Shown here: positions 1-46,219 of the stretch, in pieces
Layout of the letters: the number at the start of each line of letters is the position of its first letter
How positions within the stretch are numbered: position 1 is the stretch's first letter
Position numbers and translations under genes: made by a program
NCBI GenBank assembly: GCA_029287535.1
Contig: JARFQY010000134.1
Location: 1 to 46,219, forward strand
DNA: 46,219 nt
Reading direction: 5' to 3'
Origin: Filomicrobium sp.
GTDB taxonomy: Bacteria > Pseudomonadota > Alphaproteobacteria > Rhizobiales > Hyphomicrobiaceae
Notes under the pieces: generated by a model
What the model was told of the DNA's origin: nothing
Databases searched by the model: none
What the model saw: the letters and a program-made list of their open reading frames with translations, nothing else

Positions 1-102
1 GTCTACTTCCTGCCCCAGTTCGGCTACTCCTTGCCAGGCGGCGTCAACCCGGGCTTCATCCCCCTCGCCGGCGCTATCCTCGGCTACCTATTGCGCCGCT
101 GA
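1..102 (+). CDS. C-terminal tail of an unidentified membrane protein (5' truncated)
   Basis: An open frame enters from the left edge and ends at a TGA at 100-102, giving 33 residues. They are Gly/Pro-rich and hydrophobic and end in a short membrane-like stretch followed by two arginines. A strong hairpin follows 26 bases later, as expected at the end of a transcription unit. I do not recognise the family from this tail, and the function cannot be judged without the upstream sequence. Confidence 0.6.
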   Translation, partial: VYFLPQFGYSLPGGVNPGFIPLAGAILGYLLRR

Positions 103-128
103 TCCAACAGGCAGGCAAACAAATAGAA

Positions 129-157
129 AACAGCGCGAGTCGATATCTCGCGCTGTT
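129..157 (+). terminator. Hairpin after the left-edge gene, likely terminator
   Basis: A perfect 11-bp inverted repeat (arms 129-139 and 147-157, 7-base loop) lies 26 bases after the stop codon of the truncated gene. Only a short, interrupted T-rich stretch follows on the plus strand, so termination may be incomplete. The minus-strand microprotein gene converges on it, so it could serve both strands. Confidence 0.6.
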
Positions 158-212
158 CATTTATCTGGGGGTGCTTAGGGGGAGCGAAGCTCGAAGATCG
201 CCATCCTGACGC

Positions 213-296
213 TCAGACAGCACCTAAAACAATAGCAGCGACAAATCCAAACGATACAATCGCGGCAAGTGCAGTCATCTGCATCTGTAGGGTCAT
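213..296 (-). CDS. 27-residue single-span membrane microprotein
   Basis: On the minus strand a perfect AGGAGG (302-307) sits five bases before an ATG at 296. The frame encodes 27 residues and stops with TGA at 213-215. The peptide starts with a short polar Met/Gln segment and continues as one uninterrupted hydrophobic stretch rich in Ala, Val, Ile, Phe and Gly, enough for one membrane span with almost no tail. The ideal ribosome site and clean hydrophobic composition argue for a real gene; a longer overlapping frame on the same strand has a low-complexity Cys/Arg composition and looks spurious. The function is unknown. Similar tiny membrane peptides occur in Rhizobiales as unannotated genes, but that is from memory. 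Confidence 0.6.
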   Translation of the reverse strand: MTLQMQMTALAAIVSFGFVAAIVLGAV

Positions 297-920
297 ATTC
301 GCCTCCTGGGTCGGCCTTATGGCTTGTTATTGATCGGGGGTGGATCGCCGTCTTGAGCAGCTTGATCGAGAGATTAGTTGCGACGTTCGTGCAATGCCAA
401 GCGAAAAAGTTGTTGCAGTGCACCGGGTTGCGCAGACGACCGAGTGACGTTCCAGCATCACGGTTGCGATGCCTGAAATCCTACTGTCAAAGCCCGTTGA
501 AACGCTCGCCAATACTTCGTTGGGGAATTATCCACGCGAAGACAAGCGCCTAACTCACTGTGATGACATACGGACACAACACTTTTGAGGGTTCGGAGAA
601 ATTCTTATTCGGCGTTAGTCTGACGTTAACCAGCCCATGTGGCACTAAAATGCAACCGACCCTGCCGCTCCGTTCATTACGCACCCGCGAACCTACTTTT
701 TGAGTGCGACCAGATGCCCCGCGGTTCGGCCGCAGCAGGGCTTCCATGTATGCAAGCCGACCGGGAAATTAACGAAAATTCGAAGGGCCGAACTCCCCGA
801 ACTCAACAGCCGAAGGACTGCGAAAGCAGGGGGGCGCCATCACTGACAGCGCCTTGCGCCCGCCAGCAGCCTGCGCAACGTTAGGACAGCCGCAATCCAA
901 TAAGGCTCAGAGAGGAACAA
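297..920. other. Gene-poor intergenic stretch
   Basis: Apart from the ribosome site of the minus-strand microprotein (302-307) and the region just before the reductase gene, I see no convincing coding frame, tRNA or strong terminator here. The short frames present lack ribosome sites and recognisable composition. The stretch should contain promoters for the microprotein (minus) and the reductase (plus), but I could not pick unambiguous -35/-10 boxes. Confidence 0.5.
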
Positions 921-1907
921 ATGGAACGCTTCAAGGCCCTTCGCGTGTCCAAGACCGACGACGGGCAATCCGTCGACTGGGTCGATCTTGGACTCGACGA
1001 CCTTTCCGACGGAGATGTTGTCGTCAAAGTCTCTCACTCCACGGTCAACTACAAGGATGGTCTCGCTCTGACCGGCAAGGCACCGATTGTACGCAAATGG
1101 CCGCTGGTTCCCGGAATTGATTTCACCGGCACCGTCGAGAGTTCGAACCACCCCGAGTTTCAAGCCGGGGACAGCGTCATCCTCAATGGCTGGGGCGTGG
1201 GTGAAGGCCACGACGGCGGTTATGCCCAGTACGCCAGGGTCAAAGGCGACTGGCTCATTAAGAGGCCCGCCCAATTCACACCTGCCCAGACCATGGCCAT
1301 CGGCACCGCCGGCTATACCGCGATGCTGTGTGTTCTGGCCTTGGAAGCACACGGCGTAACCGCCGAAAAGGGGCCGGTTCTGGTCACCGGTGCTGCAGGA
1401 GGTGTCGGCAGCGTGGCTGTCGCGGTACTGGCCAAGCTCGGCTATCACGTCATGGCTTCGACCGGTCGCTCATCTGAAGCGGACTTTCTCAAGGGCCTCG
1501 GCGCCATTGAAATCATTGATCGTGCCGAGCTGTCGGAGAAGGGGCGTCCACTCGGAAAAGAGCGCTGGGCGGGCGCCGTCGATGTCGCTGGAAGCTATAC
1601 TCTTGCCAATGCTCTTTCGATGACCCGCTATGGTGGCTGCGTCGCCGCCTGCGGATTGGCGCAGGGCTTTGACCTTCCGGCGACCGTTATGCCGTTCATC
1701 CTCCGTGGCATCACACTTGCCGGCATCGATAGCGTGATGGCGCCGAAGCCAAGGCGCATCGCCGCCTGGGAGCGCCTGGCCACTGACCTGGACCGAGACA
1801 AACTGGCTGAATTGACCGTCACGCGGCCATGGACCGAGGTCACGGACCTGGGCCCGCAGATCATTGCCGGTCAAGTCCGGGGACGCGTGGTCCTCGAGGT
1901 CGAGTAA
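921..1907 (+). CDS. acuI: AcuI/YhdH-type NADPH-dependent acryloyl-CoA reductase (MDR superfamily)
   Basis: This 328-residue zinc-free medium-chain reductase matches the AcuI/YhdH group. An N-terminal GroES-like catalytic domain (about 1-125) carries the characteristic [18 protein letters not shown] segment near residue 90. A Rossmann domain has the nucleotide-binding AAGGVG at about 158-163. AcuI reduces toxic acryloyl-CoA to propionyl-CoA with NADPH in the cytoplasm, for example in DMSP or 3-hydroxypropionate metabolism. The ATG at 921 is preceded by GAGAGGAAC, a good ribosome site. No other propionate or DMSP gene is adjacent, so the physiological substrate is inferred from the family only; a general quinone-oxidoreductase-like role cannot be excluded. 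Confidence 0.85.
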
Positions 1908-1941
1908 CAGCCTTTGGGCGGAGTCGGCGCTGCGCGACGGG

Positions 1942-2481
1942 TTAGAGCCTCTTGCGCAGCATCAGCTCCGTCATGCCGTCCTGAACCACATCAGGTATGG
2001 CCGCGGTTACCTGGTATCCATGACGCTCATAGAACCTGCGCGCGTCGTGATTTCGCTCCGCCACCATGATCCAGACGTCACGCCCTCCGCTGGCCGCCGC
2101 CGTGCTTTCAAGCCAGTCCAGAATGCACGCGCCGATCCCTTGTTTCTGCGTTTCCGGCAATATGCCGATAAACTGCAGATAAGGGCCTCGGAGCCAGTTC
2201 GTCCGGCAACACATGGCTCCGGCCAGCTTTTCATTGCAATGAATACCATAGCGCGGCGCCCCGTCTTCCTGCGCGGCCAAGAACTCGGAAAGGCTGGTGG
2301 CCGCGCTGTTATAGGACCGCCAGGGCTCCAGTTCCGCAAACCTCTGGCCCAACTCCATGGCCTCCCCGGCCTCCAATTGGACAAGCCTCACGGGATTGCC
2401 GGCGTCATCGGCACCAATCATCAAGCCAGGCGAGCAAATCATCGACTTATTCGGAAATTGGTCCCGTCCAGCGTGGTTCAT
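1942..2481 (-). CDS. GNAT family N-acetyltransferase
   Basis: A 179-residue protein with the GNAT fold. The core acetyl-CoA-binding region lies at about 105-150, with the R/Q-x-x-G-x-G/A-like segment KQGIGACILDWLE, followed by ARRFYERHGYQV, the typical strand/helix that ends GNAT domains. It should transfer an acetyl group from acetyl-CoA to an unknown small molecule or protein amine. An ATG at 2481 has a modest GGA upstream; internal Met codons at residues 14 and 21 are alternative starts. It converges with the reductase gene and diverges from cysE, so it is probably monocistronic. The substrate is not predictable. Confidence 0.8.
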   Translation of the reverse strand: MNHAGRDQFPNKSMICSPGLMIGADDAGNPVRLVQLEAGEAMELGQRFAELEPWRSYNSAATSLSEFLAAQEDGAPRYGIHCNEKLAGAMCCRTNWLRGPYLQFIGILPETQKQGIGACILDWLESTAAASGGRDVWIMVAERNHDARRFYERHGYQVTAAIPDVVQDGMTELMLRKRL

Positions 2482-2618
2482 TCGTCTATCCAGGCAAAGA
2501 ACAGCGGATACCGCCCTTTTTGCGAGCGCTAAAACCGACTACATTCCAGGCAACGTAAGATCCGCGTAACCTGCCGTGCAGGGCTAAGCGCGGCGGCCTG
2601 CAGATAAAAAGGTGTTAC

Positions 2619-3464
2619 ATGGCCCACAAACTTCATCAATTGCCCGGAAATGAGCGCCTCAGGACCCATGACCCGATCTGGCAATCAGTCTGCTCGGAAG
2701 CCGAAGGCGTCCTTTTGTCCGAACCGGCACTGGGTTCTTTTGTGTTCGCGACCATTCTTGGCCAGGACACGCTCGAAGAAGCCATCATCCACCGTCTGGC
2801 CCAAAGGCTCAATCACACAGACCTTGACGCCGGCCTGATCAGCAAGACGTTTCGGCGGGTCTTGACCGAGCACCCCGAAGTCGGCCTGGCTCTGCGCGCC
2901 GATCTCACCGCGGTCGTCGATCGCGATCCGGCCTGCAGCCGTTACATCGAGCCGATGCTCTACTTTAAGGGTTTTCACGCGCTCGCGACCTATCGTTTCG
3001 CCCACCAACTCTGGATGCGCGGACGCAAGGATTTTGCCCTCTACCTGCAAAGTCAGTCTTCAAAACTCTTCAGCACCGACATTCATCCCGCTGCTCGCTT
3101 CGGCAGAGGCATCATGCTTGACCATGCGACGGGGTTTGTTGTCGGCGAGACCGCCGTGGTCGGCGATAACTGCTCGTTCTTGCATGGCGTGACGCTAGGC
3201 GGCAGCGGCAAGGAGGGCGGCGACCGGCATCCAAAGATCGGACACAGCGTCCTGATCGGCGCGGGCGCTAAAGTCCTGGGGAATATCGAAGTTGGCTGCT
3301 GTTCGCGAATTGCCGCCGGTTCAGTCGTTTTGAAGGACGTTCCCCGGGAGGTCACTGTCGCCGGTGTACCCGCACGAATTGTTGGTCCGGCCGGCTGCAA
3401 CGAACCCGCATCCTCCATGGATCAGCAGCTGCCGCCTCCAAGCCTGGACTCCGAGGACACTTGA
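2619..3464 (+). CDS. cysE: Serine O-acetyltransferase CysE
   Basis: This 281-residue enzyme makes O-acetylserine from serine and acetyl-CoA, the first step of cysteine synthesis. An N-terminal helical SAT domain (about 15-120) contains RDPA with the conserved Asp103. A left-handed beta-helix follows with DHATG (Asp168-His169) and GGDRHPKIG (His204), the catalytic residues of the family. Hexapeptide repeats run to about 240. The C-terminus ends in an acidic tail rather than the short tail ending in Ile that enterobacterial CysE inserts into cysteine synthase. It heads a tight cluster with the DUF3126 gene and the gamma carbonic anhydrase. The start ATG has AAAAAGGTG upstream. Confidence 0.93.
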   Translation: MAHKLHQLPGNERLRTHDPIWQSVCSEAEGVLLSEPALGSFVFATILGQDTLEEAIIHRLAQRLNHTDLDAGLISKTFRRVLTEHPEVGLALRADLTAVVDRDPACSRYIEPMLYFKGFHALATYRFAHQLWMRGRKDFALYLQSQSSKLFSTDIHPAARFGRGIMLDHATGFVVGETAVVGDNCSFLHGVTLGGSGKEGGDRHPKIGHSVLIGAGAKVLGNIEVGCCSRIAAGSVVLKDVPREVTVAGVPARIVGPAGCNEPASSMDQQLPPPSLDSEDT

Positions 3465-3507
3465 AGTCCATAACGGCGCACCGGAACGGCACAAAAAGGA
3501 GCCCAAC

Positions 3508-3723
3508 GTGGATAAAGCCGAAATCGCCAAGCTGGAAGCCTACCTGCGTAAGACCTTTGGTTTAAAGAACATCGGCTTACGGCCGCAGCCTAAGAAGAAT
3601 GATATGGCGGAGGTTTTCATTGGCGATGAGTTCATCGCGACGCTTTATCGGATCGATGAGGATGGCGAGACCGAGTATCAGATGCAGATGGCCATTCTGG
3701 AAATGGACCTCGAGGAAGTCTGA
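3508..3723 (+). CDS. DUF3126 family small protein
   Basis: A 71-residue acidic protein starting at GTG 3508, six bases after AAGGAG; a longer upstream reading of the frame would overlap the end of cysE and is not needed. The segment LRKTFGLKNIGLRPQPKK followed by AEVFIGDEFIATLYRIDEDGE is typical of DUF3126, a short alphaproteobacterial family of about 70 residues with no known function. It follows cysE by 43 bases and ends five bases before the gamma carbonic anhydrase ATG, so the three are probably one operon. That link to cysteine or carbonate metabolism is context only. Confidence 0.85.
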   Translation: MDKAEIAKLEAYLRKTFGLKNIGLRPQPKKNDMAEVFIGDEFIATLYRIDEDGETEYQMQMAILEMDLEEV

Positions 3724-3728
3724 GGCCC

Positions 3729-4271
3729 ATGCCCCTTTACACCCTTGGCGAGAAAAAGGTGAAAACACCCGATAGCGGCCGCTACTGGGTTGCACCCAAC
3801 GCTACCGTCATCGGCAACGTCGACATCCGTGAAGACGCCAGCATCTGGTTTGGAACCGTCATCCGCGGCGATAACGAGCCCGTTGTTATCGGCGAGCGCA
3901 GCAATATCCAAGAAGGCTGTGTGCTGCACACCGACCCGGGCTACCCAATGAACATTGCGCCCGATTGCACCATCGGACACATGGTAATGCTGCACGGCTG
4001 CACCATTCATCCGGGCAGTCTCATTGGCATCGGGTCGATCATTCTCAACGGTGTCGAGATCGGGGAAGGTAGCCTGATTGGAGCCAACACGCTCATCCCA
4101 GAGGGTAAAATCATCCCTCCACGATCCCTCGTGTTTGGCTCACCCGGCCGCGTTGTAAGGGAACTGAGTGAAGACGACGTCGCTGACGTGAAGGCGACTG
4201 CCGGTCGCTATGTCACAAACTGGCAGCGCTTCAAACAACAAATGCAGCCACAAGTCGAGACCCGCGTATAG
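3729..4271 (+). CDS. Gamma carbonic anhydrase-like protein (YrdA/PaaY family)
   Basis: This 180-residue protein is a left-handed beta-helix of hexapeptide repeats with the metal-binding histidines of gamma-class carbonic anhydrases: His67 (VLHTD), His84 and His89 (IGHMVMLHGC). The family forms trimers with zinc or iron at subunit interfaces and hydrates CO2, although many YrdA/PaaY members show low or different activity. The ATG is five bases after the DUF3126 stop, so translation is probably coupled in the cysE operon. No signal peptide is seen; it is cytoplasmic. Confidence 0.88.
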   Translation: MPLYTLGEKKVKTPDSGRYWVAPNATVIGNVDIREDASIWFGTVIRGDNEPVVIGERSNIQEGCVLHTDPGYPMNIAPDCTIGHMVMLHGCTIHPGSLIGIGSIILNGVEIGEGSLIGANTLIPEGKIIPPRSLVFGSPGRVVRELSEDDVADVKATAGRYVTNWQRFKQQMQPQVETRV

Positions 4272-4284
4272 GGCCAATAACAAA

Positions 4285-4311
4285 ATGGCCGACCTTCCAA
4301 AGGCCGGCCAT
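4285..4311 (-). terminator. Intrinsic terminator after the LapG-like gene
   Basis: A 27-base hairpin (12 pairs with one A-C mismatch, three-base loop) lies between two convergent genes. Read on the minus strand it is followed directly by TTTT (4282-4285) and further Ts, so it is a good intrinsic terminator for the PAS-PilZ-protease cluster. It can also form in the plus-strand cysE transcript. Confidence 0.75.
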
Positions 4312-4334
4312 GATGACAGTCTTGGCAGTGGCTC

Positions 4335-4979
4335 TTAGCGATTTGAGCTGCCCGCGCTTACGACAGGCCTGCTAAGAACCGCGCGCTCTAATGACACCCA
4401 GGCTTGTGGGTTCACGTAGGATTGGCGCATGAGAAACTGGTAGGGCGTTGCATGCCAGATGCGCACATCCCTAATCTTGTTGTCGAGTACGAAATCGCCT
4501 TGCGCCGTGCGCGCGGTCAGCACCGCATGCCCTTCTCCGAGCTCATCTCTCACGACGGTCAATAGCAATGCGCTTTGCGGCCAACCCCTTTGGATCAGAA
4601 GCTTCCGCTTGAGCAACGCGTAGTCTTCGCAATCGCCCCTGTTCGTTGGAAGCGTCCAGTATTCCTCAACACCGTAGGCTTCCAGATCTGTCACGGGCTG
4701 GACTGCCGCGTTCACCAGCCGGTTCACCTCGTCGAGTTCGCTGAGGCGCTCGGGCGTTGCCACGAACCGCTCAACCCCGCGCCAGTTGCTCCGGCAGTGA
4801 TGTGGTTGTGAAGCACAGAATTGGACAAAGCCGTGTGGAGGCTGCGCGACGCCGAACGCCCGCATGTAAACCGAATGTCTTTGTCCTTGATAAGAAGACG
4901 AGTGCGGCTCGGCGCTTGCCGAATTCAATCCCATAACAAAAAGATTGGCCGCGAGTGCGCAAATGACCCCTATACGCAT
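4335..4979 (-). CDS. Periplasmic transglutaminase-like cysteine peptidase (BTLCP, LapG-like, family C93)
   Basis: A 214-residue protein starting at ATG 4979, preceded by GGGAG. The first 23 residues are a signal peptide (hydrophobic core, ASA before the likely cleavage). The mature domain carries the LapG-type triad: Cys117 in NRGDCEDYALLKRKLL, His151 in EGHAVLTA and Asp166 in FVLDNKIRDV. LapG-type peptidases act in the periplasm and release surface adhesins when c-di-GMP is low. It lies downstream of a tandem PilZ protein and a PAS_5 protein on the same strand and is followed by a terminator. No LapA-like adhesin or LapD is in the window, so the target is unknown. Calling it LapG itself would be too strong. 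Confidence 0.85.
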   Translation of the reverse strand: MRIGVICALAANLFVMGLNSASAEPHSSSYQGQRHSVYMRAFGVAQPPHGFVQFCASQPHHCRSNWRGVERFVATPERLSELDEVNRLVNAAVQPVTDLEAYGVEEYWTLPTNRGDCEDYALLKRKLLIQRGWPQSALLLTVVRDELGEGHAVLTARTAQGDFVLDNKIRDVRIWHATPYQFLMRQSYVNPQAWVSLERAVLSRPVVSAGSSNR

Positions 4980-5123
4980 CTCTACTTGCAACTCCCAAAA
5001 AGCAACTACCGAACAAAACTGCACACCGTTTTGACGCCGCCCGCCAATCCGGAACACACCGCAATCTACTTTGAGCCAGGGCAACGCCCTAAATGGAATA
5101 TCAGGCCTAGCCATGGCTCTACT

Positions 5124-5756
5124 TCAACTCAGATACCCTTGCAGGTTCATTGCCTCTTGAACCTGCAAGAACTGTACGCCTATCCCTTGGTCGTGATGCC
5201 GGCGTACGATGGCATTCTGTTTGCCAACGAGGACCTGGCTTCCAACCTCGGGTCGAACTGAAGTCTCCAGCGAAGCGCCGGAAAGTGAGATGTCGAGCAA
5301 CGTGCACTCGACACTTTGATCTTTGCCATAACGCAGCAATACCGATTTATTCTCGACAGCGAACCGCTCGTGCTCTCGTCCCTCTAAACCCGACAGCAAC
5401 GGTCGATTGAGCAACCAAGTCAGCTGTGCAGAGAGTTTTTCGCGCTTGCGCGTGGTAATATTGAGGCACAGCTCGAAGCCGCCATCAATCTTCCCCGAAA
5501 CTTTTCCATCAAACCCGCCGAGATGCTCAACGTGGGCAATAATTCTCTCGCCGATTGTAAGTTGTTCCGGAGTTGTGAAAGCCAATTGGGCCACGGACGC
5601 AGCCTTAAGCCGGGCTGGATATTCTTGTTTGGTGGAGCGCATGAATCGACCGTCAAGGTCGACTTCAATCGTTCGGTACCGCTCATCTGTCGCCCCGCCG
5701 CCAAACTCACTGAGTTCGGCCTCCAGGGGTGAAACCGCGATGTCCAACATCGACAT
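5124..5756 (-). CDS. Tandem PilZ-domain protein (putative c-di-GMP receptor)
   Basis: A 210-residue protein starting at ATG 5756, seven bases after GGAGG; an upstream extension of the frame lacks a ribosome site. Two PilZ-like domains are visible. The second (about 115-205) has the canonical c-di-GMP signature: REHER as RxxxR and DISLSGA as DxSxxG. The first (about 25-110) keeps an ERYR start and the beta-barrel pattern but no clear DxSxxG, so it is probably degenerate. No membrane segment is seen. It lies between a PAS_5 gene and a LapG-like protease gene on the same strand, suggesting control of adhesion or envelope traits by c-di-GMP; this is inference. Confidence 0.8.
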   Translation of the reverse strand: MSMLDIAVSPLEAELSEFGGGATDERYRTIEVDLDGRFMRSTKQEYPARLKAASVAQLAFTTPEQLTIGERIIAHVEHLGGFDGKVSGKIDGGFELCLNITTRKREKLSAQLTWLLNRPLLSGLEGREHERFAVENKSVLLRYGKDQSVECTLLDISLSGASLETSVRPEVGSQVLVGKQNAIVRRHHDQGIGVQFLQVQEAMNLQGYLS

Positions 5757-5960
5757 GCCGAGACCTCCACGCATCAAAAACAGAAGGCTGGCAAATGATG
5801 CCGCCAACGCAGCGTATCGCGTGCCATTTGGTGCACGTGCGCCGCACAACGGAGTATCACGTCGGCAGTTTAAAGATTGCTTAATGGGCGGATCGATTTT
5901 GGGACAAATACGAGACAATGACGCCGAAAGAACCAGGATTCCGACGGCATCTTTGTCAGG

Positions 5961-6605
5961 CTAGTTCTTCCCGCGCGGCGATAGCCCACCATCATAAACG
6001 CGAAACTGGCGTCGCTGATTGCGCACGACTCTTGCGGTCCGCAAATTCGACAGAATCGGTGGTTCAACCGATTCGCCCAAGTCCGGATACGCGCCCAGCC
6101 CAATGTAGTCATCAGCTGGATAAGTCAGCTCTGTTTCGACCATCCGGAACTCCCCAATCTCGATATCGCCGAGCCAAGGTGGCGGGTCGATAGCCACGAA
6201 CGCCCCCAGAAAGCGGCTGATCTCATCACTGTTGTGCTGTAGCGGCAGGATGAGAACCTCAAACATCGCCCGTTGGTCGTTGAGCGCACATCCCTCCATG
6301 AGAATTTGAATGACCGCCCCCAGTTTACGCACGGACATAAGCTGGCGCTGCAAACCGAAACGATCGCTCTCCTGCCAACTATCAACGAAGTTGGTGCCAC
6401 GAAGTTCCTGCTTGAACTGCTCACCTACGCGAGTGCCGGCCAAGCGATACCGGAACTGAGATGGCTCGATGAATTCCAATATGAATGTCTCCGATAGGAC
6501 CTCGGAGATTTGTGATGGCTCGATCTCAAAACGTTTCGGCGCAATACGCTTGCCGCGCACTGCGTTCCAATAAGAATAAAGAGTACTGTTTGATGCTGTT
6601 CGCAT
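5961..6605 (-). CDS. PAS_5 family PAS domain protein
   Basis: A 214-residue protein beginning MRTASN at ATG 6605. An alternative GTG start at 6695 has no ribosome site and adds 30 unconvincing residues. The segment LYSYWNAVRGKRIAPKR followed by FRYRLAGTRV is typical of PAS_5, a stand-alone alphaproteobacterial PAS family. No kinase, GGDEF or other output domain is attached. Proteins of this family often sit near PilZ genes, as here. The ligand and partner are unknown. The divergent rhomboid gene begins about 225 bases away. Confidence 0.75.
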   Translation of the reverse strand: MRTASNSTLYSYWNAVRGKRIAPKRFEIEPSQISEVLSETFILEFIEPSQFRYRLAGTRVGEQFKQELRGTNFVDSWQESDRFGLQRQLMSVRKLGAVIQILMEGCALNDQRAMFEVLILPLQHNSDEISRFLGAFVAIDPPPWLGDIEIGEFRMVETELTYPADDYIGLGAYPDLGESVEPPILSNLRTARVVRNQRRQFRVYDGGLSPRGKN

Positions 6606-6829
6606 TTCCGTCTGACCGTTCCGTTGGTGCGCCCGCGGGCCGGACCCGAGTGACTGAAAATGGGACAATTCATCGCCGATAACCGCGAATCCCACGAATA
6701 CTCAGCAGCAAACGTGCCACCCAAGAAACGTCGATCCACCGCGATTGCATGGCTTGCCCCGGGCAGATTCGAGAGGTAACGCTGAACGCACCAACCACGC
6801 GGGAAACCCAGCCACGAGCCGAGGAGACG

Positions 6830-7561
6830 ATGTTGCAAGCTCATCGCGAGCCGATATTCAACGTACCGGGAAGCGTCATCGCCCTGATCGGCGTTTTCGT
6901 CGCCGTCCATGTCTTCCGAACGCTCTTGCCCGTCGCCCAGGACGATTGGTTCACCGTGGCCATGGCGTTTGTGCCCGCCCGCTACGCAGGCTTCGCCGAC
7001 CAGCTTCCTGGCGGCGAGATCGCCGCGGTGACGTCCTTTGTGACCCATATGTTCGTGCACGGCGACGTCACGCACCTTATGTTTAACAGTGCCTGGTTCC
7101 TTGCTTTCGGGGGCGCCATAGCGTTGCGCGTGGGAACAGTCCGTTTTCTCGCCTTCACGGCGTTCACGGGTATCGTGGGGGCATTAACCTTCCTCATATT
7201 TCATTTTGGCGAGATGATTCCCGTTGTTGGAGCGTCGGGAGCCGTTTCAGGAATGATGGGCGCTGTGATGCGCTTTTTGTTTTCCGCCATCGATATGGGC
7301 AGCTGGCAGGCGTTGCGAGATAGGCCGCGGGCCGTTCCCCTGATGCCACTACAAGTCGCCCTCCGCGATCGCCGTATTCTCGCTATTACGGCGCTTTGGC
7401 TTTTGCTTAATGCGATTACGGCTTTTGGGATTCCAGGCATCAGCGCTGGCGGAGAGGTTGCCTGGGAAGCGCATCTGGGCGGTTACCTGGCAGGACTCCT
7501 GTGTTTCGGCTTTTTTGATTTCAAGCCCCGCCGCAGATTCACGCCACGCATTGTGCACTGA
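6830..7561 (+). CDS. Rhomboid family intramembrane serine protease
   Basis: A 243-residue membrane protein with the rhomboid catalytic pattern: HLMFN (His82, Asn86) in the second span, GASGAVSGMMG with nucleophile Ser136, and AHLGGYLAG with catalytic His215. At least six hydrophobic segments are visible. Rhomboids cleave single-span substrates inside the membrane. The ATG at 6830 follows GAGGAG at close spacing; the frame stays open upstream to 6749 but that part is hydrophilic and not family-like. The substrate is unknown. Confidence 0.9.
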   Translation: MLQAHREPIFNVPGSVIALIGVFVAVHVFRTLLPVAQDDWFTVAMAFVPARYAGFADQLPGGEIAAVTSFVTHMFVHGDVTHLMFNSAWFLAFGGAIALRVGTVRFLAFTAFTGIVGALTFLIFHFGEMIPVVGASGAVSGMMGAVMRFLFSAIDMGSWQALRDRPRAVPLMPLQVALRDRRILAITALWLLLNAITAFGIPGISAGGEVAWEAHLGGYLAGLLCFGFFDFKPRRRFTPRIVH

Positions 7562-7713
7562 CTCTTGCCATTTGCGCCGTTCTGCCGCAGCATTTGCAAC
7601 TGAGCGCTGATTGTCGCGTATTCGGCAGCTTCAGCGTGCATACAACATGACGGCGTGAGCCAGAATGACTGGCTGAAAACGCCGCTTAACCGGACTGCCA
7701 GGAGGGTAATTAA

Positions 7714-8145
7714 ATGAACGTCGCATCAGTGCTGAAAGCCAAGGGGCGTGCCGTGGCGACAGCGCGTCCTGAAACAACACTCAAAGAGATAGCGATTCAG
7801 CTCGCCCAAAAGGGGATCGGTGCAATCGTTGTTGTCGACGATCGTGATGAGGTTGTTGGCATCATTTCGGAACGCGACCTGGTAAGAGCTGTTGCTACCG
7901 GCAGCAACGAAGTCCTGGATAAACCCGTGTCAGAAGGCATGACGCGTGATGTTGTGACTTGCGGCGAGGATCGCACCATCGATGAACTCATGGAAATCAT
8001 GACCAAGGGTCGGTTCCGTCACGTGCCTGTTGTCGAAGGTGGCAAGCTCATCGGCATCGTCTCGATTGGAGACGTGGTCAAAAACCACATTGCAGAAGTG
8101 GAGATGGAAGTCTCGGCCATGCGCGACTACCTCTCAACAGGTTAG
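7714..8145 (+). CDS. Twin CBS-domain protein
   Basis: A 143-residue cytoplasmic protein made only of two CBS repeats (about 8-60 and 75-130). The first contains GAIVVVDDRDEVVGIISERD, the second FRHVPVVEGGKLIGIVSIGD. Such stand-alone pairs bind adenosine nucleotides and regulate partners; in alphaproteobacteria they are common stress-linked proteins. The ATG follows GGAGGG with good spacing. It converges with the patatin gene with only about 20 bases between the stops. Confidence 0.88.
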   Translation: MNVASVLKAKGRAVATARPETTLKEIAIQLAQKGIGAIVVVDDRDEVVGIISERDLVRAVATGSNEVLDKPVSEGMTRDVVTCGEDRTIDELMEIMTKGRFRHVPVVEGGKLIGIVSIGDVVKNHIAEVEMEVSAMRDYLSTG

Positions 8146-8165
8146 TCGCATTAGGACCACTGTTT

Positions 8166-9125
8166 CTAGGCACTAGCCTCGGAATGCAACTGGCCGATCT
8201 TCTGGCGAACAGCAATCTCCTGCTGGATTGTCTCGATCTCGCGCTCAGCCGCGCGCCGACCGTGCTCGATGAGTTCGGCGGCCCGGTGAAAATCAAACAG
8301 ATTGATGCCGTGCAATCGCGGACTGATCATTGCGTCTGGTGGGTCACCGGCCAAGCGTGAGCGCGCAATGCGGTCCTGTACGATATTGAAGGCTTCAACC
8401 ATTACGGTTGAAATTCCAGGTACGTTCTCGCCGCGCCCAAACAGCTGGCGCTGCAGAAGCCGCCGAGCGTTGAAGCCTCCCTTCTCGCTGGCAATCTGTG
8501 CAGCCGCCGAGGCCGCTTCGATTTCGGGTTCCGTTTCGAAATTAACCTGCGGCGCAAGGGTTCCCCGCGCCGACAAGTCAAAGTTCAAGTTGACGGCAAT
8601 CACGTAGCGCGCGCCCATCGCCCGGCACACAGAAATGGGCACTGGGTTGACCAATGCTCCGTCAAACAACCAGCGGCCCTTTATTTTCACCGGCTTGAAG
8701 ATTCCAGGCAGTGCGTATGATGCCCGAATAGCATTGGCCAACCGGCCCTTGGTCAGCCAGATTTCATGCCCGGTGCCGATTTCAGTGGCCACCGCCGTGA
8801 AATCGATGTCCAGGTCTTCAATGCGCTGGCCTCCGACCGTTGCGATCAATCTTTCGGTCAAACGTCCGCCCGTGATGAGCCCAGTGCCAGCCAGGTTGAA
8901 ATCAAGAAATCCCCACACCCGGCGCACGGTCAATTCCCGCGCGAACGTTTCGATGTCGTCGAGATTCCCCGCCGCATAGCAGCCACCAACGATGGCGCCG
9001 ATTGAGGTGCCCGCAATTATGTCCGGCCGAATTCCCGCCTCGTCCAGAGCCTTCATCACACCAATATGCGACCACCCGCGAGCGGCACCACCACCTAGCG
9101 CCAACCCAATTTTTACATGGTCCAT
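8166..9125 (-). CDS. Patatin-like phospholipase (RssA family)
   Basis: A 319-residue protein starting at ATG 9125, six bases after GGGGAG; the longer frame upstream has no ribosome site. It has the patatin features: oxyanion loop GGGAARGWSHIG (11-22), nucleophile elbow GTSIG with Ser41, and the catalytic Asp155 in LFDGALVNPVP. Members hydrolyse acyl chains of membrane lipids. No signal peptide is present. It follows hisI on the same strand with 177 bases between. Confidence 0.87.
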   Translation of the reverse strand: MDHVKIGLALGGGAARGWSHIGVMKALDEAGIRPDIIAGTSIGAIVGGCYAAGNLDDIETFARELTVRRVWGFLDFNLAGTGLITGGRLTERLIATVGGQRIEDLDIDFTAVATEIGTGHEIWLTKGRLANAIRASYALPGIFKPVKIKGRWLFDGALVNPVPISVCRAMGARYVIAVNLNFDLSARGTLAPQVNFETEPEIEAASAAAQIASEKGGFNARRLLQRQLFGRGENVPGISTVMVEAFNIVQDRIARSRLAGDPPDAMISPRLHGINLFDFHRAAELIEHGRRAAEREIETIQQEIAVRQKIGQLHSEASA

Positions 9126-9302
9126 CGGTGACTCCCCACCGCAGCTCCGATCAATAACCGCCGGGCGTGATATGATTCCCTGCGACAATGATAGCATGCC
9201 AGCATGGGGCCGCAGGTGGAGGCAGCATTTTGCCCACCGAAACCCCAATTAGCCGCGCCACGTGAGGGGTTTTGGCCACGCCTGTGGCCGTTGCCAGACG
9301 CC

Positions 9303-9776
9303 CTACTCGCTCTTCTGCCCATAGACCTCGCTTGGTGAAAAAGCCTTGTCCCGCACCACTTCCTTCAAGGAAAATCCTCGTGAATTGCTGCCATCCAACT
9401 CTAATTCACGGTAAAAACATGTCTTTCGGCCGGTGTGGCAGGCCGAGCCATGACCCCTGATCCGGACGCTCAGCCAAAGCACGTCCTGATCGCAGTCGGT
9501 CCGCAAACTTGCCACTTCCAGGACGTTTCCGCTGTCTTCGCCCTTTCTCCAGAGCTTGCCGCGGGAGCGGCTGAAAAAGTGGCCTTCCCGCGTCTGAATG
9601 GTCAATAAGAGAGCTTCTGCGTTCATAAAGGCGAACATGAGGATCTCACCCCTCGCCACGTCCGTGACAATAGCGGGAATGAGCCCGTCATCATTGAAGC
9701 GTGGCGTAAAGAGGTCACCCTCCTCCAGCTCCGCCTTGGAACCTGGCAATGCAAAAGTGGGTTGGTCTTCAGGCAT
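9303..9776 (-). CDS. hisI: Phosphoribosyl-AMP cyclohydrolase HisI
   Basis: A 157-residue single-domain HisI starting at ATG 9776. It opens the adenine ring of phosphoribosyl-AMP in histidine synthesis. The signature DCDQDVLW gives metal- and zinc-binding Asp and Cys residues, and GHGSACHTGRKTCFYR supplies the remaining zinc ligands. There is no fused HisE domain. The frame extends upstream to 9911, but those residues are unlike the family. In many Hyphomicrobiales hisI follows folE; here folE is absent. Confidence 0.92.
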   Translation of the reverse strand: MPEDQPTFALPGSKAELEEGDLFTPRFNDDGLIPAIVTDVARGEILMFAFMNAEALLLTIQTREGHFFSRSRGKLWRKGEDSGNVLEVASLRTDCDQDVLWLSVRIRGHGSACHTGRKTCFYRELELDGSNSRGFSLKEVVRDKAFSPSEVYGQKSE

Positions 9777-9941
9777 GATCAAGCTCTTGCGTCCATTTTG
9801 GTTGCAGCATCGTAGTGTGGTTTGCACCACAAGGGACTGGCACGAAAAAAGCACTAGTTCGTACTTGCCCCGTAACAGATTATATAAGTAAGCGCGGGCA
9901 ACTCGTTCCATTTAGCGCCAGGCAGTCAAGGCAATTCGCGT

Positions 9942-10415
9942 ATGACCGATCTCGACGACATCTATTCCAACCGGATTCTGGAATTGGCGGCAGCCATACC
10001 CCGCTGCGAGCGCCTTTCCGATCCGGATGCGACGGCTACCGCACACTCGAAGTTGTGTGGCTCGACAGTCAGTGTCGACCTGAAGATGCGCGATGGTGTC
10101 GTCACCGATTATGGTCAATCGGTCAAGGCCTGTCTGCTCGGCCAGGCTGCCGCTTCGGTGGTAGGCCGCGAGATCATCGGCACCGATCAACACGAAATGC
10201 GCGAAGTCGCCGAGAAGGTGCGCGCCATGCTCAAGGAAAACGGCCCGCCACCCAATGGCCGCTGGGCCGATCTCGCTGTGCTCGAACCCGTGCGCGACTA
10301 TAAGGCCCGCCACCCTTCAACGCAGCTTGTCTTCCAAGCCGTACTGGAGGCGATGGACAAGATCGAAAACACATCCAGCGCACGTACCGCCACCACATCG
10401 GAGCAACCGGCTTGA
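9942..10415 (+). CDS. NifU-N/IscU-like iron-sulfur cluster scaffold protein
   Basis: A 157-residue protein of the NifU N-terminal/SufU-like fold. It contains SKLCGSTV and VKACLLGQAAAS, two of the conserved cysteine motifs of scaffolds; the third ligand of canonical IscU is less obvious, as in other alphaproteobacterial members. It probably assists Fe-S assembly or sulfur transfer. It overlaps the yidD start by four bases (TTGA), so the two are translationally coupled. Confidence 0.78.
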   Translation: MTDLDDIYSNRILELAAAIPRCERLSDPDATATAHSKLCGSTVSVDLKMRDGVVTDYGQSVKACLLGQAAASVVGREIIGTDQHEMREVAEKVRAMLKENGPPPNGRWADLAVLEPVRDYKARHPSTQLVFQAVLEAMDKIENTSSARTATTSEQPA

Positions 10416-10735
10416 GCCTGTCCGGCACATTGTTGAAATTGCCGATCCATCTCTATCGTTGGACGCTCAAACCCTACGTCGGCTGGCAGTGCCGCCACCT
10501 TCCGACCTGTTCCGAATACGCCCTCGAATCGATCGATCGTAATGGCGCCTGGCGCGGCTTCTGGCTGACTGTCTCGCGACTGTGCCGCTGTCACCCATGG
10601 GGAACGGCGGGCTATGACCCCGTCCCCGATATCAAGGCCGAGCGCCATTTGCTCCGCCCCTGGCTTTACGGTCGCTGGAATGGGCACCACATCAAGCAAA
10701 CCTGGCGTGACGCCGAGCCGGACGAGCCCGCTTAG
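10412..10735 (+). CDS. yidD: Membrane protein insertion efficiency factor YidD
   Basis: A 107-residue YidD homologue with the conserved Cys/Pro-rich core: CRHLPTCSEYALESI, then RLCRCHPWGTAGYDPVP. YidD is a small inner-membrane-associated protein that helps YidC insert membrane proteins. The start is a TTG overlapping the TGA of the upstream gene, with GGAG eight bases before. It is longer than the usual 70-85 residues because of a C-terminal extension (about 80-107). Its usual neighbours rpmH, rnpA and yidC are not here. Confidence 0.9.
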   Translation: MSLSGTLLKLPIHLYRWTLKPYVGWQCRHLPTCSEYALESIDRNGAWRGFWLTVSRLCRCHPWGTAGYDPVPDIKAERHLLRPWLYGRWNGHHIKQTWRDAEPDEPA

Positions 10736-10738
10736 GGC

Positions 10739-10767
10739 TTGACAATCACCACTGTGATATGAGCTAA
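10739..10767 (+). promoter_or_regulatory. Putative thrS promoter with a dyad in the spacer
   Basis: A perfect TTGACA -35 box (10739-10744) is followed 17 bases later by AGCTAA/GCTAAC as a weak -10. The spacer holds a 5-bp dyad, ATCAC-N4-GTGAT (10745-10758), which could be an operator. It lies between yidD and thrS, about 75 bases before the thrS start. The -35 and the dyad are seen directly; activity is inference. Confidence 0.4.
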
Positions 10768-10844
10768 CCCAGCGCGCGCGATAACGCGTGTAAATCAACC
10801 CGTCTTACCTGCGCGGTATGCAGTGATTGAGAGGAGGGCCGATG

Positions 10845-12821
10845 ATGGCTGAAGTCAATCTCCGTTTCCCTGATGGCGCTATCCGACCGGTCGAAAAAGG
10901 AACGACCGGAAAGGATCTCGCTGCAAGCATCTCCAAATCTCTGGCCAAGAAGGCCATAGCAATGATGCTCGATGGTGAGCTTGTCGATCTCGCCGATCCC
11001 ATCGAAGAAGATGCCGATATCCGCATCATCACGCGCGCCGACGCGGAGGCCCTGGAGCTCATCCGCCACGATTGCGCGCACGTCATGGCTGAGGCCGTAC
11101 AGGAACTCTGGCCCGGCACCCAGGTCACCATCGGACCGGTCATTGAAAATGGCTTCTATTACGACTTCGACAAGGCCGAGCCCTTCCAGCCTGATGACCT
11201 GCCGAAGATTGAAGCCAAAATGCACGAGATCATCGCCCGCAATGCCCCCTTCACCAAGGAGGTATGGTCGCGCGATGAAGCAAAACGGTATTTCTCGGAA
11301 GCTGGCGAAGACTACAAAATGGAGCTGATCGACGCCATTCCGACTGGCGAAGACGTTAAGATTTATAAGCAGGGCGACTGGCTCGATTTGTGCCGCGGCC
11401 CGCACATGACGTCGACCGGCCACATTGGCAAGGCCTTCAAGCTGATGAAGGTTGCCGGCGCCTATTGGCGCGGCGATGCCAAAAATCCCATGCTGCAGCG
11501 GATCTACGGGACCGCCTGGGCCGGAGAACCGGAGCTCAAGGAGCACCTGCACCGTATCGAGGAAGCCGAAAAGCGCGACCACCGCAAACTCGGCCGGGAA
11601 ATGGACCTCTTCCATTTCCAAGAGGAGGCTCCGGGCTCTGTCTTCTGGCACGCCAAGGGATGGACCTTGTTCCAGCAACTCATCTCCTACATGCGCCGAC
11701 GCCAGCAGGCGGCAGGCTATGTCGAGGTGAATTCACCCGACATGATGGAAAAGCACTTCTGGGAAACTTCGGGCCACTGGGAGAACTACGGTGAGAACAT
11801 GTTCACCACCGAACTTCCCGACGAGCGCGTATTCTGCTGCAAGCCGATGAACTGTCCAGGTCACGTGCAAATCTACAAGCACGGCCTGAAGAGCTATCGC
11901 GAATTGCCGGTGCGCATCGCCGAATTCGGCAAGGTCCACCGCTATGAGCCTTCGGGGGCCCTGCATGGCCTTCTGCGCGTGCGCCACTTCACTCAGGACG
12001 ACGCCCACGTCTTCCTCACCGAGGAACAGCTCGAGGATGAGTGCCTCGCCATCAATGACTTGATGCTGTCGATCTACGAAGACTTCGGCTTCCACGAAAT
12101 CGTCGTCAAGCTGTCCACCCGCCCGGAGAAGCGCATCGGCGCCGATGCGTTGTGGGATCGTGCGGAGGCGGTCATGGCCGATGTCTTGAAACGCATCGAG
12201 GCCGAAGGCGGCGACCGTATCAAGACCGAAATCTTCCCCGGCGAAGGCGCCTTTTACGGGCCCAAGTTTGAGTATGTCTTGCGTGACGCCATTGGCCGTG
12301 ACTGGCAATGCGGCACCACCCAGGTGGACTTCAACCTGCCCGGCCGCTTGGGCGCCATCTACATCGACCAGAACTCCGACAAGCAGACCCCGGTGATGAT
12401 CCACCGCGCCATGTTCGGCTCCCTGGAACGCTTCACCGGTATTCTAATTGAGAACTTCGCCGGCCACCTGCCGTTTTGGATCGCCCCCGTGCAGGCCGTC
12501 GTCGCCACCATCGTGTCCGACGCAGATGACTATGCTCGCGAGGTCGCACGGAAGCTGACCCAGGCCGGACTGCGGGTCGAGACCGATCTGAGAAACGAAA
12601 AGATCAACCTCAAGGTCCGCGAGCACTCGCTGCAGAAGGTGCCGGTGCTGCTCATCGCCGGCCGCCGCGAAGCCGAGGAAGGCACCGTCTCCATCCGCCG
12701 ACTGGGGTCTCCCAAGCAGGTAATCCTGCCCATCGCGGAAGCCATCAAACTCCTCACCGACGACGCCGTCCCACCGGACATCCGCCGGGCACAAGCGGCA
12801 CAAAAGGAAGCGGCGGAGTAA
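10845..12821 (+). CDS. thrS: Threonyl-tRNA synthetase
   Basis: A 658-residue class II synthetase that charges tRNA-Thr. The domains run in the standard order: TGS (about 1-64), editing/SAD domain with the zinc-type histidines (about 65-240), the catalytic core with MNCPGH supplying the zinc Cys and [15 protein letters not shown] as motif 2, and a C-terminal anticodon-binding domain (about 545-640). A strong AGGAGG at 10832-10837 precedes two ATGs (10842 and 10845); the second has better spacing. Length and motifs are normal. No T-box-like leader is seen. Confidence 0.96.
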
Positions 12822-12834
12822 GCTACGCGCTGGC

Positions 12835-12857
12835 ATCCCGGGGCGTGTCCCCGGGAT
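12835..12857 (+). terminator. GC-rich hairpin after thrS
   Basis: A perfect 9-bp stem (12835-12843 and 12849-12857) with a five-base loop starts 14 bases after the thrS stop. No T tract follows, so it may stabilise the 3' end or mark a Rho-dependent end rather than act as a classical terminator. Confidence 0.45.
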
Positions 12858-13040
12858 CCCGGTCCTCCTGCGGAACAGCACTGCGATCTGCGCCAGCCTA
12901 GCCGTGAAACCATTCCTCGCCGGAGTGGGGCACGTGGCGGTTGCACACTTGCAAGTTCCCGGTTTCCACCATCTCGCCGCATTCGTCAGGGCTCTACAAC
13001 TGGGGCGACACCTAAGCCACAGCAGGGGAGACAACCCGCC

Positions 13041-13319
13041 ATGTCGATTGAAAGCCATCACGACCGCTTCCTGCGTCAGCAACACGAGCGCCGGCTCACC
13101 GAGTCCTCTATCGAGGCCAATTCAGCCGCTGCCGAACTCATCGCCGAGAAAATCGCAGCCAAACTCGCCGAGCAAAACGACATCATCTACCGCATGGGTC
13201 AGCGCCAGGGACGCACCGCCGCCATTGCCTACGTATCGCTGGTGATTGCCGCTGCGGCTGCCGTAGGACAACTCCTCGGTCCGATCTGGGATTGGCCCGC
13301 CCTTCAAGGTCTCCTATAA
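13041..13319 (+). CDS. Small protein with one C-terminal membrane segment
   Basis: A 92-residue protein, not assigned to a family. Residues 1-58 are charged and helical (Glu/Gln/Arg/Ala-rich, possibly coiled coil), followed by a hydrophobic stretch at about 60-85 that could span the membrane. The ATG is preceded by GGGGAG at somewhat long spacing. It is followed by a GST gene after 28 bases and may share its transcript. A small membrane-anchored scaffold is one possibility; nothing indicates an enzymatic role. Confidence 0.6.
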   Translation: MSIESHHDRFLRQQHERRLTESSIEANSAAAELIAEKIAAKLAEQNDIIYRMGQRQGRTAAIAYVSLVIAAAAAVGQLLGPIWDWPALQGLL

Positions 13320-13347
13320 GCCCTTAGGCAAAACGGAGAACGCCACC

Positions 13348-13947
13348 ATGAAATTCTACTGGTGCGAACAAACCCGCGCTTTCCGCATCACTTGGATGCT
13401 GGAGGAGGCAGGCCAGCCATACGAGCGCATTCGCGTCGACATCCGCACCGGGGACAACAAGGACGATCCCGATTTCGAGGCAGCCTCGCCTATGGGCAAG
13501 GTTCCCGCCCTCACCGACGGTCCCGTGAAGCTGTGGGATTCGGGCGCCATCTGCCTCTACGTTGCTGACAAGTACCCCGAAGCCGGCCTCACCGTCGACG
13601 CGGCTGACTCGCAGAGGTTTGGTTTCATCCAATGGCTGATGTTCACGAACTCCGTCATCGAACCGGCCATGGTTGAAAAGTTCATGAACGTGCCAGCGAA
13701 GCAGGAAAGCTATGGCCATGGCAGTTTTGACTCCATGATCGGCGTTTTGGAGCAAGGTTTGTCTGGCAAAACTTGGATCATGGGGGAGCGTTTTACAGCA
13801 GCTGATGTGCTGCTTGGCTCTAGCGTCCATGTCCTGGAAAAATTCGGGCTACTGCCAGACTCAGCGACGTTGCAGGACTACGTTGCACGCTGCCGCGCCA
13901 GACCGGCACTTCAAACAGCCCTGTCCCTGGACGAACCGCAAACCTGA
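13348..13947 (+). CDS. Glutathione S-transferase family protein
   Basis: A 199-residue GST. The N-terminal thioredoxin-like domain (1-78) ends with the SPMGKVPALTDG cis-Pro region and the LWDSGAICLYVADKY glutathione-binding helix. An all-helical C-terminal domain (about 90-195) contains GERFTAADVLLGS. Members conjugate or reduce substrates with glutathione. A GGAGA ribosome site precedes the ATG. It sits between two small membrane protein genes and upstream of a DsbA-like isomerase that may also be glutathione-dependent. Confidence 0.87.
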   Translation: MKFYWCEQTRAFRITWMLEEAGQPYERIRVDIRTGDNKDDPDFEAASPMGKVPALTDGPVKLWDSGAICLYVADKYPEAGLTVDAADSQRFGFIQWLMFTNSVIEPAMVEKFMNVPAKQESYGHGSFDSMIGVLEQGLSGKTWIMGERFTAADVLLGSSVHVLEKFGLLPDSATLQDYVARCRARPALQTALSLDEPQT

Positions 13948-13965
13948 CACGCCCGCGAAAAGCCG

Positions 13966-14316
13966 ATGCAACTCACCCACCGCCCCGAAGACTTCCCAGG
14001 CTTTTTCGCAACCGTTCTGTGGGTTGGCGTCGGTGTCTTCCTGTTTTGGACGACGCCCGGGGCAGGCTTTCTCACTTGGCAGGCGCTGATCTACTTCGTG
14101 ATCGGGACCATTGCGATAGGAATACTGTTCGGCATCATCGGCCTGACGCTGCAGCGCCTCATTCCAGGTCTGAAACCTCAACCCCAAGCAGCGGGAAAAT
14201 CCAATCAGTCCGCCCAGTTGATCGGCACCCTCGTCGGCGCGGCCCAGCTGGTCATTATCTACTTATTGGCAAAAGCCGTAATCACTCAGATACTGTTCAC
14301 CTCACCCCCAGCCTAA
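13966..14316 (+). CDS. Small hypothetical membrane protein (three predicted spans)
   Basis: A 116-residue protein with three hydrophobic stretches at about 12-30, 36-62 and 83-108, separated by a Gln/Pro/Lys-rich loop. I do not recognise the family. It starts 18 bases after the GST stop and ends 12 bases before the next ATG, so it is probably part of the same operon. Confidence 0.6.
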   Translation: MQLTHRPEDFPGFFATVLWVGVGVFLFWTTPGAGFLTWQALIYFVIGTIAIGILFGIIGLTLQRLIPGLKPQPQAAGKSNQSAQLIGTLVGAAQLVIIYLLAKAVITQILFTSPPA

Positions 14317-14328
14317 CCGAAGGCAGCC

Positions 14329-14934
14329 ATGCGAAAAGTCGAGTTTTGGTACGAATTCGCCAGCACGTATTCCTACCCCGCCGCCATGCGTGTCGAAAAC
14401 ATCGCCAAGATCTTCGATGCAACGATCAGCTGGCAACCCTTCCTGCTCGGCCCAATCTTCAAGCAGCTGGGCTGGACCACGTCTCCATTTAATCTGCAGG
14501 CCGCGAAGGGCAGCTACATGTGGCGCGACCTCGAACGCACCTGCATGCTCAACGGTCTGCCGCCTCTCACCAGACCAGACCCGTTTCCACAAAACAGCCT
14601 GCTCGCCGCCCGCGTTGCCCTAGCACTGCCGGACGATGGTCCTCGTGCCGAATTCAGCCGCAGCGTCTTCACAGCCGAGTTCGCTGATGGCCGTTCCATC
14701 GACGACAAAGCAGTCCTTGCCGACATTCTCGAGAAGCTCGACATGCCATCCGCCGAATGGTTTGAGAGGGCGGCCGAACCCGACATCAAGGATCAGCTCA
14801 AGGCCCAGGTCGCCCGGGCGCAAGAGCTTGGCATATTCGGCGCTCCGATGATTGTGACCTCCGACGAAGAACTCTGCTGGGGCAACGACCGCCTTGAAGA
14901 CGGGCTGCGTTGGGAGACGGATCATTGCGAATAA
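14329..14934 (+). CDS. 2-hydroxychromene-2-carboxylate isomerase-like protein (DsbA/kappa-GST family)
   Basis: A 201-residue protein of the HCCA isomerase/kappa GST group. The N-terminal FWYEFASTYSYPA has Ser12 where DsbA has its CxxC, as in the isomerases. The cis-Pro segment GAPMIVTSDEELCWGNDRL near the end is typical. Characterised members use glutathione to isomerise a naphthalene breakdown intermediate; many others have unknown substrates. GAAGG precedes the ATG. The gene overlaps the next start by ten bases. No aromatic degradation genes are nearby, so the substrate is open. Confidence 0.82.
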   Translation: MRKVEFWYEFASTYSYPAAMRVENIAKIFDATISWQPFLLGPIFKQLGWTTSPFNLQAAKGSYMWRDLERTCMLNGLPPLTRPDPFPQNSLLAARVALALPDDGPRAEFSRSVFTAEFADGRSIDDKAVLADILEKLDMPSAEWFERAAEPDIKDQLKAQVARAQELGIFGAPMIVTSDEELCWGNDRLEDGLRWETDHCE

Positions 14935-15761
14935 CGCTTCCCGGCGACGGTCCCGTCCTTTGCTTCGGTGGGCCCTACTCCAACCTCGAAGCGACACGCG
15001 CGTTGCGCACTGAAGCCAGGCGACTGGGCATCCCGGCGGAGCGCGTCATCTGCACGGGCGACATCGTTGCTTACTGCGCCAACCCCGTCGAAACGGCCAA
15101 TGAAATCCGCGACTGGGGCTGCCACGTCATCAAGGGAAACTGCGAGGAACAGCTCGCCGCGCGCGCCGACAACTGCGGTTGCGGTTTTGGCGCCGAAACC
15201 ACCTGTGATCTTCTCTCGCGCGGCTGGTACGAATACGCCGATGCGCAAATGACCGACGACTTGCGCGACTGGATGGCCGGCTTGCCCGATGCGATCACTT
15301 TCGAACTTACGGGCCGTACCTTCCGGGTTATTCACGGCGGCGTAACGATGATCAATCGTTTCATTTTTCCGTCGACGCCGGCGGCCGAAAAATCCGCCGA
15401 GCTGGAGGCAGCAAAAGCCGACGTCGTCGTCGCCGGTCACAGCGGCCTTCCCTTCGGCGAGACTGTTGCGGAGCGATATTGGTTCAACCCGGGAGTGATC
15501 GGCATGCCGGCGAATGACGGCACGACCGACGGATGGTTCGGCATCATAACGCCTGAGGCTGACAGCAGCCTCACCTTTGCATTGAAACGCCTCGCCTACG
15601 ATGCGGAAAGTGCAGCCGCCAGCCTTCAAACCGCCGGCTTCGCGCAGCCTTATGTAGAGGCACTTGTGACAGGTCGCTGGCCGAGCACGGATGTCTTGCC
15701 GGAAAAAGAGCGACTCTCCAGCGGCCGGCCTTTGCGCGATGTCGAACAGATGTTGGCCTGA
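14925..15761 (+). CDS. Metallophosphoesterase-fold protein with altered first metal motif
   Basis: A 278-residue protein with calcineurin-like layout, probably starting at TTG 14925 (GGGAG eight bases upstream), overlapping the previous stop. Several family blocks are present: TGDIVAY (Gly45-Asp46), KGNCEE (71-75), VIHGGV and AGHSGLP. The first block, usually SDIHGN, is GGPYSN (15-20), so the Asp and His metal ligands are replaced, and GNHE/D is GNCEE. The protein may bind metal differently or have lost phosphatase activity. I recall alphaproteobacterial relatives with the same GGPYSN form, so it may be a subfamily rather than a broken gene. Confidence 0.75.
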   Translation: MRITLPGDGPVLCFGGPYSNLEATRALRTEARRLGIPAERVICTGDIVAYCANPVETANEIRDWGCHVIKGNCEEQLAARADNCGCGFGAETTCDLLSRGWYEYADAQMTDDLRDWMAGLPDAITFELTGRTFRVIHGGVTMINRFIFPSTPAAEKSAELEAAKADVVVAGHSGLPFGETVAERYWFNPGVIGMPANDGTTDGWFGIITPEADSSLTFALKRLAYDAESAAASLQTAGFAQPYVEALVTGRWPSTDVLPEKERLSSGRPLRDVEQMLA

Positions 15762-15857
15762 TCCAACCGATTTCCGCCGGTCCCACCATCAAAACCCTTC
15801 ACGTCTGCGTCAAAGATCGCTTCGCGCCATGTCACCGCCCTGCAGACCGTGTTAGAC

Positions 15858-15891
15858 GGCGCCTCCGATAAGGGGCCTTACCGGAGACGCC
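15858..15891 (+). promoter_or_regulatory. Long hairpin masking the symporter ribosome site
   Basis: An inverted repeat with 14 Watson-Crick pairs, interrupted by two C-A mismatches, folds 15858-15873 onto 15876-15891, with the innermost pairs opening as a loop. The 3' arm contains the only good Shine-Dalgarno, CGGAG (15882-15886), and ends one base before the ATG at 15893. In RNA it would hide the ribosome site. It may act in translational control, or as an RNA thermometer or protein-binding site; the effector is unknown. Confidence 0.55.
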
Positions 15892-15892
15892 T

Positions 15893-17299
15893 ATGCCCGA
15901 CACGGTTGTGACTCTCGCCATCATTACGGCTGCCGTTTCGCTCATCAGCCTTAAGTTCTCACCACGTGCCAAGACCACGGGTGAGTTCTACCAGGGACAT
16001 GACGCAACCGGCGCCAAGCCTGGTGTCGTCGCACTGACGTTTTCGCAGGTCACGACCTGGATATTCGCCCGCTCCATCATGAATGCAGCCATTCTGGGCT
16101 ACTTTTATGGGATTGCCGGCGCGCTCGCCTATGCCGCCTACTATCTGTCCTTCCTGACCGGCGCCAGCATCATTTCGAGCCTGCGCTTCCATTACGGGTT
16201 TGGCAGTGTTCAAGCGTTCCTTGCCGACCGCTTCGGACTCGCCGGAACGACCAGTTACAACTTTGTGGTCGGTGTCAGGCTACTCTCCGAGGTGTTTGCC
16301 AATCTGCTCGTTATTGGGCTCGTGTTCGGCATGGACGGCTCCAGCGCTTACGTTCTCTCCATCCTCCTCGTTGGGGCCGCCACATTGGGGTATTCACTGC
16401 TTGGCGGACTGCATGCCTCGATCCGCACCGATGCCATCCAGATGGCGCTGTTCCTCGTTGCTCTTGCCGGCTTGTTGTTGTGTGCCCTGTCGAGCGACAC
16501 CTTTGATCTCGGAGCGATGCTCGCAACATCACCAGAGGCCAGCAACCCGGGCTGGATCCTTCTCGCGGTCGCCTTGCTCCAAGTCTGGAGCTATCCGATG
16601 CACGATCCTGTCATGATGGACCGTGGCTTCATCGCAGACCGGCGCACGACGATGGCAAGCTTTTATCACGCCGCCTGGATCTCAATCTTGTGCATCATGG
16701 CCTTTGGCCTGCTCGGTGTCTGGGCGGGCATGCAAAAGCTCGACGGAGAATCTTTCGTTCCAACCCTGAGCCGTCTCATTGGCGAATGGCCGATGCTGCT
16801 GTTCAATGTTGCTCTTCTGGTGTCCTGCATGTCGACGCTGGATTCGACATTTTCCTCAACGGCAAAACTGACGGTTATTGACATGCGCCTCGGCCAACCG
16901 ACCGTGGCCAACGGCCGTCTGGCGATGGCCCTCTTTTTGTTGGGCGGACTTTTGATGGTGTTCTTCGGGTCCAAGGATCTATTCAGTGCCGTGGCAGTCT
17001 CGGGTACTGCGTCAATGTTCCTGGCACCTGTCGTCGTGTTCTCGCTGTGGATGGGGCGCAGGGACATTCCGGTGTGGAGCTATCTCACAGCCTTCTTCAC
17101 CGCCATCGCAGCGGCAATCTTGTATTTCACCGAGTCCTCTGGTCACTCGAACCTGATCGGCCCATTGACGGGACTGGAGCACAAGTACGCCAAGTTATTG
17201 TTGCTCTCTGCGGCAACGCTCGTCATCGGCTTTACGGCGTTTGCCCTGGGCATGATCGCGGGTGGCGCGCGACCACGTCTCGAAGCGGAAAAGGTCTAA
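15893..17299 (+). CDS. Sodium:solute symporter family protein
   Basis: A 468-residue integral membrane protein with about 12-13 hydrophobic segments and the features of the SSS family (PutP/PanF type). An N-terminal segment is followed by TTGEFYQGHDATG and FSQVTTWIFARSIMNAA, and LGYSLLGGLHASIRTDAIQM corresponds to the conserved sodium-site region. It should import an organic solute with sodium at the inner membrane; the solute cannot be read from sequence. The gene appears monocistronic with its own leader hairpin. Confidence 0.85.
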   Translation: MPDTVVTLAIITAAVSLISLKFSPRAKTTGEFYQGHDATGAKPGVVALTFSQVTTWIFARSIMNAAILGYFYGIAGALAYAAYYLSFLTGASIISSLRFHYGFGSVQAFLADRFGLAGTTSYNFVVGVRLLSEVFANLLVIGLVFGMDGSSAYVLSILLVGAATLGYSLLGGLHASIRTDAIQMALFLVALAGLLLCALSSDTFDLGAMLATSPEASNPGWILLAVALLQVWSYPMHDPVMMDRGFIADRRTTMASFYHAAWISILCIMAFGLLGVWAGMQKLDGESFVPTLSRLIGEWPMLLFNVALLVSCMSTLDSTFSSTAKLTVIDMRLGQPTVANGRLAMALFLLGGLLMVFFGSKDLFSAVAVSGTASMFLAPVVVFSLWMGRRDIPVWSYLTAFFTAIAAAILYFTESSGHSNLIGPLTGLEHKYAKLLLLSAATLVIGFTAFALGMIAGGARPRLEAEKV

Positions 17300-17304
17300 T
17301 ACAA

Positions 17305-17340
17305 AGTATAAACATTCGAATATTCGCATTGATGTATACT
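17305..17340 (+). promoter_or_regulatory. Nested palindromes in the rhodanese promoter region
   Basis: A perfect 10-bp palindrome CGAATATTCG (17317-17326) lies between the inverted hexamers AGTATA (17305-17310) and TATACT (17335-17340). TATACT also resembles a -10 box about 70 bases before the rhodanese ATG. The arrangement looks like an operator. ArsR-type sulfide sensors (BigR/SqrR) use AT-rich ATTC/GAAT dyads near such genes, but the link here is inference. Confidence 0.4.
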
Positions 17341-17408
17341 TCCATCAGCGTTATTGATGCCTGCCGGATAAACGCATCCGCACAAGCCACAAAACGTTGG
17401 AGGAACCC

Positions 17409-17975
17409 ATGAAGAGGCTGACAATCGCCGTACTCGCCGCCCTGCTGGCCCTCTCGCCGGCACAGGCTGCTCAAGAAGACCACCTTCGGATCCTCGACAA
17501 GGATACCGCCTACAAGGTGCAAACTCCTGATGGTGAGATCACCATCACCCGGACCATGACGAAGTGCGCCAAGAACAAAGGATGGCTGCAGCCTCTGATC
17601 CCCGCAAAGGGCATTACGCCAGTCGTCGAAATAGAGGTCCTCGCGGCTTTAAACGACAAGGACTTCGTCGTTGCCGATATGCGCGAAGTCGAATGGCACC
17701 TCAAGGGCACCATCCCGGGTTCCGTCAATATCCCCTATACCGAGATTGCCGGCCGTTTGGGCGAGTTCGGCTGCAAGAAAACAGACGGTAAGTGGGACTG
17801 TGCCAACGCTAAAAAGGTCCTCGGTTACTGCAATGGACCCGTTTGCCCGCAAAGCCCCACCGGCATGCGAGCCATGATCCGAGAAGGCTTCCCAGCCGAC
17901 AAAATCTATTACTATCGCGGCGGAATGCTCGATTGGGATGCACTCGGTCTTACGACTGTCGAAGGCAGCCTGTAA
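17409..17975 (+). CDS. Periplasmic rhodanese-like protein
   Basis: A 188-residue protein starting at ATG 17409, after GGAGGAA. Residues 1-20 are a signal peptide (hydrophobic core, AQA before the cleavage region). A single rhodanese domain (about 70-185) has the active-site loop YCNGPVCPQSP and ends with YYYRGGMLDWDALGL. The loop is longer than the canonical CxxGxR and carries a second Cys; this CNGPxCxQS form is known in exported rhodanese-like proteins. It may handle thiosulfate or sulfane sulfur in the periplasm. No sox genes are adjacent. Confidence 0.8.
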   Translation: MKRLTIAVLAALLALSPAQAAQEDHLRILDKDTAYKVQTPDGEITITRTMTKCAKNKGWLQPLIPAKGITPVVEIEVLAALNDKDFVVADMREVEWHLKGTIPGSVNIPYTEIAGRLGEFGCKKTDGKWDCANAKKVLGYCNGPVCPQSPTGMRAMIREGFPADKIYYYRGGMLDWDALGLTTVEGSL

Positions 17976-18003
17976 GCGCGATAACCTGTCGTTTCATCAA
18001 GAT

Positions 18004-18029
18004 GCTGGGCGGCGGTGAGATCGCCCAGC
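18004..18029. terminator. Hairpin between convergent rhodanese and queF genes
   Basis: A perfect 8-bp stem (18004-18011 with 18022-18029, ten-base loop) lies 29 bases after the rhodanese stop and one base beyond the queF stop. It can form in both transcripts. No T tract follows on either side, so it is a likely but unproven bidirectional terminator. Confidence 0.5.
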
Positions 18030-18030
18030 C

Positions 18031-18492
18031 CTATCCCCGACCACGATAGGGCGCCACACCCTGATCGGGCAGCCAGACACCTTCGGGCAGAGCACCTGCC
18101 TGCCAGAACACATCGATCGGAATGCCGCCGCGCGGATACCAATACCCTCCGATGCGCAGGTAGTGGGGTTGCAGCAAGTCAAACAGCCGCTTCCCGATAG
18201 CAACCGTGCAATCTTCATGGAATGCACCGTGATTGCGAAAGGCTGTCAGATACAACTTGAGCGACTTCGATTCCACCAACCAGCCGTTGGGGACATAGTC
18301 GATGACCAGATGTGCAAAATCCGGCTGCCCCGTCACCGGACATATCGAGGTAAATTCCGGAGCGGTAAAACGGGCGACATAAGGTGTATCCGGATGCGGA
18401 TTCGGAACCCTGTCGAGGACCGCGGCTTCAGGGCTCTCAGGCAGCCCCACCTGGCGTCCAAGTTGGCCCGAGCCCGTATCCTCGCCAGCCAT
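18031..18492 (-). CDS. queF: NADPH-dependent 7-cyano-7-deazaguanine reductase QueF (short type)
   Basis: A 153-residue type I QueF that reduces preQ0 to preQ1 in queuosine synthesis. Catalytic Cys51 lies in [13 protein letters not shown], with Asp58 following; the QueF motif [14 protein letters not shown] includes Glu74; and NHGAFHED gives the conserved His. This is a single tunnelling-fold domain, unlike the longer E. coli form. The ATG is three bases after the queD stop, with GGAG six bases upstream inside the end of queD, so the two are coupled. It is last in the que operon. Confidence 0.93.
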
Positions 18493-18495
18493 GAG

Positions 18496-18885
18496 CTACT
18501 CCGCTGCAAACCGCGTCACGCCCTGGCGCGGCCCGTCATAGATGCACCCTTCCTCGCAACTGTCACGAGAGACCTCGATCCGCGCGAGTCCGGGCAACCG
18601 GTTTGCCAATTTGTTCCAGAGCCACTGTGTGATCCGTTCCAGGGTCGGCAGCTCGAGTCCATCGATCTCATTTAGGAAACGGTGGTCGAGAGCTTCTCGC
18701 GCCTCGGCGATGGCCGCCGACAAGTCGTCGAAATGCACTATGAGCCCCGTCTCCGCGTCAGGCTCCCCTTCGACCCAGATGCGCGCACGGAACGAATGCC
18801 CGTGCATCCGCGAGTTGGGATGCCCCGGCTTGGCGTTCGGCAGATAATGCGCCGCCTCGAATTTGAAGTCCTTGTAAATTCTCAT
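18496..18885 (-). CDS. queD: QueD-like 6-carboxytetrahydropterin synthase variant
   Basis: A 129-residue T-fold protein in the que operon. Zinc ligands are clear: His13 in EAAHYLP and His28, His30 in MHGHSF. The usual QueD motif CxxxHGH is changed: GHPNSRMHGHSF has Asn24 where the catalytic Cys normally lies. Asp67-His68 (ALDHRF) is present. The C-terminal active-site Glu region is replaced by IEVSRDSCEEGC, with two cysteines. Position between queE and queF supports formation of carboxytetrahydropterin from dihydroneopterin triphosphate, but by an altered active site. I recall similar GHPNxRxHGH proteins in other alphaproteobacteria, so this is probably a subfamily. Confidence 0.82.
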   Translation of the reverse strand: MRIYKDFKFEAAHYLPNAKPGHPNSRMHGHSFRARIWVEGEPDAETGLIVHFDDLSAAIAEAREALDHRFLNEIDGLELPTLERITQWLWNKLANRLPGLARIEVSRDSCEEGCIYDGPRQGVTRFAAE

Positions 18886-18959
18886 GCGTGGCTATTTAGA
18901 AGTTTTATCGGCGCACCGCCAGACCATCATACTGCCTGCTGCACGGAACCCGAGGATTG

Positions 18960-19589
18960 CTAAGGGATACCGATGAGTTTGTGGGTTTGTAGCGATAATC
19001 GCCAGCCGGGATGACTGCGACAAAATGCAACCGCCGCGGCCGTGTTCTCAGCCAGCTCCGGTCCGTCCATCGGCTGCAGGAACCGATGACGAAACGAACA
19101 ATCCTCCAGGTCCCTCGGGGCCAGCTCCACCTGAGGGTAGACGAGCTTCAACTCATCACCCGAGCGCTGGATAAGAGGCGCGCCTGCTTTCGGACTGACA
19201 CAGATCCAGTCGATCGAGCGCGGAACCGATAGCGTACCATTCGTCTCTATGGCGATTTCAAAACCGTGCTGATGCAATGCATTGATGAGCGCGTCATCAA
19301 CCTGCAACATGGGTTCGCCACCGGTCAAAACCACGAACCGGCGCTCCGCACCCCCCTCCCAATGGGAGACGATGGCATTGGCCAGTTCATCCGCATTCTG
19401 GAAGCTGCCGCCACCCGGTCCATTCGTTCCGACAAAATCCGTGTCGCAAAACGAACAGATGGCCGCGTCCCGGTCCTGCTCCCGGCCTGACCACAGATTG
19501 CAGCCCGCAAACCGGCAGAATACCGCCGTGCGACCGGCCTGCGCGCCTTCGCCTTGAAGCGTAAGAAAGACCTCTTTGACTTGGTACAT
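18960..19589 (-). CDS. queE: 7-carboxy-7-deazaguanine synthase QueE (radical SAM)
   Basis: A 209-residue radical SAM enzyme that contracts carboxytetrahydropterin to 7-carboxy-7-deazaguanine. The substrate loop EVFLTLQGEGAQAGRTAVFCR is followed by a modified cluster motif, GCNLW then CSFCDTDF, in which the spacing between the first and second Cys is long, as in one QueE subtype. LTGGEPMLQ binds SAM. ATG 19589 lies 26 bases after the preceding small gene, with a weak ribosome site, consistent with coupling. Confidence 0.92.
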   Translation of the reverse strand: MYQVKEVFLTLQGEGAQAGRTAVFCRFAGCNLWSGREQDRDAAICSFCDTDFVGTNGPGGGSFQNADELANAIVSHWEGGAERRFVVLTGGEPMLQVDDALINALHQHGFEIAIETNGTLSVPRSIDWICVSPKAGAPLIQRSGDELKLVYPQVELAPRDLEDCSFRHRFLQPMDGPELAENTAAAVAFCRSHPGWRLSLQTHKLIGIP

Positions 19590-19615
19590 ATTGCCGAAGC
19601 CGTTTGTCCTATCGG

Positions 19616-19870
19616 CTATGCCTGATGATCAAGCTCATCGCGCAATCGAAGCAGCTGGCCATCCGGGTCCGTATTCGGCCATTGATCAAAGCCGGCCCGC
19701 TCGTACCAATACATGGCGTTCGCCTTGTCGCCCTCCTGCCGATGCAGGATCGCATGAATATGGTTGGCACGTTTGTCGTCGGTATGCTTCTGCACGAGCT
19801 TGTGGGCATCATCCCATTTGCCGGACAAGACCAGGTCGATTGCCCGAATTAGTTCACGTCGGCTCGCCAT
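19616..19870 (-). CDS. Small TPR-like protein within the que operon
   Basis: An 84-residue protein starting at ATG 19870 with AAGGA upstream; its start overlaps the last 22 bases of queC. It is helical: a first pair of helices around [20 protein letters not shown] and a second around [20 protein letters not shown] resemble one and a half TPR units. No catalytic motif is seen. Its fixed place between queC and queE suggests a role with the queuosine enzymes or simple co-expression; I know of no assigned function. Confidence 0.7.
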
Positions 19871-20553
19871 TCTTCGTATCCTTTCGCTCGAAGCTCGCAG
19901 GCCGGGCATACGCCACATCCATAACCCCACGCGTGCCGTTTTGAGCGATCTCCCAGATAGCACGTATGGGTGTATTCAATAATGAGCTCAACCAAGGCCT
20001 CACTGCCAAGTTCGTGCGCCAGCTTCCAGGTCGCCGCCTTGCTGGTAAACATCAGCGGCGTCTCGATCGTGAACGTCTGGTCCATTCCCAGGCTCAGGGT
20101 TTGGGCCAGACTGTCGAGGGTCATTTTGCGACAATCCGGGTAACCCGAGTAGTCCGTCTCACACATACCACCGATGAGCGATGTAATACCGCGTCGATAG
20201 GCAACCGCGGCGGCATACGTCAGAAAGATGATGTTCCGCCCCGGTACAAAGGTGGACGGCAGTCCGCTACTCGTCATGACGATCTCAGCATCGCGTGTCA
20301 AAGCCGTCTCGGAGATTCTGCCAAGTTCCGTCAGTTGAATTTCATGATCGTCCGCCAGACGTCCTGCCCACTCCGGTTTGATTGAAGTCAGCCGGCTCAG
20401 GACGTCCTTACGCGCCTCCAACTCAATACGGTGCCTCTGGCCGTAGTCAAAACCGAGCGTCTCCACGCGGTCGAAACGCTCCAGCGCCCAACTGAGGCAC
20501 ACGGTGGAATCCTGTCCGCCGGAAAAAAGCAGCAATGCCGTGGTCGTCGCCAT
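19849..20553 (-). CDS. queC: 7-cyano-7-deazaguanine synthase QueC
   Basis: A 234-residue PP-loop ATPase that converts 7-carboxy-7-deazaguanine to preQ0 with ATP and ammonia. The nucleotide loop SGGQDST is at 11-17. The C-terminal zinc site is formed by CYLGD and [11 protein letters not shown], four cysteines in the family pattern. ATG 20553 has GAAGG just upstream. It is the first gene of queC-X-queE-queD-queF and is preceded by a leader with its own terminator hairpin. GTP cyclohydrolase I, which starts the pathway, is not in the window. Confidence 0.95.
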
Positions 20554-20591
20554 CCTTCAGGCCCAAAAATATTGCGATGCCGCATCATAAC

Positions 20592-20619
20592 AAAAAAGGC
20601 CGCGCGATCACGCGCAGCC
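20592..20619 (-). terminator. Strong intrinsic terminator upstream of queC
   Basis: Read on the minus strand, a GC-rich hairpin (20619 down to 20598; nine positions per arm, eight pairs plus one mismatch, loop TGAT) is followed immediately by six Ts (20597-20592). This is a textbook intrinsic terminator, yet it lies about 40 bases before the queC ATG and no protein gene ends before it on this strand. It must end a short RNA or act as an attenuator. Confidence 0.8.
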
Positions 20620-20737
20620 TGATTTGGGGTGTTTGGGTAGCCCAAAATGAAGGGCAGTCTTGGGTGCAGTGCAATCCGCCAATTCGGCAGAGCCAACCGT
20701 CATTATTGACGAAGCGCGCGGCTGTTATCCGCACCGG
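20592..20737 (-). ncRNA. Candidate que leader RNA or small RNA (about 145 nt)
   Basis: From the proposed promoter start near 20737 to the T tract at 20592 the minus strand gives an RNA of roughly 145 bases without a plausible protein. It contains a perfect hairpin, TTTGGG-CTA-CCCAAA (20632-20646), and a nearby CCCCAAA (20623-20629) that could pair with the same TTTTGGG arm instead, so two mutually exclusive folds exist just before the terminator. This suits an attenuator; a stand-alone small RNA is the alternative. I could not match it to preQ1 aptamers or to 6S RNA. Confidence 0.45.
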
Positions 20738-20743
20738 CGGCAA

Positions 20744-20773
20744 CTCATATGACAATTCAATGACAATTGGCAA
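20744..20773 (-). promoter_or_regulatory. Putative promoter of the que leader with direct repeats
   Basis: On the minus strand TTGCCA (20773-20768) and TATGAG (20749-20744) are separated by 18 bases. The spacer contains two copies of AATTGTCAT spaced 11 bases apart (plus-strand ATGACAATT at 20749-20757 and 20760-20768), about one helical turn, as expected for a regulator binding one face of DNA. Confidence 0.4.
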
Positions 20774-20921
20774 CTAGAAAATCCGCAGCCGGAAACGCTG
20801 CCCACGGAACCCACAGTCTGATGGCGCCGAGCTGACCCACGGAAAACCAAAACCTTCTTTGCGCAACCCAAGGTTACGCCCAAGCTGACATGTACTAGCC
20901 TCAACAGCAGCACTCGGCTAA

Positions 20922-22262
<1,341 letters not shown>

Positions 22263-22307
22263 ATCAGTTGTGCGGGATGTTCTACGAGGGAATCTCCACT
22301 TGGAGCA

Positions 22308-22322
22308 TTAAGCGGCTGTTAA
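22308..22322 (+). promoter_or_regulatory. CtrA-type binding site upstream of ftsB
   Basis: A perfect TTAA-N7-TTAA (half sites 22308-22311 and 22319-22322), the full CtrA recognition pattern of alphaproteobacteria, lies 85 bases before the ftsB start. Two GANTC sites, the target of the cell-cycle methylase CcrM, are at 22261-22265 and 22290-22294. Binding is inferred. Confidence 0.5.
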
Positions 22323-22406
22323 ACATAACAAATTCACACCGCCTTAAGTTGGCTGCGTTAGACTGGCTGTCTGAACAAGTGTTTTGCGTAACGAAGAAAC
22401 AGCAAA

Positions 22407-22724
22407 GTGTCTTATCGGCCCCGCACCAGTTGGCGCGCGTTCGGCTGGCGGCTATTTACGCTCGCCTGCTGCACGGCTCTTAGCGCCTATTTTACCTACC
22501 ACACGTTGGCGGGCCGTTATGGCATGCAAGCTCGCACGGAGCTACAAGCGCGTCTGACCGTTCTTGAATTCGAGGCCGAAAGTCTGAAAAAGGCCCGCGC
22601 CGGCCTCCGCAATGAAATTGCGCTCCTTGATCCCGATACACCGGACGCCGACTTGATCGAAGAGATTGCCCAAGATGTCCTCGGTTACGCGTATCCGAAA
22701 GATCGTATCTACCGGGTCCGATAA
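22407..22724 (+). CDS. ftsB: Septum formation initiator FtsB/DivIC family protein
   Basis: A 105-residue bitopic protein with an arginine-rich N-terminus, one membrane span at about 14-32 and a periplasmic coiled coil at about 38-75 (ELQARLTVLEFEAESLKKAR), ending in the family-typical IEEIAQDVLGYAYPKDRIYRV. FtsB links FtsQ and FtsL in the divisome. The start is GTG 22407, with only a weak purine-rich ribosome site. A CtrA-type box upstream suggests cell-cycle control. Confidence 0.85.
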   Translation: MSYRPRTSWRAFGWRLFTLACCTALSAYFTYHTLAGRYGMQARTELQARLTVLEFEAESLKKARAGLRNEIALLDPDTPDADLIEEIAQDVLGYAYPKDRIYRVR

Positions 22725-22816
22725 CGACTGCGAAAAAAGTCCCGGCACTGTCGCCCTCTACCTCGTAGTCTGCTAACCCTTTCGCACGGGCCAAAAAAGC
22801 ACGAAGGTTGATGGCC

Positions 22817-23149
22817 ATGAATGACGACGATGATATTGACGTCCTGCCCGAAGAACTTGAGCTGCCTGACGGTGTCGTCGATGCTGATCAAGCCGTTGAG
22901 GTGCTGCGCGCCTGGGTTGCCGACGGCAATTTACAGGTCATCTTCGATCCGGAAACCTTTCGCCACGACGTGAGTGAGTGGGGTAGGCTGCTGTCCGATA
23001 TCGCCCAACACGTCGCGACCGCCGTCGAGATGGACGGACAGATGAACCGCAATGAAGCCCTGGCGCAATTGCACGACGCCTTCGACCTCAATATGCACAA
23101 TCCGGACATCGCTACGAGCGGTAGAATAAAAGGTCGAACAGAGCACTAG
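22817..23149 (+). CDS. DUF5076 family protein
   Basis: A 110-residue acidic cytoplasmic protein; ATG 22817 lies nine bases after GAAGG, which favours it over the ATG at 22811. The middle segment AVEVLRAWVADGNLQVIF followed by WGRLLSDIAQHVATAVEM matches DUF5076, whose function is unknown. From memory, in many Rhizobiales this gene lies among the pyruvate dehydrogenase genes after ftsB. Here those genes are absent and DUF5076 stands alone. Confidence 0.75.
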   Translation: MNDDDDIDVLPEELELPDGVVDADQAVEVLRAWVADGNLQVIFDPETFRHDVSEWGRLLSDIAQHVATAVEMDGQMNRNEALAQLHDAFDLNMHNPDIATSGRIKGRTEH

Positions 23150-23186
23150 TTTTACAGCTTCCTGCACAAAGGCCTCACGGAGAAAT

Positions 23187-23201
23187 CTCATTTCAAATGA
23201 G
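23187..23201. repeat. 15-bp perfect palindrome before the lipoprotein genes
   Basis: CTCATTT-C-AAATGAG is a perfect dyad in the 230-base gap between DUF5076 and the first lipoprotein gene. Its size and AT-rich centre suit a dimeric regulator, but no promoter elements could be fixed around it. Confidence 0.35.
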
Positions 23202-23379
23202 CCGCTCCTGGCTGTGCTGTTCTTGGCACACACCAGACAAATCCGTACATCCGACAATCAAAATCCCTGTTTGCGGTTTCCGCTGTCGTCTTGCCGGCTG
23301 ACAACCTGGATGTTCCACACTTGGTTACAGGCGCAAAATCGATTCGAGCGCATTACCCAATAACCAACGGGGACCGACA

Positions 23380-23856
23380 ATGGATAGAATTCTCATTATT
23401 TCCGGCACCGCGCTGTTGCTCGCCGCCAGTCTCGCCGGTTGCGCAAGCGACGGCAGCCTTGAGCTCACCACAGGCTCGATCAATCAGCAAAAGGCGGTTG
23501 CGAAAGCTGTTGATCCTGTGTGCACGACACTGTCGGCCCGGATCGCTGAACTCCGCAAGGAAGGCACACCCGACCGCATCGCCAAGGTTGCGGCAGGAAA
23601 GACCAAGACGGCGAACGTCAAACGCGAAGCACTCGCTCGCATGACCGAACTGGACGCGGCCAACAAGCAATTCCAGCAGAAGTGCTCGACCGTAGCCACT
23701 CCGAAGACACCGCCCAAGACCGCCGCCACCGCTGCGAGCGCGACCACCGATGCGAAAAAGGCTGCTGATGAAGCCGCGAAAGCTGCTTCCAAGGCTGGCC
23801 AAGCCAAGGCTGCGGCCAAGGCAGCGGCGGCCAAGACCGCGGCCCTGGCGCAATAG
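23380..23856 (+). CDS. Lipoprotein with two-cysteine module and Ala/Lys-rich tail
   Basis: A 158-residue protein with a lipoprotein signal (hydrophobic core, LAGC, lipid-bearing Cys21). Residues 48-102 form a helical module bounded by Cys48 and Cys102. The tail (about 105-158) is almost entirely Ala, Lys and Thr, resembling proteins that contact nucleic acid, peptidoglycan or polyanions. GGGGA precedes the ATG. The two-Cys module recurs in the next gene (shared L, G-x-P, [RK]-[IV], V and A-G positions). The family is not recognised; outer-membrane anchoring is inferred from the residues after the Cys. Confidence 0.7.
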   Translation: MDRILIISGTALLLAASLAGCASDGSLELTTGSINQQKAVAKAVDPVCTTLSARIAELRKEGTPDRIAKVAAGKTKTANVKREALARMTELDAANKQFQQKCSTVATPKTPPKTAATAASATTDAKKAADEAAKAASKAGQAKAAAKAAAAKTAALAQ

Positions 23857-24000
23857 ATCGGTCAGAAAACTCCACCAAGCCGGGTGCCAACACGCCACTT
23901 GCGGTGCGACTACACCGCCACACGGTTGCCACCCGAGCTTGCGAATCCCTTGGAGTTATGGTGTCTGACACAGTCTTTTTGATCATGAGCGGAGGGGATC

Positions 24001-24288
24001 GTGTCAGCAGCACGATTGATCAAGGCACGAACGTTCGCCTTTAGCGGCGCGGCGCTCGTAATCACTGCTCTAGCAGGCTGTGAATCAGGGCCTCAGGGCC
24101 AGTCGTTGCCGTATGGGACATCCTGCGGCTCGATCCGCGCTGAATTGCGCAAGCTGGACAACCGGGGAGTTCCCTCCAAAGTGGAGGCGGTCAACGCAGG
24201 CCGCAGGGTATCCGCCAAGGACAAGCAGTTGGCAGACCGGTACAATCAGCTTCTCAATAACTACCTCGGCGCGCGCTGCCACACCTGA
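24001..24288 (+). CDS. Short lipoprotein, paralogue of the preceding gene's module
   Basis: A 95-residue protein with a GTG start nine to ten bases after the start of GGAGGGG. A signal segment (about 8-26) ends in LAGC with lipid Cys27. The rest is a helical module bounded by Cys42 and Cys93 whose residues line up with those of the upstream lipoprotein: C, then L at +10, G at +14, P at +16, V at +22 and AG at +24/25. The Ala/Lys tail is missing. The two end cysteines may form a disulfide in the periplasm. Function unknown. Confidence 0.7.
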   Translation: MSAARLIKARTFAFSGAALVITALAGCESGPQGQSLPYGTSCGSIRAELRKLDNRGVPSKVEAVNAGRRVSAKDKQLADRYNQLLNNYLGARCHT

Positions 24289-24318
24289 TTAAAAGCGTGA
24301 TCTGAAGCGGGGGGAATT

Positions 24319-24573
24319 ATGGACAAGAAGACCCAGCAGATCGTGGTGTTCTTGCTGATTGGCCTTGTTGCTGGCTGGCTGGCCTCGTTCATCGTCCAGG
24401 GCGGCGGCCTTTTGCAATATTTGTTGAGCGGCGTCGTTGGCGCCTTCGTGGGCGGCTTTCTCCTCGACATGACGGGCATCAAGCTTGGCATAAAGAACCC
24501 GCTTCTTGCTCAAGTCATCACGGCAACCATCGGTGCGATCGTTGTTGTTCTCGTCGCACGGCTGATCGCTTGA
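24319..24573 (+). CDS. GlsB/YeaQ/YmgE family stress-response membrane protein (copy 1)
   Basis: An 84-residue membrane protein with three hydrophobic segments. Gly-rich turns VAGWLASFIVQGGGLL and GVVGAFVGGFLLDMTG are typical of the transglycosylase-associated (Tag/YeaQ) family. A GGGGGG run sits just before the ATG. Members are small envelope stress proteins with no proven enzymatic activity. A second copy follows 27 bases later. Confidence 0.85.
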   Translation: MDKKTQQIVVFLLIGLVAGWLASFIVQGGGLLQYLLSGVVGAFVGGFLLDMTGIKLGIKNPLLAQVITATIGAIVVVLVARLIA

Positions 24574-24600
24574 TCAGCTGAACTCGCGGACACAAACCTG

Positions 24601-24891
24601 ATGGAAGACCCCCAGGCCTACTTGGACAATCCCTGGGTGGTCATAGCCCTCACTGGCCTGGTCGCGGGCTGGATAGCCGGCCTACTTGTCGGCGGGGGTG
24701 GTCTTCTGCGCAATCTTTTCGTCGGTGTGCTCGGAGCCATTGTTGGTGGCAGCCTCGTCCAGATGGGTTTGCTGTCGCTACCGCCTAAGGTCACCGACAT
24801 TACAGATTCCATCCCCTTCGGAACCCAGATTATGGTATCCACCATCGGCGCCATAATCGTTGTGCTGATTGCACGGATAGTGGCGCGCTGA
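24601..24891 (+). CDS. GlsB/YeaQ/YmgE family membrane protein (copy 2)
   Basis: A 96-residue paralogue of the preceding protein (LVAGWIAGLLVGGGGLL, GVLGAIVGGSLVQMG, STIGAIIVVLIARIV) with about 11 extra residues before the last span. The ribosome site is weak, so translation may depend on the upstream copy. A tandem pair of these genes beside a tandem pair of lipoproteins is unusual. Confidence 0.83.
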   Translation: MEDPQAYLDNPWVVIALTGLVAGWIAGLLVGGGGLLRNLFVGVLGAIVGGSLVQMGLLSLPPKVTDITDSIPFGTQIMVSTIGAIIVVLIARIVAR

Positions 24892-25003
24892 CAGGCTGGG
24901 GGCATCGACACCCTTCGAAAGCGTTCTGAGCGAGCTCAACTGGCAATGAAGTGGTTTTCGGACGCCCCTGCACAACTCCGAGCCTTATGGTAGAATTGCA
25001 CTT

Positions 25004-25963
25004 ATGGTCACCGTACTCGACAAGAGACAACCTGAACTGATCCCGCGTCACCCTGAAAAGGCGCATCGCCCCGACACTCCGGTGCAACCCAAACCGTCCT
25101 GGATACGCGTCAAAGCGGGCGGCTCCAAGGAATATGCGCGCACCCGCGAAATCGTGCGCGAGAACGGGTTACACACCGTCTGTGAGGAGGCCGGCTGCCC
25201 GAACATCGGCGAATGTTGGGACAAGCGCCACGCAACGATGATGATCATGGGGGACACTTGCACGCGCGCATGCGCGTTTTGCAACGTTCGTACTGGCCTG
25301 CCCGGTCCGCTGGATACCCAGGAACCTTCGAACGTTGCCCAAGCGGTGGCAAAGCTCGGTTTGCATCACGTCGTGATAACCTCGGTTGATCGGGATGACC
25401 TCCCCGACGGCGGCGCCCAGCACTTCGCCGATGTCATCAACGCCATACGCGACCGCTCACCTGACACCACCATCGAGGTGCTGACACCGGATTTCCTGCG
25501 CAAAGAGGCCGCACTGGAGAAGGTCGTGGCCGCCAGACCCGACGTCTTCAACCACAATCTTGAGACCGTGCCAGGCCTTTATCTGAGAATTCGGCCCGGA
25601 GCCCGCTACTTCCACTCGTTGCGGCTCTTGCAAAAGGTCAAGGAACTTGATCCGTCCATGTTCACGAAATCTGGCTTTATGGTCGGACTAGGCGAGCAGC
25701 GCGACGAAGTCCTGCAACTGATCGATGATCTGCGAAGCGCCGATGTCGATTTCCTCACGATTGGTCAATATCTTCAGCCCACGCGCAAACATGCTGAGGT
25801 GAAGAGCTACGTGAATCCCAGCGAATTCGAGGCCTATCAGCGTATTGCGCTTGCCAAAGGCTTTTTGCTGGTGTCCGCTAGCCCTCTGACGCGATCGAGT
25901 TATCACGCCGGTGAGGACTTCGAGCGGCTACGTGCCGCACGCCAGCAACACCTGAATTCATGA
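25004..25963 (+). CDS. lipA: Lipoyl synthase LipA
   Basis: A 319-residue radical SAM enzyme that inserts two sulfurs into octanoyl groups on lipoyl domains. The auxiliary cluster cysteines are Cys60, Cys65 and Cys71 ([14 protein letters not shown]); the SAM cluster CxxxCxxC is Cys86, Cys90, Cys93; and the C-terminal [10 protein letters not shown] supplies the conserved Arg-Ser-Ser. The ATG has only a weak ribosome site. Pyruvate dehydrogenase genes, which usually precede lipA in relatives, are missing here; other lipoyl enzymes would still need LipA. Confidence 0.96.
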
Positions 25964-26051
25964 TTTAAGCCACCGAACCAAAGCCCTAGAGCGGAATCGC
26001 AGCGTAAAGGGTACAATAGGCCTTCTCGACCACTAATCATTAGACCAACGC

Positions 26052-26534
26052 ATGCCCAGTTTCTCGACTCGACGCCACGTCGATTTTACAGCAGAGCAAA
26101 TGTTCGACCTCGTTGCCGACGTCGATTCCTATCCGGAATTCGTGCCGCTCTGCGAAGCCCTGCGCGTGACTTCCCGGAAGCGCGGCCCCGATCGGGAAAC
26201 GCTGATTGCGACAATGGCGATTGGTTACAAGTCGATCCGCGAGAGATTCACCACACGTGTGACGCTGCTTCCAGACAAGCAGCAAATCTTGGTCGAGTAC
26301 CTCGATGGACCGTTCCGTCACCTCGAAAACCGTTGGCGCTTCGTGCCCTCAGGGTCTGGATGTGACGTTGATTTCTACATCACCTACGAATTCCGCTCAC
26401 GCATGCTTGCCTTGGTGATGGGAGCCGTCTTCGACAAAGCCTTCCGCAAATTCGCCTCAGCCTTCGAAGGTCGCGCCCGTCAGCTGTATCGGCCGCCGCT
26501 GGGAACAATCTGCCCGGCCCCGACAACGGCTTAA
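26052..26534 (+). CDS. COQ10/RatA-type START-domain protein
   Basis: A 160-residue START/polyketide-cyclase-fold protein. The opening FSTRRHVDFTAEQMFDLVADVDSYPEFVPLC and the later FRHLENRWRF and DVDFYITYEFRS are typical of the COQ10/RatA group. Alphaproteobacterial members are taken to bind ubiquinone and support its function; the toxin activity described for E. coli RatA is probably not general. It follows lipA by 88 bases, the usual order. Confidence 0.87.
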   Translation: MPSFSTRRHVDFTAEQMFDLVADVDSYPEFVPLCEALRVTSRKRGPDRETLIATMAIGYKSIRERFTTRVTLLPDKQQILVEYLDGPFRHLENRWRFVPSGSGCDVDFYITYEFRSRMLALVMGAVFDKAFRKFASAFEGRARQLYRPPLGTICPAPTTA

Positions 26535-26541
26535 CAAGCTC

Positions 26542-27039
26542 CTATTCTTCACCGAGGACTTCGCGCACCAGTTCGAACGCAGTATGTACGCTCGCGATCC
26601 GAACCTCATTGCGACCGATGTCGCCAAACTTGCAGGCGCGAGTCGAGATCGTTCCTTCACGACTGCCGGCTGAAATATAGACCAAACCCACCGGCTTCTC
26701 TTCACTGCCACCACCTGGCCCGGCAATGCCGGTCACGGACACCGCGATGTCCACCGGGCAGACGACCAGAATACCCTTCGACATCGCCACCGAGACTTCG
26801 CGGCTCACAGCACCGTGCTGCTCTATCAGCGCCGCAGGAACGCCCAGCATGTCCGTCTTTGCCGCGTTCGTATAAGTCACAAAGCCACGATCCACGACAT
26901 CTGACGAGCCCGCAACGGCCGTTAGAACCGCCGTGATCAGCCCACCCGTGCAGCTTTCGCCTGTCGCGATTGTCAGTCCGCGTTCGCGAAGCAACGCCAG
27001 CAACGCCTCAGCTTCGTCAATCAGGTCACCCGGGACCAC
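26542..27039 (-). CDS. CinA C-terminal domain protein (nicotinamide-nucleotide amidase type)
   Basis: A 165-residue stand-alone CinA C-terminal domain of the PncC type, which deamidates NMN to nicotinate mononucleotide. Motifs are GESCTGGLITAVLTAVAGSS, FVTYTNAAKTDMLGV and SVTGIAGPGGGSEEKPVGLV. I start it at GTG 27039, eight bases after GGAG, because the longer frame would run through the terminator of the upstream marR gene at 27065-27087. It converges with the COQ10 gene. Confidence 0.88.
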   Translation of the reverse strand: MVPGDLIDEAEALLALLRERGLTIATGESCTGGLITAVLTAVAGSSDVVDRGFVTYTNAAKTDMLGVPAALIEQHGAVSREVSVAMSKGILVVCPVDIAVSVTGIAGPGGGSEEKPVGLVYISAGSREGTISTRACKFGDIGRNEVRIASVHTAFELVREVLGEE

Positions 27040-27064
27040 GCACTCAACTCCAAAAAGCCAATAG

Positions 27065-27087
27065 AAAAAGGGGCGCATCCGCACCCC
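27065..27087 (-). terminator. Intrinsic terminator after the marR gene
   Basis: On the minus strand a 7-bp stem with loop GGAU (27087-27070, one G-U pair) is followed by five Ts (27069-27065). It lies about 40 bases after the marR stop and before the cinA start, separating the two transcription units. Confidence 0.75.
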
Positions 27088-27127
27088 TCATTCTTCTAGC
27101 CCCACGGGCCGATCAGGCAAACTCAAT

Positions 27128-27631
27128 TCAGGTCACGACAAGCTTCTCAGCTTGACCCAGCAAATCATCGAGAACGCCGCGCGTGCTCGCACCGAGAATG
27201 GTGGTCGCGCGAGACTGCGCATCCCTCCAAATCGGATAGGCCTCAACCAAGACTTCCTGACCCTTCGGCGTCAGATGAAGGCCTCGGCCGCGCCGGCCCG
27301 CCGGCGGATCCATGATGATATGGCCCAACGCCAGCAAGCGTTTGAGGTTACGCGAGAGCGTCGACTTTTCAATATCGAGCTCGTGCCCAATCTCAACCGC
27401 CGTAATACCGTCACGTGCCGCCAACTGAGCCAGCAGCGTATACTGACTGGCCGTGATCCCGAGTGGACGCAAAGCGTCATCGTATAATCGCGTCACGATC
27501 CTGGAGAGTTGGCGTACACGGGTGGCCAAACACGCAGAAGACGTGGCCTCCGCAATCTCCTGCATCGAGACCTGCACGTCTCCCGGCCGTTCAAGCATGC
27601 CCGTCGCTAGCTCCATGCTCGCATCCCCCAC
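27128..27631 (-). CDS. MarR family transcriptional regulator
   Basis: A 167-residue winged-helix regulator. The core (about 35-140) shows GITASQYTLLAQLAARDGIT, the recognition helix EKSTLSRNLKRLLALG and the wing RRGRGLHLTPKGQEV. The first 30 residues are an acidic extension, and the true start may be a later Met (residue 6, 12 or 23). Ligand and targets are unknown; it may regulate itself. It ends in its own terminator, so it is probably monocistronic. Confidence 0.88.
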   Translation of the reverse strand: MGDASMELATGMLERPGDVQVSMQEIAEATSSACLATRVRQLSRIVTRLYDDALRPLGITASQYTLLAQLAARDGITAVEIGHELDIEKSTLSRNLKRLLALGHIIMDPPAGRRGRGLHLTPKGQEVLVEAYPIWRDAQSRATTILGASTRGVLDDLLGQAEKLVVT

Positions 27632-27725
27632 AGCGTCTATCCTTTTTGGTCATACAACCCCACCGCTCAAGGCATGCCGCGATTCTGCAATCACGGTCAA
27701 TGTCTTGCTGAGTTATGGGAGCAAA

Positions 27726-28907
27726 TTAATGAGCCGCGGGCAGCAGAATCATCGCACTCGCCATCGCCGCGATCCCCTCTCGGCGGCCTGTGAATCCCAG
27801 ACCCTCCGAAGTCGTGGCTTTCACACACACCCGCTGAGCGTCGAGGTTGAGAATACCTGCGACCGCCTCCTGCATGGCGTCTCTGTGAGGCCCCACCTTA
27901 GGCTCCTCACAGATGATCGTGACATCGACATTGACAATGCGCCCGCCGCGCTCCGTCACGCGCCTCCCTGCATCTCGCAAGAATACATGCGAAGCTGCCC
28001 CCTTCCACTGCGGATCCGACGGCGGAAAATGCTGGCCGATGTCGCCATCGGCGATGGCGCCCAAGATCGCATCGGTCAGTGCGTGAAGCCCCACGTCGGC
28101 ATCCGAATGGCCCTCGAGACGTCTGTTGTGGGGAATTTGAACGCCGCACAGCGTCACATGATCGCCATCGGCGAACCGATGAACGTCGAAACCGGTCCCG
28201 ATATGAGGCTCCAAAGCCTCGTCGGCCGCAAGTTGGCGGCGTGCCATCCGTAGGTCCTCTGCAGTCGTGATCTTGTCGTTGCGTCTGGAGCCAGGCGTTA
28301 GTGTCACCTTCAAGCCGGCCCATTCGGCAATTGAGGCATCGTCAGTGAATTCCGCCGGTTCTTCGGCGGCCTTTCTATGCGCTGCCAGAATGGCCTCATA
28401 TCGAAACCCCTGCGGAGTTTGCGCACGCCAAAGTCCGTCGCGGGACACCGTTTCACTGACCAACCTGTCGTTTCCGGCCCGCTTTAGCGTATCCGCGCAG
28501 GGCAACGACGCAATCGCCCCCTGGAACTGCACGAGCCCGTCAATGACAGCATCGATGATCTCCGCGCTGACAAACGGACGCGCTGCATCATGGATCAGCA
28601 CCTGGTCAAATTCCGGCCCGCTTAGCGATACCAGGCCCAAAAGCACGCTTTCCTGCCTCGTGGCGCCTCCAAAAACGGCGGGGCGGAGCTTTCGGCTGAA
28701 GGACTTGGCCGTAATCAGATAATCCGCCTCGTCAAGTTCATGGATCACGACGACGACCGTATCGATCCGCGGATGGCTAACAAAAGCGTGAATGGAATGC
28801 GCCAGCATCGTTCGCCCGCCGAGCACAGCGTATTGCTTGGCTCCAAGCCCCGCCTCCAGCGCGCGTGTTCCGCGGCCTGCCGCAACAATAACCGCCGCAG
28901 TGCTCAA
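27726..28907 (-). CDS. ispDF: Bifunctional IspD/IspF isoprenoid enzyme
   Basis: A 393-residue fusion that catalyses two steps of the non-mevalonate pathway. The N-terminal IspD domain (about 1-225) has VIVAAGRGTRA and DAARPFVS and transfers CMP to methylerythritol phosphate. The C-terminal IspF domain (about 235-393) has the metal-binding GFDVHRF and HSDADVGLHALTDAILGA and forms the cyclodiphosphate. The start is TTG 28907, six bases after a perfect AGGAGG. The fusion is common in alphaproteobacteria. The middle step enzyme IspE is not here. Confidence 0.95.
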   Translation of the reverse strand: MSTAAVIVAAGRGTRALEAGLGAKQYAVLGGRTMLAHSIHAFVSHPRIDTVVVVIHELDEADYLITAKSFSRKLRPAVFGGATRQESVLLGLVSLSGPEFDQVLIHDAARPFVSAEIIDAVIDGLVQFQGAIASLPCADTLKRAGNDRLVSETVSRDGLWRAQTPQGFRYEAILAAHRKAAEEPAEFTDDASIAEWAGLKVTLTPGSRRNDKITTAEDLRMARRQLAADEALEPHIGTGFDVHRFADGDHVTLCGVQIPHNRRLEGHSDADVGLHALTDAILGAIADGDIGQHFPPSDPQWKGAASHVFLRDAGRRVTERGGRIVNVDVTIICEEPKVGPHRDAMQEAVAGILNLDAQRVCVKATTSEGLGFTGRREGIAAMASAMILLPAAH

Positions 28908-29062
28908 TGCGATCCTCCTGACAAGTTCCAAAACTAACCCGGTTGGCCTGTGTACAGCAAAACACTGCTACGACATCACCCCTTGCCTAAATCAATCAGG
29001 ATGCCTAACTTGCACAACAGATCATCATTCTGGGAAAGTGCTTAAACTTTGATCAGTCGCCC

Positions 29063-30082
29063 ATGCGAGACAGCATGAGATCTAAGATCACCATTGGGGA
29101 ACATACCCTTCCAAACCGAGCGCTCTTGGCACCGATGTCGGGAGTGACCGACCTTCCCTACCGCACTCTTGCGCACAAACTGGGAGCCGGTCTCGTCGTT
29201 TCCGAAATGGTTGCAAGTGCGGAACTGGTCGCCCGGAGGCGGGATGTCCTGCGCCGTGCCCAAGGCCAGCAACTGCGTCCGTTCGTCATTCAGCTGGCAG
29301 GTCGCGAAGTCCGCTGGATGCGGGAGGCCGCCTGCATCGCTTGCGACATTGGTGCCGACATCATCGACATCAACATGGGATGTCCTTCCCGCGAAGTCAC
29401 CGGTCGGCTCTCCGGCAGTGCGTTAATGCGTGATCTCGACCATGCGGTTGCGTTGATCGATGCCGTTGTCTCAGCAGTCCAAGTCCCGGTGACGTTGAAG
29501 ATGCGACTGGGCTGGGACGCAAGTCAGATGAATGCGCCTGAGCTTGCACGTCGTGCGGAGCTGAGCGGTATTCAACTGCTGACCGTTCACGGCCGTACGC
29601 GCTGCCAGTTCTTTAAAGGAAATGCCGACTGGGGTCAGGTCGCGCATGTGAAACGGAACGTATCAATTCCCGTCATCGTCAACGGTGACATCATCACGTT
29701 GAGCGATGCGCAACGTGCCCTTGAGCAGTCCGAAGCGGATGGCGTCATGATTGGCCGCGGCGCCTATGGCGCACCATGGCAACCGGCGCGCATTGGCCGA
29801 TATCTGGACTCAGGCATTGACCCGGGCAAGCCCGGTCTCAGCGAGCAATGCCAAATTGCCGTGGCCCACATCGAGGCGATGCTGGCCCACTATGGCGAGT
29901 TCCTCGGCCTGCGAAACGCCCGAAAACACATTGGCTGGTACCTCGAACAAACCGGAGCAGCACCCTGTACGGTCAAGCTCTGGCGATCCAGGCTGTGCAC
30001 CGAAACCATTCCAACGGCGGCACTAAGAGGCCTGCGCGACTTCTACGACAGCGTTCCAGTCAACGCCGAGGTCGCCGCATGA
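29063..30082 (+). CDS. dusB: tRNA-dihydrouridine synthase DusB
   Basis: A 339-residue FMN enzyme that reduces uridines in t[18 protein letters not shown] binds [14 protein letters not shown] contains catalytic Cys107, and [15 protein letters not shown] and VIVNGDI complete the barrel signature. Its last bases overlap the ntrB start (ATGA), the classic alphaproteobacterial dusB-ntrBC arrangement. ATG 29063 or the ATG four codons later could be used. Confidence 0.95.
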
Positions 30083-31380
30083 CACAAAAACGAGCTTCCA
30101 CGACAAGCGCTTCGAAGAAGACGTCTCAACGGACGGGGTCTAAGCGCGCCGTGGCAAAAGCGGACAAGAAAATTCCATCCTCCACCAACAATCTGTCGGA
30201 CAATTCGGCCCCCGGATCCGCACGGTCGATGCCCCCGATAGGCCCGCGTCCCGCGGCAACCGGCCATGCTCCAACCGTGCCCCCACACGATCAGATCCTG
30301 AATGCACTGCCACACCCTGTCATCGTACTGGCCGCAGACAACGGGTTCGTCTACGCCAACGCAGCGGCTGAGGCCTTCCTGTCAACTTCCGTTGCTATGC
30401 TGAAGCGTATCCGCCTCGACGATATTGTCCCCTTCGGCTGCCCGTTACTGTCCCTGATCCAGCAGGTCCGACGCGAGCATACGACAGTCAACGAATACGG
30501 CGTCGACATCGTTACGCCGCGCCAGAATTCGCCGAAGCTGGCCGATGTCTATGGCGGTATATCCCCGAACAATCCCGAACATGTCCTTTTGATGCTGCAG
30601 CAGCGCAGCATGGCGCAAATGATCGAGCGCCAATTGACCCACCGCGCGGCTGCGCGATCCGTCTCCGGCATGGCGAGCATCCTGGCGCACGAAATCAAGA
30701 ACCCGCTGTCTGGAATTCGTGGCGCCGCCCAGCTGCTGGAACCGACACTCAACGATGAAGACCGCGCCCTGTCGCAGCTCATCTGTACCGAAACCGACCG
30801 CATCAAAATGCTGCTCGACCGGATGGAAGTATTCGGAGACGAACGACCGCTCAGCAAAGAGGCCGTAAACATTCACGACGTCCTCGACCACGTCCGCCAG
30901 ATTGCGGACGCCGGCTTTGCCCGCAACATCCAGTTAATCGCCGACTACGACCCCTCACTCCCCGCCGTTCCAGCCAATCGGGACAAACTGGTCCAGGCGT
31001 TCTTGAACCTCGTAAAGAACGCAGCCGAAGCCATAGGACCGGAGTCTGAGAACGGACGTATAGTGATCACAACGGCCTACCGCCCCGGTGTCAGGCTCGC
31101 CGTTCCAGGTTCCGGAACTCGCATAGCCTTGCCGCTAATGATCGAAATTCAAGACAACGGGCCCGGAATTCCAGCGAGCATGCTTGAGCACATGTTCGAT
31201 CCGTTTGTCACCTCGAAGGCTAATGGCACGGGCTTGGGCCTTGCCTTGGTCGCCAAACTGATCGCCGACCACGGGGGAACCATCGAGTGCGATAGCGAAC
31301 CTCAACGCACGGTCTTTCGGATCCTCCTGCCGATGCAGGAGTTACCCAAACGGGCGCAGGACGCTTCAAAAGCAATCTGA
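30079..31380 (+). CDS. ntrB: Nitrogen sensor histidine kinase NtrB
   Basis: A 433-residue cytoplasmic kinase that phosphorylates NtrC under nitrogen limitation and reverses this with PII. A PAS domain lies at about 70-170, HisKA at about 190-255 with phospho-acceptor His204 in [18 protein letters not shown], and an HATPase domain follows with [16 protein letters not shown] and GTGLGLALV. The ATG overlaps the dusB stop. The first 68 residues are an unusual Lys/Ser/Thr/Pro-rich segment that the family normally lacks. NtrC follows after 28 bases. Confidence 0.94.
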
Positions 31381-31408
31381 GCCAGAAATAAAAGATAAGG
31401 ACCACTCC

Positions 31409-32854
<1,446 letters not shown>

Positions 32855-33039
32855 TCCTCCTACGGATATCCACCGCGGCGACTTTTCGGTCACGCTTCGC
32901 CACCAACTTGCCACAGTTGCGGGGTGAAACCATGTGTGAGACGAGTGAAATCGTCGCGAAAATATCACGATCGGCGGGGTTTATTGTTGTGTACCCGTAT
33001 CAGTGTTGCGCCAGCGCCTAGTTTCTAGGGCCGCGGCGG

Positions 33040-33059
33040 GCGCGCCTTTGACGGCGCGC
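33040..33059 (+). repeat. Hairpin in the ntrC-ntrY gap
   Basis: A perfect 7-bp GC stem (33040-33046 with 33053-33059, six-base loop) lies in the 248-base gap, 43 bases before the ntrY start. No T tract follows on the plus strand. It may separate expression of ntrBC and ntrYX or stabilise the ntrY leader. I see no convincing sigma-54 promoter in this gap. Confidence 0.4.
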
Positions 33060-33102
33060 TCACGAGCGTCAATCGGCATAAATTGCCGTCCGGAGAACTC
33101 CG

Positions 33103-35421
33103 ATGTCCAGCGCCGCCGGTACAGCTCCCTCAGGGGTTGACCTCGATACAGAACAACCGCTCCTGGAGCCAAGCGACCGGATGTTCTTCATCGGGCTTTG
33201 GACGGTCGTTCTGTCGCTTCTTTCGGCGCTCCTCACGTTTCTCATCCTGACCGGGCTCACGCCGATCATCCCGACCAGCGGCGTCGTTCTCAGCGCACTT
33301 TTCGTCAATGTCATCTTGATCGTCGCGGTCATCGCGATCATCGCCACGCAGGTCTCGGGCCTCATCACGGCCTGGCGCGAAAAGGTCCCCGGTGCGAGGT
33401 TCCATATCCGCATTGTGGCGCTGTTCTCGATCATTGCCGCTTTGCCAGCCCTCCTGGTCGCCATAGGCGCCACGGTCAGCTTCTCACGGTCACTCGACAA
33501 CTGGTTCTCCGACCGGGTGCGCGGCATCATCGAGAATTCGACCCTCGTTGCACGCACTTATCTGCAGGAACACGGCCAAGTCATTCGCACCGACATCGTC
33601 AACATGGCGCGCGATCTGAGCGCGGCCGCCGACCTTGTCCAAGGCGACCAGAGACTTCTGAAGCAGCTCATTCAGACCCAGGCCGGCCTCCGGGACCTGC
33701 CGGCCGCGTATGTGATTGACCAGCAGGGCAATCCCGTACTGAAAGCCGTTCAATCCCAGCGCCTGCCCTTCGCCAAGCCGACACAGGCGGCAATCAGGGA
33801 AGCCGAAACGGGACAAATCCCACTGTCCGTTTCCGTACGCGACGAGCGAATATCGGCCATAGCGGAGTTAAAAAGCTATCCAGGTCAATTCCTCTATGTA
33901 AGCCGGAGTGTCTCCCCCACGGTCATCCGTCACATGCAGCAGACGGAACAAAACGCGGCGGAGTATGCAGCCTTGAGGCGCGCCCGTGGCGGTCTGAAGT
34001 GGGCGCATGGCTTGATGTACTTCACGATTTCGATGACAGGCCTGCTCGCAGCCATATGGGCGGGCATGTGGTTTGGCGGGCGCTTTGTGGCCCCGATCCG
34101 CCGCCTTTTGGCCGCCGCCCAGGAGATATCAACCGGCAATCTGTCCGTTTCCCTCCCTGAAAAACGTGGCGAAGGCGATCTACGGCGCCTGTCCCACACC
34201 TTCAACACCATGGCCCGGGAGCTGAAGCACCAACGCGATGCCTTGGTCAATGCCAACGAACAGCTGGATTCCCGCCGCCGCTTCATGTCCGCCGTGCTGT
34301 CGGGTGTATCGGCCGGTGTCATCGGCCTCGATAGTCATGAACGCATCACACTCGTCTCCCGCGCCGCTGAGGAACTATTGGGGCGCGCCTCCAGTGACCT
34401 CGTCGGCCGCCCACTGAGTGAAGCCCTCCCTGAACTCGCGGAAATCCACATTAAGGCCGCGGAACAGACCATTAAGGCGCGCCCGCAGGAACAGGTCACA
34501 ATGCAGATTGACGAGGATGAGCGAACCTTTGCTGTCCGCGTCACGTTCGAGAAAGCTGGCGAGCACGATGTGGGTTCGGTCATCACCTTCGACGATATCA
34601 CCGAGCTGGTAACCGCCCAGCGCACCTCGGCATGGGCAGATGTCGCGCGCCGCATCGCACACGAAATCAAGAACCCGCTGACGCCGATCCAGCTTTCCGC
34701 CGAGCGGATCCGCCGCAAGTATTCGAAAACGATTGAAAAAGACCGTGAGACTTTTGAGAAGCTCACCGAAACCATCGAACGTCAGGCCGCCCACATCAAG
34801 AGCATGGTGGATGAATTCGCGGCCTTCGCGCGCATTCCCAAGCCCGAGATGGCATTGGCGGATCTTCGTGACGCCGTTCAAGATTCCGTGGTCTTGTTTC
34901 GCGAAGCTCACCCCAAGCTTGAGTACAAACTGGAGCTCCCCAGAGAGAAGGTCTTTGCATCAATCGACCGTCGGCTGATCACGCAGGCCGTGACGAACCT
35001 TGTCAAGAACGCGACAGAGTCGGTTGAAAGCGCCGCCGAAGTAGGCGACCGTCCGGAAGATTGGAAGGGCCGCATTATCACTCGCGTGCGTCCCGATGAA
35101 ACTCGCGTCTATATCGAAGTTATCGACAATGGATCGGGCTTGCCAAAGCAACAACGCTCCAGGCTGCTCGAACCCTATGTTACGACAAAGGGACACAAAG
35201 GCACGGGTCTTGGTCTGGCTATGGTCCTCAAGATCACCGAGCAGCACGGCGGCTCACTGACACTTGAGGATGCACCCAATGATGACGATGGCAAACCCAC
35301 CACCGGAGCCCTCGTCCGCATTACACTACCCCTCGAAGCAAGACCCGTTGGTACATCAAGCAATTCCGCCGCTAGCGCCCACGGCGACGCCGGCAGCGAA
35401 TTAACACCAAGTTCGACTTAG
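33103..35421 (+). CDS. ntrY: Nitrogen-related membrane sensor kinase NtrY
   Basis: A 772-residue inner-membrane histidine kinase. Three hydrophobic segments occupy about residues 28-115 and another lies near 305-328, enclosing a periplasmic domain. HAMP (about 330-385), PAS (about 395-510), HisKA with His520 in [20 protein letters not shown], and HATPase (DNGSGLP, GTGLGLAMV) follow. NtrY phosphorylates NtrX and in various alphaproteobacteria links nitrogen, redox or envelope signals. GGAG lies seven bases before the ATG; ntrX follows after 25 bases. Confidence 0.95.
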   Translation: MSSAAGTAPSGVDLDTEQPLLEPSDRMFFIGLWTVVLSLLSALLTFLILTGLTPIIPTSGVVLSALFVNVILIVAVIAIIATQVSGLITAWREKVPGARFHIRIVALFSIIAALPALLVAIGATVSFSRSLDNWFSDRVRGIIENSTLVARTYLQEHGQVIRTDIVNMARDLSAAADLVQGDQRLLKQLIQTQAGLRDLPAAYVIDQQGNPVLKAVQSQRLPFAKPTQAAIREAETGQIPLSVSVRDERISAIAELKSYPGQFLYVSRSVSPTVIRHMQQTEQNAAEYAALRRARGGLKWAHGLMYFTISMTGLLAAIWAGMWFGGRFVAPIRRLLAAAQEISTGNLSVSLPEKRGEGDLRRLSHTFNTMARELKHQRDALVNANEQLDSRRRFMSAVLSGVSAGVIGLDSHERITLVSRAAEELLGRASSDLVGRPLSEALPELAEIHIKAAEQTIKARPQEQVTMQIDEDERTFAVRVTFEKAGEHDVGSVITFDDITELVTAQRTSAWADVARRIAHEIKNPLTPIQLSAERIRRKYSKTIEKDRETFEKLTETIERQAAHIKSMVDEFAAFARIPKPEMALADLRDAVQDSVVLFREAHPKLEYKLELPREKVFASIDRRLITQAVTNLVKNATESVESAAEVGDRPEDWKGRIITRVRPDETRVYIEVIDNGSGLPKQQRSRLLEPYVTTKGHKGTGLGLAMVLKITEQHGGSLTLEDAPNDDDGKPTTGALVRITLPLEARPVGTSSNSAASAHGDAGSELTPSST

Positions 35422-35446
35422 TAATGACGCGCTCAAGGAGCCCGAC

Positions 35447-36847
35447 ATGGCCGCTGATATTCTGATCGTGGATGACGAAGCAGACATTCGCGAACTCATT
35501 GCAGGAATTCTGGAAGACGAAGGCCACGCAACCCGGCTGGCCCGCGATAGTGACGAGGCTCTTCGGGCGATCGAGGAGCGTCGCCCGCAGCTGGTGATCC
35601 TGGATATCTGGTTGCAGGGCAGCCGCCTTGATGGACTTGAAGTCCTGTCCATCATCAAGAAGGCCTACCCGGAACTCCCCGTCGTCATCATCTCCGGCCA
35701 CGGCAACATTGAGACGGCCGTGACGGCCATCCGTCGGGGTGCATACGACTACATTGAAAAGCCGTTCAAGGCCGACCGCTTGATCCTTGTGACGTTCCGC
35801 GCCTTGGAAGCCTACCAGCTCAAACGCGAGGTCAAGGAACTCCGCGAGCGCTCCAACGTCTCCGTCGACATGATCGGCAAATCCGTCGCCATGAACCAGC
35901 TGCGTGGACAGGTCGAGCGCGTCGCGCCGACCAACAGCCGCATCCTCATCCGCGGTGCGTCAGGTGCCGGCAAAGAGCTGGCGGCTCGCATGATCCACGT
36001 GAAATCGCACCGCTGCGAAGGTCCGTTTGTCGTCCTCAACGCCGCCGCCATGGCACCCGACAGGGTTGAGGAGGAACTGTTCGGCACCGAGGACCGCACG
36101 GGAGGCCCGCGCAAGGTGGGCGCGCTTGAAGAGTCCCACGGTGGCACTCTTTACATCGATGAAATCGCCGATATGCCACTGGAGACCCAGGGCAAGGTTC
36201 TGCGTGTCCTCGTTGAACAGAAGTTCCTGCGCATCGGTGGTGCGCAGAAGGTGGCCGTCGACGTGCGCATTATTTCGTCAACCAGCCGCGACCTCGAGAC
36301 GGAGATGCGGGAAGGGCGTTTCCGCGAAGACCTCTACCACCGCCTCAACGTGGTCCCCTTGCGCGTCCCAAGCCTCGCTGAACGGCGCGACGATATTCCC
36401 GCGTTGATTGAGTTCTTTATCGGACAGCTGGCGCAATCGTCCGGCCTGTCCCCGCGCGAAATCGGTGAAGACGCCATCGCCGTACTTCAGGCCCACGACT
36501 GGCCTGGTAACGTCCGTGAATTGCGCAACAACATCGAACGCCTGATGATCCTGGCCGGAGGCGAATCCAACGCCATCATCACTGCTGACATGCTCCCTGA
36601 TGAGATCGGCTCCAATGTTCCCCTGCCGGTGAACGGTGGCGCGGAACATCTCATGTCTCTACCCTTGCGCGAAGCTCGCGAGATCTTCGAACGAGAGTAC
36701 CTGCTCGCTCAGATTAACCGCTTTGGCGGGAACATCTCGCGTACCGCCGAATTTGTCGGCATGGAGCGTTCGGCCTTGCACCGTAAGTTGAGAGCCCTCG
36801 GCGTCTCTTCCGAGCATCGGCAATCGGAGGCTCGTCAGGCTGGCTGA
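35447..36847 (+). CDS. ntrX: Response regulator NtrX
   Basis: A 466-residue NtrC-family regulator. The receiver has Asp9-Asp10 and phospho-acceptor Asp53 (VILDIWLQG). The AAA+ domain has Walker A GASGAGKE and the Walker B-like YIDEIADMP. The sigma-54 contact loop GAFTGA is replaced by TEDRTGGPRKVG, so it should not activate sigma-54 RNA polymerase in the usual way; this is known for alphaproteobacterial NtrX. A Fis-type helix-turn-helix is at the C-terminus. AAGGAG precedes the ATG. Confidence 0.95.
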   Translation: MAADILIVDDEADIRELIAGILEDEGHATRLARDSDEALRAIEERRPQLVILDIWLQGSRLDGLEVLSIIKKAYPELPVVIISGHGNIETAVTAIRRGAYDYIEKPFKADRLILVTFRALEAYQLKREVKELRERSNVSVDMIGKSVAMNQLRGQVERVAPTNSRILIRGASGAGKELAARMIHVKSHRCEGPFVVLNAAAMAPDRVEEELFGTEDRTGGPRKVGALEESHGGTLYIDEIADMPLETQGKVLRVLVEQKFLRIGGAQKVAVDVRIISSTSRDLETEMREGRFREDLYHRLNVVPLRVPSLAERRDDIPALIEFFIGQLAQSSGLSPREIGEDAIAVLQAHDWPGNVRELRNNIERLMILAGGESNAIITADMLPDEIGSNVPLPVNGGAEHLMSLPLREAREIFEREYLLAQINRFGGNISRTAEFVGMERSALHRKLRALGVSSEHRQSEARQAG

Positions 36848-36976
36848 CGAGCATTGAGTTGGGACCAGCGACGGGCAGCCGACCATCGTGGACCAACGAC
36901 GGAGTGCTAAAGCCCGGGGCAAGATCACGCGGAAAATCCCGCGAGCGTTGCCAAACAACGAGCTTTTCGAGGCTGT

Positions 36977-38353
36977 ATGAGGATCATAATCTGCGGTGCG
37001 GGACAGGTCGGAAGCGGCATTGCCGAACGGCTGTCGGCCGAAGGCAATGATGTTTCGATCATTGACGCCAGCGAAACCCTCGTCGAACGCGCGAATGAGT
37101 TTCTCGAAGTTCGAGCGCTGCAAGGTAACGCCGCCCACCCAGACGTCCTCGAGCGCGCCGGCGCCATGGAAGCCGACATGGTGATCGCCGTCACCCTTCA
37201 CGACGAAGTCAATATGGTCGCCTGTCAGGTCGCGCACACGCTGTTCAGCGTCCCTACTCGCATTGCCCGCGTTCGTGCGCAAAGCTATCTCGACAAGAAG
37301 TACGGCAAACTCTTTTCCCGCGAGTCGATGGCCATCGACCACATCATCTCCCCGGAGATCGAGGTCGGCAACACCATTCTGCGGCGACTTGAACTGCCCG
37401 GGGCATTCGATTCCGCATCATTCGCCGACCACGAAGTGGTGGCCGTCGGCGTCTCTTGCGGCCCCGACTGCCCGGTCCTCAATACCCCCCTCCAGCAACT
37501 CTCGGAGCTGTTTCCGGACCTGCCCGCCGTCGTCGTTACCGTTGTCCGGCAGGGCAAACTCTTTGTCCCGCACAAAACCGACCAGCTTGAGGAAGGCGAC
37601 GACGTCTATCTGGTTCTGCCGAGTTCGCAGGTGGCCCGAACACTTCAGATTTTTGGACATGAAGAACGCCAGGCCCGCAGGATCGTCATCGCCGGTGGAG
37701 GCAATGTCGGTCTGTATCTCGCACGGTCCTTGGAGAAGCTCCAACCGAACACGCGCGTCAAAGTAATCGAGCAATCGCGCGAACGCGCCGTCCGCATCGC
37801 AGAACAACTTGACCGCGTCGTCGTACTCCACGGTTCGGCGCTGAGCGAAGACATGCTGCGGGAAGCCGACATCGGTTCAGCGGACATGATCGTCGCCGTA
37901 ACGAATGACGAGCAGGCCAACCTGCTGACATCAGCATTGTCCAAGCAACTTGGATGCACCTCAAGTCTGGCGCTGATCAACTCGGCAAACTACTCCGGCA
38001 TGATACGCTCGCTCGGCATCGATGCTCAAATCAACCCGCGCTCCGTCACGGTCAGCCGGGTTTTGCAACATGTCCGACGCGGTCGCATCCGCGGTGTGCA
38101 TTCAATCCACAACGGTGCCGGCGAGATCATCGAGGCCGAGGTGCTGGAAACAGCCCCTATTCTGGAAAAGCCCTTGCGTGAAGTGCGGCTGACCGAAGGC
38201 GTCCGCTTTGGCGCCATCCTCAGGGGCGGTAAGGTGTTGCAGCCCACCGGCTCCACCGAGCTGGAGGTGAAGGACCGCGTTGTCTTATTCGCCCTCGCCG
38301 ACTACATACGTGAAGTCGAGCAGATCTTCCGCGTCAGTCCAGACTACTTCTAA
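36977..38353 (+). CDS. trkA: Trk potassium uptake regulatory protein TrkA
   Basis: A 458-residue cytoplasmic protein with two RCK units. Each has an NAD-binding Rossmann fold (GAGQVGSGIAERL at about 6-18, GGGNVGLYLARSL near 238) followed by a TrkA_C domain (about 140-220 and 375-455). It gates the TrkH/TrkG potassium channel, which is not in the window. Its place after ntrX is the usual one in Rhizobiales and related orders. Confidence 0.95.
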   Translation: MRIIICGAGQVGSGIAERLSAEGNDVSIIDASETLVERANEFLEVRALQGNAAHPDVLERAGAMEADMVIAVTLHDEVNMVACQVAHTLFSVPTRIARVRAQSYLDKKYGKLFSRESMAIDHIISPEIEVGNTILRRLELPGAFDSASFADHEVVAVGVSCGPDCPVLNTPLQQLSELFPDLPAVVVTVVRQGKLFVPHKTDQLEEGDDVYLVLPSSQVARTLQIFGHEERQARRIVIAGGGNVGLYLARSLEKLQPNTRVKVIEQSRERAVRIAEQLDRVVVLHGSALSEDMLREADIGSADMIVAVTNDEQANLLTSALSKQLGCTSSLALINSANYSGMIRSLGIDAQINPRSVTVSRVLQHVRRGRIRGVHSIHNGAGEIIEAEVLETAPILEKPLREVRLTEGVRFGAILRGGKVLQPTGSTELEVKDRVVLFALADYIREVEQIFRVSPDYF

Positions 38354-38413
38354 TTCTAAAGTGGTCCCAAGCTGCGCCGTCGCAATTGGCCCTTAAACCA
38401 CCCCGGGATCCCG

Positions 38414-39298
38414 ATGAGCCGGATCGTCTACGTCAACGGCAGTTACCGTAGCTACAATGAGGCCAGCGTTCACGTCGAGGATCGCGGTCTACAGTTCGCT
38501 GACTCTGTCTACGAGGTCATAGAGGTTCACCGCAATCACCTCGTCGATCCAACCCGGCATCTGAACCGCCTCGACCGCTCCATGAGCGAACTGTCAATTC
38601 AGCCTCCAATGTCGCGTGCGGCACTGCTTCACATCATCCGGCAGATCGTTCGCCGCAACCGTGTCAGCGATGGAACTGTATACCTGCAGGTGACACGAGG
38701 CACGGCTCCGCGTGACTTTCCATTCTCTGACAAATCCCTGTCTCCGACAGTCATTTGCCTGGCCCGGCGTTTTGCCAGAGGAGCGCGAGATATTGTCGCG
38801 GCCACGGGCATTTCAGTACAGACCATGCCGGACATCAGATGGGGCCGCTGTGATATCAAAACCGTCATGTTGCTACCTGCCGTCCTGGCGAAGGATCAGG
38901 CAGGTCAAGCCGGAGCAAGTGAAGCTTGGCTGGTTGATAGCGACGGCTTGATAACAGAGGGGGCATCCAGCAATGCCTGGATCGTCAATCAAAAGGGTGA
39001 ACTGCAAACCCGATCCCTCTCCCACGAACTTTTGCCCGGTATCACCAGGCGGACCGCGATCGACGTTGCGGGAGAATTAGGCATTAGCGTCAATGAACAG
39101 GCATTCAGTCCACAAGACGCGTATACCGCCAAAGAAGCCTTTAACACCTCGGCAAGTGCGACGATAATGCCGGTCATTCGCGTTGATCACCGGTCAATTG
39201 GTTCAGGCAAACCGGGCCCGTTCACAACGAAACTCCGCGCAGCCTTCCATCACTATGCTGAGCGGCTTCATTCGGGCAAATCGTCTACTGGTTCCTGA
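38414..39298 (+). CDS. dat: D-amino-acid transaminase (class IV aminotransferase)
   Basis: A 294-residue PLP enzyme of fold type IV. The PLP lysine is Lys149 in RWGRCDIKTVMLLP, and Glu182 in ITEGASSNAWIV contacts the cofactor ring. The N-terminal YVNGSYRSYNEASVHVEDRG is typical. The family interconverts D-alanine and D-glutamate type substrates, or sometimes branched-chain amino acids; placement between trkA and hfq matches genes annotated as dat. A 10-bp palindrome CGGGATCCCG (38404-38413) abuts the ATG and covers the only GGGA ribosome site. Confidence 0.88.
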   Translation: MSRIVYVNGSYRSYNEASVHVEDRGLQFADSVYEVIEVHRNHLVDPTRHLNRLDRSMSELSIQPPMSRAALLHIIRQIVRRNRVSDGTVYLQVTRGTAPRDFPFSDKSLSPTVICLARRFARGARDIVAATGISVQTMPDIRWGRCDIKTVMLLPAVLAKDQAGQAGASEAWLVDSDGLITEGASSNAWIVNQKGELQTRSLSHELLPGITRRTAIDVAGELGISVNEQAFSPQDAYTAKEAFNTSASATIMPVIRVDHRSIGSGKPGPFTTKLRAAFHHYAERLHSGKSSTGS

Positions 39299-39468
39299 CG
39301 CAGGTCGGTTCAACGAAGACTTTAAGGCGAGAACGAGAGGGAAAGACTTGCTCCATCGATATGGGTGCTGAAATTGTCAAATACCTCGTCTAAAGTGCCC
39401 TTCGCATGAGCGAAAAGACTCCAAGCAGAACCACTAGAAGACTGAATTAAAAAAACGGACAAGAACGT

Positions 39469-39726
39469 ATGCCGTCTGAAAAAACGCAGAGCCTTCAAGA
39501 CACCTTTCTCAACCACGTACGCAAGCAAAAAACGCCACTAACAATTTTCCTGATCAACGGCGTTAAATTGCAAGGTATCGTCACTTGGTTCGATAATTTC
39601 TGCGTCCTGCTGCGGCGGGACGGGCATTCCCAGCTCGTCTACAAACACGCGATTTCGACGATCATGCCGGGCCAGCCAGTCAATCTCATGGATGGTGAAA
39701 CCCCAGAAGAAGAACCGAACGCATAG
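39469..39726 (+). CDS. hfq: RNA chaperone Hfq
   Basis: An 85-residue Hfq that forms hexameric rings pairing small RNAs with mRNAs. The Sm1 motif ([20 protein letters not shown]) is followed by [19 protein letters not shown] and the Sm2 motif [14 protein letters not shown]; a short acidic tail ends in TPEEEPNA. The stop is TAG at 39724-39726 and the following hflX frame is in the same phase. Confidence 0.97.
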
Positions 39727-39735
39727 GGTCAGCGC

Positions 39736-41148
39736 ATCGATAAACGAGTTAGAAACGACGCTAGCAACAACACTAAAGATCTGAATCTCTCGCTACAGGC
39801 TGAGCGTTCGAGGCCTGCCTCGCGCGCAATCGTCATCGTTCCCGTCTTACCGCGTTCTACCGATACGGGCTCCGCTGGCAGTACGCACCAAGCCCACTCG
39901 CCCGACGAGAGACTGGCCGAGGCCGTCGGCCTGGCAAATGCCATCGAGCTCGATGTTGTTATTGCCAAAACCGTTCCCGTTACCAAACCCAAACCTGGCA
40001 CGCTGTTTGGGACCGGAAAGGTCGCGGAACTTGAAGAACTCATCTCGGAAGAACTGATTGAACTTGTCGTGGTTGACCACTCAGTCAGCCCGGTCCAACA
40101 GCGCAACCTGGAGCAAGCCTGGAATTGCAAGGTTTTGGACCGGACGGGTCTCATCCTGGAAATCTTCGGCGAGCGCGCACGCACCCGAGAGGGTCGACTG
40201 CAGGTCGAACTTGCCCACCTGTCCTATCAGAAGGGCCGCCTTGTGCGGGCTTGGACACACTTGGAGCGCCAGCGTGGCGGCGGCGGCGGCGGCGCCAGTT
40301 TCGTCGGGGGCCCGGGGGAAGCGCAGATCGAACTTGACCGGCGCATGATCCAGGCCCGCATCGATGCCATCCGAAAGGAGCTCGCGCAGGTCGTCAAAAC
40401 CCGCGAGTTACATCGCGCCGGTCGCCGCAAAGTGCCTTACCCGATTGTCGCCATTGTCGGATACACCAACGCCGGCAAGTCAACGCTATTCAATCGGCTG
40501 ACAGGCGCCGATGTGCTGGCGCAAGACCAAGTCTTTGCCACGCTCGATCCCACCATGAGGGAAGTCAAGCTACCATCCGGACGCCGTGTCATCCTGTCGG
40601 ATACCGTGGGCTTCATCTCTCACCTGCCAACCATGTTGGTGGCCGCATTTCGCGCCACGCTCGAAGAAGTCATTGAGGCCGACCTCATCTTGCATGTCCG
40701 CGACATTTCTCATTCGGAAAGTGAGGCCCAGCGCCGCGATGTCGAGGAGGTACTCGATGGTCTTGACGTCAACCTGCAGAGCGCCGATCAGCGCATCCTG
40801 GAGGTTTGGAACAAGGTCGACCGTCTATCCACCGTCACCCGGCAGGAAGCCATCACTGCCGCGCGCTTCAATGACCAAAGCCCCGTATGTGTCTCCGCAC
40901 TCACAGGTGAAGGAATCGATGAACTCCTGCAATCAGTCGATGAGCGCCTTGGAGTCGATGACACGTATCTGACGTTGCTTCTGCCGCCCCACGAGGGCCA
41001 ACTGCTAGCCTGGCTCCATGAGAATGCCGAGGTTCTAGACCGCTCGGTCGATGAACATGGAGAAACACGCATCAATGTCCGCATAGCTGCAGAGAATCGC
41101 GGCCGCCTCTTGGCCCAGCTGCAAACCCGCCAGCTGCGTATTGAGTAA
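39736..41148 (+). CDS. hflX: Ribosome-associated GTPase HflX with no standard start codon
   Basis: A GTPase that splits or rescues stalled ribosomes. Conserved HflX sequence is readable from about 39838 onward (RAIVIVPVLPRS, DERLAEAVGLA, GTGKVAELE), then VDHSVSPVQQRNLE, GRLQVELAHL, a Gly-rich GGPGEAQIELDRR, and the G domain with GYTNAGKST, DTVGF and NKVD. Between the hfq stop (39726) and 40068 there is no in-frame ATG, GTG or TTG; GTG 40069 would remove over 100 conserved residues. The best candidate is ATC 39736, seven bases after AGGG, giving 470 residues. A non-AUG start, hfq stop readthrough or a base error are the options. Confidence 0.85.
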   Translation: MDKRVRNDASNNTKDLNLSLQAERSRPASRAIVIVPVLPRSTDTGSAGSTHQAHSPDERLAEAVGLANAIELDVVIAKTVPVTKPKPGTLFGTGKVAELEELISEELIELVVVDHSVSPVQQRNLEQAWNCKVLDRTGLILEIFGERARTREGRLQVELAHLSYQKGRLVRAWTHLERQRGGGGGGASFVGGPGEAQIELDRRMIQARIDAIRKELAQVVKTRELHRAGRRKVPYPIVAIVGYTNAGKSTLFNRLTGADVLAQDQVFATLDPTMREVKLPSGRRVILSDTVGFISHLPTMLVAAFRATLEEVIEADLILHVRDISHSESEAQRRDVEEVLDGLDVNLQSADQRILEVWNKVDRLSTVTRQEAITAARFNDQSPVCVSALTGEGIDELLQSVDERLGVDDTYLTLLLPPHEGQLLAWLHENAEVLDRSVDEHGETRINVRIAAENRGRLLAQLQTRQLRIE

Positions 41149-41168
41149 AAACCCGCCGTAATCAGAGC

Positions 41169-42065
41169 CTACGGCTCTTCTCGTTCGCGACGCTTGGCAT
41201 CCTCCCAAAGCCCGTCCATCTCAGCAAGATCACTTTGCGAAGGATCGCGGCCATCATCTGCAAGCCGCTTTTCGATGTGCGCGAAGCGTCGTCGAAACTT
41301 TTCATTGGCGCCTCGTAGCGCCGCCTCCGGATCAACCTTGAGATGCCGCGCAACATTGGCCATGACGAACAGCAGATCCCCGAACTCCTCGACAATCTGT
41401 TGCCTGGACAAAACCGCACCCGTCGGTTGGCCACTCCCGCTCTTAGTGCCGCGCGGATCAGCATCCATCGAGACTTCCTCGAGCTCTGAAAGCTCCTCGC
41501 GCATTTTGTCAAAGACGGGTTTCAGCGATGGCCAATCAAAACCGACTTTCGCCGCCTTATCTTGAAGCTTTAGCGCTCGCGACAGGGCCGGCAGCCCGAC
41601 GGGCACGTCATCCAGCAGTCCGGGGGAGGTGCTGGCGAAGGAATCTGCCTGGCCCTTTTCGGCGGCTTTCTCGACCTTCTCATCAGCCTTGATCCGATCC
41701 CAGGACCCTTTTTGCAGACCTGCCGCGCGCTCCTGCGGCGTGCCAAACACATGCGGATGCCGGCGGATCATCTTTCTTGTAATGCCATCCGTCACGTCGC
41801 TGAAATCAAACAGGCCGGCTTCTTCAGCCATTCGCGCGTGATAAACGACCTGCAGCAAAAGATCGCCGAGTTCCTCCCTCAGGTCGACATGATCATCCCG
41901 CTCAATCGCATCTGCAACTTCAAATGCCTCTTCCAGCGTGTATGGCGCAATCGTCCTGAACGTTTGCTCAAGATCCCAAGCACAACCCGTCTCGGGCGTC
42001 CTGAGTGCCGCCATAACCTCTACAAGATCACCAATTGTCTTTCTGTTCGCTACGGGCTTGGTCAC
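41169..42065 (-). CDS. mazG: Nucleoside triphosphate pyrophosphohydrolase MazG
   Basis: A 298-residue all-alpha NTP pyrophosphohydrolase with two MazG domains. The first (about 25-110) has the acidic EEAFEVADAI and ELGDLLLQVVYHARMA motif that binds magnesium; the second (about 175-265) has ELGEL-like ELSELEEV and EEFGDLLFVMANVARHL. It cleaves NTPs and limits (p)ppGpp or damaged nucleotides. The start is GTG 42065 without a strong ribosome site. It is longer than E. coli MazG, with extra residues at about 205-220. It converges with hflX. Confidence 0.93.
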   Translation of the reverse strand: MTKPVANRKTIGDLVEVMAALRTPETGCAWDLEQTFRTIAPYTLEEAFEVADAIERDDHVDLREELGDLLLQVVYHARMAEEAGLFDFSDVTDGITRKMIRRHPHVFGTPQERAAGLQKGSWDRIKADEKVEKAAEKGQADSFASTSPGLLDDVPVGLPALSRALKLQDKAAKVGFDWPSLKPVFDKMREELSELEEVSMDADPRGTKSGSGQPTGAVLSRQQIVEEFGDLLFVMANVARHLKVDPEAALRGANEKFRRRFAHIEKRLADDGRDPSQSDLAEMDGLWEDAKRREREEP

Positions 42066-42158
42066 AGCAGTTGAATTCCGCTAGCCTAAAAGGAACGCAA
42101 TGGGGGGAACTGCGTCAGCCACGCTTCTGCGACCGACGCAATCTTTACGGGAGCCGGT

Positions 42159-42914
42159 ATGATCGTACTGCGCGTTGCCGTCAACGCTCTCATCATGGTA
42201 GCCGAGTTGGCTGCGATTGCAGCGATCGCTTGGGCGGGTTGGAAGTTTCCCTACCAGTTTGCTGCCGCGACGGCGCTGATTGCATTCGCCCTGGGACTGC
42301 ATCTCGACTACGCGCGCCTGAAGCATGAGTACCCCTTCTATTTTGATGGTGAGCGCCCCCGTTATCTCATCGGACTGCGCGCGCTAGCCACGGGGGACTC
42401 TCTGCTCAAGGGCCTTGTCGCCGGCCTCGTCGCGCTGCTGACATTCGCCGGCAACGATAGCGACCGGCTGCTCGCTGTAGCCGTCTGCTTCGCCGTCGCA
42501 ACATACGCCGGCACCAGCATCCTTCGCCGGCTCTCGATTTCACTTGGCGCCAAACCGGCCCGTTGGGGTTTCTTCAGGCTGGCTGTTCCACTCGGTCTGG
42601 TTTTCTCGAGTGCCGTCGCATTCGCTGCCGCGATAGGCTACGTCAAGATCCCAAGCCTCGTCGATGTCGGCCGCCAGCTCGTATTCGACACCCCCACCAA
42701 GCCCACGATCGAGCAGGTCAGCGACCTGATCTTCAATCTGAAGCAGTACATCGACAGTGTGATCGCCACGCTCTTGTCGACACTGATGCCGCTGGAATGG
42801 GCCCAGGTCCTCAGCCTTATCTTCTCCGTTAACGTCCTGACCGGGTTCATCGTGGCGCTCTACGCCCTGATTCTCGCCGAGGCCGTCCGCTGGGTTGAGC
42901 GCTATCGCCCCTGA
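42159..42914 (+). CDS. Hypothetical multi-span membrane protein
   Basis: A 251-residue protein with about six hydrophobic segments (roughly 5-25, 30-48, 85-100, 103-120, 140-162, 210-240). Two soluble loops separate them, one containing the conserved-looking EYPFYFDGERPRYLIGLRAL. GGGAG lies five bases before the ATG. I do not recognise the family; no transporter or enzyme motif is evident. It lies alone between divergent mazG and convergent pepA. Confidence 0.65.
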   Translation: MIVLRVAVNALIMVAELAAIAAIAWAGWKFPYQFAAATALIAFALGLHLDYARLKHEYPFYFDGERPRYLIGLRALATGDSLLKGLVAGLVALLTFAGNDSDRLLAVAVCFAVATYAGTSILRRLSISLGAKPARWGFFRLAVPLGLVFSSAVAFAAAIGYVKIPSLVDVGRQLVFDTPTKPTIEQVSDLIFNLKQYIDSVIATLLSTLMPLEWAQVLSLIFSVNVLTGFIVALYALILAEAVRWVERYRP

Positions 42915-42959
42915 GCGCCCCGCCACGTCTCACTTTGGCGCGGATCCATACGATCCCGC

Positions 42960-42977
42960 CGAACGCATCTGCGTTCG
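42960..42977. terminator. Hairpin between the membrane protein gene and pepA
   Basis: A perfect 7-bp stem CGAACGC-ATCT-GCGTTCG lies in the 131-base gap between the two convergent stops. There is no T tract, so it is only a possible bidirectional terminator. Confidence 0.4.
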
Positions 42978-43045
42978 CATAACGCATATTATGGAAAATC
43001 CGAGGTGTTCCAGATTGAACCATCAGTTTATTGGTGAGGCCACGA

Positions 43046-44578
43046 TCATCCCTCGTAGTTGTCCGCAACCAAGCGATCGAGAAGACGAACACCCCAGCCG
43101 GAACCCCAGCTTTGATTGATGTCGTTCTTGGGTGCATCCATCGCGGTACCCGCCAAATCGATATGCGCCCACGGGGTATTCTTGTCCAAGACGAACCGCT
43201 CCAGGAACGCGGCAGCAGTACAAGCACCGCCCCAGCGTCCGCCGAGGTTCTTCACGTCCGCATTCTTGGAGTCGATCATTTTGTGGAACGACTTGTCCAA
43301 AGGCATCCGCCAAGTCTTCTCACCGGTCACCCCCGACGCACCGAGAATACCGCTGGCCAGCTCATCGTTGTTGCAGAAGAGTCCAGCATAAGACTTTCCA
43401 AGCGCAACCATGATCGCCCCTGTTAGGGTCGCCAGGTCCACCATCATCTGGGGTTCAAAACGCTCCTGCGCATAGTGCATGACATCGGCCAGCACCAAGC
43501 GCCCCTCGGCATCGGTGTTGAGCACCTCTATCGTCTGACCCGACATCGAGGTGACGATATCACCTGGACGCGTTGCCTCGCCGGACGGCATGTTCTCCAC
43601 ACAGCCGATCAAGCCTACCGCATTGACCTTGGCTTTGCGGCCGGCCAGAGCGTGCATCAAGCCAACGACACAGGCTGCACCTCCCATGTCGCCCTTCATA
43701 TCCTCCATGCCAGCCGACGGCTTGATGGATATCCCGCCCGTGTCGAAAACGACGCCCTTGCCAATAAAGGCAACTGGAGCTTCGTTCTTCTTCCCGCCGT
43801 TCCAGCTCATAACGACGACACGCGCCGGACGGCTGCTGCCTTGTGCTACAGCCAGCAAGGCTCCCATCTTCTTCTTCTTGATCTCCTTGGCGTCGAGAAC
43901 CTCGACCTCCACCCCAAGACTCTCGAGCGCCTCCGCCCGATCTGCGAATTCAACCGGACCCAGAATATTGGCCGGTTCGTTGACGAGGTCGCGCGCCAGC
44001 ATCACTCCATCGGCAATTGCCTTGCACGCCGCAAAGGCCTTCTCAGCCTTCTTCGGGTCCGGGCAGTGCACGACAAGCTTAGCCAACCGGACATCCTTGG
44101 CACCATCGTCCTCGGAGTCCTTCTTGGTGATGTACTTGTCGAACTTGTAGCTCCGCAGGCAGGCACCCAGCGCGAACGACGCGGCGATTTCATGTACTGG
44201 GAGTTTGGTCTCACCGTCGCTCTCGACGACCACGCTTGCTATGGTTGTATTGGCCGCACCTAGCTTGCCTCCGACGGCACCGCCCAGCATCACCCAATCG
44301 TTCTCGTCCGCTTTTTCCTGATCCCCGGAGCCGATCAGCAATACTCGCTGCTCCTTGAGACCGCTGGGCGCGAGAACGTCCGCTATACTCTTCATCTTCC
44401 CTTGAAAGGCCGCCGCCTCCGCTGCGCGGCTCAATACGCCGTCCCCGTCATCATCCAGCTGCGCTGCGACAGGTGGAAAATGGGGCCCTTCACCAACAAC
44501 GAGGCCGACAACCTCTGCACGCTTCTCTTTGAGCGAAGCAAACGTAACCTCCAGGCGATCAGCCGGCGATGCAGGCAT
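43046..44578 (-). CDS. pepA: Leucyl aminopeptidase PepA
   Basis: A 510-residue M17 aminopeptidase starting at ATG 44578, after AAGGAG at good spacing. The N-terminal macro-like domain (about 1-175) is followed by the catalytic domain with the two-metal site: [31 protein letters not shown] and the signature [12 protein letters not shown]. It removes N-terminal residues from peptides in the cytoplasm; in E. coli it also binds DNA. It is divergent from lptF, a common proteobacterial arrangement, but holC, which often follows pepA, is absent. Confidence 0.95.
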
Positions 44579-45046
44579 CAGGTTCTCCTTGGTTGTGAAG
44601 CAAAAGAGCCGCGCCACGAATTGGGGCGGCCATTAGAAGGCGCGAGCTGGACGCAAACGCACACGCCCCGCGAGTTAAAACTACATATAGAACATGCGAA
44701 GGTTGCGCCAACCGCTTGAATGACGGCCAAAGATGAGCCACCTCGACTTCAAGTTCAAGTTCAAGTTACCTGCCCGTAAGCCGCCCGCCGGCATTTCCGC
44801 AACCTTGTCCTGCGCAATGCATCATCAGGGGGCGTAAGCGGCTGTAACACTATTCACACACTGTCCCCAAGCATTCTTGCGAGGCCCAAATGGGCCGAAA
44901 TTCCGCCACGCTGCTATGTGACGAGCGAACCTCAAGTTTGCGTTGACTGTAACGGACGCATCACCGCCCGCAGATGTTTGCAGGGGCAGTGCTAAATCGG
45001 GGCAGCACGACATGAGCACACCGGTGACGGGAGCCACCGCGACTTC
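44579..45046. other. Divergent intergenic region between pepA and lptF
   Basis: A 468-base gap expected to hold promoters for both genes. The only clear structure is a run of three TTCAAG hexamers at 44748-44765. No convincing protein frame, tRNA or terminator was found. A minus-strand frame at 44825-45037 lacks a ribosome site and a recognisable composition. Confidence 0.5.
44748..44765. repeat. (TTCAAG)x3 short tandem repeat
   Basis: Three perfect consecutive copies of TTCAAG lie in the pepA-lptF gap, flanked by partial copies (AC before, TT after). Such a short hexamer run could vary in copy number or offer spaced binding sites; it may also be chance. Confidence 0.6.
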
Positions 45047-46219
45047 ATGAAAATTATCTTCAGATATGTCTTTCAGCAGACCGCCGCAGCGTTGCTACTC
45101 ATCCTGGCGTCACTCGGCGGCATCGTCTGGATCGCTCTGGCTTTGAAGCAGCTGAACGTTGTCACGTCTCAGGGCCAGGACGCCTGGATGCTGATCAAGA
45201 TGACAACACTCGCCCTACCAAACCTGCTCGCGATCATTGCCCCGTTCGCTCTTCTCATCTCCGCACTTCATATCCTCAATCGTCTCAACGGTGACAGCGA
45301 GCTGATCGTCATGACGGCCGCCGGGGCCACCGTGTGGAATGTTGCTAGGCCTCTGATCGCATTAGCACTTCTGGTGACGGTGGCGGTCAGCTTCGTCAAT
45401 CATATCGGCATGCCGTGGAGCTTGCGGATGCTGCGCGAGTACATCGTTCAGATGCGCACGGACCTGCTCACCCAGGTGATGCAGCCGGGTCGCTTCTCAA
45501 CACCTGAAAAGGGATTGACGTTCCATATTCGTGCCAGGGGCTACGACGGCGAGTTATTGGGGCTCATCGTCAATGACAATCGCAAGCGCCAGGACAAGCA
45601 GACCTACCTGGCCGAGCATGGGCAGATCGTGAAGCAGGCCCCGACCGCCTATCTGATCATGTCCAAGGGCCACATTCTGCGCCACTCCAAAGCTGACGAG
45701 CCGGCGCAAATCATCGAGTTCGACAAGTATATTATAGACCTCGATCGCCTTGATCGATCAGACGGCGGAAGCTTCGATCTCAAACCACGCGAGCGCTATT
45801 ACTCCGAACTGGTCAATCCAGATCCCGACGACCGGCTGTACAAGCACAAACCGGGCATGTTCCGCGCCGAGTTGCATGAGCGATTTTCCAATCCGCTGTA
45901 TCCCATCACGTTTATTCTCATTGCACTGGCTGCCGCCGGCCAAGCCCAATCTACCCGTCAGGCGCGAACTGAACGCATGGTAATCGGCTTCATCGCCGCG
46001 GTCGGCTGCCGGATGACTGGACTTGCCGCTAACAACCTTGTTGTGATGAATCCCGTATTCATCCCTCTGTTTTATCTCATTCCGGTCCTCGCCAGCTGCG
46101 TGGCGATGCTCCAAATCTACTATAACGCCAAGCCACGGAAGACACGGCTCCTCAGTGATCGCCTGTCTGAAACGTTTGGTCCGCTCCTGCATGGGCTTTC
46201 GCGACTCCGCAAACCCACA
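45047..46219 (+). CDS. lptF: LPS export permease LptF (3' truncated by the window)
   Basis: An open frame from ATG 45047 runs 391 codons to the right edge without a stop. It begins MKIIFRYVFQQTAAALLLIL with the first membrane span, then LPNLLAIIAPFALLISALHI and NRLNGDSELIVMTAAGAT, a hallmark of the LptF/LptG coupling region. A periplasmic beta-jellyroll part (about 130-280) follows, then C-terminal spans starting near FSNPLYPITFILIALAAAG. LptF and LptG form the membrane part of the LptB2FG transporter that extracts lipopolysaccharide. The ribosome site is weak. Confidence 0.92.
   Translation, partial: MKIIFRYVFQQTAAALLLILASLGGIVWIALALKQLNVVTSQGQDAWMLIKMTTLALPNLLAIIAPFALLISALHILNRLNGDSELIVMTAAGATVWNVARPLIALALLVTVAVSFVNHIGMPWSLRMLREYIVQMRTDLLTQVMQPGRFSTPEKGLTFHIRARGYDGELLGLIVNDNRKRQDKQTYLAEHGQIVKQAPTAYLIMSKGHILRHSKADEPAQIIEFDKYIIDLDRLDRSDGGSFDLKPRERYYSELVNPDPDDRLYKHKPGMFRAELHERFSNPLYPITFILIALAAAGQAQSTRQARTERMVIGFIAAVGCRMTGLAANNLVVMNPVFIPLFYLIPVLASCVAMLQIYYNAKPRKTRLLSDRLSETFGPLLHGLSRLRKPT

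Follow-up and report, generated by a model that had tools for sequence, protein, structure and literature searches.

The window, by which we mean the whole stretch of 46,219 nucleotides analysed here from a Filomicrobium genome, carries hfq and, immediately downstream on the same strand, hflX. The junction between the two genes comprises the following features.

39469 to 39726, forward strand: hfq, 85 amino acids, with its TAG stop at 39724-39726 (open reading frame and Pfam Hfq domain PF17209, E = 1e-32)
39725 to 39728, forward strand: Shine-Dalgarno-like AGGG, overlapping the hfq stop and 7 nt before the AUC, with an anti-Shine-Dalgarno duplex of -3.3 kcal/mol
39736 to 39738, forward strand: AUC, the proposed start codon of hflX, with predicted N-terminus fMet-Asp-Lys-Arg-Val; relatives have a matching AUA, AUC or AUU
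39736 to 41148, forward strand: hflX coding sequence counted from the AUC, 470 amino acids (open frame; TIGR03156 at 441.8 bits; Pfam N-terminal, middle, GTPase and C-terminal domains)
39829 to 39843, forward strand: first conserved block of HflX (IVIVP), defined by alignment of relatives, which any start must precede
40069 to 40071, forward strand: GTG, the first standard start codon in frame, inside the GTP-bdg_N domain and not the start

The hflX gene of the window is intact. Its product belongs to the HflX GTPases, matching TIGR03156 over the full length (441.8 bits against a cut-off of 216.75), contains the Pfam domains GTP-bdg_N, GTP-bdg_M, MMR_HSR1 and HflX_C, and has E. coli HflX as its best solved relative. 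An earlier note on this DNA had made four observations on how the gene begins, all of which the sequence bears out. hflX follows hfq in the same reading frame, with only the TAG at 39724-39726 in between, and this frame stays open through to the TAA at 41146-41148. It contains no ATG, GTG or TTG before the GTG at 40069, which is codon 115 after the hfq stop. Between 39727 and 39870 these triplets are missing from every frame, the earliest being at 39938. Finally, AGGG lies seven bases upstream of the ATC at 39736. The 114 codons from the upstream stop to the first ATG, GTG or TTG are the longest such run among 36 long, non-overlapping open frames of the window (the runner-up has 65, and most have fewer than 25), and a run of this length has a probability of about 0.008 at hflX's own frequency of such codons.

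HflX genes and their upstream DNA were gathered at the levels of genus, family and order, each species being represented by a single genome, usually a draft; the same-genus loci match Filomicrobium records CP051234.1 and DAOUZE010000318.1. Comparison of the junction in close relatives, which the earlier note had suggested as a check, gave AUA, AUC or AUU and never AUG. All seven sampled same-genus relatives that have the junction carry ATA or ATC at the matching place, six of them in the ATA form with ID[KD]. The sequences are ATA GAC AAG in L007, L008, L010 and L181, ATA GAC AAA in L009, ATA GAC GAT in L011 and ATC GAC AAA in L014, next to ATC GAT AAA in the window, and most of these junctions have AGG or AAGG shortly upstream. 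The genome that contains the window is a draft in 379 contigs, and a sequencing or assembly error turning ATG into ATC had been among the options of the earlier note. However, ATA or ATC stands there in all same-genus relatives, including the single-contig genome G001. With AUA, AUC or AUU, and never AUG, at the same place in relatives, the base error fails as an explanation; we reject it as hardly credible.

One species of the genus (G003; L007/L036) provides a natural insertion at the junction. About 320 nt lie between the hfq stop and the hflX leader, and the sequence TTAAGGTAGCACC ATA GAC AAG has been kept, including the AAGG. Among the same-genus loci, the extra DNA (L036:2663-3012) was seen in this species only. 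The persistence of AAGG and AUA GAC AAG despite the insertion led us to reject obligatory coupling to hfq, so that translational coupling, which had also been proposed, is not needed in that form. Another early proposal was that readthrough of the hfq stop, or frameshifting, produces an Hfq-HflX fusion. Ribosomes in the window would have only a TAG to cross for this, as both genes share a frame, but in G003 they would meet further stops within the intervening 320 nt or so. Moreover, when the family is compared, the AUA, AUC or AUU codon (hereafter AUH) takes every possible phase with respect to hfq (frames 0, 1 and 2 at 13, 13 and 27 loci, respectively). The frame is thus not fixed, and the differences among relatives rule out a fusion as a conserved mechanism; for the window itself we consider it very improbable.

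Beyond the genus, the equivalent codon is AUA, AUC or AUU in most of the family. It usually lies 5-25 nt past the hfq stop, behind a Shine-Dalgarno-like sequence, and Asp is often the next residue. The forms found in many genera include ATC GAC GAT, ATC GAC GAA, ATC GAC CGC, ATA GAC GAC, ATT TCT CAA, ATT ACC GAA, ATC AAC CGC and others, and no ATG was found at the matching position among the sampled same-genus and family junctions. Any ATG, GTG or TTG is lacking between 40 nt before the hfq stop and the conserved block in 20 of the 71 distinct family junctions; AUH candidates were assigned to 53 of the 71 by an automatic rule and to 46 by hand. In several relatives an ATG or GTG is also present a short distance ahead of the block, and for these an AUH start is not the only choice.

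The codon tests used the first AUH located 2-50 nt past the hfq stop, picked blind to the Shine-Dalgarno sequence and to the second codon. ATA is over-represented at this codon (11/52, against 42/1303 internal Ile codons, P = 2e-6), GAC or GAT follows it more often (26/52 against 192/1297, P = 7e-9), and the anti-Shine-Dalgarno duplex is stronger (-4.7 against -3.0 kcal/mol, P = 2e-9); all three P values ignore the relatedness of the species and for this reason exaggerate the significance. The Shine-Dalgarno sequence of the window is modest in strength (-3.3 kcal/mol), yet positioned as in relatives. From the AUH to the conserved block, 11 independent pairs read in the hflX frame showed 50, 46 and 102 differences at codon positions 1, 2 and 3 (pN 0.17, pS 0.40), and by this substitution pattern the stretch is evolving as coding sequence. 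The third base of the AUH itself changed at least ten times among A, C and T, and never to G, on a quick HflX tree that has many weak branches and on which codon states were assigned by hand.

Translation might nevertheless begin further in, for instance at CTG 39781 or GTG 40069, with the preceding stretch acting as a leader. CTG is apparently used in the family genera g6 and g4, which makes a CTG start conceivable for this lineage. On the other hand, CTG 39781 has neither a Shine-Dalgarno sequence (+1.3 kcal/mol) nor a counterpart in other species, and was rejected on these grounds. GTG 40069 was rejected as well: GTP-bdg_N spans codons 61-147, a start there would lose 54 of its 87 residues, and a codon placed inside the N-terminal domain cannot start a normal HflX. 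The coding signal between the AUH and the block also argues against an inner start, which we regard as unlikely.

Codon usage, Shine-Dalgarno strength, the third-position substitution bias and the natural insertion between hfq and hflX all favour initiation at AUC 39736. Both this start and the conservation across relatives of starts other than AUG are supported, at the level of comparative sequence analysis. The rare AUC start is hence the favoured one among the four options of the earlier note, given the conserved AUH, the Shine-Dalgarno sequence and the coding signal. We think it probable that hflX is translated from AUC 39736, and that this weak start, of the kind sensitive to IF3, holds HflX below the co-transcribed Hfq. 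In such a scheme hfq and hflX would form a unit transcribed together, with hflX in second position, and ribosomes would initiate at the AUC using the AGGG that overlaps the hfq stop. The initiator tRNA would pair with AUC at two of the three bases, making initiation weak, and the HflX yield would be a small fraction of that of Hfq from the same transcript. Because IF3 discriminates against AUC, AUU and AUA start codons, HflX output should follow the IF3 level, rising under a shortage of IF3 and falling under an abundance, in the manner of the gene for IF3 itself.

That gene, infC, had been put forward by the earlier note as a point of comparison, and aptly so, since in the window's genome infC, too, begins at an AUC. 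It reads ATC CGC CGC after AAAAGGAGAAATGCC (L308, G000:C369, near 313), and AUC, AUU or AUA was present at the expected infC start in all 27 infC loci examined by tblastn. The infC AUC of the window genome lies behind AAAAGGAG. In common with the genes of the infC kind, which start at AUU, AUC or AUA, hflX has no usable ATG, GTG or TTG, an AUH conserved in place, a Shine-Dalgarno sequence and coding from the AUH on. The likeness to IF3-autoregulated infC thus covers the class of start codon (AUU, AUC or AUA), the conservation of this class across many species and initiation led by a Shine-Dalgarno sequence. Conversely, hflX encodes a ribosome-splitting GTPase, so that any control would be cross-control instead of autoregulation, its Shine-Dalgarno sequence is weaker, and its start is found where hfq ends.

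The rest of the order offers a wider view of hflX starts. In 91 junctions outside the family with hfq upstream, scanned between 13 nt upstream and 45 nt downstream of the hfq stop, we found 60 TTG, 9 GTG, 4 ATG and 18 with none of these. The TTG adjoins or overlaps the hfq stop (TGATTG or TTGA) in L218, L222, L224, L229, L233 and many of L183-L294, and ATG is rare. In E. coli K-12, hflX is annotated from a TTG (L295:2673-2675), and therefore a weak hflX start is not confined to alphaproteobacteria. Our literature search found no paper joining hflX to an AUU start codon, or to a TTG start codon.

The conserved non-AUG starts point to a conserved brake on the amount of HflX, as read from the sequences. 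The plainest function for it would be to hold HflX production beneath that of Hfq from the shared transcript, and the response to IF3 would be the more interesting possibility. The AUC start may be real and yet set only a fixed, low HflX:Hfq ratio, the IF3 level having no regulatory role in practice; we give this reading slightly less than an even chance. Within the order hflX relies on weak starts of every kind (UUG, GUG, CUG and AUH), a pattern equally compatible with a requirement for low output and with a response to IF3, and UUG is outside the codons most repressed by IF3. Against a merely fixed ratio, the family codon has stayed within AUH, the class that IF3 discriminates against, through all of the third-base changes described above. 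We tentatively propose, as a less probable extension of the AUC start, that when IF3 is limiting the relaxed discrimination of start codons raises both IF3 (infC, AUC) and HflX (AUC, AUA or AUU). This would place two subunit-separating activities under one sensor, and selection throughout the order would have disfavoured AUG for hflX while letting UUG, GUG, CUG, AUA, AUC and AUU take each other's place. HflX splits 70S ribosomes, and its proposed contact site on the 30S subunit is similar to that of IF3 (PMC4770234). This likeness may make cross-control attractive by analogy, without being evidence for it.

Several known systems resemble this arrangement in part. Binns and Masters reportedly described in 2002 that E. 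coli pcnB is kept low by an inefficient AUU start. This gene shares with hflX an AUH start on a gene held low, as we infer for the yield of hflX, but it is unrelated and has no tie to an upstream hfq. Repression of non-standard starts by IF3 has been published for infC and for the GTC-start gene sigR (PMC5472188). Streptomyces sigR is similar in that it belongs to a pair of genes in which an unusual start codon keeps the product of one gene less abundant than that of the other (PMC5472188); it differs in its codon, GTC, in being the first gene of its unit, and in that the IF3 effect is demonstrated for sigR and presumed for hflX. In S. aureus, conserved AUA and AUU starts lower yield (PMC13009471). 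Those of ccpN (AUA) and cvfC1 (AUU) are, like hflX, conserved starts with a Shine-Dalgarno sequence and a lower yield (PMC13009471), although the Shine-Dalgarno sequence is extended in S. aureus and the genes are unrelated to hflX. Finally, hfq-hflX of E. coli has the same gene order and a weak hflX start; its UUG, however, is an accepted start codon, lies 75 nt past the hfq stop, and the genes that follow are hflK-hflC.

To our knowledge, the well-characterised genes with AUU, AUC or AUA starts are few, namely infC, pcnB and a handful more. hflX would add to them a ribosome-splitting factor, conserved in this respect across much of a family. The weak hflX starts across the order suggest that the HflX level is held down at initiation. 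With hflX among these genes, a connection between IF3 and HflX would become a concrete hypothesis open to testing. Gene prediction programs that recognise no starts beyond ATG, GTG and TTG should truncate or misplace the N-termini of HflX in these genomes, as has been reported for sigR and infC in streptomycetes (PMC5472188).

Some lineages show other solutions at the same junction. Genus g11 of the family uses TTG or GTG, either of which shares bases with the hfq stop. In genera g6 and g4 of the Hyphomicrobiaceae (L035, L170, L171, L178, L034), hflX probably starts with CUG: in g6 the CTG overlaps the hfq TGA as CTGA, behind a strong Shine-Dalgarno sequence, and in g4 one species has CTG and another GTG (L033) before the same context, AGC/AGT AGA CGC AAG CGT. 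Outside the family, AUH occurs at the hflX start position in Hoeflea (ATC GAA ACT), in Martelella (ATT TCC GAC/GAT) and in a third lineage (ATA GGA ACC), the loci being L095, L098, L101-L104 and L106; L086 and L090; and L079, L082 and L083. These AUH codons possibly had independent origins.
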